A stretch of 37,104 nucleotides of DNA, taken from IMG/VR virus record IMGVR_UViG_3300037087_000035, positions 1 through 37,104 of that record; one strand, written 5' to 3'. The DNA is from a virus. The number at the start of each line of letters is the position of its first letter. Position 1 is the stretch's first letter. Shown here piece by piece: positions 1-37,104 of the stretch. The notes beneath the pieces are model-generated. The model saw only the letters and a program-made list of their open reading frames with translations. It made no database searches and was not told where the DNA came from. The position numbers and the translations under genes are program-made.

Positions 1-285
1 CGAGGGGAACTGCTCCACCATCGAATGATGCGCCTGACAGAGAAGGATCCCGTTCGCCGGGACGTGCTTTAGGTGCGGCCTCGCCCGTTTGATTATATGA
101 TGACACTCCAAGTCTCCTCGGCACTCCCCGTCCGAGAAGGCACATTTACCTCCCCACTGAGCACGTACCACAGCTCGCCAGAGGGTTTGGAGGGTGGTAT
201 CTGAGGTGCCCATAGGCCTCCGCTTCTTCGCTTTGGGGCGAGAAACGTCCCGGGCGTTCCCGGACCAGCTCGCTTCGTGCTTCAT
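1..285 (-). CDS. HNH endonuclease-like protein (3' part outside the window)
   Basis: The gene starts with ATG at 285 and is still open at the left edge after 95 codons, so its C-terminus is missing. A basic N-terminus (residues 15-24, rich in Lys and Arg) is followed by Cys48 and Cys55, then Cys61-His62-His63, Asn78, Cys83 and a second His-His pair at 86-87. This His-His ... Asn-Gly-Ile-Leu-Leu-Cys ... His-His arrangement is typical of zinc-stabilised HNH nucleases. The start overlaps the stop of the upstream gene as ATGA. It could be a homing-type or DNA-processing nuclease. HNH proteins beside terminase can assist packaging, but this one lies in the recombination-type operon, so a DNA-metabolism role is more likely. 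Confidence 0.75.
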   Translation of the reverse strand, partial: MKHEASWSGNARDVSRPKAKKRRPMGTSDTTLQTLWRAVVRAQWGGKCAFSDGECRGDLECHHIIKRARPHLKHVPANGILLCQAHHSMVEQFPS

Positions 286-509
286 TTGCCCTCCAAGGTA
301 CCTGCGGGTACCTGTAGACGAAGTATCTTGGCTACATCGGCCGCCAGTGCCATGTTGCTATATTTGGGCTCTTGGCGGCGTTTTGGGTACCTTGCCTGCA
401 TCTGGTCAAGAGCCTCACAGATCAGCTCCGAAGGCGTCCGGTTGGTAGCCTTGGCGTACTCCAAAGCCTTATGCCACCGGTCCTCGTCTATGGTGAATCT
501 TCGCCTCAC
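282..509 (-). CDS. Small ribbon-helix-helix type DNA-binding protein
   Basis: This 75-aa protein starts at a GTG that overlaps the previous stop as GTGA. Its N-terminus reads RRRFTIDEDRWHKALEYAKA, a beta strand followed by two helices (to about residue 43), as in Arc/CopG-like ribbon-helix-helix repressors. The remaining 30 residues are basic and then hydrophobic with no clear domain. It sits between a protein of unknown function and an HNH protein in the left operon. A role as operon repressor or DNA-binding accessory protein is inferred from the fold only. It is the second RHH-like gene in this operon. Confidence 0.6.
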   Translation of the reverse strand: MRRRFTIDEDRWHKALEYAKATNRTPSELICEALDQMQARYPKRRQEPKYSNMALAADVAKILRLQVPAGTLEGK

Positions 510-934
510 CGCTGTCCTCCTGCTGCCTCTGCTATTGACTTCTCCGTTCCCAGGATCAACGTCGTCAGCTCGTCGGTAGTGTAGACCGTGGTAGACTTCA
601 TCCAGTAGATCCGGCCTTCCACCTCCAAGAACGCCCCGCGCTGACCCATGGGAGGCTTGAATCCCTCAATCCACGGAATCGTGACGCCGTGACGGAACTT
701 CAAAAGAGCCTTCACATACTCTTTGTCGGCGTCCCCCATGGAGTCGGCTAACTCATCCCGCATGGCGTGGAACTTCTTGAAGGCCATCTCGTGCAGGCCC
801 TCGTACTCGTCGGACACCACGATACGTACATAGTCCCCCGGAGCGTGGGCCGCGCGGAGGGCGTCCAGCTTCCGGGGGTTAAGGTTCTCTATCTGCTTCT
901 TGGCGTTTATCACGCCATCGCACTCGATGGTCAT
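506..934 (-). CDS. Hypothetical protein of the left operon (142 aa)
   Basis: The start at 934 overlaps the stop of the ssDNA-associated gene as ATGA, which I prefer to longer upstream starts that would run inside that gene. The protein is mixed alpha/beta with no motif I recognise. An acidic central helix region (about residues 50-75) is followed by a segment with GQRGAFLEVEGRIYWMKSTT, which looks like a beta hairpin. Its position directly behind the ssDNA-associated protein suggests a role in phage DNA recombination or replication, but the sequence does not identify one. Confidence 0.6.
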   Translation of the reverse strand: MTIECDGVINAKKQIENLNPRKLDALRAAHAPGDYVRIVVSDEYEGLHEMAFKKFHAMRDELADSMGDADKEYVKALLKFRHGVTIPWIEGFKPPMGQRGAFLEVEGRIYWMKSTTVYTTDELTTLILGTEKSIAEAAGGQR

Positions 935-1941
935 TTGAAGGGGATTTCCTCTTGCTCGCCATCCTTGTTTGTCTGTAAGGAGGGATCGCTTGCCCCTGCC
1001 GTACTCTTCGATGCGGCGGCCCCGCGCTCTGCCACGTCCTTCTCCCATCCGGAGAGGAACTCGCTCCTTTGCTTCTCCGTCTTTTCCTTCCCCGTAGCCT
1101 TGTCCTTGCGGAAGTTGTCGCGGATCTCTGCCCGCTCTTCCTCAGTCAAGTAGGGGCACATGATGAGCGTGGTGAGTCTGTCGCCGAGTGTGTGCGCCGG
1201 CTTGCCCGTTGGCGTGCCAGTGGGCGTGGCGGCTGTCGTTGCCGGCCGTGGCTGGTCCTCGACTTCCGGAGACCATTCCGCCTTGATAGCGTCATCGCCG
1301 GCCAGGTCCTCCACATCCTGAGTGAAGAAATCCGAGGCTGCGCTGGCTTTGATCGTGCCATCAACATAGGATCGCTTCGCCGCCATCTTGAGAACGGTGT
1401 TGTACACGTCGGCGATGTCCTTGTTTTCTGACTGCCCGACTGGCTGCTTGGTTATTGCCTCGTCGTTGTCAAGGAACTTGGCGCCGCATCCCCCCTTCTT
1501 CTTGAAGCAGAGCCAGCCCCCTCCGTACTCTTCCTTGCCCTTGATGATCGTGGCCTTCCCGCACTCGGGGCACTTTCTGGCATCGTTGCGATAGCGGTAC
1601 TTGCTCTCCATCGTGGAGCATGAACCGACTCCATATGCGATCGCCCTCCCGGTGGGAATATGCACCATCGGTGTCTTGATGGTGATCTCCCGGTGACCGT
1701 TGCCAAGGTCGGTCTGAATGACTTGAAGGTCTCCCGTCCCGATGCGGAATAGCAGATTGATCTTCTCGGCCCCCGGCTTCAATAGCGTCGGCTTGTTTGT
1801 TCCAGGAATAACGCCGTAGTGCTGGCCATCATGGAGAGCCAGCTTCATCAACTCCTGAATCTTGTTTGCCTGCGCCACAACCTCCTGAACGGTAAGCTCG
1901 TGGCGACCCTCTTCTACCAGCTGGATCGCTGTATCACTCAC
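931..1941 (-). CDS. ssDNA-binding/recombination-associated protein with zinc ribbon and SSB-like acidic tail
   Basis: The 336-aa protein starts at a GTG inside the end of the previous gene (8-base overlap). The N-terminal region has HYGVIPGTNKPTLLKPGAEK (residues 41-60) and GVGSCSTMESKYRYR (104-118), then a zinc ribbon with C124, C127, C145 and C152, then a conserved helix ending in ASDFFTQDVEDL. These are hallmarks of a widespread uncharacterised family found in phages and integrative elements beside recombination genes. The C-terminal third is low-complexity (Thr/Pro, then charged) and ends in EQEEIPFK, which resembles the acidic DDDIPF tip by which bacterial SSB recruits partners. A recombination-mediator or ssDNA-binding role is inferred from family context and this tail. 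Confidence 0.7.
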   Translation of the reverse strand: MSDTAIQLVEEGRHELTVQEVVAQANKIQELMKLALHDGQHYGVIPGTNKPTLLKPGAEKINLLFRIGTGDLQVIQTDLGNGHREITIKTPMVHIPTGRAIAYGVGSCSTMESKYRYRNDARKCPECGKATIIKGKEEYGGGWLCFKKKGGCGAKFLDNDEAITKQPVGQSENKDIADVYNTVLKMAAKRSYVDGTIKASAASDFFTQDVEDLAGDDAIKAEWSPEVEDQPRPATTAATPTGTPTGKPAHTLGDRLTTLIMCPYLTEEERAEIRDNFRKDKATGKEKTEKQRSEFLSGWEKDVAERGAAASKSTAGASDPSLQTNKDGEQEEIPFK

Positions 1942-2464
1942 GATTCGCCTCCTCCATTTCCTTTCTGCACGACGGACAAGGACAGGTCTCCCCGTGTTCC
2001 GGAGTGCTCACGAGCTCCGTGACATACGGGCCCTCGCTGTCGTTGTCGGTAGCCATCCTGGCCCCGCACGGGCAAGTGACGACGCATGGGTCTTTCTCGT
2101 TCCAGTGCCACTTGCTGTCGAACATCGCGCCGCAGTCAAGGCACTCGAAAAGGTACACGGCCGGGTCAGGCCACTTCGATGCTTTTGGCTTCATCGCCTT
2201 CTCTACCAGATCGAGCGTTGCCTTGAGATACTTAACGCTGGCCAAAGGGTCACCGGGAAGAATGCGGTCTGCCTCGTCGCTCGCCTTGCGCTCAGCTAGG
2301 GTCAGGCACCGCCCGTATTTCCCCAGCTCCCACGCTCGGTCATCCTCTGACAGCGCAGCACAATCAGCACACATCCCGTGGCTGACTTTCCCTGCCGGCC
2401 CCATCTTCTGCCCCATACTTCGTTTGCACCATGCGCACTGTACGTCCATCATCTCGTCGCTCAT
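1934..2464 (-). CDS. Multi-zinc-ribbon protein (176 aa)
   Basis: The start overlaps the previous stop as ATGA. The protein has three Cys clusters: CAWC followed by HGMCADC in the N-terminal 35 residues; CLDC followed by CPCG around residues 108-135; and CPCPSC near the C-terminus. The central segment (about 45-100) is helical and charged. Several separate Cys-pair modules in a small protein suggest nucleic-acid or protein binding rather than catalysis. It lies just ahead of the ssDNA-associated gene and is presumably co-expressed with it. Confidence 0.65.
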   Translation of the reverse strand: MSDEMMDVQCAWCKRSMGQKMGPAGKVSHGMCADCAALSEDDRAWELGKYGRCLTLAERKASDEADRILPGDPLASVKYLKATLDLVEKAMKPKASKWPDPAVYLFECLDCGAMFDSKWHWNEKDPCVVTCPCGARMATDNDSEGPYVTELVSTPEHGETCPCPSCRKEMEEANRE

Positions 2465-2661
2465 GCGCGTACCCTATCCAGCAGATCCCGGTCCCCGGCG
2501 GCGACTTTGCCTATCAATTTGCTCACCACGCTTGTCATCGTCTCACCGACGGTAGCGCAGGAGCCCTTGAATGCGTCGTACTGCTCCCGTGGAATACTGG
2601 CCTTCATGGTGAAGGCTTTGTACTTCGGGGGGAGCTTCATCGTCTCTGATCTCTTGCTCAT
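2461..2661 (-). CDS. Ribbon-helix-helix type regulator (66 aa)
   Basis: I place the start at 2661, where ATGA overlaps the stop of the repeat protein. The segment KAFTMKASIPREQYDAFKGS followed by a Gly and a second helix ending in VVSKLIGKV fits an MetJ/Arc ribbon-helix-helix fold: one strand and two helices. The C-terminus is charged. As the second gene after the left-operon promoter it could be an autoregulator of that operon, but no operator can be assigned from this sequence alone. Confidence 0.6.
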   Translation of the reverse strand: MSKRSETMKLPPKYKAFTMKASIPREQYDAFKGSCATVGETMTSVVSKLIGKVAAGDRDLLDRVRA

Positions 2662-3248
2662 ATGGCGATACCTCTCTCGGTCCATGTCGTATCGGGGCAC
2701 TCCTCCATGTGGAGGGCCATCACGTCAGCGTACAGCGCGGCGAGCTTGGCCTCGTAGTCAGCGTACAGCGCGGCGAGCTTGGCCTTGTAGTCAGCGTACA
2801 GCGGGGCGAGCTTGGCCTCGTAGTCAGCGTACAGCGCGGCGAGCTTGGCCTCGTAGTCAGCGTACAGCGCGGCGAGCTTGGCCTTGTAGTCAGCGTACAG
2901 CGCGGCGAGCTTGGCCTCGTAGTCAGCGTACAGCGCGGCGAGCTTGGCCTTGTAGTCAGCGTACAGCGGGGCGAGCTTGGCCTCGTAGTCAGCGTACAGC
3001 GGGGCGAGCTTGGCCTTGTAGTCAGCGTATCTTCCAACGCCCTTGATCGGACGGAACTCCTTGAGCCGCAAGGCCCGCTCTCTTACGTCCTTTGCGGAAA
3101 GGATATAGCTGATTCTGTTCTCCGCCGGTTCCTCAAGAGCCTCCGCGAGTTTCGAGTGATGGCAACACCACACCGGCGCGCCAACCTCAATGCCCTCGAA
3201 AGCCTTCCTGCAATCTGCGGCTTCCTGCTCGATTGTTCCCAAGGTCAT
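2658..3248 (-). CDS. Repeat protein with nine 11-residue helical repeats
   Basis: The start at 3248 has a strong ribosome site (GAGGAGG, 7 bases upstream) and is the first gene after the promoter at 3277-3305. The N-terminal 70 residues include APVWCCHHSKLAEALEEP and ENRISYIL, a pattern I have seen in phage accessory proteins that carry similar repeats. Residues 75-175 are nine copies of YADY(E/K)AKLA(A/P)L, mostly alternating Glu and Lys at the fifth position. The C-terminus has HMEECPDTTW, a short cap that also resembles the end of such proteins. The repeat should form one long amphipathic helix. Its function is unknown. Confidence 0.75.
   Translation of the reverse strand: MTLGTIEQEAADCRKAFEGIEVGAPVWCCHHSKLAEALEEPAENRISYILSAKDVRERALRLKEFRPIKGVGRYADYKAKLAPLYADYEAKLAPLYADYKAKLAALYADYEAKLAALYADYKAKLAALYADYEAKLAALYADYEAKLAPLYADYKAKLAALYADYEAKLAALYADVMALHMEECPDTTWTERGIAI
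2725..3030 (-). repeat. 33-bp tandem repeat array inside the repeat protein gene
   Basis: Nine full 33-bp units begin at 2725, 2758, 2791, 2824, 2857, 2890, 2923, 2956 and 2989, with a partial tenth at 3022-3030. Units differ at two spots only: gcgcgg versus gcgggg (Ala/Pro) and cctcg versus ccttg (Glu/Lys). The unit length is a multiple of three, so gain or loss of copies keeps the gene in frame. The near-identity suggests recent expansion by slippage or recombination. Confidence 0.95.
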
Positions 3249-3276
3249 TTGATACCTCCTCATACAAGATATCCGC

Positions 3277-3305
3277 ACTGTATAGGAGATATGGGGAGAT
3301 GTCAA
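3277..3305 (-). promoter_or_regulatory. Sigma70-type promoter of the left operon
   Basis: On the minus strand a perfect TTGACA (complement at 3300-3305) is followed by exactly 17 bases and TACAGT (complement at 3277-3282, four of six matches to TATAAT). Transcription would start near 3270, about 22 bases before the start codon at 3248. It is the best consensus promoter I see for the left operon and lies just downstream of two hairpins that should stop readthrough from the late operon. Confidence 0.7.
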
Positions 3306-3406
3306 GCGGGAATCGGTAGCACTTTCCTACACTGAGGGTACTTGACGTAACGCTGTACGCTTTGGTATGTATAGGTTGTAACGTAGGCCATCTGGCGGGC
3401 CGTGAC

Positions 3407-3445
3407 AAAGCGGCAGGCTCCCGGCGCAGGAGGACCTGCCGCTTT
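3407..3445. other. Perfect 11-bp hairpin between late and left operons
   Basis: AAAGCGGCAGG (3407-3417) is perfectly repeated in inverse at 3435-3445, with a 17-base loop that can form a smaller CTCC/GGAG stem. There is no U-run after the stem on either strand, only the TTT that closes the stem itself, so it is not a classic terminator. It sits between the late-operon terminator and the left-operon promoter and may act as an insulating or RNA-stabilising structure. Confidence 0.6.
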
Positions 3446-3458
3446 CCATTTATAGATG

Positions 3459-3486
3459 AAAAGGGAGGGGATTTGATTCCCCTCCC
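3459..3486 (-). terminator. Intrinsic terminator after the holin gene
   Basis: On the minus strand GGGAGGGG and CCCCTCCC (arms at 3479-3486 and 3463-3470) form an 8-bp GC-rich stem with an 8-base loop, followed by TTTTCATC. It lies 20 bases beyond the holin stop at 3506, where the late transcript would end. Confidence 0.8.
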
Positions 3487-3505
3487 CAGCCCGCGAGGGC
3501 GAGCT

Positions 3506-3964
3506 CTAGTGATTCCCCGCAGCTCCGTTGATCTTCTCTACCGTCCTATAGGCCCCCAGCCCGAGCATGCCTATGAGCACGGGAAGCATGGTCGTCAAGT
3601 CAAGCCTGAACAGCATCAGTGGTTTTCCGTCAGCACCGATGATCCCGGCCACTTGGATGATCCACTGCGCGATGGGCAAGAGAAGGAAGTTGACGCCGAA
3701 GGCTATCGCACATGCCCAACCTACGGCCGGCCGCCAACCCGCCACGAACAGATTCGTGCTCGCCGCTTCCTGCTTGTCGATGTCAGCCTGTGCGATCACC
3801 GTATCGTTTTCCAGCTTCGCCGCCGTGGCCTGTATGTTCATCGTCAACTCGGTAATCTCGGCCTGCTTCGCGGGATCGATTCCCGTGATAGCAGTACGGA
3901 TTTTGATGGCCGTGTCCCCGAGCCCCGCGACAACTCCCCCAATGAGATCGGTGATGGCGCTCAT
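3506..3964 (-). CDS. Holin of the 3-TM (GTA release) type
   Basis: The 152-aa product starts at 3964, overlapping the upstream stop as ATGA. A soluble N-terminal helical half (to about residue 68) is followed by NLFVAGWRPAVGWACAIAFG, then two more hydrophobic stretches (FLLLPIAQWIIQVAGII and MLPVLIGMLGLGAYRTVEKI). The RP..GW motif before the first membrane segment is characteristic of the three-transmembrane holins first described for gene-transfer-agent release (PF11351). It would form lesions in the inner membrane at lysis. It is the last gene before the late-operon terminator. Confidence 0.8.
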   Translation of the reverse strand: MSAITDLIGGVVAGLGDTAIKIRTAITGIDPAKQAEITELTMNIQATAAKLENDTVIAQADIDKQEAASTNLFVAGWRPAVGWACAIAFGVNFLLLPIAQWIIQVAGIIGADGKPLMLFRLDLTTMLPVLIGMLGLGAYRTVEKINGAAGNH

Positions 3965-4347
3965 TTCTGTTCGATGGCGCACCAGAGCGCAATGATCACG
4001 GTGCCGGAGAAGTAGACCAACGCCAGTTTCCAGTCACCCCGGAAGGCGAAGATGAGGGAGGTCACGAGGGCCACCACGCCGCTCCCGCGCTTGTAGCTGA
4101 ACTTCCCCCGCTTGTCGTCGAGGAAGTTCGTCCAGCTCATCAGCCATGCCCATGCCGCTTTCACAGCCTTGCTCACCCAGCCCTCGACCTTCATCACCTT
4201 TGCCTCGGTCTGTCCGATGATTGCGGTCAGGTCCGCCCCGATGGCCGCAGCGTCAGCTTTTGCCTTGGCGAGCAACGCCCTCCCGCCGGCCTCGAAATCG
4301 TCATAGATTTTCTTCTCCGCCTCTGTAAGCCCCGCAAGCCCTGCCAT
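3961..4347 (-). CDS. Membrane protein next to the holin (128 aa)
   Basis: The start at 4347 has an AGGAGG site eight bases upstream. The N-terminal 60 residues are an Ala-rich helix with charged faces. An amphipathic Trp-rich helix (about 56-75) follows, then two hydrophobic segments near the C-terminus (GVVALVTSLIFAF and LALVYFSGTVIIALWCAI) separated by a short basic loop. It overlaps the holin start by four bases. It may be a second holin, an antiholin or another lysis-associated membrane protein; I do not recognise its family. Confidence 0.65.
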   Translation of the reverse strand: MAGLAGLTEAEKKIYDDFEAGGRALLAKAKADAAAIGADLTAIIGQTEAKVMKVEGWVSKAVKAAWAWLMSWTNFLDDKRGKFSYKRGSGVVALVTSLIFAFRGDWKLALVYFSGTVIIALWCAIEQK

Positions 4348-4357
4348 GTTCTACCTC

Positions 4358-4630
4358 CTAGTAAACTCTCTTCTCTTGCTTCCCGTGAATCTGCTCCACG
4401 GTCATATTGTCTCCGATCTGTCCTACCTGCTTGAACGGCTGCTGTCGGACCAGTTCGGGATTCCTATTTGCTTCCGCTACCCACTCCCGGTAATGCCTCT
4501 CGCATAGAAAGATCGGCTTGCCATTCGCGTAGGCAAAGTTGAGTCCGTCGCGCGTTGAGCACTTCTCACAGAATGTCTTGGATGACGGGTTTAGGCGGGG
4601 ATCGGAAGACTTTATCCTCGGTATGTCCAT
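4358..4630 (-). CDS. Small zinc-finger-like protein (90 aa)
   Basis: The start at 4630 has a GGATAAAGGC leader and lies just downstream of the terminator at 4643-4673. Residues 21-47 contain CEKC, then after about 18 residues CERH, a plausible C2-CH zinc site. The remainder is polar. It lies between the structural genes and the holin genes; its function is unknown. Confidence 0.6.
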   Translation of the reverse strand: MDIPRIKSSDPRLNPSSKTFCEKCSTRDGLNFAYANGKPIFLCERHYREWVAEANRNPELVRQQPFKQVGQIGDNMTVEQIHGKQEKRVY

Positions 4631-4642
4631 GCCTTTATCCTA

Positions 4643-4673
4643 CAGAAAAGAGGGGGCGCTGTCACGCGCCCCC
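4643..4673 (-). terminator. Intrinsic terminator after the structural gene at 4692
   Basis: On the minus strand GGGGGCGC and GCGCCCCC form a perfect 8-bp stem (arms 4666-4673 and 4652-4659) with the loop GTGACA, followed by TCTTTTCTG. It separates the structural genes from the small-protein and holin genes. Some readthrough must occur, or a promoter I cannot see must exist, for the holin genes to be expressed. Confidence 0.85.
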
Positions 4674-4691
4674 CCAAGATTCTTCAGCGAT

Positions 4692-5357
4692 CTACGCCTT
4701 GGCGACAGCGTAGGTCAGGCCGACCCAGTACAGGGCCGTGGTGGTCGCGCTTCCCGATATCAGAGACAGCGCCGAGTTCGGACCGAGTCCGAGCATGCCG
4801 TCGTAGTCCACCTGGATTGAGATTTCCGCGATGACAGCGGCAACCGTTCCCGTGAACAGGTAGATGCCTGCCGTATGATAGAACACCGGGGCTGCAACGA
4901 ACGTGCAGGTTGCCGGGGCCCACTTCATGACCGCGTCAGCCGGAGCTCCCACAAGAGCGTTGGGAGGGGCTACGTTGGTGAAGGTGGCGATCGGTCCACC
5001 AGTGGCGATGGCCGAACCTGCCGGAACCGTGGAGTACCAGCCCAAGGGGCCAGGCGCATCGGTTCCCGAGAGACGGGAGAGAGTGAGCCGAGCGAACTCG
5101 GCATTGTATCCAGCGGGCGTTGTGGGATTCCACAGCGTGGGGGAGTTTCCCGTGGTTGCCGTGGTGATGAGGGCGATACCTCCAACCGCGACTTCCGCGT
5201 TGAACATGTTGCCCCTCATCAACTGTTCATACCACTTGCCGTGTGACTCCTGCACCACGAGGCTGCCGTCACGGCCCGCCCGGAAGGACTGCCCGGACTG
5301 GACCGACCCATCAGTGTAGTACTGGGGTCCTGCCGAAAGATCAGGTCTGAAACCCAT
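4692..5357 (-). CDS. Putative structural protein (221 aa)
   Basis: The start at 5357 has an AGAGGAG site eight bases upstream. The N-terminal 55 residues (with SHGKWYEQLMRGNMFNAEVA) are polar. The rest is rich in Gly, Ala, Thr and Pro with alternating hydrophobic residues, as expected for an all-beta virion surface protein. Position after the tail genes and before a terminator suggests a head or tail decoration or fibre-associated protein. No family is recognised with certainty. Confidence 0.6.
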   Translation of the reverse strand: MGFRPDLSAGPQYYTDGSVQSGQSFRAGRDGSLVVQESHGKWYEQLMRGNMFNAEVAVGGIALITTATTGNSPTLWNPTTPAGYNAEFARLTLSRLSGTDAPGPLGWYSTVPAGSAIATGGPIATFTNVAPPNALVGAPADAVMKWAPATCTFVAAPVFYHTAGIYLFTGTVAAVIAEISIQVDYDGMLGLGPNSALSLISGSATTTALYWVGLTYAVAKA

Positions 5358-5371
5358 GTGAAAACTCCTCT

Positions 5372-5417
5372 AGGGCGTTTCGCCCTGCTCTGATATTTCT
5401 AAGCCCATACGGGCTTA
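5372..5417 (-). other. Tandem short hairpins between two structural genes
   Basis: Two perfect inverted repeats lie in the 57-base gap: TAAGCCC/GGGCTTA (5400-5406 and 5411-5417, which contains the stop of the upstream gene) and AGGGCG/CGCCCT (5372-5377 and 5381-5386). The second ends just before the ribosome site of the next gene. There is no U-tract, so processing, mRNA stability or translation control is more likely than termination. Confidence 0.5.
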
Positions 5418-5909
5418 GGAGAACGTGTACCCGTTGTTCAGGGTGTTGGCATCAGGGATGTCAACGCCGAACGCTTCGTGGAGCATGAAAATCTGTGCGA
5501 GAGCGAGCTGCTGAAGAGAGAGCCCTCCCGAAGCAACCGCCGCCAGTCCGTCAATCTCCACGTTGACGAACCCACCGGAGTTGACGGTCTGTGCGAAGAT
5601 CGTTTCCCCGGCGACAAGGCTTGCCGTGTACGCCTGCGTCACCGCCGCAGGCCCTCCGGTCATCCCGGCAAGAGCCGGAACGTTCACGGAGAACAGAAGC
5701 CCACTCCCCGCCGAAGCCGCCCCGATGAAGTCCCTGTAGACGTTCACCGTGACCGGCACAGTGAGAGGGTTGGTGAATGAGAACCCCGCCAGGTTGTACG
5801 TGAACCCCGACGGGACCAAGAGAAGCGGGAAAGTGGCCGGCGCAGTCGCCGCCCCAGGAGCCCCCGCCGGTGTCGTGTTGAGAATCGCCTGTCCTGCAAA
5901 CGCTGCCAT
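5415..5909 (-). CDS. Putative structural protein (164 aa)
   Basis: The start at 5909 follows a TAGGAG site. The protein is low in charge and rich in Ala, Gly, Val and Thr with alternating beta-type segments, then a C-terminal helix (about 128-150) and a short polar end. Composition and location suggest a virion surface component similar in style to its downstream neighbour. I recognise no specific family. Confidence 0.55.
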   Translation of the reverse strand: MAAFAGQAILNTTPAGAPGAATAPATFPLLLVPSGFTYNLAGFSFTNPLTVPVTVNVYRDFIGAASAGSGLLFSVNVPALAGMTGGPAAVTQAYTASLVAGETIFAQTVNSGGFVNVEIDGLAAVASGGLSLQQLALAQIFMLHEAFGVDIPDANTLNNGYTFS

Positions 5910-5956
5910 GTTCTTCTCCTACGCCCGTAGGCGCGTCTTGATTTTCAGAAGATGAG

Positions 5957-6007
5957 GGCGGGAGAGATTCACCCGGGTCTCGGAAAACCCTGCCTCTCTC
6001 CCCCGCC
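5957..6007 (-). other. Long GC-rich hairpin upstream of the 5909 gene
   Basis: GGCGGGAGAGA (5957-5967) pairs with TCTCTCCCCCGCC (5995-6007) with a two-base bulge, and an inner ACCCGGGT palindrome sits in the loop. On the minus strand it is followed by CTCATCTTCTG, only mildly U-rich. It could be a weak terminator or an mRNA 5' stabilising element ahead of the structural gene at 5909. Confidence 0.5.
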
Positions 6008-6030
6008 GTCACCGGGCGACTAGCCGTGGG

Positions 6031-6072
6031 CTAGTACTTCTTGCCCTTGCGACCGCGATGCTTCCGAGCCAT
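6031..6072 (-). CDS. Possible 13-residue basic peptide gene
   Basis: Within the gap between the genes ending at 6222 and starting at 5909, an ATG at 6072 sits behind AAAGGAGTGACAGG, a proper ribosome-site arrangement, and encodes MARKHRGRKGKKY then TAG. Eight of 13 residues are Lys or Arg. The stop lies in a perfect 7-bp hairpin (6019-6035). This is either a genuine micropeptide, a short leader controlling the next gene, or a remnant. No other gene in the 6073-6221 stretch is convincing. Confidence 0.35.
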   Translation of the reverse strand: MARKHRGRKGKKY

Positions 6073-6221
6073 CCTGTCACTCCTTTCATCAAAGGGAGCC
6101 CCCTGCGAGGCTCACGGTTTCCCGGACAGTTGTGAAGTCCGCTCGCCTATCCGTTCAGCAGGCAGACCCTTCGCACGCCCTCATTGCGCTCCACCGCCGC
6201 ATTGCTTGGCAAGTGGTATCT
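6073..6221. other. Intergenic stretch without a supported gene
   Basis: Together with the micro-ORF and hairpins at 5910-6072 this makes the longest gap in the late operon. I see no open frame with a ribosome site apart from the 13-codon one, and no good promoter hexamers. Confidence 0.5.
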
Positions 6222-6776
6222 TCACACCGCTACGACCTGCAACTCCGGGGGCTGCGCCATGGTCGGGTCCTTCAACCAGTTGATGAGATCGTTCACCAAC
6301 TCGTCCAGGTACTCGAACTTGGTCCTTCTCCCCGAGGGGTCGTCGACGACGTGGATGCACCCCCACGACTCGTGTGCCGTGGAACAGTGGATCCCGTAGG
6401 CGAAGTCCTGAACCTGCCGGCCGGTCTTCTGCACGTACCACATCTCGGGCTGAGAGGCCGTCCCCCGGTTCTCCACCTCCCACTCGTCGAGCACCTGCCA
6501 CGCCGTTGTGGGGATGAAGTAGGGAGCGAGTAGCGGGTTGCTCCGCGGCGCCGGCATCTTCAGCTCCCACGTACCCACCGGGAAGGTCCGTGGCATGATC
6601 GCCGGTCCCTGACTCCCGTCAGACTTCACCGAGTACACCACCTCGTTCATCGCCCGTAGCCCGTTCACCTCGTTCCTGACAAAGCAGGTGAAGGGTACAG
6701 ACTTCCCGAACGCCGTCATGATCGGGTTGGGAGCCCCCGCCACACCATCGGGCCGAGAAACCGTGATCTGAATCAT
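6222..6776 (-). CDS. L,D-transpeptidase-like cell-wall protein (184 aa)
   Basis: The start overlaps the upstream stop as ATGA. Two features recall the YkuD/DUF2778/DUF5675 L,D-transpeptidase-like group: a TFPVGTWEL strand (64-72) and a GIHCSTAHESWGCIHV segment with H130, H135, S137, G139 and C140, matching the HG...S.GC catalytic signature in spacing if not exactly in the first Gly. Such proteins act on peptidoglycan peptides. It follows a membrane coiled-coil gene and precedes the holins, so a role in lysis or in local wall modification during entry is plausible. Activity is uncertain because the Gly after the first His is replaced by Cys. Confidence 0.55.
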   Translation of the reverse strand: MIQITVSRPDGVAGAPNPIMTAFGKSVPFTCFVRNEVNGLRAMNEVVYSVKSDGSQGPAIMPRTFPVGTWELKMPAPRSNPLLAPYFIPTTAWQVLDEWEVENRGTASQPEMWYVQKTGRQVQDFAYGIHCSTAHESWGCIHVVDDPSGRRTKFEYLDELVNDLINWLKDPTMAQPPELQVVAV

Positions 6777-7093
6777 GCTCCACCTCCATCCTGTCCTGCG
6801 GGTTGTGTGATATGGCGAATGAGAAGGTCGCGGATTTCCTTCTGCGCTTCCCTCGCCTCGTCCTGTGATTTGCCGATGCTATCGAGCTTGGTGTCAATCA
6901 CCTTGAAGTTTCCTTCACCATCGGCGAGACGCGCCGTGTGGTCGCCTATCGCCTTGCCTTGCTCTTTCACCGCCTCCTCCATTTTGGAAAACCTCTCCTC
7001 GTGTCGGCCGCTTGACTTGGCACTCTTCCATGCAAAACCAATGACGCCTGACCCGAGTATGCTTTCCGCTATCCAGTGCCAATCTATCGCCAC
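6773..7093 (-). CDS. Membrane-anchored coiled-coil protein (106 aa)
   Basis: I choose the GTG at 7093, which has GAGAGGAG seven bases upstream, over the in-frame GTG at 7135 inside the preceding gene. The N-terminus is hydrophobic (WHWIAESILGSGVIGFAW), followed by about 80 residues of charged helix with heptad spacing (KMEEAVKEQGKAI ... LDSIGKSQDEAREAQKEI). The one-TM plus coiled-coil plan resembles phage haemolysin/XhlA-like lysis accessory proteins in reversed order. It overlaps the L,D-transpeptidase-like gene by four bases. Confidence 0.6.
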   Translation of the reverse strand: MAIDWHWIAESILGSGVIGFAWKSAKSSGRHEERFSKMEEAVKEQGKAIGDHTARLADGEGNFKVIDTKLDSIGKSQDEAREAQKEIRDLLIRHITQPAGQDGGGA

Positions 7094-7118
7094 GCTGTCT
7101 CCTCTCGCTTGCCGGGGG

Positions 7119-8669
7119 TCATGTGTAGTAGCCACTCATGTCCAATGTCACAGCTGTCCCAAGGGCTGTTTGACAAATGTACCAGAGGAGCCGTGAACTG
7201 GTGATAGGCACAGGTCCCCCGAACGCTCCATAAAGTCCTGCGCCGGGAACTATTCCTCTCAGGTAGATTGTGCCCGCATTCGCATTGGAAAACCTTAGAT
7301 ACCACGAGTTCGTGCCCGTGAAATCCGTACCTACAAGCTGAACGGCTTTCGCGCCAACGGGAACTTGGGCGCTGAGATCAATGGAAGTCCACACGGCCGC
7401 CGGACCGCCTGTAAGTAGATTCGCCCAATGGGGATGGAATGAACCACAGCTCGGCTCGCCGGCGACGGGGTCTACAAGGGAGTAGCAGGGGTTCCAGCCA
7501 GCAGTAGCGATGGTGGCCGTTACTCCATCCCCGCCAATGGCAACAAGATTCGTGGGGCTTGCCGCTATGGCAAGAACAGTCTTGCCAGTAAAAGCGGTCA
7601 CTATCAAGGAACTCCATGTTATTCCGTTGTCAACAGACCTTGCTTGCCCATTGTCTGACCCAACTTGAAAGATTCCAAATAAATATGCAACGGAGTCAAC
7701 GTTTATTGCCCCGAACGGTGTTGCAAGAAGGGAGCCCCAAGTTATTCCTGAATCTATGGAACGGGCAATCTTCCCACCCGCACCGACTGCAACAAAGACA
7801 GTATTGCCAAAGGCGACGTTGAAAACCTGTGTCGCCCCAAATGGATTAGTGATGAGAGAGCCCCACGTCAGCCCGAGATCGGTGGAACGTATAATTCCGC
7901 CCGTGGAGCCGGTTATGACAAAGACGCCATTCCCGTAGGCTACGCAGTACACCGCCTGACCACCGAGAGGATTAGTGATGAGAGAGCCCCACGTCAGCCC
8001 GAGATCGGTGGAACGAGCTATTTTACCATCATTAGTCCCCGCCACAATGACACCATTTCCATATACGGAATAGTTGACCTGACTTGCCCCAAACGGAGAC
8101 GCTACAAGGGCACTCCATGTAACGCCGTTGTCCGTAGATCGTGAGATTCCAGCCGTACCTACTGCAATGAAAACACCGTTTGCGAAGCAGACTCCCTCTA
8201 CCGCATTCACTCCAAATGGATTGCCAATCAACGCACTCCACGTAGCCCCATTGTCCGTTGATCGAGAGATTTTTCCTCCTGCACTAACAGCTACATACAC
8301 ACCATTCCCGTAGGCTACTCCGAAAATATAGGATGCGCCGAAGGGGTTTGTGATCGGCCCTATCCACTGGCTGCCGATGCTCTGGTAGGCTGTACCGCGC
8401 ACGTAGAGGTCGCCGAAGAACGGCGTTGACGAGCTCCATATCTGCCCCGCCGACTGAGAAGTGTTCACGCCCTGCTGTTGGCTTCCCTGATTGAAGTCTC
8501 CCAGCACGCGGACGTTCCCCCCGAAGATGTAGTTGCCTTGCAGTATCTTGCTAGAAGGAAGGTTCGGATTAGCCACGCACCCTCCTCCTACCGAATCCGC
8601 CGGTAGCACCGTGTCCACCGGCAAGGCGCAAGCACCGAGTGCAAGAGCCAGAAGAAGAAGCCACCGCAT
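7119..8669 (-). CDS. Lipobox-bearing beta-propeller (Asp-box) protein, probable host-surface binding or fibre protein
   Basis: The start at 8669 has AGGAGG six bases upstream. MRWLLLLALALGAC is a lipoprotein signal with an LGAC lipobox. Residues 45-105 look like a fibre-type stalk; then six Asp-box repeats of the S(T/I/V)D.G.TW type occur about every 42 residues from 136 to 350, forming a sialidase-like propeller. The C-terminal 120 residues (VPVGAKAVQL ... LDMSGYYT) resemble a fibre tip domain. No sialidase catalytic set is evident. It could be a receptor-binding fibre, or a lipoprotein inserted in the host envelope that blocks superinfection. The lipobox argues for the second, the fibre-like ends for the first. 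Confidence 0.65.
   Translation of the reverse strand: MRWLLLLALALGACALPVDTVLPADSVGGGCVANPNLPSSKILQGNYIFGGNVRVLGDFNQGSQQQGVNTSQSAGQIWSSSTPFFGDLYVRGTAYQSIGSQWIGPITNPFGASYIFGVAYGNGVYVAVSAGGKISRSTDNGATWSALIGNPFGVNAVEGVCFANGVFIAVGTAGISRSTDNGVTWSALVASPFGASQVNYSVYGNGVIVAGTNDGKIARSTDLGLTWGSLITNPLGGQAVYCVAYGNGVFVITGSTGGIIRSTDLGLTWGSLITNPFGATQVFNVAFGNTVFVAVGAGGKIARSIDSGITWGSLLATPFGAINVDSVAYLFGIFQVGSDNGQARSVDNGITWSSLIVTAFTGKTVLAIAASPTNLVAIGGDGVTATIATAGWNPCYSLVDPVAGEPSCGSFHPHWANLLTGGPAAVWTSIDLSAQVPVGAKAVQLVGTDFTGTNSWYLRFSNANAGTIYLRGIVPGAGLYGAFGGPVPITSSRLLWYICQTALGTAVTLDMSGYYT
7843..8015. repeat. Exact 47-bp direct repeat in the propeller gene
   Basis: Positions 7843-7889 and 7969-8015 are identical over 47 bases. 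They are 126 bases (42 codons) apart, exactly one propeller blade. Other blades are conserved in protein but not in DNA, so this pair reflects a recent blade duplication or gene conversion. Confidence 0.9.
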
Positions 8670-8682
8670 GCACTACCTCCTG

Positions 8683-11600
8683 TCATGGCGTACCCTCTAT
8701 CGCTTTGGTCACGCTTTCCGCTACCCCAACAACCGTGTCTGCCGTGCCCTTGATCGGTAGGCCCGTCCCCATCCCTATGAGGGACATGCTGTCAATCCCC
8801 AAGGACAGCGCGGCGTTGAACCGTGTCGTGTCGTTTTTCGCCCTTGCTAGCGCCGTGATCCCTGCCGCGATGTTCAGGAAGTCCGTAGGGTACTGACCCA
8901 ACAAAGTAAGCGATCCCGACGTGCCACGCTTGGCCGTCGCTATGGCCTGCTTTGTGATGTAGTACAGGTCTCCTCCGCTGATGATGTTGCTGAACCAATC
9001 CATGACAACCTCATCCGTTGCGGCCTTCTTGAGATCAACCTTCGTAGCCTTTCCTTTGTGAAGGAGTGCGTAAGTACCGCCTCCCACCGCCGAGAGCCAC
9101 GCCACCCGGATCCCGGCCATGATCGCAGGCTCAGCTATGAAGTGCACTATGGAAGCCTTCACTGCTGTCTTGTAGCCGTTCTTTGTCTTCGGCGCATCCA
9201 TCCACGCCCCTATCACCATGTTCAGCCCCGACATCTTTTCCGACTGCAACGTGGTCGCCAGAAGCCCCGCCATTCCTTCGCGCGTCAGATTCGCTTGGAA
9301 TCCCGGGGAGATCGTCGCATGGTTGTGCTTCAACAGTGCTTCCGCCGCTTTCGTCGCAAGTACGTCCCGCTCCTCCGGCGTCCACTTCTTGATGTCCGCG
9401 GGCGTCCAGTCTCTTTCGAGTCCGTTCGGGTCTTTCGGCTTTCCTATCCACTGTTCCACGGCTCGGCGCACCTGGTCGGTCATCTTGCCCTTGCTGAACT
9501 CTTTCAACGTGTCGCGGTGCACGGATTCAAGCTCTATCCTTGACCCAGCGCGGAAGCCCGCCATTTCGGGCGCCATGAGAATGCGCTGCAGTTTCGGGTG
9601 CTTCGACTCCGCGATGAACAAGTCCTGAAGCTCCTTGCTTCCTCCTGCCCGCGCTATGTCCTCGTACAACCCGCTGCGCGCCGTCCAGAGATCGTGGTAC
9701 TTCTTGGGGTGCGACATGACATCTGCTGCCGCAGTCACCCAGCTTGACCTATTCTGGATGTACGGCATGGACCGGATCCCAAGGGCGACGTTCTTCGTCA
9801 TAGTCGTGATCCGTGGCCCCCCGAGCACTGACTTGATCCCCGTGGAGCGCATCCTGAGGATTGTCTTTTCAAACTCCTCCGGGGTCGATCCTTTTCCCGC
9901 GTAAGCCGCGAGTCCTTTGGCGATCATGTTCGTCGCCTTGTCGTCGCCCTGCTGTTTCTTCAACTCCAAGGAAATCTCTGCCAGCATCGAACGTGCATGA
10001 CCAACCTGCTCTCCCAGGTCGATCCATCGTCCGGCTCGGTTCATCAGGTCAAAAAGCTCCGTCTCCGCCGGCCGCCAGTAGATTTCTGTTACCGCCCCGG
10101 TGCGGTGCTTGAAGATGTCGGGATTCCCAACATCAATCCCTTGGAACTTCCTGTCCTGAATCCGTGTCATGGTTTCGGTGATACGAGAGATGTGCCAGTA
10201 GTTTTCCATGAGCGTGGGGTGCCGCTGGTAGCGGGCATAGAAAGCGTCGTCAAGCTCCTTGCTCACCTGTGAGACGACCGATGTGAGGTGATCGGCGTAC
10301 TCCTTTTCCTGCGGGGTCAACTGGTCGAACATCTTCTGAATGAGCGCGTCGTCCATCTTCACGATGTTGAAATGCTTGTCGGATGCTATGGACGTGCCCC
10401 GGAGGAAAGACGCCATGTTGTCCTCGCGCTTGCTGTGCATGATAGCCGAGATGATGTACCCGGTAGTCAGGTCACGGGTCTCTCCGTCCTCCGATACTTG
10501 CACCTTCTTCTTTGCCCGGAAGAAATCGAACTCGTTGAGTCCCCTTTCCTTGAACCAACTCGTATGGAGCTCGCCCCACCTGTTCACGCGCTCGCGGAAA
10601 GCCATGCTCCCCTTTTCCACTTCCCCTGCAAGCACCTTGTGGGTCATGGAATCCTCGCCCCCCGAGAGCCATGCTATCAAGTTGGAGTAGTGCATCTCCT
10701 CTTTGCCAAGCGCCTTTAGGAGTCCCCACATTGCGTCAACCGCCCCCGGTCGCCCGTTCATAGCCTGCACGTGCGCTTTCAACTGCTCAGGAGACCGCTT
10801 GGCAACCTCCCCGTTCATCTGCTGCGCCGCGTACTGCCGGGCCACTTTCTCGCCCTGCACCTTCAGCATGTTTTCAAGCTCATGCTGCATAACGAAATCG
10901 TTGATAGCGTCGTGTACGATTGACAGGTCGTTCACTGTCCACTGATCGGGCGGCTTCTTGGCAAGCTCTGTCAGGTAAGCAACGTCAGTCTGGTCCCACA
11001 CAGAGAAGGGATGTTTGTCGTGATCCCCCAGGAGCGCTCCGATGTCCCGTATCGCGTCGATGGGCATCGTGTCGTTTCCCATGCCCTTGTTGATCTTGCC
11101 CGCTATCGCATCCAGAGGCCCCTTGTACTCGTCGGGGAGCATCGCCCTGTTCTTCACGATGTTCTGGATGTTGGAGTACATCTTGTCCCGGACCTTGCGC
11201 GCCTGCACTTGAGCGTCACGAACGGATTGCCGTAGCTTGAAGTCGTCGCGCACCAGCTTGACAACAATACCAACTTCCTTGCGCGCGGAGGTGAGGGCGT
11301 CGCTGAGCTGGATCACCTTGCTGTTCAGAGCATCAACTTTATGTTGCGCCTTCTGCTGCGTGATCTCCTTGGCCATATTCCTCTCTGCCCCGGCAACGGC
11401 CCTCTCGTATCTCGCCGTATACGCCGCTTCGCGCTGCGCTTGGATGAGATCGCGCTGTGCCGTGGAGAGTTTGTCTTTCAGATCGGCTATCTTTGCCTGC
11501 GCATGTTCATACCCGGGGTCTTTGAAAAGTGCCTCCTGAACGCTCGCTGCCGTGGTGTCAAGAGTCTTTGTAGCTTGTGCCTCAAGGATCGCCTCGTCAC

Positions 11601-13974
11601 GGTGCGCCTTCGCTACCGCCTCTTCCTGCGCTGCGAACTCCCGCTCTACTGCTTGCTGTGCCGTCTCGGAGAACTCCTTGCCTGTCTTGACTTGCTGCTC
11701 CGGTGTATTCCTCTGTCGCTCGATATCAGCCCGCTGGCGCAACTGTTCAAGCAACGCCTCCTGCTCTTTTACCTTTGCCTTTGCCGCCGTCAGGTCTTTC
11801 CTTAGCCGAACCTCGGTCGGGTCCGGCAGGGTCGATTCGTGCTCCAACTGCCGGACCATGTTCTCGTCACCGTTCGCCGCCTGATACTGCTTGAGAAGGT
11901 CGATGTTCCTACGCACTGCGGACCGGAAGCGCACCATTTCGGAGTCTGTCAGCACGGGGTTCTTGTCGTCTCGGTGCATGTAGGCTATACGCTCAAGGTC
12001 CGTGCTGATGTTCTTGGCCTCTCCCCTGCCCCGGAGCTCCAGCACGAAATTGGCTGCCACTTGCGGATCGTTCAGCCCTGCGATGAACTCCTTGTTGAAC
12101 TGCCCGGGGTCTTTCGGAGTGAAGTTGGGGTCCTCGGTGGGAGCCGTGGCTTTCTCCCCGGCCGCCACCCAATCCTCGAAAGACTGCTCCATCTGCGGTC
12201 CCTCGAACATGCGCTGCTGTTGCGCCTCGTCCTGTACTTGCGCCTGCGTCATATCGGCGAAACCGAACTTCTCTTGAGTCGATGGAGGTACCGCTTTCTT
12301 CGTCGGGGCTTCTACTGGTTGCTGTAGCTCAAATGGCTTCTCCGGCTGAGGATTGGCCTGCTCATCGGCGAAGAGATTCCCGAGAGTCTCGTCCGCCGGG
12401 GCTTTGGCAAACCACTGCAGGTCAACATCGAACGGTGTTTTCAATTGCTTGGAAAGGTCGTCTATCCGAGCCTGCATGATGGCCCGCTGTTCGGGGTCTT
12501 TCACGGTAGCCATCTTGCTTACAAGTGAATCGTGCGTTTCCTTCAACTGCGCCATGCGAGCGTCGTATGCCGCCCTGTTCTGCTCCACAGTTGGCCGACC
12601 GGGGATAGTGCTCTCGGATGTCTTGGCATCAACCTGCTTTGCGGCATCCTGCACAGCCCGATCCAGAAATCCCCCGGGGATGAGACGGGACGCGGCCCCA
12701 AGTCCTTCCGCGCCCACGCCCATTACCAACCCGCCGGCCGCACCGATCCCCAAGTCTGCCAGGATCGATTCCACCGCAGGAAGGGGAATCTTGTTCTGGC
12801 TGACAGCGTTGTGAAGAACGTCAGAGATCACCGTAGCTGAGTCGTTGACCGCGGCCCCGAGAATCCCGTAGGTGGCCTGCTGAGCAAGAGGGAGACCGAC
12901 CCTTGCCGTAGCTGAGATCACCCCCGATAGTGCGGGTTTCAAAGTCCCCTGTTCTGCCGCTTCGTAGATGAGTCGCTCCGCAGCCGCACGGGTTGCCCCC
13001 TTCGCTACCGCGTTGTCTATCATCGCTTCAAGACTCGTGGCTCCCGCACCTGCTCCCGCTTCGATGGCCTTGCCTAGCCCCGGGATCTTCACGGCAAACA
13101 AAGCAGCCTGAGCAAGTCCTGCCCCTATCGCCGTCAGGGTAGCGTTTGTGTTCATCCTTTTCGCGGCTGCCGCTGCCGCCGTTGCAGCTTCCGCCTTGGT
13201 CTGTGCAATGCCCGTTCGTGATTCGCTCTCGCTTGAAGCCCATGTTGCATTCTCTGCTACCGATGCTGCCGCCGCAAGCCGCCCCCGGTAGACCGCCCCC
13301 GTGAAGGAACCTAGAAAAGCATCAGCCCCCCACTCGGCGTTGGCTTCAAAGTTGGTCCCCGGGAGTATCCCAAAGGTCTTCCGAAGAGGTTCCAGAGTCA
13401 CCAGCGAGGCAACCTCGTTCGCCACGTTATCCGCCGCAGCAAGACCCTGATAGCCGAGCTGGTAGGGTAGATTGAGAATGAATGAGGGTACCGCGCCAAG
13501 GTGGTCTTTCGGGTCTGCCTGCGTGGAAAGGTCGGCTATCTGTTGGTCGAGAGCCGTATCTTTGCCCGGACCCCCGCCGCTCATCTGCCGTTGACTGAGA
13601 GCGTTGAGCTGATTGGTGGCGTTGATACTTCCGATGGTCCCCTTGGTCTGCTGGACGGCCCGGTCAACCCACTTCGTCCCTTCGCCGACAAGACTCTCGA
13701 TCTTGCCCCACAGCTCCGTGGCCTTCATCTTCTTCCCGTAAATCCCTTCAGCTACAGCCGATGGGTTGTTCGCCGTGATGGCCGGGTGAACAAGCGGGGA
13801 AAGTTGTGCTCCCGCCCTCAGCGCGGATGCCGCTTCAGCAGGTCCTCCCGGGTGGTACTGCATGAAGGTCTGCCGGGATTCATCTGCCGACTGCGGCGGG
13901 GGGCCACCAAGATCAGGAGGAGCCCCGCCAAAGTCCGGGGGTGCTCCGCCGAAGTCTACTTGAGGATCTGCCAT
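8683..13974 (-). CDS. Very large internal virion (ejection) protein, T7 gp16 analogue, 1763 aa
   Basis: The ATG at 13974 overlaps the upstream gene by 19 bases. The N-terminus carries three tandem (F/L)GG(A/P)PP units; an Ala-rich hydrophobic region follows (about 265-470, including LTAIGAGLAQAALFAVKIPG), then long charged helices (about 700-1000), and a C-terminal region with further hydrophobic segments (GIRVAWLSAVGGGTYALL). Size, gene order (third after two smaller internal-protein candidates) and the membrane-active plus coiled-coil make-up match the DNA-ejection proteins of short-tailed phages. I see no lytic transglycosylase motif at the N-terminus, unlike T7 gp16; a separate one is encoded at 34656-35183. 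Confidence 0.75.
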   Translation of the reverse strand: MADPQVDFGGAPPDFGGAPPDLGGPPPQSADESRQTFMQYHPGGPAEAASALRAGAQLSPLVHPAITANNPSAVAEGIYGKKMKATELWGKIESLVGEGTKWVDRAVQQTKGTIGSINATNQLNALSQRQMSGGGPGKDTALDQQIADLSTQADPKDHLGAVPSFILNLPYQLGYQGLAAADNVANEVASLVTLEPLRKTFGILPGTNFEANAEWGADAFLGSFTGAVYRGRLAAAASVAENATWASSESESRTGIAQTKAEAATAAAAAAKRMNTNATLTAIGAGLAQAALFAVKIPGLGKAIEAGAGAGATSLEAMIDNAVAKGATRAAAERLIYEAAEQGTLKPALSGVISATARVGLPLAQQATYGILGAAVNDSATVISDVLHNAVSQNKIPLPAVESILADLGIGAAGGLVMGVGAEGLGAASRLIPGGFLDRAVQDAAKQVDAKTSESTIPGRPTVEQNRAAYDARMAQLKETHDSLVSKMATVKDPEQRAIMQARIDDLSKQLKTPFDVDLQWFAKAPADETLGNLFADEQANPQPEKPFELQQPVEAPTKKAVPPSTQEKFGFADMTQAQVQDEAQQQRMFEGPQMEQSFEDWVAAGEKATAPTEDPNFTPKDPGQFNKEFIAGLNDPQVAANFVLELRGRGEAKNISTDLERIAYMHRDDKNPVLTDSEMVRFRSAVRRNIDLLKQYQAANGDENMVRQLEHESTLPDPTEVRLRKDLTAAKAKVKEQEALLEQLRQRADIERQRNTPEQQVKTGKEFSETAQQAVEREFAAQEEAVAKAHRDEAILEAQATKTLDTTAASVQEALFKDPGYEHAQAKIADLKDKLSTAQRDLIQAQREAAYTARYERAVAGAERNMAKEITQQKAQHKVDALNSKVIQLSDALTSARKEVGIVVKLVRDDFKLRQSVRDAQVQARKVRDKMYSNIQNIVKNRAMLPDEYKGPLDAIAGKINKGMGNDTMPIDAIRDIGALLGDHDKHPFSVWDQTDVAYLTELAKKPPDQWTVNDLSIVHDAINDFVMQHELENMLKVQGEKVARQYAAQQMNGEVAKRSPEQLKAHVQAMNGRPGAVDAMWGLLKALGKEEMHYSNLIAWLSGGEDSMTHKVLAGEVEKGSMAFRERVNRWGELHTSWFKERGLNEFDFFRAKKKVQVSEDGETRDLTTGYIISAIMHSKREDNMASFLRGTSIASDKHFNIVKMDDALIQKMFDQLTPQEKEYADHLTSVVSQVSKELDDAFYARYQRHPTLMENYWHISRITETMTRIQDRKFQGIDVGNPDIFKHRTGAVTEIYWRPAETELFDLMNRAGRWIDLGEQVGHARSMLAEISLELKKQQGDDKATNMIAKGLAAYAGKGSTPEEFEKTILRMRSTGIKSVLGGPRITTMTKNVALGIRSMPYIQNRSSWVTAAADVMSHPKKYHDLWTARSGLYEDIARAGGSKELQDLFIAESKHPKLQRILMAPEMAGFRAGSRIELESVHRDTLKEFSKGKMTDQVRRAVEQWIGKPKDPNGLERDWTPADIKKWTPEERDVLATKAAEALLKHNHATISPGFQANLTREGMAGLLATTLQSEKMSGLNMVIGAWMDAPKTKNGYKTAVKASIVHFIAEPAIMAGIRVAWLSAVGGGTYALLHKGKATKVDLKKAATDEVVMDWFSNIISGGDLYYITKQAIATAKRGTSGSLTLLGQYPTDFLNIAAGITALARAKNDTTRFNAALSLGIDSMSLIGMGTGLPIKGTADTVVGVAESVTKAIEGTP

Positions 13975-15539
13975 GCGCTACCATCCCACCAAGCAACGAC
14001 ACCGTTGACCACCTGGTACTTCTTCCCGTCTTGCCCCGTGTAGTACGTCCTGCCTCCTGAAGTGTAGGTTGATGCCACGGTGACTTTCTTGTCCGCCAAG
14101 GTCTGTTGTGGAGTGGAAGCCTGCCCTTGCGGAGTCTCAAAGGCCCGGCTTGAAGGTTGGGCCGCAGTGATGGGGACCCCTCCGAGAATCGCGCTCACGG
14201 GGTCGCTGAAATAAGTTGCCCCCGCTTTGCTTGCAATCCCCTTCACCGCCATGTCGTGAACCTTCTGAGCGTAGGCATCTACCTGAGCCGAGTCTGCCGT
14301 GGGGTTGTTGTTCAGATAGTTGGCAAAGTCCGCCTTTGCCTGCGTGAAAGCGTTCTTGACGACATCGGCCGAACCCGCTGGGGCACTCAACGTCAACTCG
14401 TACCGAGCCATTCGGTTGTCCGTTCTCGGCTTCGCGGCATTGGCGATCTTCTCAAACTGAGTGTCCGTGATCGTGTGGTCGGTATGATACGCCTTCATGG
14501 CCTTCAACGTGATTGCGTTGTAGTAGGCTTCCGTGTTGGGAGCCCGTGGGTCCATTGCTTGTGTAAGGAGATCGTTCAGAACGGGGTTATCCTCGTCGCC
14601 GAGGATGTTGTGGGTCGTGTTCTTCGGACGCCTGGCAAGCTCGTCCACCATGGCGTCGTACTCTTTGGCCCATTTCAGTTTCGCCTGCGCCTGAGCCTGA
14701 GTTGTACCAACGAAGGTTGCCTTGTTGATGGCATCCTGAAAGTCGGACAGCTTCCCGTTGCCCATCAACACGGCGCTTTCTTTGTCCGTGAGGTTCCTTT
14801 CCGTTGAGGCGTTGGCTTTCTGGTTCTCGTAGTCCTGAGCGTGTTCCATCGTCGTGATCTTCTTGTCGATGGTGTCCACTTCCGTTGCCGACAGCCCCAT
14901 GGTGTTCTGAGGATCAGCGAGAAAAGCGTGTGCCCCCGAGAAGTCAGGAAGCCCGTCCGCCCCCTTGTTCCTCATAAAAGCGAAGGCACCGTTGGTCGCC
15001 TGCTGGACATCGGCGCTGTGAAAGAAGTTGTACCTGTCCGTCTCTGCTGTCGCCGGCTCAATGAGACCGTTTTCCACAAGCGGCTGTGTCACCTGAAGGT
15101 ACTTCTGTTTCTGCTGCTCAGCCGTGAGCGAGGTATCCGAGAGAACCGAGTTAAGCGTCTGCTCGCGCAGCCCAAGCGCCTGTTGCCCCTGGACCTTCAT
15201 CGCCTGCGCCTGAACGTCGGACTCTACGGTGTCACGATTCCCCTGCCACCACTGGAAAAGCTGATTCCTTGCTCCCTGATGTGTTACTACCTTGTCGAGC
15301 TGCTTCCACGTCTCATCCTCGAACTTCGACAGTTTTTCCGAGTACCCATCGGTGTTTGTGTCCTTGGAGAGCTTCTGTAGGAAGTCATTCGTGGAGCGGC
15401 GCAGAATCTCCTGCCCGTTGTTGTACTGCGCTGTCATCGTCGCCTGGTCCAGCTTCCCGGCAATCGTCATGCCGAGATTAACCACCGCGTTTCCGAATCC
15501 CTCTACTGCGCTCGGAGTAGGCGTAAAAGCGTTGCTCAT
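13956..15539 (-). CDS. Internal virion (ejection) protein, T7 gp15 analogue, 527 aa
   Basis: The start overlaps the previous stop as TAATG. The protein is almost entirely predicted helix, rich in Gln, Ala, Lys and Asp, and ends with a small beta module (TYTSGGRTYYTGQDGKKYQV ... WWDGSAWQILK). Length and position between the gp14-like and gp16-like genes make it the second ejection protein. The C-terminal module resembles a short binding domain and may contact the tail or the larger partner. Confidence 0.7.
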   Translation of the reverse strand: MSNAFTPTPSAVEGFGNAVVNLGMTIAGKLDQATMTAQYNNGQEILRRSTNDFLQKLSKDTNTDGYSEKLSKFEDETWKQLDKVVTHQGARNQLFQWWQGNRDTVESDVQAQAMKVQGQQALGLREQTLNSVLSDTSLTAEQQKQKYLQVTQPLVENGLIEPATAETDRYNFFHSADVQQATNGAFAFMRNKGADGLPDFSGAHAFLADPQNTMGLSATEVDTIDKKITTMEHAQDYENQKANASTERNLTDKESAVLMGNGKLSDFQDAINKATFVGTTQAQAQAKLKWAKEYDAMVDELARRPKNTTHNILGDEDNPVLNDLLTQAMDPRAPNTEAYYNAITLKAMKAYHTDHTITDTQFEKIANAAKPRTDNRMARYELTLSAPAGSADVVKNAFTQAKADFANYLNNNPTADSAQVDAYAQKVHDMAVKGIASKAGATYFSDPVSAILGGVPITAAQPSSRAFETPQGQASTPQQTLADKKVTVASTYTSGGRTYYTGQDGKKYQVVNGVVAWWDGSAWQILK

Positions 15540-16381
15540 TATCCGTACCCGCTACCGGGGACCATGAATCCACCGCCAAAAGCGTTGGCGTTGGGGTAGC
15601 CCTGTCCGTAGTCATATCCTCCGAAGAAGGAGGTATCACTCACCGCCTTGTTCTCCGTCGAAGGATTCCAGAAGCTCCCAACCATGCTTGAAGCTATGTT
15701 GATGGTGTTCGTGAAAGCTGTCAGCCATGCGTTTGAGAGGTTCTGGTCTATATACTGGATGTTCTCCTTTGCCGCGAGGTTGGCGGCATCGAAAGCCGTC
15801 TGCCGGGCAATCCCCATGCCCGTGAGCGCGGCGGCCCCCTGCTCTTCCGTGAACGTAGCCGTTGCCTTCCCCGTCTGCTGCTGGACAATCAACTGCATCA
15901 ACGGGGATCCTTCCATCTTCAACCCGCGCCCCGCCGCGTACTCTTTGATCGACCCTTCAGACTGAATCTCTGATACCTGCTGATTGAGGAGCGTCTGCCC
16001 CAACTGCTGTTGTGTGGATTGTATCTGTAGCTCCGCCTCGGCTGCCTTCTGGTACGCGATGTCCATGTCGCTCTGCGCGTAGGAAGTCGGAGGAGTTGAC
16101 GGAGCCGGAGTCTGCGGACCTGTAGGAGCGTTCGGTGCGGTAGGCGTCGTTGGCGTAGGAGCAACAGCCGGCGGAGGAGTAGGGGTTCCGGTATTCGCCT
16201 TCGCCAGGGCCGCGGCGTCCCCTGCGTTCATTAGCCCCTCGGCAGTAGTTACTCCCTGAGCACCACCGAGAAGAGCCCCTGCTACCATTCCTCCGGGACC
16301 GCCAACGAGGAAACCCCCGATGGCACCAATGACTCCGCCTAGCAGTGCTCCAAGTATGTCACCGCCAATATGGTCAGCCAT
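15539..16381 (-). CDS. Internal virion (ejection) protein, T7 gp14 analogue, 280 aa
   Basis: The start overlaps the gp12-like stop as TAATG. The N-terminus is a Gly-zipper membrane segment (GALLGGVIGAIGGFLVGGPG followed by GMVAGALLGG). A Pro/Thr linker (about 66-100) comes next, then helices rich in Gln and Ala (about 105-230), and a Gly/Tyr-rich end. In short-tailed phages the first ejection protein inserts in the outer membrane, and this membrane-active start fits that role. The gene lies directly after the tail genes and before two larger ejection proteins. Confidence 0.7.
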   Translation of the reverse strand: MADHIGGDILGALLGGVIGAIGGFLVGGPGGMVAGALLGGAQGVTTAEGLMNAGDAAALAKANTGTPTPPPAVAPTPTTPTAPNAPTGPQTPAPSTPPTSYAQSDMDIAYQKAAEAELQIQSTQQQLGQTLLNQQVSEIQSEGSIKEYAAGRGLKMEGSPLMQLIVQQQTGKATATFTEEQGAAALTGMGIARQTAFDAANLAAKENIQYIDQNLSNAWLTAFTNTINIASSMVGSFWNPSTENKAVSDTSFFGGYDYGQGYPNANAFGGGFMVPGSGYG

Positions 16382-18546
16382 TACAGAGTCACCTCGGGGA
16401 CCATGGCTGTCACTTCACACGGGAGCGGGTTGGCAGACTGCACAACGAACACGGGTTCCCTCTGATTGCTCGTAAGAATCGCAATAGGCTCGGGTTCCCC
16501 GGTGTACGGTGTGGGGTTGGCAATCGCAACCGCCGCGATCTCGGGGCAAGGCTGAAGCGATGCGCCGTCTGTCCCTACCTGTATATCGAGCGTGTTGTAC
16601 AGGATGAGCCCCACGTGATCGATGTTTCGCAGGTCAGTGAGCCCCGGGCCATACTTGCCGTCAGGGGAAAGCGGCATCGTCTTGACTGTAGGCGTCGGAA
16701 GTATTAGCCCCACGGTTGCGTAGTTGGCCTTCACACCGCCGGGAAGAGTCAGGACGCCACCGACGGGGACGGCCGTACCCAAGTACTTCCCGTCTGCTAC
16801 CACGCCCATTGTGACGCCGTTGAACGATGTGTCCACGGTAACAGTCGTGTACGCAATGGCGTTGTACTTCTGAGTTGCGGCATCCATGTAGCAGGACAGC
16901 CTAACGTCTGTCCAGTCCGGGGAAGTCACTTGTTCGATGTAGTTGTACGCCCCGCGAGTGACCGACAGGAACAGCACGTCGCCATTCGGACCCGTCTGGA
17001 CTGCCTCGCTGTTGATGACATCACCCGAGCGGGTCTTTCTCTGCCACCACGCCATGACGCCCTGCTGGGGGGAGTAGTGGAAACCCGCGAGTGTCCCGTC
17101 TGTTCTCAAGAAGTAGGCAACGGTGTCTGGGGCCTGCTGGAAATCCCATTGCGTGATCGGGTTCCCTACAAAGAGGTGACTGCTGAACCACGACAAATCG
17201 CTTGGCGGGTTGTACTGGTTGTTAACGCCCTGCCATAGCATCTCGAAAACCTTCTGCCCCCCGAGTTGCACGAACACCATTCCGCTGACCAAAACAGCGC
17301 CCTGAATCGGTGCGCTCCCGGACCGTGAGATCATGTTGTCGGAGATACTGTTGGGAGAAATCCCTATGATGCCAGCCGTGTTGGCAGGGATCACTACTTC
17401 TCCATCCGCCGCGCCGAGAAGAAGATCGTGAGACCCCGCTATCCACAGTATTTCACTCTGCGTCTCAGTGAGCGTAGCCTGAATACCGTCAGAGTCCGCT
17501 ACCGCATTCTGCGTCTGCTGGACGTTCTGATAGGCCGGAGGGCTTGAAGTGGGATTCCCCGAGGCGTCAACAATCATCTGCTGCTGAGGGTAGGTCGTTG
17601 CCTCGAACAGATTCATGTTCACGTTCCCAGCGGCTCCGACCGGGTCTCCTGAGTCCCACACCCCAACGATAGACGACCACACGGTTTCAGGTTGGTTTGC
17701 CGTGTTGGCAAACCAAATGCGCTGATACGCCACCCCAACACACCGGGGATAGTTTCCCGCACTCTGGAAAGGGACATTAACCTGCGTGTAAAACAAAGTG
17801 TCGCCCGGCAATGCTGCACTTGCACCGAGCGATGTTCCAGCAGTAGTAGCGGAGGCCGCTGGTATGCTTAGAGTTGGTACCGCTGATGGTGAGACCTGGG
17901 TTATGTACATCCCTGCTGCTAAGTTTCCCGGCGTCGTAATGTCCGTGAGAACCCATAACCCCGGCTGATTTGATGAAGGAAGAGGGATACTTGTCGCAGT
18001 CTGCCCTGGAACCCCGGCGATACTTGTCAGAGTAGGAGTAGAACCCGCCGCGAACACAGCCGTAAAGGTGAAGCTGGTGGCCACGAAATTGAGATTCTGC
18101 ATGGCGAAGTTGTCACCCGTTGACCACCGTATCCTTGCCGGGGGATGGTTCTGGTGGGCAATGAACAGGTCCGGGAACATCCACGCGAACTGAAGCTGTG
18201 AAGTTTCAGCCGTGGTGTACGTAGTGATGATGTCTTTCCCAGCGAGGTACGATAGCGCCCCGTTTGTGAACTTCCAGAATCTCACCAGGTTGTTCGTGAA
18301 CTCCAAGACGTAGGAGAGGTTCACACCGAGCTTGATAGCCATGATCTGAGCAACAGCGTCCGGCCCCCCGGTGTGACCGCAGAAAATCGACCCCGGAGCT
18401 TTCCTGAATCCTCCCTGCATCCTGGGCATGAAGTTGATCATCTGAGATGAGCCCTTGTAGTACGCCGGGTTCGTCGTCTTCCCGAAGTACCACGGGGCGA
18501 TCTCGCCTGCCGAGAAGTCACTGATAAGGGCATTGACCCTCGGCAT
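16381..18546 (-). CDS. Tail tubular protein B / nozzle, T7 gp12 analogue, 721 aa
   Basis: The ATG at 18546 overlaps the previous stop as TGATG and has a GGGGAGG site. The N-terminal sequence FSAGEIAPWYFGKT ... YKGSSQMINFMPRMQGGFRK ... PGSIFCG follows the F.GGE.SP...R.D...Y..G...N....G...R.PG pattern of short-tail nozzle proteins, and a beta-rich body follows. At about 190-260 it has a stretch with LAAGMYITQV that may be related to the inserted module in its upstream neighbour. The protein forms the distal tube through which DNA leaves. Confidence 0.85.
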   Translation of the reverse strand: MPRVNALISDFSAGEIAPWYFGKTTNPAYYKGSSQMINFMPRMQGGFRKAPGSIFCGHTGGPDAVAQIMAIKLGVNLSYVLEFTNNLVRFWKFTNGALSYLAGKDIITTYTTAETSQLQFAWMFPDLFIAHQNHPPARIRWSTGDNFAMQNLNFVATSFTFTAVFAAGSTPTLTSIAGVPGQTATSIPLPSSNQPGLWVLTDITTPGNLAAGMYITQVSPSAVPTLSIPAASATTAGTSLGASAALPGDTLFYTQVNVPFQSAGNYPRCVGVAYQRIWFANTANQPETVWSSIVGVWDSGDPVGAAGNVNMNLFEATTYPQQQMIVDASGNPTSSPPAYQNVQQTQNAVADSDGIQATLTETQSEILWIAGSHDLLLGAADGEVVIPANTAGIIGISPNSISDNMISRSGSAPIQGAVLVSGMVFVQLGGQKVFEMLWQGVNNQYNPPSDLSWFSSHLFVGNPITQWDFQQAPDTVAYFLRTDGTLAGFHYSPQQGVMAWWQRKTRSGDVINSEAVQTGPNGDVLFLSVTRGAYNYIEQVTSPDWTDVRLSCYMDAATQKYNAIAYTTVTVDTSFNGVTMGVVADGKYLGTAVPVGGVLTLPGGVKANYATVGLILPTPTVKTMPLSPDGKYGPGLTDLRNIDHVGLILYNTLDIQVGTDGASLQPCPEIAAVAIANPTPYTGEPEPIAILTSNQREPVFVVQSANPLPCEVTAMVPEVTL

Positions 18547-19409
18547 CAGTGTCCTCCCCTCTGCCGGTCACCCCACCACGAGCTTCCCATCTCATCGTTC
18601 ATGGCCTCGGACTGGTTATTTCCCCGGGCCCTTTCCAGAATCCCTGAGTACTCATTCCCCAGCGCAACAAGCACTGCCTCGTCCTTCGTCGCGGGCCGGC
18701 ACATCTTCATCGCCAGCCGGCAGGAAAGAGCCTCCACGAAATCGGAGGGGTACTGAGCCACCCCGGGGTCAACGACCATCTGGAAGATCGGATTTCCGTT
18801 CCCGGGGTCAAGGTTGGTGTAGATGTACCCCGCCTCGTAGATGAACCCAAACTCCACGATGTTCTGAATCTTGAAGGGCCACACAAACGTGTAGTTGGGG
18901 AACACGGCGTAGATGTCCACGCCCCTGAGATTTGCCGGGGCCGTGTAGGCGAACCAGTACCCCGTCAGGTTGTTCACCTGGAACACGAGCGTCCCCTGTC
19001 CCCCTCCCGTGGCCGGAGCCGACATGACGATGTGCGTCCCGTCCGTGATAGACTGGATTGTCGTCCCGGAGGGAATGCCCGGGGGTACGGAAATCTGCCC
19101 TCCGCCCTGAATCAGAATGCTAGTGACAAGCCATCCGGCTATCATTCCCACAGTCGTCCCCACGGTCATGGTGGTGGACCCCGCGGTCCACAGTGCCGTG
19201 GTGGTCACCTGGGCCTGATTCACCTGCTGGCGTTTGATGGCGAACTGCCATTTGAATGAGCGTATCTCTTCCTGCCTCGTGAGCTCGTAAATCTGTGCCA
19301 CCATCTGACCGTACTTGGACGTGTCGGAGGTGATCGAGGTGACACGTACCACCTGCTCCCCGAGCTTCAAGAGTGCGAGATTTGCGATCTGAAGGTCAGT
19401 CCACGACAT
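18546..19409 (-). CDS. Tail tubular protein A / adaptor, T7 gp11 analogue, 287 aa
   Basis: The N-terminus (IANLALLKLGEQVVRVTSIT ... IYELTRQEEIRSFKWQFAIKR) matches the helical gp11/adaptor family that joins portal to nozzle. The family is usually about 190-210 residues. The extra length comes from a beta-rich insertion at about 71-147 (ALWTAGSTTMTVGTTVGMIAG ... GTTIQSITDGTHIVMSAP), a module also seen in other phage structural proteins. The family core then resumes with FPNYTFVWPFKI and a C-terminal helical bundle (ALSCRLAMKMCRPAT). No strong ribosome site is visible; a hairpin lies just upstream. Confidence 0.85.
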   Translation of the reverse strand: MSWTDLQIANLALLKLGEQVVRVTSITSDTSKYGQMVAQIYELTRQEEIRSFKWQFAIKRQQVNQAQVTTTALWTAGSTTMTVGTTVGMIAGWLVTSILIQGGGQISVPPGIPSGTTIQSITDGTHIVMSAPATGGGQGTLVFQVNNLTGYWFAYTAPANLRGVDIYAVFPNYTFVWPFKIQNIVEFGFIYEAGYIYTNLDPGNGNPIFQMVVDPGVAQYPSDFVEALSCRLAMKMCRPATKDEAVLVALGNEYSGILERARGNNQSEAMNDEMGSSWWGDRQRGGH

Positions 19410-19415
19410 AGAAGT

Positions 19416-19437
19416 GGGGCCGAGTTTCCCCGGCCCC
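19416..19437 (-). other. Stable hairpin ahead of the gp11-like gene
   Basis: GGGGCCG (19416-19422) and CGGCCCC (19431-19437) form a perfect 7-bp GC stem in the 35-base gap between the small basic gene and the gp11-like start. There is no U-tract, so it may attenuate or stabilise rather than terminate. The gp11-like gene lacks a clear ribosome site, so this structure could also influence translation. Confidence 0.5.
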
Positions 19438-19444
19438 TACCTTC

Positions 19445-19588
19445 CTACGGATGCGGGCGAGACTTGCTGCCGGGCTTGGTGCCCTTCATGCTTCCGGCGA
19501 TGGTCCGGTTCTCTCCGTACTGGTTGGTCCGCCCGCCGTCAAGAGTGATCTTCTTGCGCGGGATGTTCTTGTTGTCCTTGTGGATCAT
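19445..19588 (-). CDS. Small basic protein with NQYG..R.IAG motif (47 aa)
   Basis: The start overlaps the stop of the upstream gene as ATGA. The protein is highly basic and contains TNQYGENRTIAGSMKGTKPG, the same NQYG..R.IAG core found at the end of its 63-aa neighbour. It sits between the cement-protein gene and the tail adaptor gene, so it may be a minor head or connector component. I recognise no family; the paralogy with the neighbour supports that both are real. Confidence 0.6.
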   Translation of the reverse strand: MIHKDNKNIPRKKITLDGGRTNQYGENRTIAGSMKGTKPGSKSRPHP

Positions 19589-19776
19589 TTCTTCCCCTTT
19601 CCGCCCGCGATGATGCGGGACTTTCCGTACTGGTTTTCCGGCTTGCACTCCGCCGTGTGCGGCACCGCCCGCGCTACCACCTTGACGTTCTTCCCCTCCA
19701 CCCGCGTGGAAGCGTAGATGTCAGTGGCGACTCGAGGCTTCTTGCCGTCGTAGGCGTGGCCGACATAGGAACCCAT
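19585..19776 (-). CDS. Small basic protein with NQYG..R.IAG motif (63 aa)
   Basis: The start at 19776 has a strong AAAGGAGG site. The N-terminal 40 residues (GHAYDGKKPRVATDIYASTR, then VEGKNVKVVARAV) look like beta strands. The C-terminus ENQYGKSRIIAGGKGKK carries the core shared with the next gene. High Lys and Gly content fits a protein that contacts DNA or an acidic surface in the capsid. Function is unknown. Confidence 0.65.
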   Translation of the reverse strand: MGSYVGHAYDGKKPRVATDIYASTRVEGKNVKVVARAVPHTAECKPENQYGKSRIIAGGKGKK

Positions 19777-19786
19777 GGCCCCTCCT

Positions 19787-20269
19787 TTACAGCGAGTCCA
19801 GCCAGGCGTCAATCGATCCGGTCCCGGGGATTCCGTCCACGGTGTAGAGGAACTGCACGAACCTCTGCACGGGAGAATCGGAAAGCGTGTCGGGCTGGAC
19901 CGAAGTCTGCTGGATCCCGTATACCCCCCCGCTCATGGGGAAGGGAATGAGGATCAGGTCCGTCCCCGCCACCAATGCCGCCTTGGGGATATTGATGATC
20001 GAGATCCCGGTGTTCTCGAACGTCCCGGGAATCGCATTCGGTCCCACGGAACCCGCTGCCTGCTGTGCGTCCTGAAAGTAGATGTTCAGGACATTCATGT
20101 TCGCTCCTGTGAACGTCTGGTTGACCTTCACATGGAGGAACGGCGGCTTGACCGCCTGCCCGATCTGATGTGACGGATCGAACATGTCAACATAGAACGT
20201 GCTCGCTTGGGACAGCGCCGTGATGGCCTGCGCCTGAGAGAACATGTCGCCTGCGTCTCTTCGTGCCAT
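19787..20269 (-). CDS. Capsid cement (decoration) protein, Bbp16-like, 160 aa
   Basis: The start at 20269 has AGGAGG nine bases upstream, and the gene lies directly after the major capsid gene, as in Bordetella phage BPP-1. The N-terminus FSQAQAITALSQASTFYVDM follows the F(S/D).QAvTa.a.St..iD pattern of the Bbp16 family. It then has alternating beta strands and a VQRFVQFLYTVDGIPGTGSI segment near the end, also in keeping with that family. It would sit on the capsid exterior and lock the shell after expansion. Confidence 0.75.
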   Translation of the reverse strand: MARRDAGDMFSQAQAITALSQASTFYVDMFDPSHQIGQAVKPPFLHVKVNQTFTGANMNVLNIYFQDAQQAAGSVGPNAIPGTFENTGISIINIPKAALVAGTDLILIPFPMSGGVYGIQQTSVQPDTLSDSPVQRFVQFLYTVDGIPGTGSIDAWLDSL

Positions 20270-20284
20270 TTTCCCACCCTCCTT

Positions 20285-21307
20285 TCAGGTGATGACCGGC
20301 TCAGCAGAGGAGAGCCTGTCCACGACGCGGAAGGGGATGTCCATGAAGAACGCCGTTTTCTTGCCCCACGGTGCGTCGTCGAAGTGGAAGCTGTTGGCGT
20401 TGTTCTTGGCCTGCTGCATTGCCTGCACCCACACCTGCCGCGTGCAGTACGCGACAACCCCGGTCATGTCGGTATCCGGGAGCCCCGCGAGGAGCTGCAC
20501 CATGATGTCCGAAGACCACGGGTGGGTCAGATCGATGTTGCACATGCGCTGCACGCACCGCCAGTCGGCGACGCACAGCCCGAACCCGATGGAGAAGAAC
20601 GTCACCTCTGCTCTGAAGGGCCGGTTGTTCGCATCGTAGACGAGCTGGATTTCCGGCATGTCCTCGATGTTGATGAAGTCCTGTCCGTCCCGGGGGAAGG
20701 GGAAAAACACACCGTCCTTGCCCCACTTCACGATCCACAGGGACGACTCACCGCCGCCCGTGGCACCTCCCGCCGAGGCCACGTTCCCCGGCCAGTAGGG
20801 CACGCCCTGAATCTGGTTGTACGTGATCCCCGAGATACTGTTGAACCGCGAGTGCAATCCCGTGATCTCGTCAGGGGAAACGCTCGTGGTCTGCCCTATC
20901 GGAGTGTTCCCGTAGAACACCCTGTCGTGGAAGCTCTTTGCAAGGCCACGGATGAAGAGCTCTGCCTGGATGCGCTTGAACTCCTCCGCATTCTTCTGCT
21001 TTCGCAGAATGCGGATGTCGATCTTCAGAGCCGACTCAAGCTCCTGGATGACCTCCGTGACCGGGCGAAGCGTGTTCACTTCCCAGTTCACGCCCTGGTT
21101 GATGATCGCATCGGTACCCACCGCCTCGGTCATCGTCTGAAGGAGCCGGTAGGAGTTGTAGTCGTTGGACTCCTCCCAATGCCCCTCTTCGATGATGGGG
21201 GTTCCCTGCGATATGACATCGACGACGGCAAGCTGTTCGCCTGACGGCCCGATGTTCTTGACTGCCTCGGCCATTGTCACGACCGAGCCGAAACTGTTCC
21301 CTGCCAT
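20285..21307 (-). CDS. Major capsid protein (HK97 fold), 340 aa
   Basis: The start at 21307 has a GAGGGGAG site within a short CCCC/GGGG hairpin. Position between scaffold and cement genes, length and make-up identify it as the main shell protein. It has an N-terminal arm, a long helix region with TLRPVTEVIQELESALKIDI and FIRGLAKSFHDRVFYGN (likely the spine-helix and P-domain area), ITGLHSRFNSISG, then a beta-rich half ending in a capsid-like FMDIPFRVVDRL. It belongs with the capsid proteins of BPP-1/Epsilon15-like short-tailed phages by context. No protease or maturation cleavage site is evident. Confidence 0.85.
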   Translation of the reverse strand: MAGNSFGSVVTMAEAVKNIGPSGEQLAVVDVISQGTPIIEEGHWEESNDYNSYRLLQTMTEAVGTDAIINQGVNWEVNTLRPVTEVIQELESALKIDIRILRKQKNAEEFKRIQAELFIRGLAKSFHDRVFYGNTPIGQTTSVSPDEITGLHSRFNSISGITYNQIQGVPYWPGNVASAGGATGGGESSLWIVKWGKDGVFFPFPRDGQDFINIEDMPEIQLVYDANNRPFRAEVTFFSIGFGLCVADWRCVQRMCNIDLTHPWSSDIMVQLLAGLPDTDMTGVVAYCTRQVWVQAMQQAKNNANSFHFDDAPWGKKTAFFMDIPFRVVDRLSSAEPVIT

Positions 21308-21328
21308 GATCTCCCCTCAATCGGGGTC

Positions 21329-22192
21329 TTACGACGCTTTCTTTCTTGCCGGGTGCCGCTTCTCGGTGTTCTTGAAGAACCCCTTGGGAAGATGTCCATC
21401 CGCCGCCGGAGTCTCTTCCTCTAACCCGTCTCCCTCTTCACCCTTCAGCCCGAGCTTTCTGTCACTGGACATCATGCTCACCTGTCGGTCCCACCAGAGG
21501 TGGAACGCCGGGTCTCGAAGGATTCCTGACTGGTCGAGCCTTTGCGCGACAGTCGCGGGGATCATCATCGGATTCTGCAACGCCGCCATGTTCCTCGGCA
21601 TCCTCGAATCGTATGCCTGACCCCACTGAGTCCTTAGCGCGGTACGCACCGCGTCAAGGTCTCGGGCACGGGTGGCGTCGGCCTCAGCCTTCGCCTTCTG
21701 CTGCCCGGCATCGAACGCTTTGAAGTTTTCCACGTTGGCGGCCATGATCTTGTTGTACATGTTCTGTGCGGCCGTCTTGGAAAGTCCTTCATCGTGCGCC
21801 CACTGAGCAAACAGCTCAGCCTGCTTTTCGTCGTAAGGCATCCCTTTCGGTAGTTCTATTTTCGTGAAGGCGTAGTCCTTCGGGGAGTCTGGCCGGCCCA
21901 GTGCTTTCCAGTACTGGCTCCAATCTTCCTTACTCGCTCCTTCCTTGGGGCGCCGGATCGCACTGGACAATTCGGTCCTCGCGGAGTCCCATCCCTTGAA
22001 CAGATCGGGGAGTGTCGCGGGGATGCTCTTGGCAACCTCCGGATCCTTCTCGATCCTCTTGGACAGGTCTTCGTAGACTTCTTTGCCCAGGTTGTCCTTG
22101 ACGTACCCGGGAAGAGAGACCTTAGCCGAGCCTGCGTCTCCGGCACCGCCGGCCGCCGCTCCATTTCCGTTCAGATTCGCTGCGTCAGACAT
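21329..22192 (-). CDS. Capsid scaffolding protein, 287 aa
   Basis: I start it at 22192, eight bases inside the previous gene's end. It is a charged, mostly helical protein with a Gly/Ala-rich N-terminus. The central block PDSPKDYAFTKIELPKGMPY followed by ELFAQWAHDEGLSKTAAQNM and a long Ala/Lys/Gln helix is the usual pattern of phage scaffolds (PxxY, then A.e.GLs..qa). The C-terminus is basic (KRHPARKK), as is usual for scaffolds that bind the coat protein. It lies just ahead of the capsid gene. Confidence 0.8.
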   Translation of the reverse strand: MSDAANLNGNGAAAGGAGDAGSAKVSLPGYVKDNLGKEVYEDLSKRIEKDPEVAKSIPATLPDLFKGWDSARTELSSAIRRPKEGASKEDWSQYWKALGRPDSPKDYAFTKIELPKGMPYDEKQAELFAQWAHDEGLSKTAAQNMYNKIMAANVENFKAFDAGQQKAKAEADATRARDLDAVRTALRTQWGQAYDSRMPRNMAALQNPMMIPATVAQRLDQSGILRDPAFHLWWDRQVSMMSSDRKLGLKGEEGDGLEEETPAADGHLPKGFFKNTEKRHPARKKAS

Positions 22193-22520
22193 CGTTACCT
22201 CTCTTAGCCTTTCGCGGCTTCGTCTTCCCCTCATATGAGGTGCCGCTCATCTTCTTGGCAAGACCCCCCTCGGAGCCCAGCAGTGTCTCCAACTGCTCCA
22301 CGAACCGAGGGTCTACGTGCGTGGGAACCTTGCCGCCCATCAGCCACACTATGAAAGCCTCTGCCGAGTTGTGACACGACACCTGTGCATCGTTTGCCAG
22401 CATCCCGTGCCAGAAGAAAAAGCGGTTCAGGAAGTGCGCCACCGCCGGCATGTCCATGCTGAACATGTCCAGCGTGCGCCGCCGCATCTCCTGCTCTTCG
22501 TCAAGACTGCTCGGGGACAT
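22185..22520 (-). CDS. Hypothetical protein between portal and scaffold (111 aa)
   Basis: The start at 22520 overlaps the upstream gene by 20 bases. The protein is helical, with a hydrophobic aromatic patch (AHFLNRFFFWHGMLAND), a central AEAFIVWLMGGKVP, and a basic end (KTKPRKAKR). It may be an assembly chaperone or minor head protein by location. I recognise no family. Confidence 0.55.
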   Translation of the reverse strand: MSPSSLDEEQEMRRRTLDMFSMDMPAVAHFLNRFFFWHGMLANDAQVSCHNSAEAFIVWLMGGKVPTHVDPRFVEQLETLLGSEGGLAKKMSGTSYEGKTKPRKAKRGNDV

Positions 22521-22851
22521 ACTCTTCCCTCCCGGTCTTGTAGTCGATCCGCTTCACCAGTTTCTTGAACTCTAGGTTGAAGCTGTCCGTAGGCACGCTT
22601 TCCCGTATGCGTATCTTCAACCGCAACGTCCCTGACTTGGTGCCCACCGTTATCTCCGTTGGGAGTCGGCGCTCCATCTCGGAGGGCCATACGCTTTTCG
22701 GCTTGTTCCTCATGGTGAATAACGATGGGTGCCGTGTCAGCTCGTTTGACAAGTGATGCTGAGTCAGCCCCGACATGAACACTTCCGTTGCCTCTTGGCC
22801 GGCAAGTTGTGCCCGTATCGCCGCCCTCTGGATGTTCTCGAACAGTGCCAC
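22501..22851 (-). CDS. Hypothetical protein after the portal (116 aa)
   Basis: GTG at 22851 shares one base with the portal stop (TAGTG) and has GGGAGG upstream. The protein is mixed alpha/beta with a central basic stretch and a beta pair (TEITVGTKSGTLRLKIRIRE). Its position directly after the portal suggests a head-completion or DNA-packaging accessory role, but no domain is recognised. Confidence 0.55.
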   Translation of the reverse strand: MALFENIQRAAIRAQLAGQEATEVFMSGLTQHHLSNELTRHPSLFTMRNKPKSVWPSEMERRLPTEITVGTKSGTLRLKIRIRESVPTDSFNLEFKKLVKRIDYKTGREEYVPEQS

Positions 22852-24611
22852 TACTTACCTCCCATCATCTGGTCCGTCACGCTCCCGGGCTCGGGTGCCT
22901 GACTGCCCTGCTGTGCCGCCTTGGTGATCCCCTGTAGCTTCTGCATGGCCTGCTGCTGCTGCATCATCTTCTGCTTCATCTGCCGGATCGCCGCCAACTG
23001 CTCGTCGTCAAGAAGAATCTTCTGCGGGGCGCTGTTGGACTCAATGACGAACTTCCTCACCTCGTCGGGATTGAAGCCTTCAAGGATAGACTGCAAGAAC
23101 TGCGGTGCATCCTTCGTGGTCATGGCGATCTGCTGTAGCTGCGCCATCATGGCGTTGAACCCCTGCTGGCTCAGGAACCGCTTCGCCGCGGTGGCAACGG
23201 GTCCGACCATCTCAATGTCAACGGGACTCTTGGCGTAGCGCATGACAGACTGGGGCGGCGCGGGGAGCCGCCCAGCCTTTGCCAGTGTGTGTACAATCTT
23301 GTCCAGCTTCGGGATGAGCATCTGAGAAGAGGATCGGGTCACAATCGGGATGAGCCCGGATGCCTTCTCCCCTGCAACCTGAGACGCCTGGAACGCCGTC
23401 GTGGTCCCCGGGAGCTCCTGCATCATCGAGAAGATGTCTGCGCGGAACCGCGTTGCGAGTTGCTTCCGTAGGTCGTTCAACTGCTCCACGCCGATCTGGA
23501 AGTTGGTCGGGAACTGGAACGCCTGCACCTTATCGTTCGGCCCATGGAGCACTGTCTGCCCGAGAGGGAAGAAGTTGACGTTGCCTTTGACGCCCTCGGT
23601 GATGAGTAGCGGGGGCTCAATAGAAAGCTGTACGAACTTCAACAGGCTTCTCGCCGTGTCGTTCTCCATCATCACCGAATAGATAGCGTCCGTCGCCGGG
23701 CAGAAGGAATAGAGGTTCGGCCCGCCCTTGCGCCATATCCACGTGTCCATTGGCTGGTCAAGGTCGTCGTATCCGCTCTCCTGAAGGATGAACCGCTCGA
23801 CCTCCAACACCCACACGCTCGCCCACTTCTTGTCTGTTGCCGCCGGGCTCTTCACGTCCCGCTCAGCCCTCAGGTATATGGCATGGATACACATGAACTC
23901 CCGGAACGGATTCTCGGCGATCTTCTTCTTTGTCTCAGGAGGCAGATCGACGCCCGGGAACTCCGTGAGCACCTGCCGTCCGGTAAGAGTGAACTTCTCG
24001 TGCCACAGGATCGGCTGTCCCTGAAGGTTGAACGCCATGAAGATGTTCCGCGGGTGGAAGGACCGGAACTCCATCCTGTTCTTCTCGTGGTTCCAGTCCG
24101 CCCCGGCCATCGTGGCTACCCCGTGGCTCACTGCGTCCTGCACGCACTCGTTGTACTCTTCGTAGAAGTTGCTACGCGCGAGCTCGTAGTTCCTCGCCTC
24201 CTGCATCTCGTCCATCCACTTCGATGCACGAGTGTCAGTGCGTAGCGGCCCACGGAACCGCGCGTCAGACCACTTTATGATCGGACTCGCCGTCTGTGCC
24301 TGAAAGTTGTCGCTGAACTTCTGGATGGCATCGGCTGCCGCGTCGTCGTAGATGCTGCTCCCGCCCTCGTCGTTGGGAGAATCCCCACGGATGTACCCCA
24401 CGTTGTAGTGGCTCCGCCGGGAGGTGACGAACTGGTCTATGTCGTCCCAAACATTGTCCTGGGAGAAGCGGGCGCGTTCCAACCTCTTCTGCCGCTTCAC
24501 CAGGTCTTCGGCGGTCGGGTTCCCATGCTGCACGATCCCCGTGGTAGAGGCAGTCTCCCCCGAGTGGCCGCTTGAGATGAGACGCGAAACGCCGATTGTG
24601 GTTTCCGGCAC
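22851..24611 (-). CDS. Portal (head-to-tail connecting) protein, 586 aa
   Basis: The GTG at 24611 follows the upstream stop by three bases. The N-terminal helix (LVKRQKRLERARFSQDNVWD) is followed by VTSRRSHYN, then SIYDDAAADAIQKFSDNFQA. The middle has NIFMAFNLQGQPILWHEKFT and RFILQESGYDDL; the C-terminus is a Gln/Met-rich coiled tail (KMMQQQQAMQKLQG). This arrangement matches the phage head-to-tail connecting family (PF12236) that includes T7 gp8 and BPP-1 portals. It forms the dodecameric ring through which DNA is packaged. Confidence 0.85.
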   Translation of the reverse strand: MPETTIGVSRLISSGHSGETASTTGIVQHGNPTAEDLVKRQKRLERARFSQDNVWDDIDQFVTSRRSHYNVGYIRGDSPNDEGGSSIYDDAAADAIQKFSDNFQAQTASPIIKWSDARFRGPLRTDTRASKWMDEMQEARNYELARSNFYEEYNECVQDAVSHGVATMAGADWNHEKNRMEFRSFHPRNIFMAFNLQGQPILWHEKFTLTGRQVLTEFPGVDLPPETKKKIAENPFREFMCIHAIYLRAERDVKSPAATDKKWASVWVLEVERFILQESGYDDLDQPMDTWIWRKGGPNLYSFCPATDAIYSVMMENDTARSLLKFVQLSIEPPLLITEGVKGNVNFFPLGQTVLHGPNDKVQAFQFPTNFQIGVEQLNDLRKQLATRFRADIFSMMQELPGTTTAFQASQVAGEKASGLIPIVTRSSSQMLIPKLDKIVHTLAKAGRLPAPPQSVMRYAKSPVDIEMVGPVATAAKRFLSQQGFNAMMAQLQQIAMTTKDAPQFLQSILEGFNPDEVRKFVIESNSAPQKILLDDEQLAAIRQMKQKMMQQQQAMQKLQGITKAAQQGSQAPEPGSVTDQMMGGK

Positions 24612-24614
24612 GGC

Positions 24615-25046
24615 CTACACCCCGAGCTTGTTCGCTATGGCCCGCTTCATCTGGATGTACGTCTTGTTGTCGGCGTACTTGGTGGCGTCCAGCTTGTTGA
24701 TCTCCGTCCACGCATCGGACCACTTCTCGTTCTCGGCGAGGTGGGCAATGTTGGCAAGCTGAGGATCGTCCTGCCCTGCGGTTTGATCGGCGGCAGTCTT
24801 GTCAGCCTTCGGGCCGCCCATCGTCGTGGAAAGCCCCGGGAACACCCACCGCCGTTCCGAGTCAGACCACTCCGCGGTGATCCCCGTCACCTTCTCCTTG
24901 CGGAGTACGGCGTCAGGCTTTACGGGAGACCGCTTTTTCTTTGCGGGCTGCTGGTCGCTTGACGCCCCCGCGTCCGGCATCGTCCCCTGCGAGTCGCTTG
25001 ACTGCCCCGCTCCCGTCCCGCCCATCAGTGCGCTCAGATCGCTCAT
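24615..25046 (-). CDS. Hypothetical protein ahead of the portal (143 aa)
   Basis: The start at 25046 has GAGGAG upstream. The N-terminal 60 residues are low-complexity (Gly, Ser, Gln, Lys) and overlap the upstream gene by 134 bases in another frame. The C-terminal half is folded-looking, with WSDSERRWVFPGLST and two helices (AHLAENEKWSDAWTEIN and YIQMKRAIANKLG). It is probably a minor head or packaging factor by location; no family is recognised. Confidence 0.6.
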   Translation of the reverse strand: MSDLSALMGGTGAGQSSDSQGTMPDAGASSDQQPAKKKRSPVKPDAVLRKEKVTGITAEWSDSERRWVFPGLSTTMGGPKADKTAADQTAGQDDPQLANIAHLAENEKWSDAWTEINKLDATKYADNKTYIQMKRAIANKLGV

Positions 25047-25236
25047 GCTTCCACTCCTCGAATGCTGTCTTTGCCTCGTCGAACTTCTTCCACTGGTCAA
25101 CGAGTGCTTCCAGCAGCTCCCCGACCATGCGCGGGACGGTCTGTGTCTTCACCCGGCCATCGACCTGGTACTCCACCACCGTCCCGCCCTCCCGGTTGTC
25201 CTCTCGGAAAACGACCACCCGCAGGTCCAGCATCAC
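24913..25236 (-). CDS. Hypothetical protein with long out-of-frame overlap (107 aa)
   Basis: GTG at 25236 overlaps the upstream stop as GTGA, with ATG available at the next codon. Residues 3-65 look like a real domain: beta strands (LDLRVVVFREDN, TVVEYQVDG) and a charged helix (EALVDQWKKFDEAKTAFEEW). The last 45 residues (Arg, Gly, Ala, Lys-rich) are encoded in the 134 bases shared with the next gene and look like shadow sequence. Function is unknown. Confidence 0.6.
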   Translation of the reverse strand: MMLDLRVVVFREDNREGGTVVEYQVDGRVKTQTVPRMVGELLEALVDQWKKFDEAKTAFEEWKHERSERTDGRDGSGAVKRLAGDDAGRGGVKRPAARKEKAVSRKA

Positions 25237-25421
25237 TTGCCGCCTTTCTTCTTGGCAAGACCCTTCAGCTCTTCGATGTCGTCCTTGAACGCTCGTAGAG
25301 CCCGGGCCATCACTGACGACACGCGCACGCTGTTCTTGCGATCGATCATCGTCCCCTCGCCCCGTAGTATGACCAACCCGCCGTCGCGGTCAGCCTCGAT
25401 CAACACGTCTTCTGTCTTCAC
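25233..25421 (-). CDS. Small hypothetical protein (62 aa)
   Basis: The start is GTG at 25421 with AGGAGG eight bases upstream, inside the 3' end of the zinc-ribbon gene. Two beta strands (DGGLVILRGEG and NSVRVSSVMA) are followed by a basic helix (FKDDIEELKGLAKKK). It overlaps the next gene as GTGA. No family is recognised. Confidence 0.55.
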   Translation of the reverse strand: MKTEDVLIEADRDGGLVILRGEGTMIDRKNSVRVSSVMARALRAFKDDIEELKGLAKKKGGK

Positions 25422-25539
25422 CGTTGCGTCCTCCTATTGGTAGCTCAGAATGTCCAACCCCTCCGCAATGCGGGCATACATAGGGACCGTCTCCCTTGAT
25501 GGTGTACGTCAACTTGCAGCGGTCACAGCGAACAGTCAT
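25390..25539 (-). CDS. Zinc-ribbon micro-protein (49 aa)
   Basis: The ATG at 25539 overlaps the HAD-like stop as ATGA. The sequence MTVRCDRCKLTYTIKG, then YVCPHCGG, gives a classic CxxC...CxxC ribbon (C5, C8, C22, C25) in 25 residues, followed by a polar tail that overlaps the next gene by 32 bases. The motif quality and coupled start make it a real gene despite its size. It may be a transcription or DNA-binding accessory, or a protein partner adaptor. Confidence 0.65.
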   Translation of the reverse strand: MTVRCDRCKLTYTIKGDGPYVCPHCGGVGHSELPIGGRNGEDRRRVDRG

Positions 25540-25844
25540 TCCACTTTCCCCGTGTCTTTCTCAACACGAAAAGCGATGTTGTCATAAATAGCCTCCGTCT
25601 TTCCATCCTTCTGGTTGGTCACCTTCAAGGTCATCCCGAACATGTCCCGCGTCCACTCCTCGACCATGAGCCGTTGCGTCTCCTCGTCTGGGCCGGGAGC
25701 AACACGGGCCGTGAAGATACGGACCTCCTTCCCGTCCCGCAGCCACTCACGAACGCGCCACACCATCTCGTCGATGGGCTCACCGATCACGTACCAGCCA
25801 CGAAAGACCGCCAGCGTCCCGTCAAGGTCAACTAGAATGTGCAT
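25536..25844 (-). CDS. HAD-like phosphatase-type protein (102 aa)
   Basis: I choose ATG at 25844, which has AAGGAGG five bases upstream; a second in-frame ATG at 25937 with a weaker GAGG would add 31 residues. The protein starts MHILVDLDGTLAVF with the HAD motif I aspartates D6 and D8, and has motif II Thr45 in VRIFTARVAPG. The last motif, usually acidic DD, reads IYDNIAFRV. The family is common in phages as a short HAD or polynucleotide-phosphatase-like protein. The altered final motif may weaken metal binding. It lies 100 bases after the terminase gene. Confidence 0.75.
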   Translation of the reverse strand: MHILVDLDGTLAVFRGWYVIGEPIDEMVWRVREWLRDGKEVRIFTARVAPGPDEETQRLMVEEWTRDMFGMTLKVTNQKDGKTEAIYDNIAFRVEKDTGKVE

Positions 25845-25944
25845 GTCAAACCTCCTTGAAAATTGGCCGCCTGCTGTTTCAAAGGGCCGTTCACCCGCCT
25901 GTCGTACCGTCTCGGCACGCACCATATCGGCGACCATTGTTTCC

Positions 25945-27702
25945 TCACTTCCTGCGCCGAGGGTCCCACCCGGCCGCAGTCGTCGCGTGCGACGGGCTGT
26001 AGCTCGGCTCTATCGGCATCCCCGTGCTGTCCCTGAGTATCTTCTTGTTCCTCGGCCCCGATCCCCACGCTGTCATACGCTCAGGGAATGAAGCGATCAA
26101 CTCCTCTTCCTCGGCGATCTCGGGACGAGGCTCCTTCACCTTCGGATATATCTCGGTGACAAAGCAGTACTGCAAGGCGTCATGGATGTGAGAGAAGTTG
26201 TTCTTGATGGGCAACTCCTTGTAGTTCTTGTCCCCCATGCGCGGATTCTCCTCCCGAACGTATCCTCCCACGAACCCGTTGAGGATCATAAAGCACTGCG
26301 GGTCTATCAACAGTCCGTTGCGCCGGATCAACAGTTGGTCCACCGCCGAGATGCGCAGGTCAAGCTCATTCCTACTCGGCGTCATCATCAGCCCGCACTG
26401 CTCCTCGACCATCTTCGCATTGCTCGTGAACCCACCCGACGCGCTGGAATACTGCGCCCAGCTCGCGGGGTCCGCGAAGTGTACTCCCTCGTATCCCGAG
26501 TACTCCATGTTCAGGGTTTCAAGCACCCACTTGGCGAAGTCTATCGCCTGCATGCGGTCATCATAGAACTCGCGCAACACCTGGTAGCTCATGGGAGCCA
26601 CACGCTGTGTCACCACGGCAGCGGGGAAGTTGCCCGAGAAGTCCCACCCGCACAGCAAGGGAACGCCCTTCATGTCCCCCGTGTACTGGTCGCGGACCTG
26701 CTTCCAGATCAACCGCTCCTTCGCCATGTGAACGCTCTTGTCAAAGTTCCTGTACACAGGCTTGCCTCTCGGTTTGTACCCGGGTTCCCCATCAACGAGA
26801 ATCGCTATCATCTCGGGAGCCTCGGAATAGTCGTGCCTCAGTGAGTCCCAATACCCCGGCCTCAGATTCTCCTCGTTCTCGCCCGGCTCCTGCCAGAAAC
26901 CAATATGATCTTGCGTCGGCGGCACCGTAGGGATCGGCCCGCCGTTGGGCAGCTTCCTCACGATGTTCCCGCAGTTGTACGTCCCTGTGCGCCAGTCCTT
27001 CCGTCCCGTGAGCTCGCCCGGAGACCCGCACTTCGGACAGGTCTTGCTCATAGAGAACGTCTTGTCACACGCCTTATTGACGCACCGCAGTTGTGGCGCA
27101 GGCTCGATGATGACCTCGGGCCCCTTCCAATCGTAGGTGGTGTACATCGGGTGATCCGCAGGGAACGGGTTGGAAGTCTCCACGATGTAGCGCGGCACGA
27201 ACCCGACCGGAGTCTCTTTCTGCTTGGGGTACCTGCCGCACCGGCCCTTGATGATGTTCTTCGCCAGGATGGAGAGCTGGTCTGCCTCGTCGATCCACGC
27301 TCCCGTGACGTTCTGGCTCCTGAACTTCCCCTCCTCCTCAGGAGTGTTGCACGACAGAAACTTCAGGTGGACGATGAGCGGTGACGGGCAGTTCTTCGAC
27401 GCCGGCCACCGGATCGTCAGCAGCTTCCTCGACGGCTTCCACACGCCGTGTGAGAACCAGTCCATGGCCTCGGTGAAGTCGGAGTCCATCAGACTGTCGA
27501 ACGTCTTACGAACAACGAAAAACCGCGTCTCCGCTATTCCCCAATTCATGTAGATGCGCCGGGGAAGGTTGAACCCTATCTCCCATATCGCAGCCGTGGT
27601 CTTGCCAGTGCCGACAGCTCCCACTAGCGCCCGCGCCTGCGAGTCGCAGCGGTGGAAGCTCTCGATTACCGGGGAGCATGGGCTGTACTTCTTGACGATC
27701 AT
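25945..27702 (-). CDS. terL: Terminase large subunit with inserted zinc ribbon, 585 aa
   Basis: The start overlaps the upstream stop as ATGA. The ATPase has Walker A GAVGTGKTT (28-36) and Walker B with its Glu in GAWIDEAD (134-141). The nuclease domain has D354 in GWDFSGN, D411 in VHFADPA and D508 in IHDAL as likely metal ligands. Between them, residues 207-225 hold C207, C212, C222 and C225, a zinc ribbon inserted after the ATPase core, followed by a Gly/Pro-rich loop. The enzyme cuts phage DNA and drives it through the portal. The gene follows the small subunit at a distance of nine small genes. Confidence 0.9.
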   Translation of the reverse strand: MIVKKYSPCSPVIESFHRCDSQARALVGAVGTGKTTAAIWEIGFNLPRRIYMNWGIAETRFFVVRKTFDSLMDSDFTEAMDWFSHGVWKPSRKLLTIRWPASKNCPSPLIVHLKFLSCNTPEEEGKFRSQNVTGAWIDEADQLSILAKNIIKGRCGRYPKQKETPVGFVPRYIVETSNPFPADHPMYTTYDWKGPEVIIEPAPQLRCVNKACDKTFSMSKTCPKCGSPGELTGRKDWRTGTYNCGNIVRKLPNGGPIPTVPPTQDHIGFWQEPGENEENLRPGYWDSLRHDYSEAPEMIAILVDGEPGYKPRGKPVYRNFDKSVHMAKERLIWKQVRDQYTGDMKGVPLLCGWDFSGNFPAAVVTQRVAPMSYQVLREFYDDRMQAIDFAKWVLETLNMEYSGYEGVHFADPASWAQYSSASGGFTSNAKMVEEQCGLMMTPSRNELDLRISAVDQLLIRRNGLLIDPQCFMILNGFVGGYVREENPRMGDKNYKELPIKNNFSHIHDALQYCFVTEIYPKVKEPRPEIAEEEELIASFPERMTAWGSGPRNKKILRDSTGMPIEPSYSPSHATTAAGWDPRRRK

Positions 27703-27905
27703 TTCGTGATCGCTCTTCGCGTTTTCGTGGCTGCGGTTGCCCTATTGTCCCTCGCCCACCGCCATTGAATCGTCATTCCCTTCCCGTACTTGTTTCTAAC
27801 AAGGCGAAGGTCTATGACATGAACGAGACCGCAATCACAGCACATCGCTCGAAACTTCCTGCGAGTCGGTGTGTGCCATTTTCCCTCGTCCTCGCGGTAT
27901 TTCAT
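27699..27905 (-). CDS. Small CDCG zinc-type protein (68 aa)
   Basis: The start overlaps the upstream stop as ATGA. The centre reads FRAMCCDCGLVHVIDLRLVR, then after a short basic loop WRWARDNRATAATK. The CDCGLVH....RVV and R.NRATA pattern is common in phage genomes as an unassigned small protein. A half zinc site is likely (Cys pair plus His). It is immediately upstream of the terminase large subunit. Confidence 0.65.
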   Translation of the reverse strand: MKYREDEGKWHTPTRRKFRAMCCDCGLVHVIDLRLVRNKYGKGMTIQWRWARDNRATAATKTRRAITK

Positions 27906-28465
27906 GCCTTCACCAGAGCCGTAGCCTTCCAGATTTGAAACACCTCGACAGCCTTAGCACCAGCGGGGACAAGCGCCCTCACCGCTTCTTCGCTCTCCGC
28001 TTCGTAGACTTGCTCTGTCCAGACTGCGACAAGGCTATGGCTATTGCCTGCTTGCGCGAACGGACTCGCGGGCCGTGCTTGCTGCCCGAACGCAGCTTCC
28101 CTTGCCGGTACTCCCGCATCACCTTCGACACCTTCGCCGCTTTCGCCTTCTTCGACCTTGGCTTTCCTGCCATTGCGTCTCCCTCCACTCGCCTTTGCCA
28201 GTGCTTCAGCCTCAGCATCGCGCCCGGCCGCCCTGACATCTCCCTCGTTACCAGGACCGTGCAGTGCCATCGCAGGCTTGCCTGTAGCAGCCCTCCCAGC
28301 TTCAAGGGCCGCCTTGCTCAGCGCCTCAGAGCTCATCTCGGGGTTGTACGCCTTCGAGTCATGCAGAGCACGGAGGGCAGTGACACGGTTCTCGTACTCG
28401 GTGGCGTTCTTCTGGACTCCCGCTTCGATCTGTGCCGGGGTAAGGACTGGTCGCGTCTTAGCCAT
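27902..28465 (-). CDS. Hypothetical protein that contains a second gene out of frame (187 aa)
   Basis: The ATG at 28465 overlaps the previous stop as TAATG. Residues 1-95 read as a genuine charged helical domain (TPAQIEAGVQKNATEYENRV ... SEALSKAALEAGRAATG). Residues 97-162 are coded by the same bases as the DUF6496 gene and are low-complexity. The last 26 residues (VRALVPAGAKAVEVFQIW and on) look folded again and could also be read from a GTG overlapping the DUF6496 stop. So this frame may be one 187-aa protein, or a first domain whose true end is obscured by a frameshift. Confidence 0.55.
   Translation of the reverse strand: MAKTRPVLTPAQIEAGVQKNATEYENRVTALRALHDSKAYNPEMSSEALSKAALEAGRAATGKPAMALHGPGNEGDVRAAGRDAEAEALAKASGGRRNGRKAKVEEGESGEGVEGDAGVPAREAAFGQQARPASPFAQAGNSHSLVAVWTEQVYEAESEEAVRALVPAGAKAVEVFQIWKATALVKA
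27979..28173 (-). CDS. DUF6496-like basic protein nested in another gene (64 aa)
   Basis: ATG at 28173 has GGAGGG seven bases upstream, better than the host gene's own site. The sequence KVSKVMREYRQGKLRSGSK, then SRKQAIAIALSQSG, matches the KVMrEfk.GkLkSGs...vksrkQAIAIaLSeAg signature of the DUF6496 family of small basic proteins. It lies wholly inside the 187-aa gene in another frame of the same strand. Its function is unknown in all hosts I know of. The strong motif means this frame is certainly coding. Confidence 0.8.
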   Translation of the reverse strand: MAGKPRSKKAKAAKVSKVMREYRQGKLRSGSKHGPRVRSRKQAIAIALSQSGQSKSTKRRAKKR

Positions 28466-28611
28466 TAGCGCACGCCGTCAAGACGAATGCCGATCTTAAG
28501 CACATAGTCGCCAGCAGCCTTGCGCCGTATGTCCTCCTGAGCGTCCTTGCCGTCGGGCCACTGCAAGCCTACAAGGTCAGACGAGAACAGCAGCTCCTCC
28601 GCTTCCGTCAC
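28465..28611 (-). CDS. Small hypothetical protein (48 aa)
   Basis: GTG at 28611 overlaps the upstream stop as GTGA; a longer frame exists but lies within the neighbouring gene. The protein is acidic then basic: EAEELLFSSDLVGLQWPDGK, a helix, then DYVLKIGIRLDGVR. No family is recognised. Position in the chain of coupled tiny genes supports it. Confidence 0.55.
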   Translation of the reverse strand: MTEAEELLFSSDLVGLQWPDGKDAQEDIRRKAAGDYVLKIGIRLDGVR

Positions 28612-28904
28612 GGCGTCGCCTTCTGCTCTTCCGGCATCCAGTCCATGCACCCGCCGTTGGGTGGAGACGGAGGCCATGCGCTTATGATCGTGGGCTGGAC
28701 GTTCGGCTGATGTCCTCCACCTACCCCAACGATGTTGCCGGTCTTGACTTGCATGAGAAACGGCGTCGGTGGATGTCTCCGACACTGCCCCATCTGCTGA
28801 CCTGACTCTGCCGGTGGCGGTTGCCATGCCGCACAGCTCGCACACATTCTCTGAGGCACCGGATCGACCTGTGCCTTACTTGGGAACTTGATCTCTTCAG
28901 CCAT
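28608..28904 (-). CDS. Cys-rich small protein (98 aa)
   Basis: The ATG at 28904 is preceded by AGGAGG. The pattern MCASCAAWQPP ... MGQCRRHPPTPF ... GGCMDWMPEEQ follows CxxC..W......GxCrrh.P.........W/CxxW, a small metal- or disulfide-type protein widespread in phages with no assigned role. The last Cys-rich segment is near the C-terminus. It is coupled to both neighbours. Confidence 0.65.
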   Translation of the reverse strand: MAEEIKFPSKAQVDPVPQRMCASCAAWQPPPAESGQQMGQCRRHPPTPFLMQVKTGNIVGVGGGHQPNVQPTIISAWPPSPPNGGCMDWMPEEQKATP

Positions 28905-29076
28905 TCTTACCTCCTGTCAACTTCACTTCACGTCCAGGGAACAGCCAGTAGAAGCACTCCCAACATATCTGCAACGCGCTCTCGTGCGGGATAGCATCGG
29001 AGTGCCGCAGGTGCCAGAACCCCTCGGTGGTCGTCGGCATCGCCTTCCCGCACCTGTCGCACGTGTAGCGGATCAC
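28897..29076 (-). CDS. Zinc-ribbon micro-protein (59 aa)
   Basis: GTG at 29076 overlaps the stop of the 30-aa membrane gene as GTGA. YTCDRCGKAMP at the start and ICWECFYWLFPG near the end give two Cys pairs with three His residues between them (H22, H25, H31), so a treble-clef or ribbon zinc site is likely. The stop overlaps the next start by eight bases. It may bind nucleic acid or act as an adaptor near the terminase genes. Confidence 0.6.
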   Translation of the reverse strand: MIRYTCDRCGKAMPTTTEGFWHLRHSDAIPHESALQICWECFYWLFPGREVKLTGGKNG

Positions 29077-29165
29077 CGCTTGCCCCGCGTCTCAATCCAC
29101 CACGACACGCCACACATGAGCAACAGCACCAGCAAGGCAACGCCGAGCCAGTCCCGCTCCGTCAC
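29073..29165 (-). CDS. Membrane micro-protein (30 aa)
   Basis: GTG at 29165 overlaps the upstream stop as GTGA. The product is one transmembrane helix (WLGVALLVLLLMCGVSWWI) with an acidic-polar start and a basic end (ETRGKR), predicting N-out/C-in orientation by the positive-inside rule. Coupled on both sides and too small for standard gene callers. It could be a pinholin-like or envelope-modulating peptide. Confidence 0.55.
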   Translation of the reverse strand: MTERDWLGVALLVLLLMCGVSWWIETRGKR

Positions 29166-29320
29166 CGACCGACCAGCCTTCCCGTGGGGCTGTACTGCAA
29201 GGGCACCGCCGGCACCCCGGTAGCAACGAACTTCCCGCAGTCGCACACTTGGCCGACCACAGGCATAGCTATCACGATCCCTCGACCGCAGGTGATCACA
29301 TGGTTGTTGAAACTACACAT
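29162..29320 (-). CDS. Small Cys-containing protein (52 aa)
   Basis: The ATG at 29320 overlaps the terminase small-subunit stop by eight bases and has a GAGGCGAAGG leader. MCSFNNHVITCGRGIVIAMP is followed by VCDCGKFVATG, with three or four Cys that may bind one zinc. The end is polar. The family is not recognised. Confidence 0.55.
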   Translation of the reverse strand: MCSFNNHVITCGRGIVIAMPVVGQVCDCGKFVATGVPAVPLQYSPTGRLVGR

Positions 29321-30098
29321 CCTTCGCCTCTTCGCGCATCTTGCGCCACTTCGCCGCGGCTGAATCGGCTTCCGCCCCCTGACCGGGAACCCCGGTAGCT
29401 GTGTTCTGGGGCAGCCAACCACCATACGGCTCGAATACGATCACCTCCCTGTCCGCTTCTGCCTGCTCGCCCCACTTGTCCGGCATGATCCGTCCGGCAA
29501 CCTGTAGCGTCCTCTGGATCCTCTTGTCCCGGGCGTTAACCCAATCGCGGGCAACAGGAATACGCGCCTCGGCAAACTTCACAAGCGCCTTTACCGTCTC
29601 CACAGGGTCGAGCCCCGTCAGGTCAGGGGCTTTGACCATCTCGAGCAGTGACTCGTGCTCCCGGTCAAGAGACTTTGCCAGCTCGAGAGTCCGCTGGGCC
29701 TCAGAGTCCACGGCAAAGGAGTAGGATTTCTCACAAGCTTCCCTGAACTCGGGATGAGAAGTTACCGCCTTGAACAGAGTAGTACGGCTGGGAAGCAGCA
29801 CACGACGCATGCCAGGTCTGGCCGTTCCCATTTGTTTTCGTTTGTTCTCGCCCTCTTCGATGATCTTCTCGAATGACCATCCTTGGGATTGAAGCTCGAT
29901 AACCCGAAGTTGCCACGGCTCGAACACGGTCTCCTGTACTTCTTGCATTTCCCGCGTAACGTCAGCTTCAAGCTTGGCATCCTTCGTGCGGTCGGATAGG
30001 GAGGAGGTCACATTCTTGTTGCGCTTGGTGAGCTTTTGGTCCTTGCCCCCGGCGCCCTTCTGTGCTTTCCCCTGCGGTCCCTTTGGCTGGTCAGGCAT
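29313..30098 (-). CDS. terS: Terminase small subunit-like DNA-recognition protein, 261 aa
   Basis: I start at 30098, which has GGAGG six bases upstream. The N-terminal 40 residues are basic and disordered. FEPWQLRVIELQSQGWSFEKI is followed by SRTTLFKAVTSHPEFREACE and a Glu/Ala helix, which is the HTH plus helix pattern of phage terminase small subunits (T.y.WL..hPeF...y..Are). The C-terminal half has KRIQRTLQVAGRIMPDKWGE, matching the usual K....YGd region, and ends with a charged tail. It would recognise the packaging site and load the large subunit. It is the first gene of the late operon. Confidence 0.8.
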   Translation of the reverse strand: MPDQPKGPQGKAQKGAGGKDQKLTKRNKNVTSSLSDRTKDAKLEADVTREMQEVQETVFEPWQLRVIELQSQGWSFEKIIEEGENKRKQMGTARPGMRRVLLPSRTTLFKAVTSHPEFREACEKSYSFAVDSEAQRTLELAKSLDREHESLLEMVKAPDLTGLDPVETVKALVKFAEARIPVARDWVNARDKRIQRTLQVAGRIMPDKWGEQAEADREVIVFEPYGGWLPQNTATGVPGQGAEADSAAAKWRKMREEAKDV

Positions 30099-30120
30099 AC
30101 AAGTCCTCCGCGCCGAGAGT

Positions 30121-30150
30121 ATCATATCCCGGCTTGTGTCGGAAAGTCCT
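30121..30150 (-). promoter_or_regulatory. Probable promoter of the late (terminase-to-holin) operon
   Basis: On the minus strand TATGAT (complement at 30121-30126; five of six matches to the -10 consensus) lies 18 bases after AGGACT (30145-30150; three of six). Start of transcription near 30114 would give a leader of about 16 bases before the terminase small-subunit ATG. The weak -35 suggests that an activator may be needed. Confidence 0.5.
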
Positions 30151-30162
30151 ATCGATTGCCCC

Positions 30163-30192
30163 TTGACTTCCTATACTTCCTATGCATACCAT
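30163..30192 (+). promoter_or_regulatory. Promoter of the lone plus-strand gene
   Basis: TTGACT (30163-30168, five of six) is followed by 18 bases and TACCAT (30187-30192, four of six). The spacer holds a perfect tandem ACTTCCTAT repeat (30166-30174, 30175-30183), a candidate operator. The start would be near 30199, about 15 bases before the ATG at 30214. Confidence 0.6.
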
Positions 30193-30213
30193 ACAGATAT
30201 GGAGGTAGAGAAC

Positions 30214-30402
30214 ATGCTGCGTCACGAGGTTTCCGCTATCATAGGAGCGTACAGCCGACAGGGTGAATCGGCCGTCGCGGTCCCCGGAGGGTTCCTGGTG
30301 GACGGAAAGTACAGGACCATGAAAGAGGCGAGGCGCGACACGGAGACTGATCCGCACGTGCTTCGGGTTATCGTGGAGCGCCGGCGCTCGGTGATGGCGT
30401 AG
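30214..30402 (+). CDS. Lone plus-strand basic protein (62 aa)
   Basis: I choose the ATG at 30214, placed seven bases after GGAGGT; the in-frame ATG at 30199 lies within that site. The protein starts MLRHEVSAIIGAYSRQGESA, then VAVPGGFLVDGKYRTMKEAR, and ends in a basic helix (LRVIVERRRSVMA). It reads against the flow of all neighbouring genes and has its own promoter and terminator. The beta-hairpin plus basic helix composition fits a small nucleic-acid-binding regulator. Its position head-to-head with the late operon suggests late-gene control, but this is inference. Confidence 0.65.
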   Translation: MLRHEVSAIIGAYSRQGESAVAVPGGFLVDGKYRTMKEARRDTETDPHVLRVIVERRRSVMA

Positions 30403-30414
30403 GAGGTTCACGAG

Positions 30415-30447
30415 GCGGGGTGTCCGGCGGGGCATCCCGCTTTTTTT
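30415..30447 (+). terminator. Intrinsic terminator of the lone plus-strand gene
   Basis: GCGGGGTGT pairs with GCATCCCGC (9 bp with two G-U pairs) around an 8-base loop and is followed by seven T residues (30441-30447). It starts 12 bases after the stop codon. It acts on the plus strand only. Confidence 0.85.
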
Positions 30448-30474
30448 GTGCTCAAGCCCTTCCCTCCTGAATGA

Positions 30475-30532
30475 AGGCGGCCGGCGTATGCGCGGGGACA
30501 CGCCTCTTTACCGCATCCCTGCCCGGCCGCCT
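30475..30532. other. Structured 58-base element between converging transcripts
   Basis: AGGCGGCCGG (30475-30484) and CCGGCCGCCT (30523-30532) form a perfect 10-bp outer stem, and GGCGT/ACGCC form an inner stem around 30483-30503. It lies where the right operon (minus) meets the plus-strand gene. No U-run follows on either strand. It may be a processing or termination structure for the right operon, or a remnant of an inserted element. The rest of 30403-30570 holds no gene. Confidence 0.5.
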
Positions 30533-30570
30533 GAGTCCATAGTATCACACGCTCTCCGGCATGGCAATGC

Positions 30571-30780
30571 TCACTTCCCCGCTTCCTCGTCCTCGGCGAG
30601 AAGGGCGCGCAACGCTCTCACCGTATCGCCGTTCCCCCATTGCAGAGCGTTCTCGATTCCATATGCCATCTCCCCTATTCTGCCATCTACATCCGAGGCA
30701 AGGTAATAGTCTTGCGGTGGCTGACATCGCAAGGAACCGCGATACCTCTTCAATGTCGCCGGCCCTCCGCTATTCTTCAC
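30571..30780 (-). CDS. Small protein with YYL.SDV domain (69 aa)
   Basis: The start is GTG at 30780, with AAGGAGG five bases upstream, inside the end of the 590-aa gene. LKRYRGSLRCQPPQDYYLAS and DVDGRIGEM are followed by a helix and a charged tail. The LKRY ... (Q)D.YYL.SDV segment recurs in the 79-aa gene at 34033, so this is a small shared domain. It is the last gene of the right operon. Confidence 0.65.
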   Translation of the reverse strand: MKNSGGPATLKRYRGSLRCQPPQDYYLASDVDGRIGEMAYGIENALQWGNGDTVRALRALLAEDEEAGK

Positions 30781-32542
30781 CGGGAACCTCCTTGATCGTG
30801 TCCACGACACGCGAGACCGGGCCGCACTGATACGGCTCGGGGTCTACACCGCCATGTCCGTCTGATACGGCTTCCACGCAGATGTGATAGACAACTGGCG
30901 TTCCAATGCCCTCAACGTCCTTGGCGTCGATGTACTCTCCGCATCCCTCACACCGCCACCGCTCGGCTGCTTGCGGGGCAATTAGATCGTCGGCGATCAT
31001 CTCCGGCGTCGCCAGTTCCCGCGCGGTCTTGCCGGAAAGAGGCAGTGGCACGTCAGCGGCGCTCGGCGATGGCGGGGAGGGGGGCAAGCCCACGGCAAAC
31101 GAGTCGATGATCGGGTATAGATGCTCAACGAGGGTAGGCTGTTGAACGCCCATCGCTTGCCGCGCGGCCCATCGTTCACACTCCGCCCCGATTGCCTGCT
31201 TGAGTTGCCGCTTCGCATCTTCAAGTCCCGGCTCCCCGCTCGGCTCCGGCTGCTCCGTGGCTGCGCGCAGGTTGTCTATCAGCGTCCCGTCGATCCGCCC
31301 ATCCAGTTCCCCGTCAGCGTCAACGACATCTACAGCCGCGAGCATGGCCCGCGCGGCAGCGAGCAGTTCCACGGGGGGCTTCTCCGGGGGCTCGCTGGAC
31401 TGATGTAGCATGTAACCGGCCACAAAGTATTCGAGTAGATCGCGATCCCGCGCCGTTCGAATGCACTCCGGCAAGAGATTGAAATCGTAGAGCGCACCCT
31501 GTAGATCGAGATGCTCGTTGACCGCTGAGAGTGTCGCGGGCTTGATGTCCGGCTTCTCCACGGGACCGCACCAGTGTGGCCATCCTTCTCCGGTGACGAG
31601 GTGACCCAAGACGCCTTCAAGGCTTATCCCGTTGTCAAGCATAACCTCGTCCTTTGTGATGTCAGTTCGCTTGCATTCCGAGCACACCCACCGTTCGTGC
31701 GTATCAGCGGGGGCGAGTGGGAGCTTGTAGGCGGGGCAGTTTAGAGAATGTGACTCTTGGGCGTACCCACACGTACACACCGGCGTCTCAGCGGGTGACT
31801 TGTGGCACGGGCAGGCGCACTTCTCTCCTACCACGTGCGACGGTTCACAGTAGTGGGGGCACGGCGGCTCCTGCGGCGGGGTTCCCGGAGGGGGCAGCGC
31901 GTCGTCATCGTTGCGAGGGAATACCACCTGCTCCACGGGAGGGCGGGGCGGGGAAGCGTTCACTCCCTCCGCGTATTTCCTGAAAGCCCTATGCGCCGAG
32001 TCGATAGCGTCTTGGCGATCCTTGAATGACTGCCCTACCGCTTCCAGCCATCCCGATACGAAGACTTTCCTCCTTGCGTCCTCGTCCATCTCAAATAATG
32101 GCAACTTGTAATCAAGGAGGGCCTTGCCATGAAGAAGTGGCATGCCTACCCCCCGCGAGGGGGAGGGGGCCGCGTGCAAGTAGAGCGGCGCTGGCTTCGT
32201 GGCCCACACGGCACGAGTGGGCAGGGGCTCTTCAATGCTGACGTGTCGCTCCTGATATGGCGTGCCGGGGTCAGTGTCCCACACCCACGCCACCGGCTCC
32301 CCGCTTGGCTCCGGCTTCTCTGGGGTTGGATTTTCCCCACGCCCATAGAAGTGGTCACAGTGTGCTCGATGGTCGGGGCATGGCTTGACCGGTTCAGCAC
32401 TCTTGGTCCCGGGGGCGGTGGCGAGGATGGCGCGGATCTTTCGCCTCCACACACCGGTGATGGCCTTCGCCACAATATCTTTGAAATTGTTTTCTTTCAT
32501 TTGCATTTCATCCGCCAGTGCTTCAAGTTTCTCTCTCATCAT
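30770..32542 (-). CDS. Large modular Cys-cluster protein (590 aa)
   Basis: The start at 32542 has AGGAGG seven bases upstream. It is a string of short modules joined by Pro-rich linkers: an N-terminal helix; GEPVAWVWDT ... PLYLHAAPS, as in lambdoid Ead/Ea22-like proteins; a helical block (about 140-190); CPHYCEPSH ... CACPCH and CTCGYAQESHSLNC; then two copies of an ERW.C..C....D module, each ending in CGPV (about 290-340 and 545-590). A leucine-rich helical region lies between them. It has no enzyme motif. It looks like an accessory protein assembled by domain shuffling, perhaps a scaffold for small partners. Confidence 0.65.
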   Translation of the reverse strand: MMREKLEALADEMQMKENNFKDIVAKAITGVWRRKIRAILATAPGTKSAEPVKPCPDHRAHCDHFYGRGENPTPEKPEPSGEPVAWVWDTDPGTPYQERHVSIEEPLPTRAVWATKPAPLYLHAAPSPSRGVGMPLLHGKALLDYKLPLFEMDEDARRKVFVSGWLEAVGQSFKDRQDAIDSAHRAFRKYAEGVNASPPRPPVEQVVFPRNDDDALPPPGTPPQEPPCPHYCEPSHVVGEKCACPCHKSPAETPVCTCGYAQESHSLNCPAYKLPLAPADTHERWVCSECKRTDITKDEVMLDNGISLEGVLGHLVTGEGWPHWCGPVEKPDIKPATLSAVNEHLDLQGALYDFNLLPECIRTARDRDLLEYFVAGYMLHQSSEPPEKPPVELLAAARAMLAAVDVVDADGELDGRIDGTLIDNLRAATEQPEPSGEPGLEDAKRQLKQAIGAECERWAARQAMGVQQPTLVEHLYPIIDSFAVGLPPSPPSPSAADVPLPLSGKTARELATPEMIADDLIAPQAAERWRCEGCGEYIDAKDVEGIGTPVVYHICVEAVSDGHGGVDPEPYQCGPVSRVVDTIKEVPGEE

Positions 32543-32565
32543 ATCAACCTCCTAATAAGTAGGGC

Positions 32566-33822
32566 CTACTTGCTCGAAACCGAATGACCTGTAGAAGCGT
32601 GGTGAGCGTTACCCTCGGCTTCCGTCATGTCTCGCATCATACAGTCATCACAGGCCCAATCGGTGCGAGCTATGGCGAGGGAGGCTTCGAGTCCGCAGTC
32701 ACATGGAGCCGTGTCGTCAAATCCTGTGTTCTTCCATGTCATAGCCTTTAGACACGTGTCGTGATGGCGTAAGTATTTATCCAGCGCCTTCAACCTTTCC
32801 TCCAGCTCCGCGCATCTAAGCTCAACGGGATATTTCGGCAGCGCATCCCCCTGCGGCTTCTGCGGCGGGGTGCGGGCGATGGCGGCGTCAAGAGCCTCCG
32901 TAGCCACTATCTCCGCAACAGATGGAGGGTGGGGATCGTTATCCGGTCCGAAGTACTTTGTGATCGCAGCTACTATCGCGCCATGCAGAGCATCCCGCAG
33001 TCCCGGCTCGGCATGCGGCGGGGAGTAGGTAGCAGCAACACCGGCAGGTGGTAGGAATCCCCGTTCCTCATACGCGATCCCCTCCGGTGTGCGATCGGGC
33101 GGAATATCGGCAGGTGGAGGGGAGGCGCGGAGTTCCAATTCCCATAGAGCATCCCATCTCGCCGGCCAGTTGTAGCGGGCATCTTCCTCGTAAGATCCGA
33201 TAATTGGGTGCTCCCTGCTGACACGCTCCATCAAGGACCGAAGTCCCCCCGCCCCCTCGAACAGCGCACAGATTCGGGAGGCGAGAGGTAGAAACTGTTT
33301 CCAATTGAAGCTCTCAGCTATTTCATCGCATATCATATTCGCCACGAGTTCATGAATGGACGGATCGGGGGCGGCGGCGAGGATGGCGCGGGCCACGTCT
33401 CCCGCGTCTTCGGTTGCGGACATGATCCCGTCATCGTCTGCTCGCCACGTCTCGGGATCGGCGTAGTATTCCAGCGCCTCCCGCAGCGGCTCGCGGTTGG
33501 GCTCCGCTGGGGAGGGGGAGGCTGCACAGTCCAGCTTGTAGTGCGTGAGCACGCCGAGGGTGGTGTGCCATTTGTAACGCGCCTCTTCATCGTCCTGAGG
33601 GACAGGGCCTACATTCTCCAGCATCCACGCCTTCGGGTCCGGCACACCCGCTGGTGAGGCGGCATCGGGGTACTTGGCGGCAAGGGCACGCAACTCATCG
33701 GCAATAGCTTCCACGACAACCCCGACGTGTCGGTCGGTTCGTGTTCCCTCCCTGTAGCGCGTCCCCTCATCGTCGAGCCTTTGCGCCTTCGCCCGAATCT
33801 CTGATTGCAGGGTGTCACTCAT
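32566..33822 (-). CDS. Modular phage accessory protein (418 aa)
   Basis: The ATG at 33822 overlaps the upstream stop by eight bases. It is made of helical segments with Pro-rich linkers; (E)EARYKW and EEDARYNW mark two related units (about residues 80 and 210). The C-terminus has HHDTCLKAMTWKNTGFDDTA with PCDCGLEASLA, then CDDCMMRDMTEAEGNAHHAS. The last His-rich tail recurs in the 86-aa gene at 36202. Such patchwork proteins with H/C-rich tails are frequent in phage early regions and usually have no known function. Confidence 0.6.
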   Translation of the reverse strand: MSDTLQSEIRAKAQRLDDEGTRYREGTRTDRHVGVVVEAIADELRALAAKYPDAASPAGVPDPKAWMLENVGPVPQDDEEARYKWHTTLGVLTHYKLDCAASPSPAEPNREPLREALEYYADPETWRADDDGIMSATEDAGDVARAILAAAPDPSIHELVANMICDEIAESFNWKQFLPLASRICALFEGAGGLRSLMERVSREHPIIGSYEEDARYNWPARWDALWELELRASPPPADIPPDRTPEGIAYEERGFLPPAGVAATYSPPHAEPGLRDALHGAIVAAITKYFGPDNDPHPPSVAEIVATEALDAAIARTPPQKPQGDALPKYPVELRCAELEERLKALDKYLRHHDTCLKAMTWKNTGFDDTAPCDCGLEASLAIARTDWACDDCMMRDMTEAEGNAHHASTGHSVSSK

Positions 33823-34036
33823 CGGGGTCCTCCCGGCCCAACGTGATGTTGGCCCACCAGTACAGGACCTCCACTTCGACGTGAAAATGGATGGGGCACA
33901 ACTCGTAGTCATCCAGTGGACGCGCGCGGCCAGCTATTCCTCCCGAATATGTAAGCCCATGGCGATGCAGGTCCACACTCGCCCCCAAATGCAGGCCGTT
34001 GTCGATTCGCCCGCCGTCAAACCTAAGCCACTTCAT
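33815..34036 (-). CDS. Hypothetical protein (73 aa)
   Basis: The ATG at 34036 overlaps the upstream stop as ATGA and follows GAGGAGG. MKWLRFDGGRIDNGLHLGAS is followed by an acidic, aromatic beta-rich part (FHVEVEVLYWWANITLG). It may be an all-beta fold. No family is recognised. Confidence 0.55.
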   Translation of the reverse strand: MKWLRFDGGRIDNGLHLGASVDLHRHGLTYSGGIAGRARPLDDYELCPIHFHVEVEVLYWWANITLGREDPDE

Positions 34037-34272
34037 GACTTGTACCTCCTCTGGGATTCTCGTTCATCTGCCGCGCCATGTTCTCCCCTCGCCCAGATTG
34101 CCCCCGCCACGAACGCCTGCCGCTTCCCCTCGGCAAGCAGGGCCTCTACGTCTGAGACGAGGTAGTAGCAGTCCTGGCGCGTAGTGGTGATCTTGGTCGT
34201 GCACTCGGCGCATTCACGCTTGGCGATCTGCGCAAACGTGTACCGTTTCAGCGCGGCGAGCTTGCCGGTCAT
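34033..34272 (-). CDS. Small protein with YYL.SDV domain and Cys pair (79 aa)
   Basis: The start overlaps the zinc-ribbon stop as ATGA. LKRYTFAQIAKRECAECTTK is followed by QDCYYLVSDVEALLAEGKRQ and a helix ending in an acidic tail. It shares the LKRY ... YYL.SDV unit with the gene at 30571 and adds a CAEC pair. Confidence 0.6.
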   Translation of the reverse strand: MTGKLAALKRYTFAQIAKRECAECTTKITTTRQDCYYLVSDVEALLAEGKRQAFVAGAIWARGEHGAADERESQRRYKS

Positions 34273-34409
34273 GGGTTCACCATGAACGACTTCCCGCATT
34301 TGTCGCACGAAACTGTGCAAGGACGCGGCATGTTCACCATGATGATCTCGTGGAAGCACGCCGGACAAAGCACGGTGTAGCGGGTCTCTTGAACGATTAT
34401 GCTGCTCAT
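34269..34409 (-). CDS. Zinc-ribbon micro-protein (46 aa)
   Basis: The ATG at 34409 overlaps the upstream stop as ATGA and sits six bases after AGGAGG. VLCPACFHEI and SCDKCGKSFM give a CxxC/CxxC ribbon (C15, C18, C35, C38) that resembles RNA-polymerase or thioredoxin-type zinc knuckles. It is too small for standard callers but has an ideal ribosome site and coupling on both sides. Confidence 0.65.
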   Translation of the reverse strand: MSSIIVQETRYTVLCPACFHEIIMVNMPRPCTVSCDKCGKSFMVNP

Positions 34410-34639
34410 TCGTTGCCTCCTATGTGCGGGGGGAGGGGAGTATCGATATCCGATAGTTCGGGCGGCAGGTCTTGGTATCGCTTACATACGTCCTCAAACT
34501 TGGCCAGCCATTCCGGGCTCTTGTGTGTCCCCCGCGTCATCAGCAGAACTATCAAGTCATCAAGGAGCACCCGTACCGATAGGCGGATGCCGTAGAAGCT
34601 GTCTGATCCGTCAGTCATGGTCCCTATGTATCTCTGCAT
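34406..34639 (-). CDS. Hypothetical protein (77 aa)
   Basis: ATG at 34639 follows a long GGAGGAGAGGGAAG leader; an in-frame ATG at 34618 is an alternative. The protein has SFYGIRLSVRVLLDDLIVLL, probably a strand and a helix, followed by a charged helix (PEWLAKFEDVCKRYQDLPPE) and a Pro-rich end. The family is unknown. Confidence 0.55.
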   Translation of the reverse strand: MQRYIGTMTDGSDSFYGIRLSVRVLLDDLIVLLMTRGTHKSPEWLAKFEDVCKRYQDLPPELSDIDTPLPPHIGGNE

Positions 34640-34655
34640 CTTCCCTCTCCTCCCC

Positions 34656-35183
34656 TCAGCCAAGAATCGCGCGCACGTAGCGCACCGTCTCGTTCTTCCA
34701 CTTCCCCGGCGCGACATAAGGCCCAGCGTTGTACGCCCCCACCGCGCGGGGCCAGTCCTTGAATGTCGCGTACAGGTCAGCCAAGTACAGAATCCCCACC
34801 CGGATCGCGGTCTCCGGGTCGTGCGGGTCTATCGGGCGCCCGCTGTTGTATCGCTTTGAGAAATCCGCAAAGTTGCTCTCGATGATCTGCGCTATCCCCC
34901 GCGCCCCCGCATGACTCACTGCGTGCGGATTCCACCAGCTTTCGACATCGTAGAGTCGGGAGATCAGCCACACCGGCACGTCCGCTTTGTCGCACCAGTA
35001 GATAGTCCAAGCGGCGTATTGAAGAGGGAGAGTGTAGGGCATCGGCTCCGGCCGCAGTTCCGCGCTCGCCAGAACGGGCAGTGGCTTCTCCGCCTCAGTC
35101 ATGGCGTCGTCAGCAATGAACCCGCCGGCAAAGCCGAGAAAGGCGATGGCGGCGAACATAACGACAAACCGAACGGCACTCAT
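34656..35183 (-). CDS. Lytic transglycosylase with membrane anchor (175 aa)
   Basis: The ATG at 35183 overlaps the 32-aa membrane gene's stop as ATGA. Residues 6-22 are a hydrophobic signal-anchor. The SLT domain has catalytic E81 in YDVESWWNP, HAGARGIAQI (91-100), and YNAGP (151-155), the usual motifs of family 1 lytic transglycosylases. It cleaves the glycan between MurNAc and GlcNAc in the periplasm. It may serve entry or lysis. Its neighbour, a short membrane protein, would suit a lysis cassette separate from that near the holin. Confidence 0.85.
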   Translation of the reverse strand: MSAVRFVVMFAAIAFLGFAGGFIADDAMTEAEKPLPVLASAELRPEPMPYTLPLQYAAWTIYWCDKADVPVWLISRLYDVESWWNPHAVSHAGARGIAQIIESNFADFSKRYNSGRPIDPHDPETAIRVGILYLADLYATFKDWPRAVGAYNAGPYVAPGKWKNETVRYVRAILG

Positions 35184-35278
35184 CTCTGCCCCACCGCGTA
35201 CTTGAAGATCAGCCACAGAGCCCACACAGCACCGATGCTGAGAAAGATGGCGAGAACCTGGCCAACGATGTACCGCAC
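35180..35278 (-). CDS. Membrane micro-protein next to the lytic transglycosylase (32 aa)
   Basis: GTG at 35278 shares one base with the methyltransferase stop (TAGTG) and follows GGGGAGGGA. The whole protein is one hydrophobic helix (VGQVLAIFLSIGAVWALWLI) with a basic end (FKYAVGQR). Overlap with the transglycosylase start (ATGA) couples them, making it a candidate pinholin or holin partner. Confidence 0.6.
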   Translation of the reverse strand: MRYIVGQVLAIFLSIGAVWALWLIFKYAVGQR

Positions 35279-35982
35279 TAGTCCCTCCCCGCCGCGGCGG
35301 CTTTCCCGTCTTCCAATTCGAGCTGCACCGTCGCACGCTTCTCCTCCGGCGGGAAAAGTTTCAACTGCTCGTACTCCCGCTCGATGCGCTTGCATGCTAT
35401 GTCGAAATACTTCGGTTCGATCTCTATGCCGATGAACTTGCGGCCGAGGCGCGCGCAGGCCACGCCGGTAGTGCCCGAGCCCATGAAGGGGTCAAGGACG
35501 CACTCCCCCGGAAGTGAAGCTCTGTTGACCATCCATGCCATCCATTTTTCAGGCTTCGGGCACGGATGCCCGTTTTTCTCGCTCATTTCGGTGCATTGGA
35601 TGGAGTTCGGTTTTTTGTTATTGGATGGATGGGGGTCTTTGCCGTAGTAGAGGATGGGCTGAAAGCATGTAAATCCCCACCGGCTAAAACCTGCTCCGGC
35701 TGGAAAGTACACGGCCCCTGTCTCGTCAGGCCGAGGGTAGAGCCACATACATCTGGTTCCAGGCGTCACTACAACTCGGCCGAATCTCGCTATGCACATT
35801 TCAATAGCTGGAACCATGACCGCTCGGACGTTCTCCTCCGTATCGTCAATCTCCGCGTACTCGAGGCCAACTCCGTACATGGGGTCCGTGACCACGGCAT
35901 CCACCGGCCCGAGAGTCGGCAGGATTTCTAGGCAGTCCCCGAGGTACAGCTCTGCATCCCCGATGCGCACGGGCTCAGGCAT
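35278..35982 (-). CDS. DNA methyltransferase (N6-adenine/N4-cytosine type), 234 aa
   Basis: The start at 35982 overlaps the upstream gene by eight bases and has GGGAGG. The order is motif IV DPMY (33-36) before the SAM-binding VLDPFMGSGTTG (162-173) and FIGIEIEP, as in beta-class methyltransferases of the N6_N4 family (PF01555). Motif IV is usually (D/N/S)PP(Y/F/W), so the second Pro is replaced by Met here. The protein could protect phage DNA from host restriction. No cognate nuclease is evident next to it. Confidence 0.85.
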   Translation of the reverse strand: MPEPVRIGDAELYLGDCLEILPTLGPVDAVVTDPMYGVGLEYAEIDDTEENVRAVMVPAIEMCIARFGRVVVTPGTRCMWLYPRPDETGAVYFPAGAGFSRWGFTCFQPILYYGKDPHPSNNKKPNSIQCTEMSEKNGHPCPKPEKWMAWMVNRASLPGECVLDPFMGSGTTGVACARLGRKFIGIEIEPKYFDIACKRIEREYEQLKLFPPEEKRATVQLELEDGKAAAAGRD

Positions 35983-36205
35983 TGTCCCTCCCGGCTTTCC
36001 CCGTGGCTACGCTCCCCTGCTTCTGGAATCTCTCCGTTACCTCCGGAGGCTCGGCCCACGACTTCATAGCTTCCTCAGTCACGATGGCCAGCTTGTCAGC
36101 AAGAGATATCCCTTCATACGTCCGCGCCCGACACCGCTTCCTCGCCTCCGGAGAAAGCGCCTTCCAGTGTGTCTCTATGGCAAGGAGTATGAAGTGATCG
36201 GTCAC
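35975..36205 (-). CDS. Hypothetical protein (76 aa)
   Basis: GTG at 36205 overlaps the previous stop as GTGA. The protein is charged and mainly helical (DHFILLAIETHWKALSPEAR ... SLADKLAIVTEEAMKSWAEP). No motif is recognised. It lies just ahead of the methyltransferase. Confidence 0.55.
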   Translation of the reverse strand: MTDHFILLAIETHWKALSPEARKRCRARTYEGISLADKLAIVTEEAMKSWAEPPEVTERFQKQGSVATGKAGRDNA

Positions 36206-36462
36206 TTTTTCATCTTCCAGTTTGTGTGTCCTGTCTCTGCATGGTGTGCGTTGGCGGCATCGATCCCATGGTCCAGGCGCCCGCACTCGCAGAGATATGC
36301 GTCGTCAAGTTGATCCGATCCGCATCCAACGGATTCACAGAGAGAGGCTATCCTAATCAGCGCCCCGCCGTTATCGGGAGGTTCTGCCAATTCTCGCACG
36401 GCCTCGGCATGGATCATCCTCAGTGCTACTCGGTAGTTGGCCGCATCTTCTCTATGGCTCAT
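36202..36462 (-). CDS. Small protein with His/Cys-rich tail (86 aa)
   Basis: I choose ATG at 36462, which follows AAAGGCGG and overlaps the upstream gene by 11 bases. NYRVALRMIHAEAVRELAEP and a second helix come first. The C-terminal CECGRLDHGIDAANAHHAET, then GH, matches the end of the 418-aa protein (CDDC ... NAHHASTGH). A C2H2-like zinc site is likely. Confidence 0.6.
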   Translation of the reverse strand: MSHREDAANYRVALRMIHAEAVRELAEPPDNGGALIRIASLCESVGCGSDQLDDAYLCECGRLDHGIDAANAHHAETGHTNWKMKK

Positions 36463-36658
36463 GCGTGGCCACCGCCTTTGCTCGGGAGGCATTTGCTCGC
36501 CTGACAAGTTTCTCTGCGATCTCCAAATCACGCACAGCGTATCGAATGCGGTCCGACTTCTTCTTTTCCAACTGCCGGACGCGGCCCTCGCTGATACCCA
36601 TGTGGGTAGCAATCTCCTGCACCGTAAATCCGTACACCTTCCACCATCTCATACTCAT
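36452..36658 (-). CDS. Sigma-70 region-4-like HTH protein (68 aa)
   Basis: I choose ATG at 36658 over a TTG at 36694 whose bases belong to the -35 hexamer. The core FTVQEIATHMGISEGRVRQL, then EKKK, aligns closely with RpoD region 4.2 (YTLEEVG..F.VTRERIRQIE.KAL.KLR). The rest is a basic helix. It is the first gene of the right operon and could bind -35 elements or redirect host polymerase. The second ATG two codons on is an alternative. Confidence 0.7.
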   Translation of the reverse strand: MSMRWWKVYGFTVQEIATHMGISEGRVRQLEKKKSDRIRYAVRDLEIAEKLVRRANASRAKAVATHEP

Positions 36659-36665
36659 GGCCCCT

Positions 36666-36694
36666 ATCCTACTACGCTTTTTCGTATCTGTCAA
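36666..36694 (-). promoter_or_regulatory. Sigma70-type promoter of the right operon
   Basis: TTGACA (complement 36689-36694) and TAGGAT (36666-36671, four of six) are separated by exactly 17 bases on the minus strand. Transcription would begin at about the ATG of the HTH gene, giving a nearly leaderless message. Repeated GTATCT elements overlap the -35. Confidence 0.65.
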
Positions 36695-36759
36695 TCTCCG
36701 TATCTCATAAAAAGGTACCGATCTTCACTAGCTACGATGAAGTACCGAAATAGTACCGA
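36683..36759. repeat. Repeated operator-like motifs in the right control region
   Basis: CGTATCT occurs at 36683-36689 and 36699-36705, 16 bases apart. GTACCGA occurs at 36715-36721, 36742-36748 and 36753-36759, the last two 11 bases apart, or one helical turn. These clusters in a 243-base gap between divergent genes are typical of regulator binding sites. Confidence 0.5.
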
Positions 36760-36820
36760 TTTTCCGTAATCTCCATTTTTCCCCCTTGACAGGTAGTTTT
36801 CATCGTGCAACTGTCTTTCT

Positions 36821-36879
36821 AAGGGTTGATTGCTCTCTAGCCGGCCTGATATCTCCAAAGAGGCCAACAAGGGTTGATT
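36821..36879. repeat. 11-base direct repeat AAGGGTTGATT ahead of the right-end gene
   Basis: Perfect copies lie at 36821-36831 and 36869-36879, 48 bases apart, just upstream of the plus-strand gene's ribosome site. A TTGACA at 36786-36791 could be its -35, but no good -10 is found 16-18 bases on. Confidence 0.55.
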
Positions 36880-36901
36880 TATCAAAGGAGAGGTCCCCTC
36901 A

Positions 36902-37104
36902 ATGTCTAACGCACTTGAATGTCTCACCGCTATTGATGAACTACGGGCTTGCAGAAAGGAACTCGAAGCCGGGGAGATCCGTAAAGCTAACAAGCGGATG
37001 CATGCATTCCGGCACCCCGGCCAGTGGGAATACGGAAGGCTAGCCACGGCACACGATGTAGCAATTGAGATCACCGGCCTCTTGAAAGACTCCACTACCT
37101 TTGG
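36902..37104 (+). CDS. Plus-strand gene leaving the window (67 codons seen)
   Basis: ATG at 36902 has AAAGGAGAGG upstream and the frame is open to the right edge. The visible protein begins MSNALECLTAIDELRACRKE with a charged helix, then HPGQWEYGRLATAHDVAIEI. It is divergent from the right operon and probably starts another operon (possibly early or replication genes) beyond the window. No family is recognised. Confidence 0.7.
   Translation, partial: MSNALECLTAIDELRACRKELEAGEIRKANKRMHAFRHPGQWEYGRLATAHDVAIEITGLLKDSTTF

Follow-up and report, generated by a model that had tools for sequence, protein, structure and literature searches.

Gene sets used by phages for early host takeover or anti-restriction, for example those of the Ral/Lar type, consist of short family-less genes behind a host-type promoter, and a strong host-type promoter with variable small orphan genes behind it is how early accessory regions are usually built. 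Morons, described in lambdoid and other phages, are single small genes that carry their own promoter and terminator and vary between relatives (PMC2147016). In Pseudomonas phage Fc02, overlapping forward-strand exclusion genes lie within the lysis-lysogeny region, where they overlap coding sequence (PMC9936078).

The locus described here is a gene for a 62-aa protein (P62) in an IMG/VR record of 37,104 bases without end repeats (the window, meaning the whole stretch that was analysed). Terminase, portal, capsid and tail genes of the window are remotely related to those of epsilon15-like and BcepC6B-like podoviruses, and its source is an uncultured podovirus. Related capsid, portal and terminase genes stand in the same order in the epsilon15-like phage phiV10 and in BcepC6B, but these two, unlike the window, lack a divergent gene where the terminase genes begin; such a bare start of the small terminase subunit gene (TerS) was seen in these remote phages only, and near relatives carry other genes in the same slot. 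The locus is like the early takeover and anti-restriction sets in its short family-less genes and host-type promoter, and a zinc ribbon encoded in one relative resembles Lar below cut-off; it differs in adjoining the terminase genes with the opposite reading direction, and its function here is putative. Like a moron, the P62 gene is single and small, has a promoter and terminator of its own and is variable among relatives; unlike one, it has ordinary G+C and a homologue that lies in an operon, and the promoter and ribosome site of the slot outlast gene swaps. As in Fc02, small genes on one strand would face an opposing lytic transcript, but the Fc02 genes differ in their lysis-lysogeny location and overlap with coding sequence, and the likeness is one of layout. 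Literature searches for this cassette layout found no direct precedent.

The P62 gene and its product

Genes were called greedily with a codon model trained on 12 larger ORFs of the window, which gave about 40 minus-strand genes and a single plus-strand gene at 30214-30402. The earlier note had described this as the only complete plus-strand gene among about 57 minus-strand genes; its isolation on the plus strand held, and the minus-strand counts differ. The divergent neighbour is TerS (29313-30098, minus strand; phrog_1482, PF20901 and codon model), for which the start at 30098 was favoured over 30125 because of a GGAGG upstream of 30098 and the codon model; the divergent gap between the two genes is 115 nt. 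On its other side the P62 gene ends, as had been noted from the letters alone, where the right operon converges on it, the last right-operon ORFs stopping at 30571 or 30545. Elsewhere in the window, the right arm encodes a DNA methyltransferase (N6_N4_Mtase; 35281-35982, minus strand), and a short gene that separates the two terminase subunit genes (28608-28904, minus strand) has a 31% match to L008 2194-2553 (minus strand), which is the last right-operon gene of the relative G002 introduced below; it is a candidate for a moved or duplicated gene.

The P62 ORF scored +4.8 in the codon model, against -8.4 and -10.8 for the other two plus frames and -3.9 to -17.7 for the three antisense frames. 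Its translation (MLRHEVSAIIGAYSRQGESAVAVPGGFLVDGKYRTMKEARRDTETDPHVLRVIVERRRSVMA, 62 residues) is 58% identical to a homologue in G002 (E = 8.5e-14), with an 8-residue insertion in the pair alignment between strands 2 and 3 of the structure model. Among 35 identical residues, 21 are encoded by synonymously changed codons. For the pair overall dN was ~0.45, dS ~1.67 and dN/dS ~0.27, and for the first 43 aligned codons 0.28, 1.48 and 0.19, ratios that are rough because dS is near saturation. Judged by codon usage and by comparison with this homologue, the predicted gene is a genuine coding gene and is under purifying selection.

AlphaFold2, run with the two sequences, predicted a helix, three strands and a helix in both homologues (alpha-beta-beta-beta-alpha; pLDDT 79 for P62 and 76 for the G002 protein). 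The N-terminal 43 residues of P62 are confidently modelled and conserved; the C-terminal part, which holds a helix that is basic in the model, is neither. The earlier note had remarked that the product resembles no regulator, and this agreed with our searches: Pfam, PHROGs, NCBIfam, PADLOC and PDB sequences gave no family match and no helix-turn-helix, so that the profile search it had proposed for the 62-aa protein named no family in Pfam, PHROGs or NCBIfam. Fold searches with the models of both homologues returned no match with E <= 0.001. A HicA-like or dsRBD-like fold was not supported, since the topology is alike but the HicA-like matches had E values of 1.3 and 2.2; at the turn in question P62 has Gly-Gly-Phe in place of the HicA His motif. 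A match to phrog_22503 (E = 0.22) was taken as chance. Queries with P62 found no relative in IMG/VR, bacterial and archaeal genomes, phages or plasmids; the G002 homologue surfaced solely by searching records reached through the large terminase, and no third member emerged when IMG/VR was scanned with a profile of the two proteins. The G002 homologue itself matched an Arthrobacter phage at E = 0.7 and a Vibrio phage at E = 0.08.

A slot with constant signals and variable genes

A search with the large terminase yielded four contigs at 70-74% identity, two of which cover the slot, and terminase and capsid profile searches found no further locus spanning it; the comparison therefore comprised three loci, namely the window, G002 (IMGVR_UViG_3300032893_000147; coordinates under L008 and L004) and G003 (IMGVR_UViG_3300036886_000100; L005). 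In both relatives the slot adjoining the small terminase gene is occupied by several small plus-strand genes that diverge from it. G002 has four of them, at L008:1081-1272, 1276-1482, 1495-1686 and 1690-1950, head-to-head with TerS, and the P62 homologue is the second of the four. About four other, unrelated small genes occupy the slot in G003 (ORFs of 79, 51, 84 and 57 residues). No P62 homologue was detected in the 16-kb G003 contig, a fragment that holds the whole slot; the 57-residue ORF has the string G-[EK]-[FY]-R-T-[LM]-K-E-A-R in common, a likeness judged by eye and without statistical weight. One G003 cassette protein (L005 5304-5456, minus strand) is a zinc ribbon that matched ECs_2282 at E = 3.9e-6 and Lar restriction alleviation at E = 3.1e-4, both below the curated cut-offs.

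Several further observations were made on these two contigs. The ends of the G002 contig (L008 1-971 and L004 1-1067) overlap with strain differences at 87-97% identity, and the best-matching part has 428 identities in 440 bases. This overlap points to a near-complete circle or a permuted genome, and G002 is probably circularly permuted or end-redundant, though classed as having no end repeats. In G003, one right-operon product has a Walker A motif (GAPKLGKS) and the look of a RepA-type helicase (L005 743-1585, plus strand), which suggests that the right operon is the replication operon. The product of L005 2387-3160 (plus strand) has long Ala/Tyr-rich repeats (ATYAADANATYA...) and is probably a repeat-bearing phage protein.

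Promoters were evaluated by consensus matching. The sigma-70-like promoter that the earlier note had assigned to the P62 gene, TTGACT-18-TACCAT, was located at 30163-30192 (plus strand) and matches the consensus at 9 of 12 positions; on simulated sequences a 9/12 site occurs within the 60 nt preceding the ATG with P = 0.046, which is weak. The promoters at the equivalent position in the relatives are stronger: TTGACA-16-TAGTAT in G002 (L008:1032-1059, plus strand; 10/12, P = 0.008) and TTGACA-18-TATACT in G003 (L005:5759-5730; 11/12, less than 1 in 4000). In all three slots the distance from the end of the -10 hexamer to the first ATG is exactly 21 nt. Singly, the candidate P62 promoter is unconvincing; taken together, the three predicted promoters are convincing. 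They are followed by a short leader with a ribosome site, TATGGAGG or CATGGAGG, in identical placement in the three slots. In the window the leader occupies 30198-30213 (plus strand), where TATGGAGG confirms the proper ribosome site described from the letters, in a form common to both relatives. The predicted intrinsic terminator is likewise present at 30412-30447 (plus strand), a GC hairpin of 14 pairs that folds 4.5 sd better than shuffles (z = -4.5) followed by TTTTTTT, the only T7 run in the window; G002 has a strong equivalent at L008:1966-2007 (z = -6.1).

A perfect tandem of two copies of ACTTCCTAT had been placed in the promoter spacer. The repeat exists and is perfect (30166-30183, plus strand), but it covers more than the spacer, its first copy overlapping the -35 hexamer. 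It is the sole perfect tandem repeat with a unit of 8-30 nt in the window (0.23 expected for units of at least 9 nt), is absent from G002 and G003, and is possibly an operator or a product of replication slippage.

These features bear on the reading of P62 as a classical moron, that is, a single gene acquired recently, equipped with a promoter and terminator of its own and expressed in the prophage state to the advantage of the lysogen. The gene does have its own promoter, ribosome site, terminator and orientation, as far as the sequence goes, and the content of the slot varies among relatives; to this extent the earlier description of an autonomous, moron-like gene held as regards layout. Its composition is not deviant, however: G+C is 63.0% compared with 58.9% for the genome (85th percentile; sd 3.8 for windows of the length of the gene), and recent import is thus unsupported. 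Since the G002 homologue lies inside a four-gene operon, being a single autonomous gene is a property of the window genome, not of the family, and the promoter is that of the slot and was not carried along by the gene. Among the scanned proteins no lysogeny gene was recognised, neither an integrase nor a repressor being seen. A classical moron is therefore unlikely; on the sequence, "moron-like slot" is a fair label and moron membership itself is unsupported, and P62 may still be expressed during lysogeny.

Late transcription and a minus-strand RNA candidate

The earlier note had seen in the locus the layout of a late-gene switch, back-to-back with a terminase/structural promoter with a weak -35. 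On such an account P62 would regulate the late operon by binding the divergent gap, perhaps at the tandem ACTTCCTAT. Its location between divergent transcription units, the uniqueness of the tandem in the window and the basic C-terminal helix of the model are consistent with this. The tandem, however, is the sole candidate operator, and G002 carries the gene without it; conservation of P62 is lowest in the C-terminal part, and neither a DNA-binding family (Pfam, PHROGs, NCBIfam) nor a fold was matched. Between TerS and the P62 gene of the window no minus-strand promoter was found above threshold, so the proposed opposing promoter was not recovered. A TerS-ward promoter-like site is present in the gap of G003 (TTGACA-17-GACATT) and weakly so in G002 (GTGGCA-18-TAACTT), and a head-to-head late promoter is therefore not conserved. 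G003 retains the divergent slot, its promoter and the late operon, yet no P62 homologue was found in its contig, which argues that the gene is untied from late transcription. The earlier note had held that a gene missing beside a conserved late promoter would count against its proposal; the gene is missing from the G003 contig, in which the layout is retained, and no opposing late promoter is conserved. We consider a late-operon regulator very unlikely.

The highest-scoring promoter-like site of the window lies elsewhere, where the right operon ends. It is an extended -10 site, TTGCCA-17-TACTAT with TG, at 30567-30539 (minus strand), and is the only one in the window to score 11 when TG is counted as two. 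A candidate structured RNA follows at 30531-30476 (minus strand), with a 9-bp outer stem (30531-30523 paired with 30484-30476; the presumed RNA would start at the stem foot) and an inner stem; the inner part contains CCCCGCGCATACG, which is exact in G002 (13 conserved bases). In G002, counterparts of the site and the element occupy the same relative place (L008 2216-2104, minus strand), the weaker promoter-like site being at L008:2216. Compared with the window, three stem pairs are changed on both sides there, one is changed on one side and none is broken, as counted from a hand alignment since MAFFT misplaced the outer stem. With the 3' arm fixed, a 9-bp stem has a chance of ~1% per genome. 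No Rfam family was assigned: a match to P31 had 17 bits against a cut-off of 40 and was attributed to chance, as was a third exact occurrence of the RNA motif, in L013, where the surrounding sequence is non-homologous to these phages.

The presumed minus-strand transcript would be antisense to the whole P62 gene and head toward TerS. A promoter at 30567-30539 might thus make a structured-leader RNA that runs across the P62 gene into the terminase operon, late transcription silencing the early cassette. The score of the site and the doubly compensatory pairs of an unbroken stem at a conserved place favour this account. Set against it are a comparison of two sequences, a weak G002 promoter (7/12 plus TG), modest MFE z-scores of the element (-2.1 and -0.9) and the lack of the element in G003. 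We regard it as possible though unlikely, and it is compatible with the cassette explanation given below, not exclusive of it. The fuller version, in which an RNA from 30567 with a conserved structured 5' element would both silence the cassette and act on late transcription as an antitermination leader or small RNA, is decidedly unlikely. The candidate antisense leader is a lead only, drawn from two sequences; if true, it would outweigh the cassette finding.

A proposed early accessory cassette

We favour, with a probability of roughly 65%, the explanation that the locus represents, in one-gene form, a promoter-driven variable accessory cassette with an early, host-directed product, and no late-gene switch. 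Across the three genomes the same slot and promoter are combined with different small genes. Because the genes differ between genomes and the entry signal is constant, the promoter is assigned to the slot; and because the same start signal precedes longer and variable groups of small genes in the relatives, the slot is read as an early accessory one rather than a late-gene switch. The coding gene, the terminator, the conserved slot, the promoter position, the ribosome site and the variable content are backed by the sequence, and from them we infer when the cassette would be transcribed, that its promoter would be used and what P62 would do. Against this explanation weigh the coverage of the slot by three loci only, a Lar resemblance that is weak and belongs to a neighbouring gene in G003, not to P62, and searches in which P62 matched no family, fold or solved structure.

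In this group of podoviruses the cassette would lie on the strand opposite to every other gene, between the two operons, at the point where the right (replication-type) operon ends and the terminase/structural operon begins. Most likely, host RNA polymerase would read it from the sigma-70 promoter soon after entry; the transcript would begin just 5' of the fixed ribosome site and would be halted by the terminator before colliding with the converging right operon. From this anatomy, the most likely role of P62 is that of a small accessory protein directed early in infection at the host or at host defences.

With a stable promoter and ribosome site marking the slot, early accessory genes could be collected by position alone in this group of uncultured podoviruses. 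P62 and the other cassette proteins without family would make the slot a modest source of putative host-directed small proteins.
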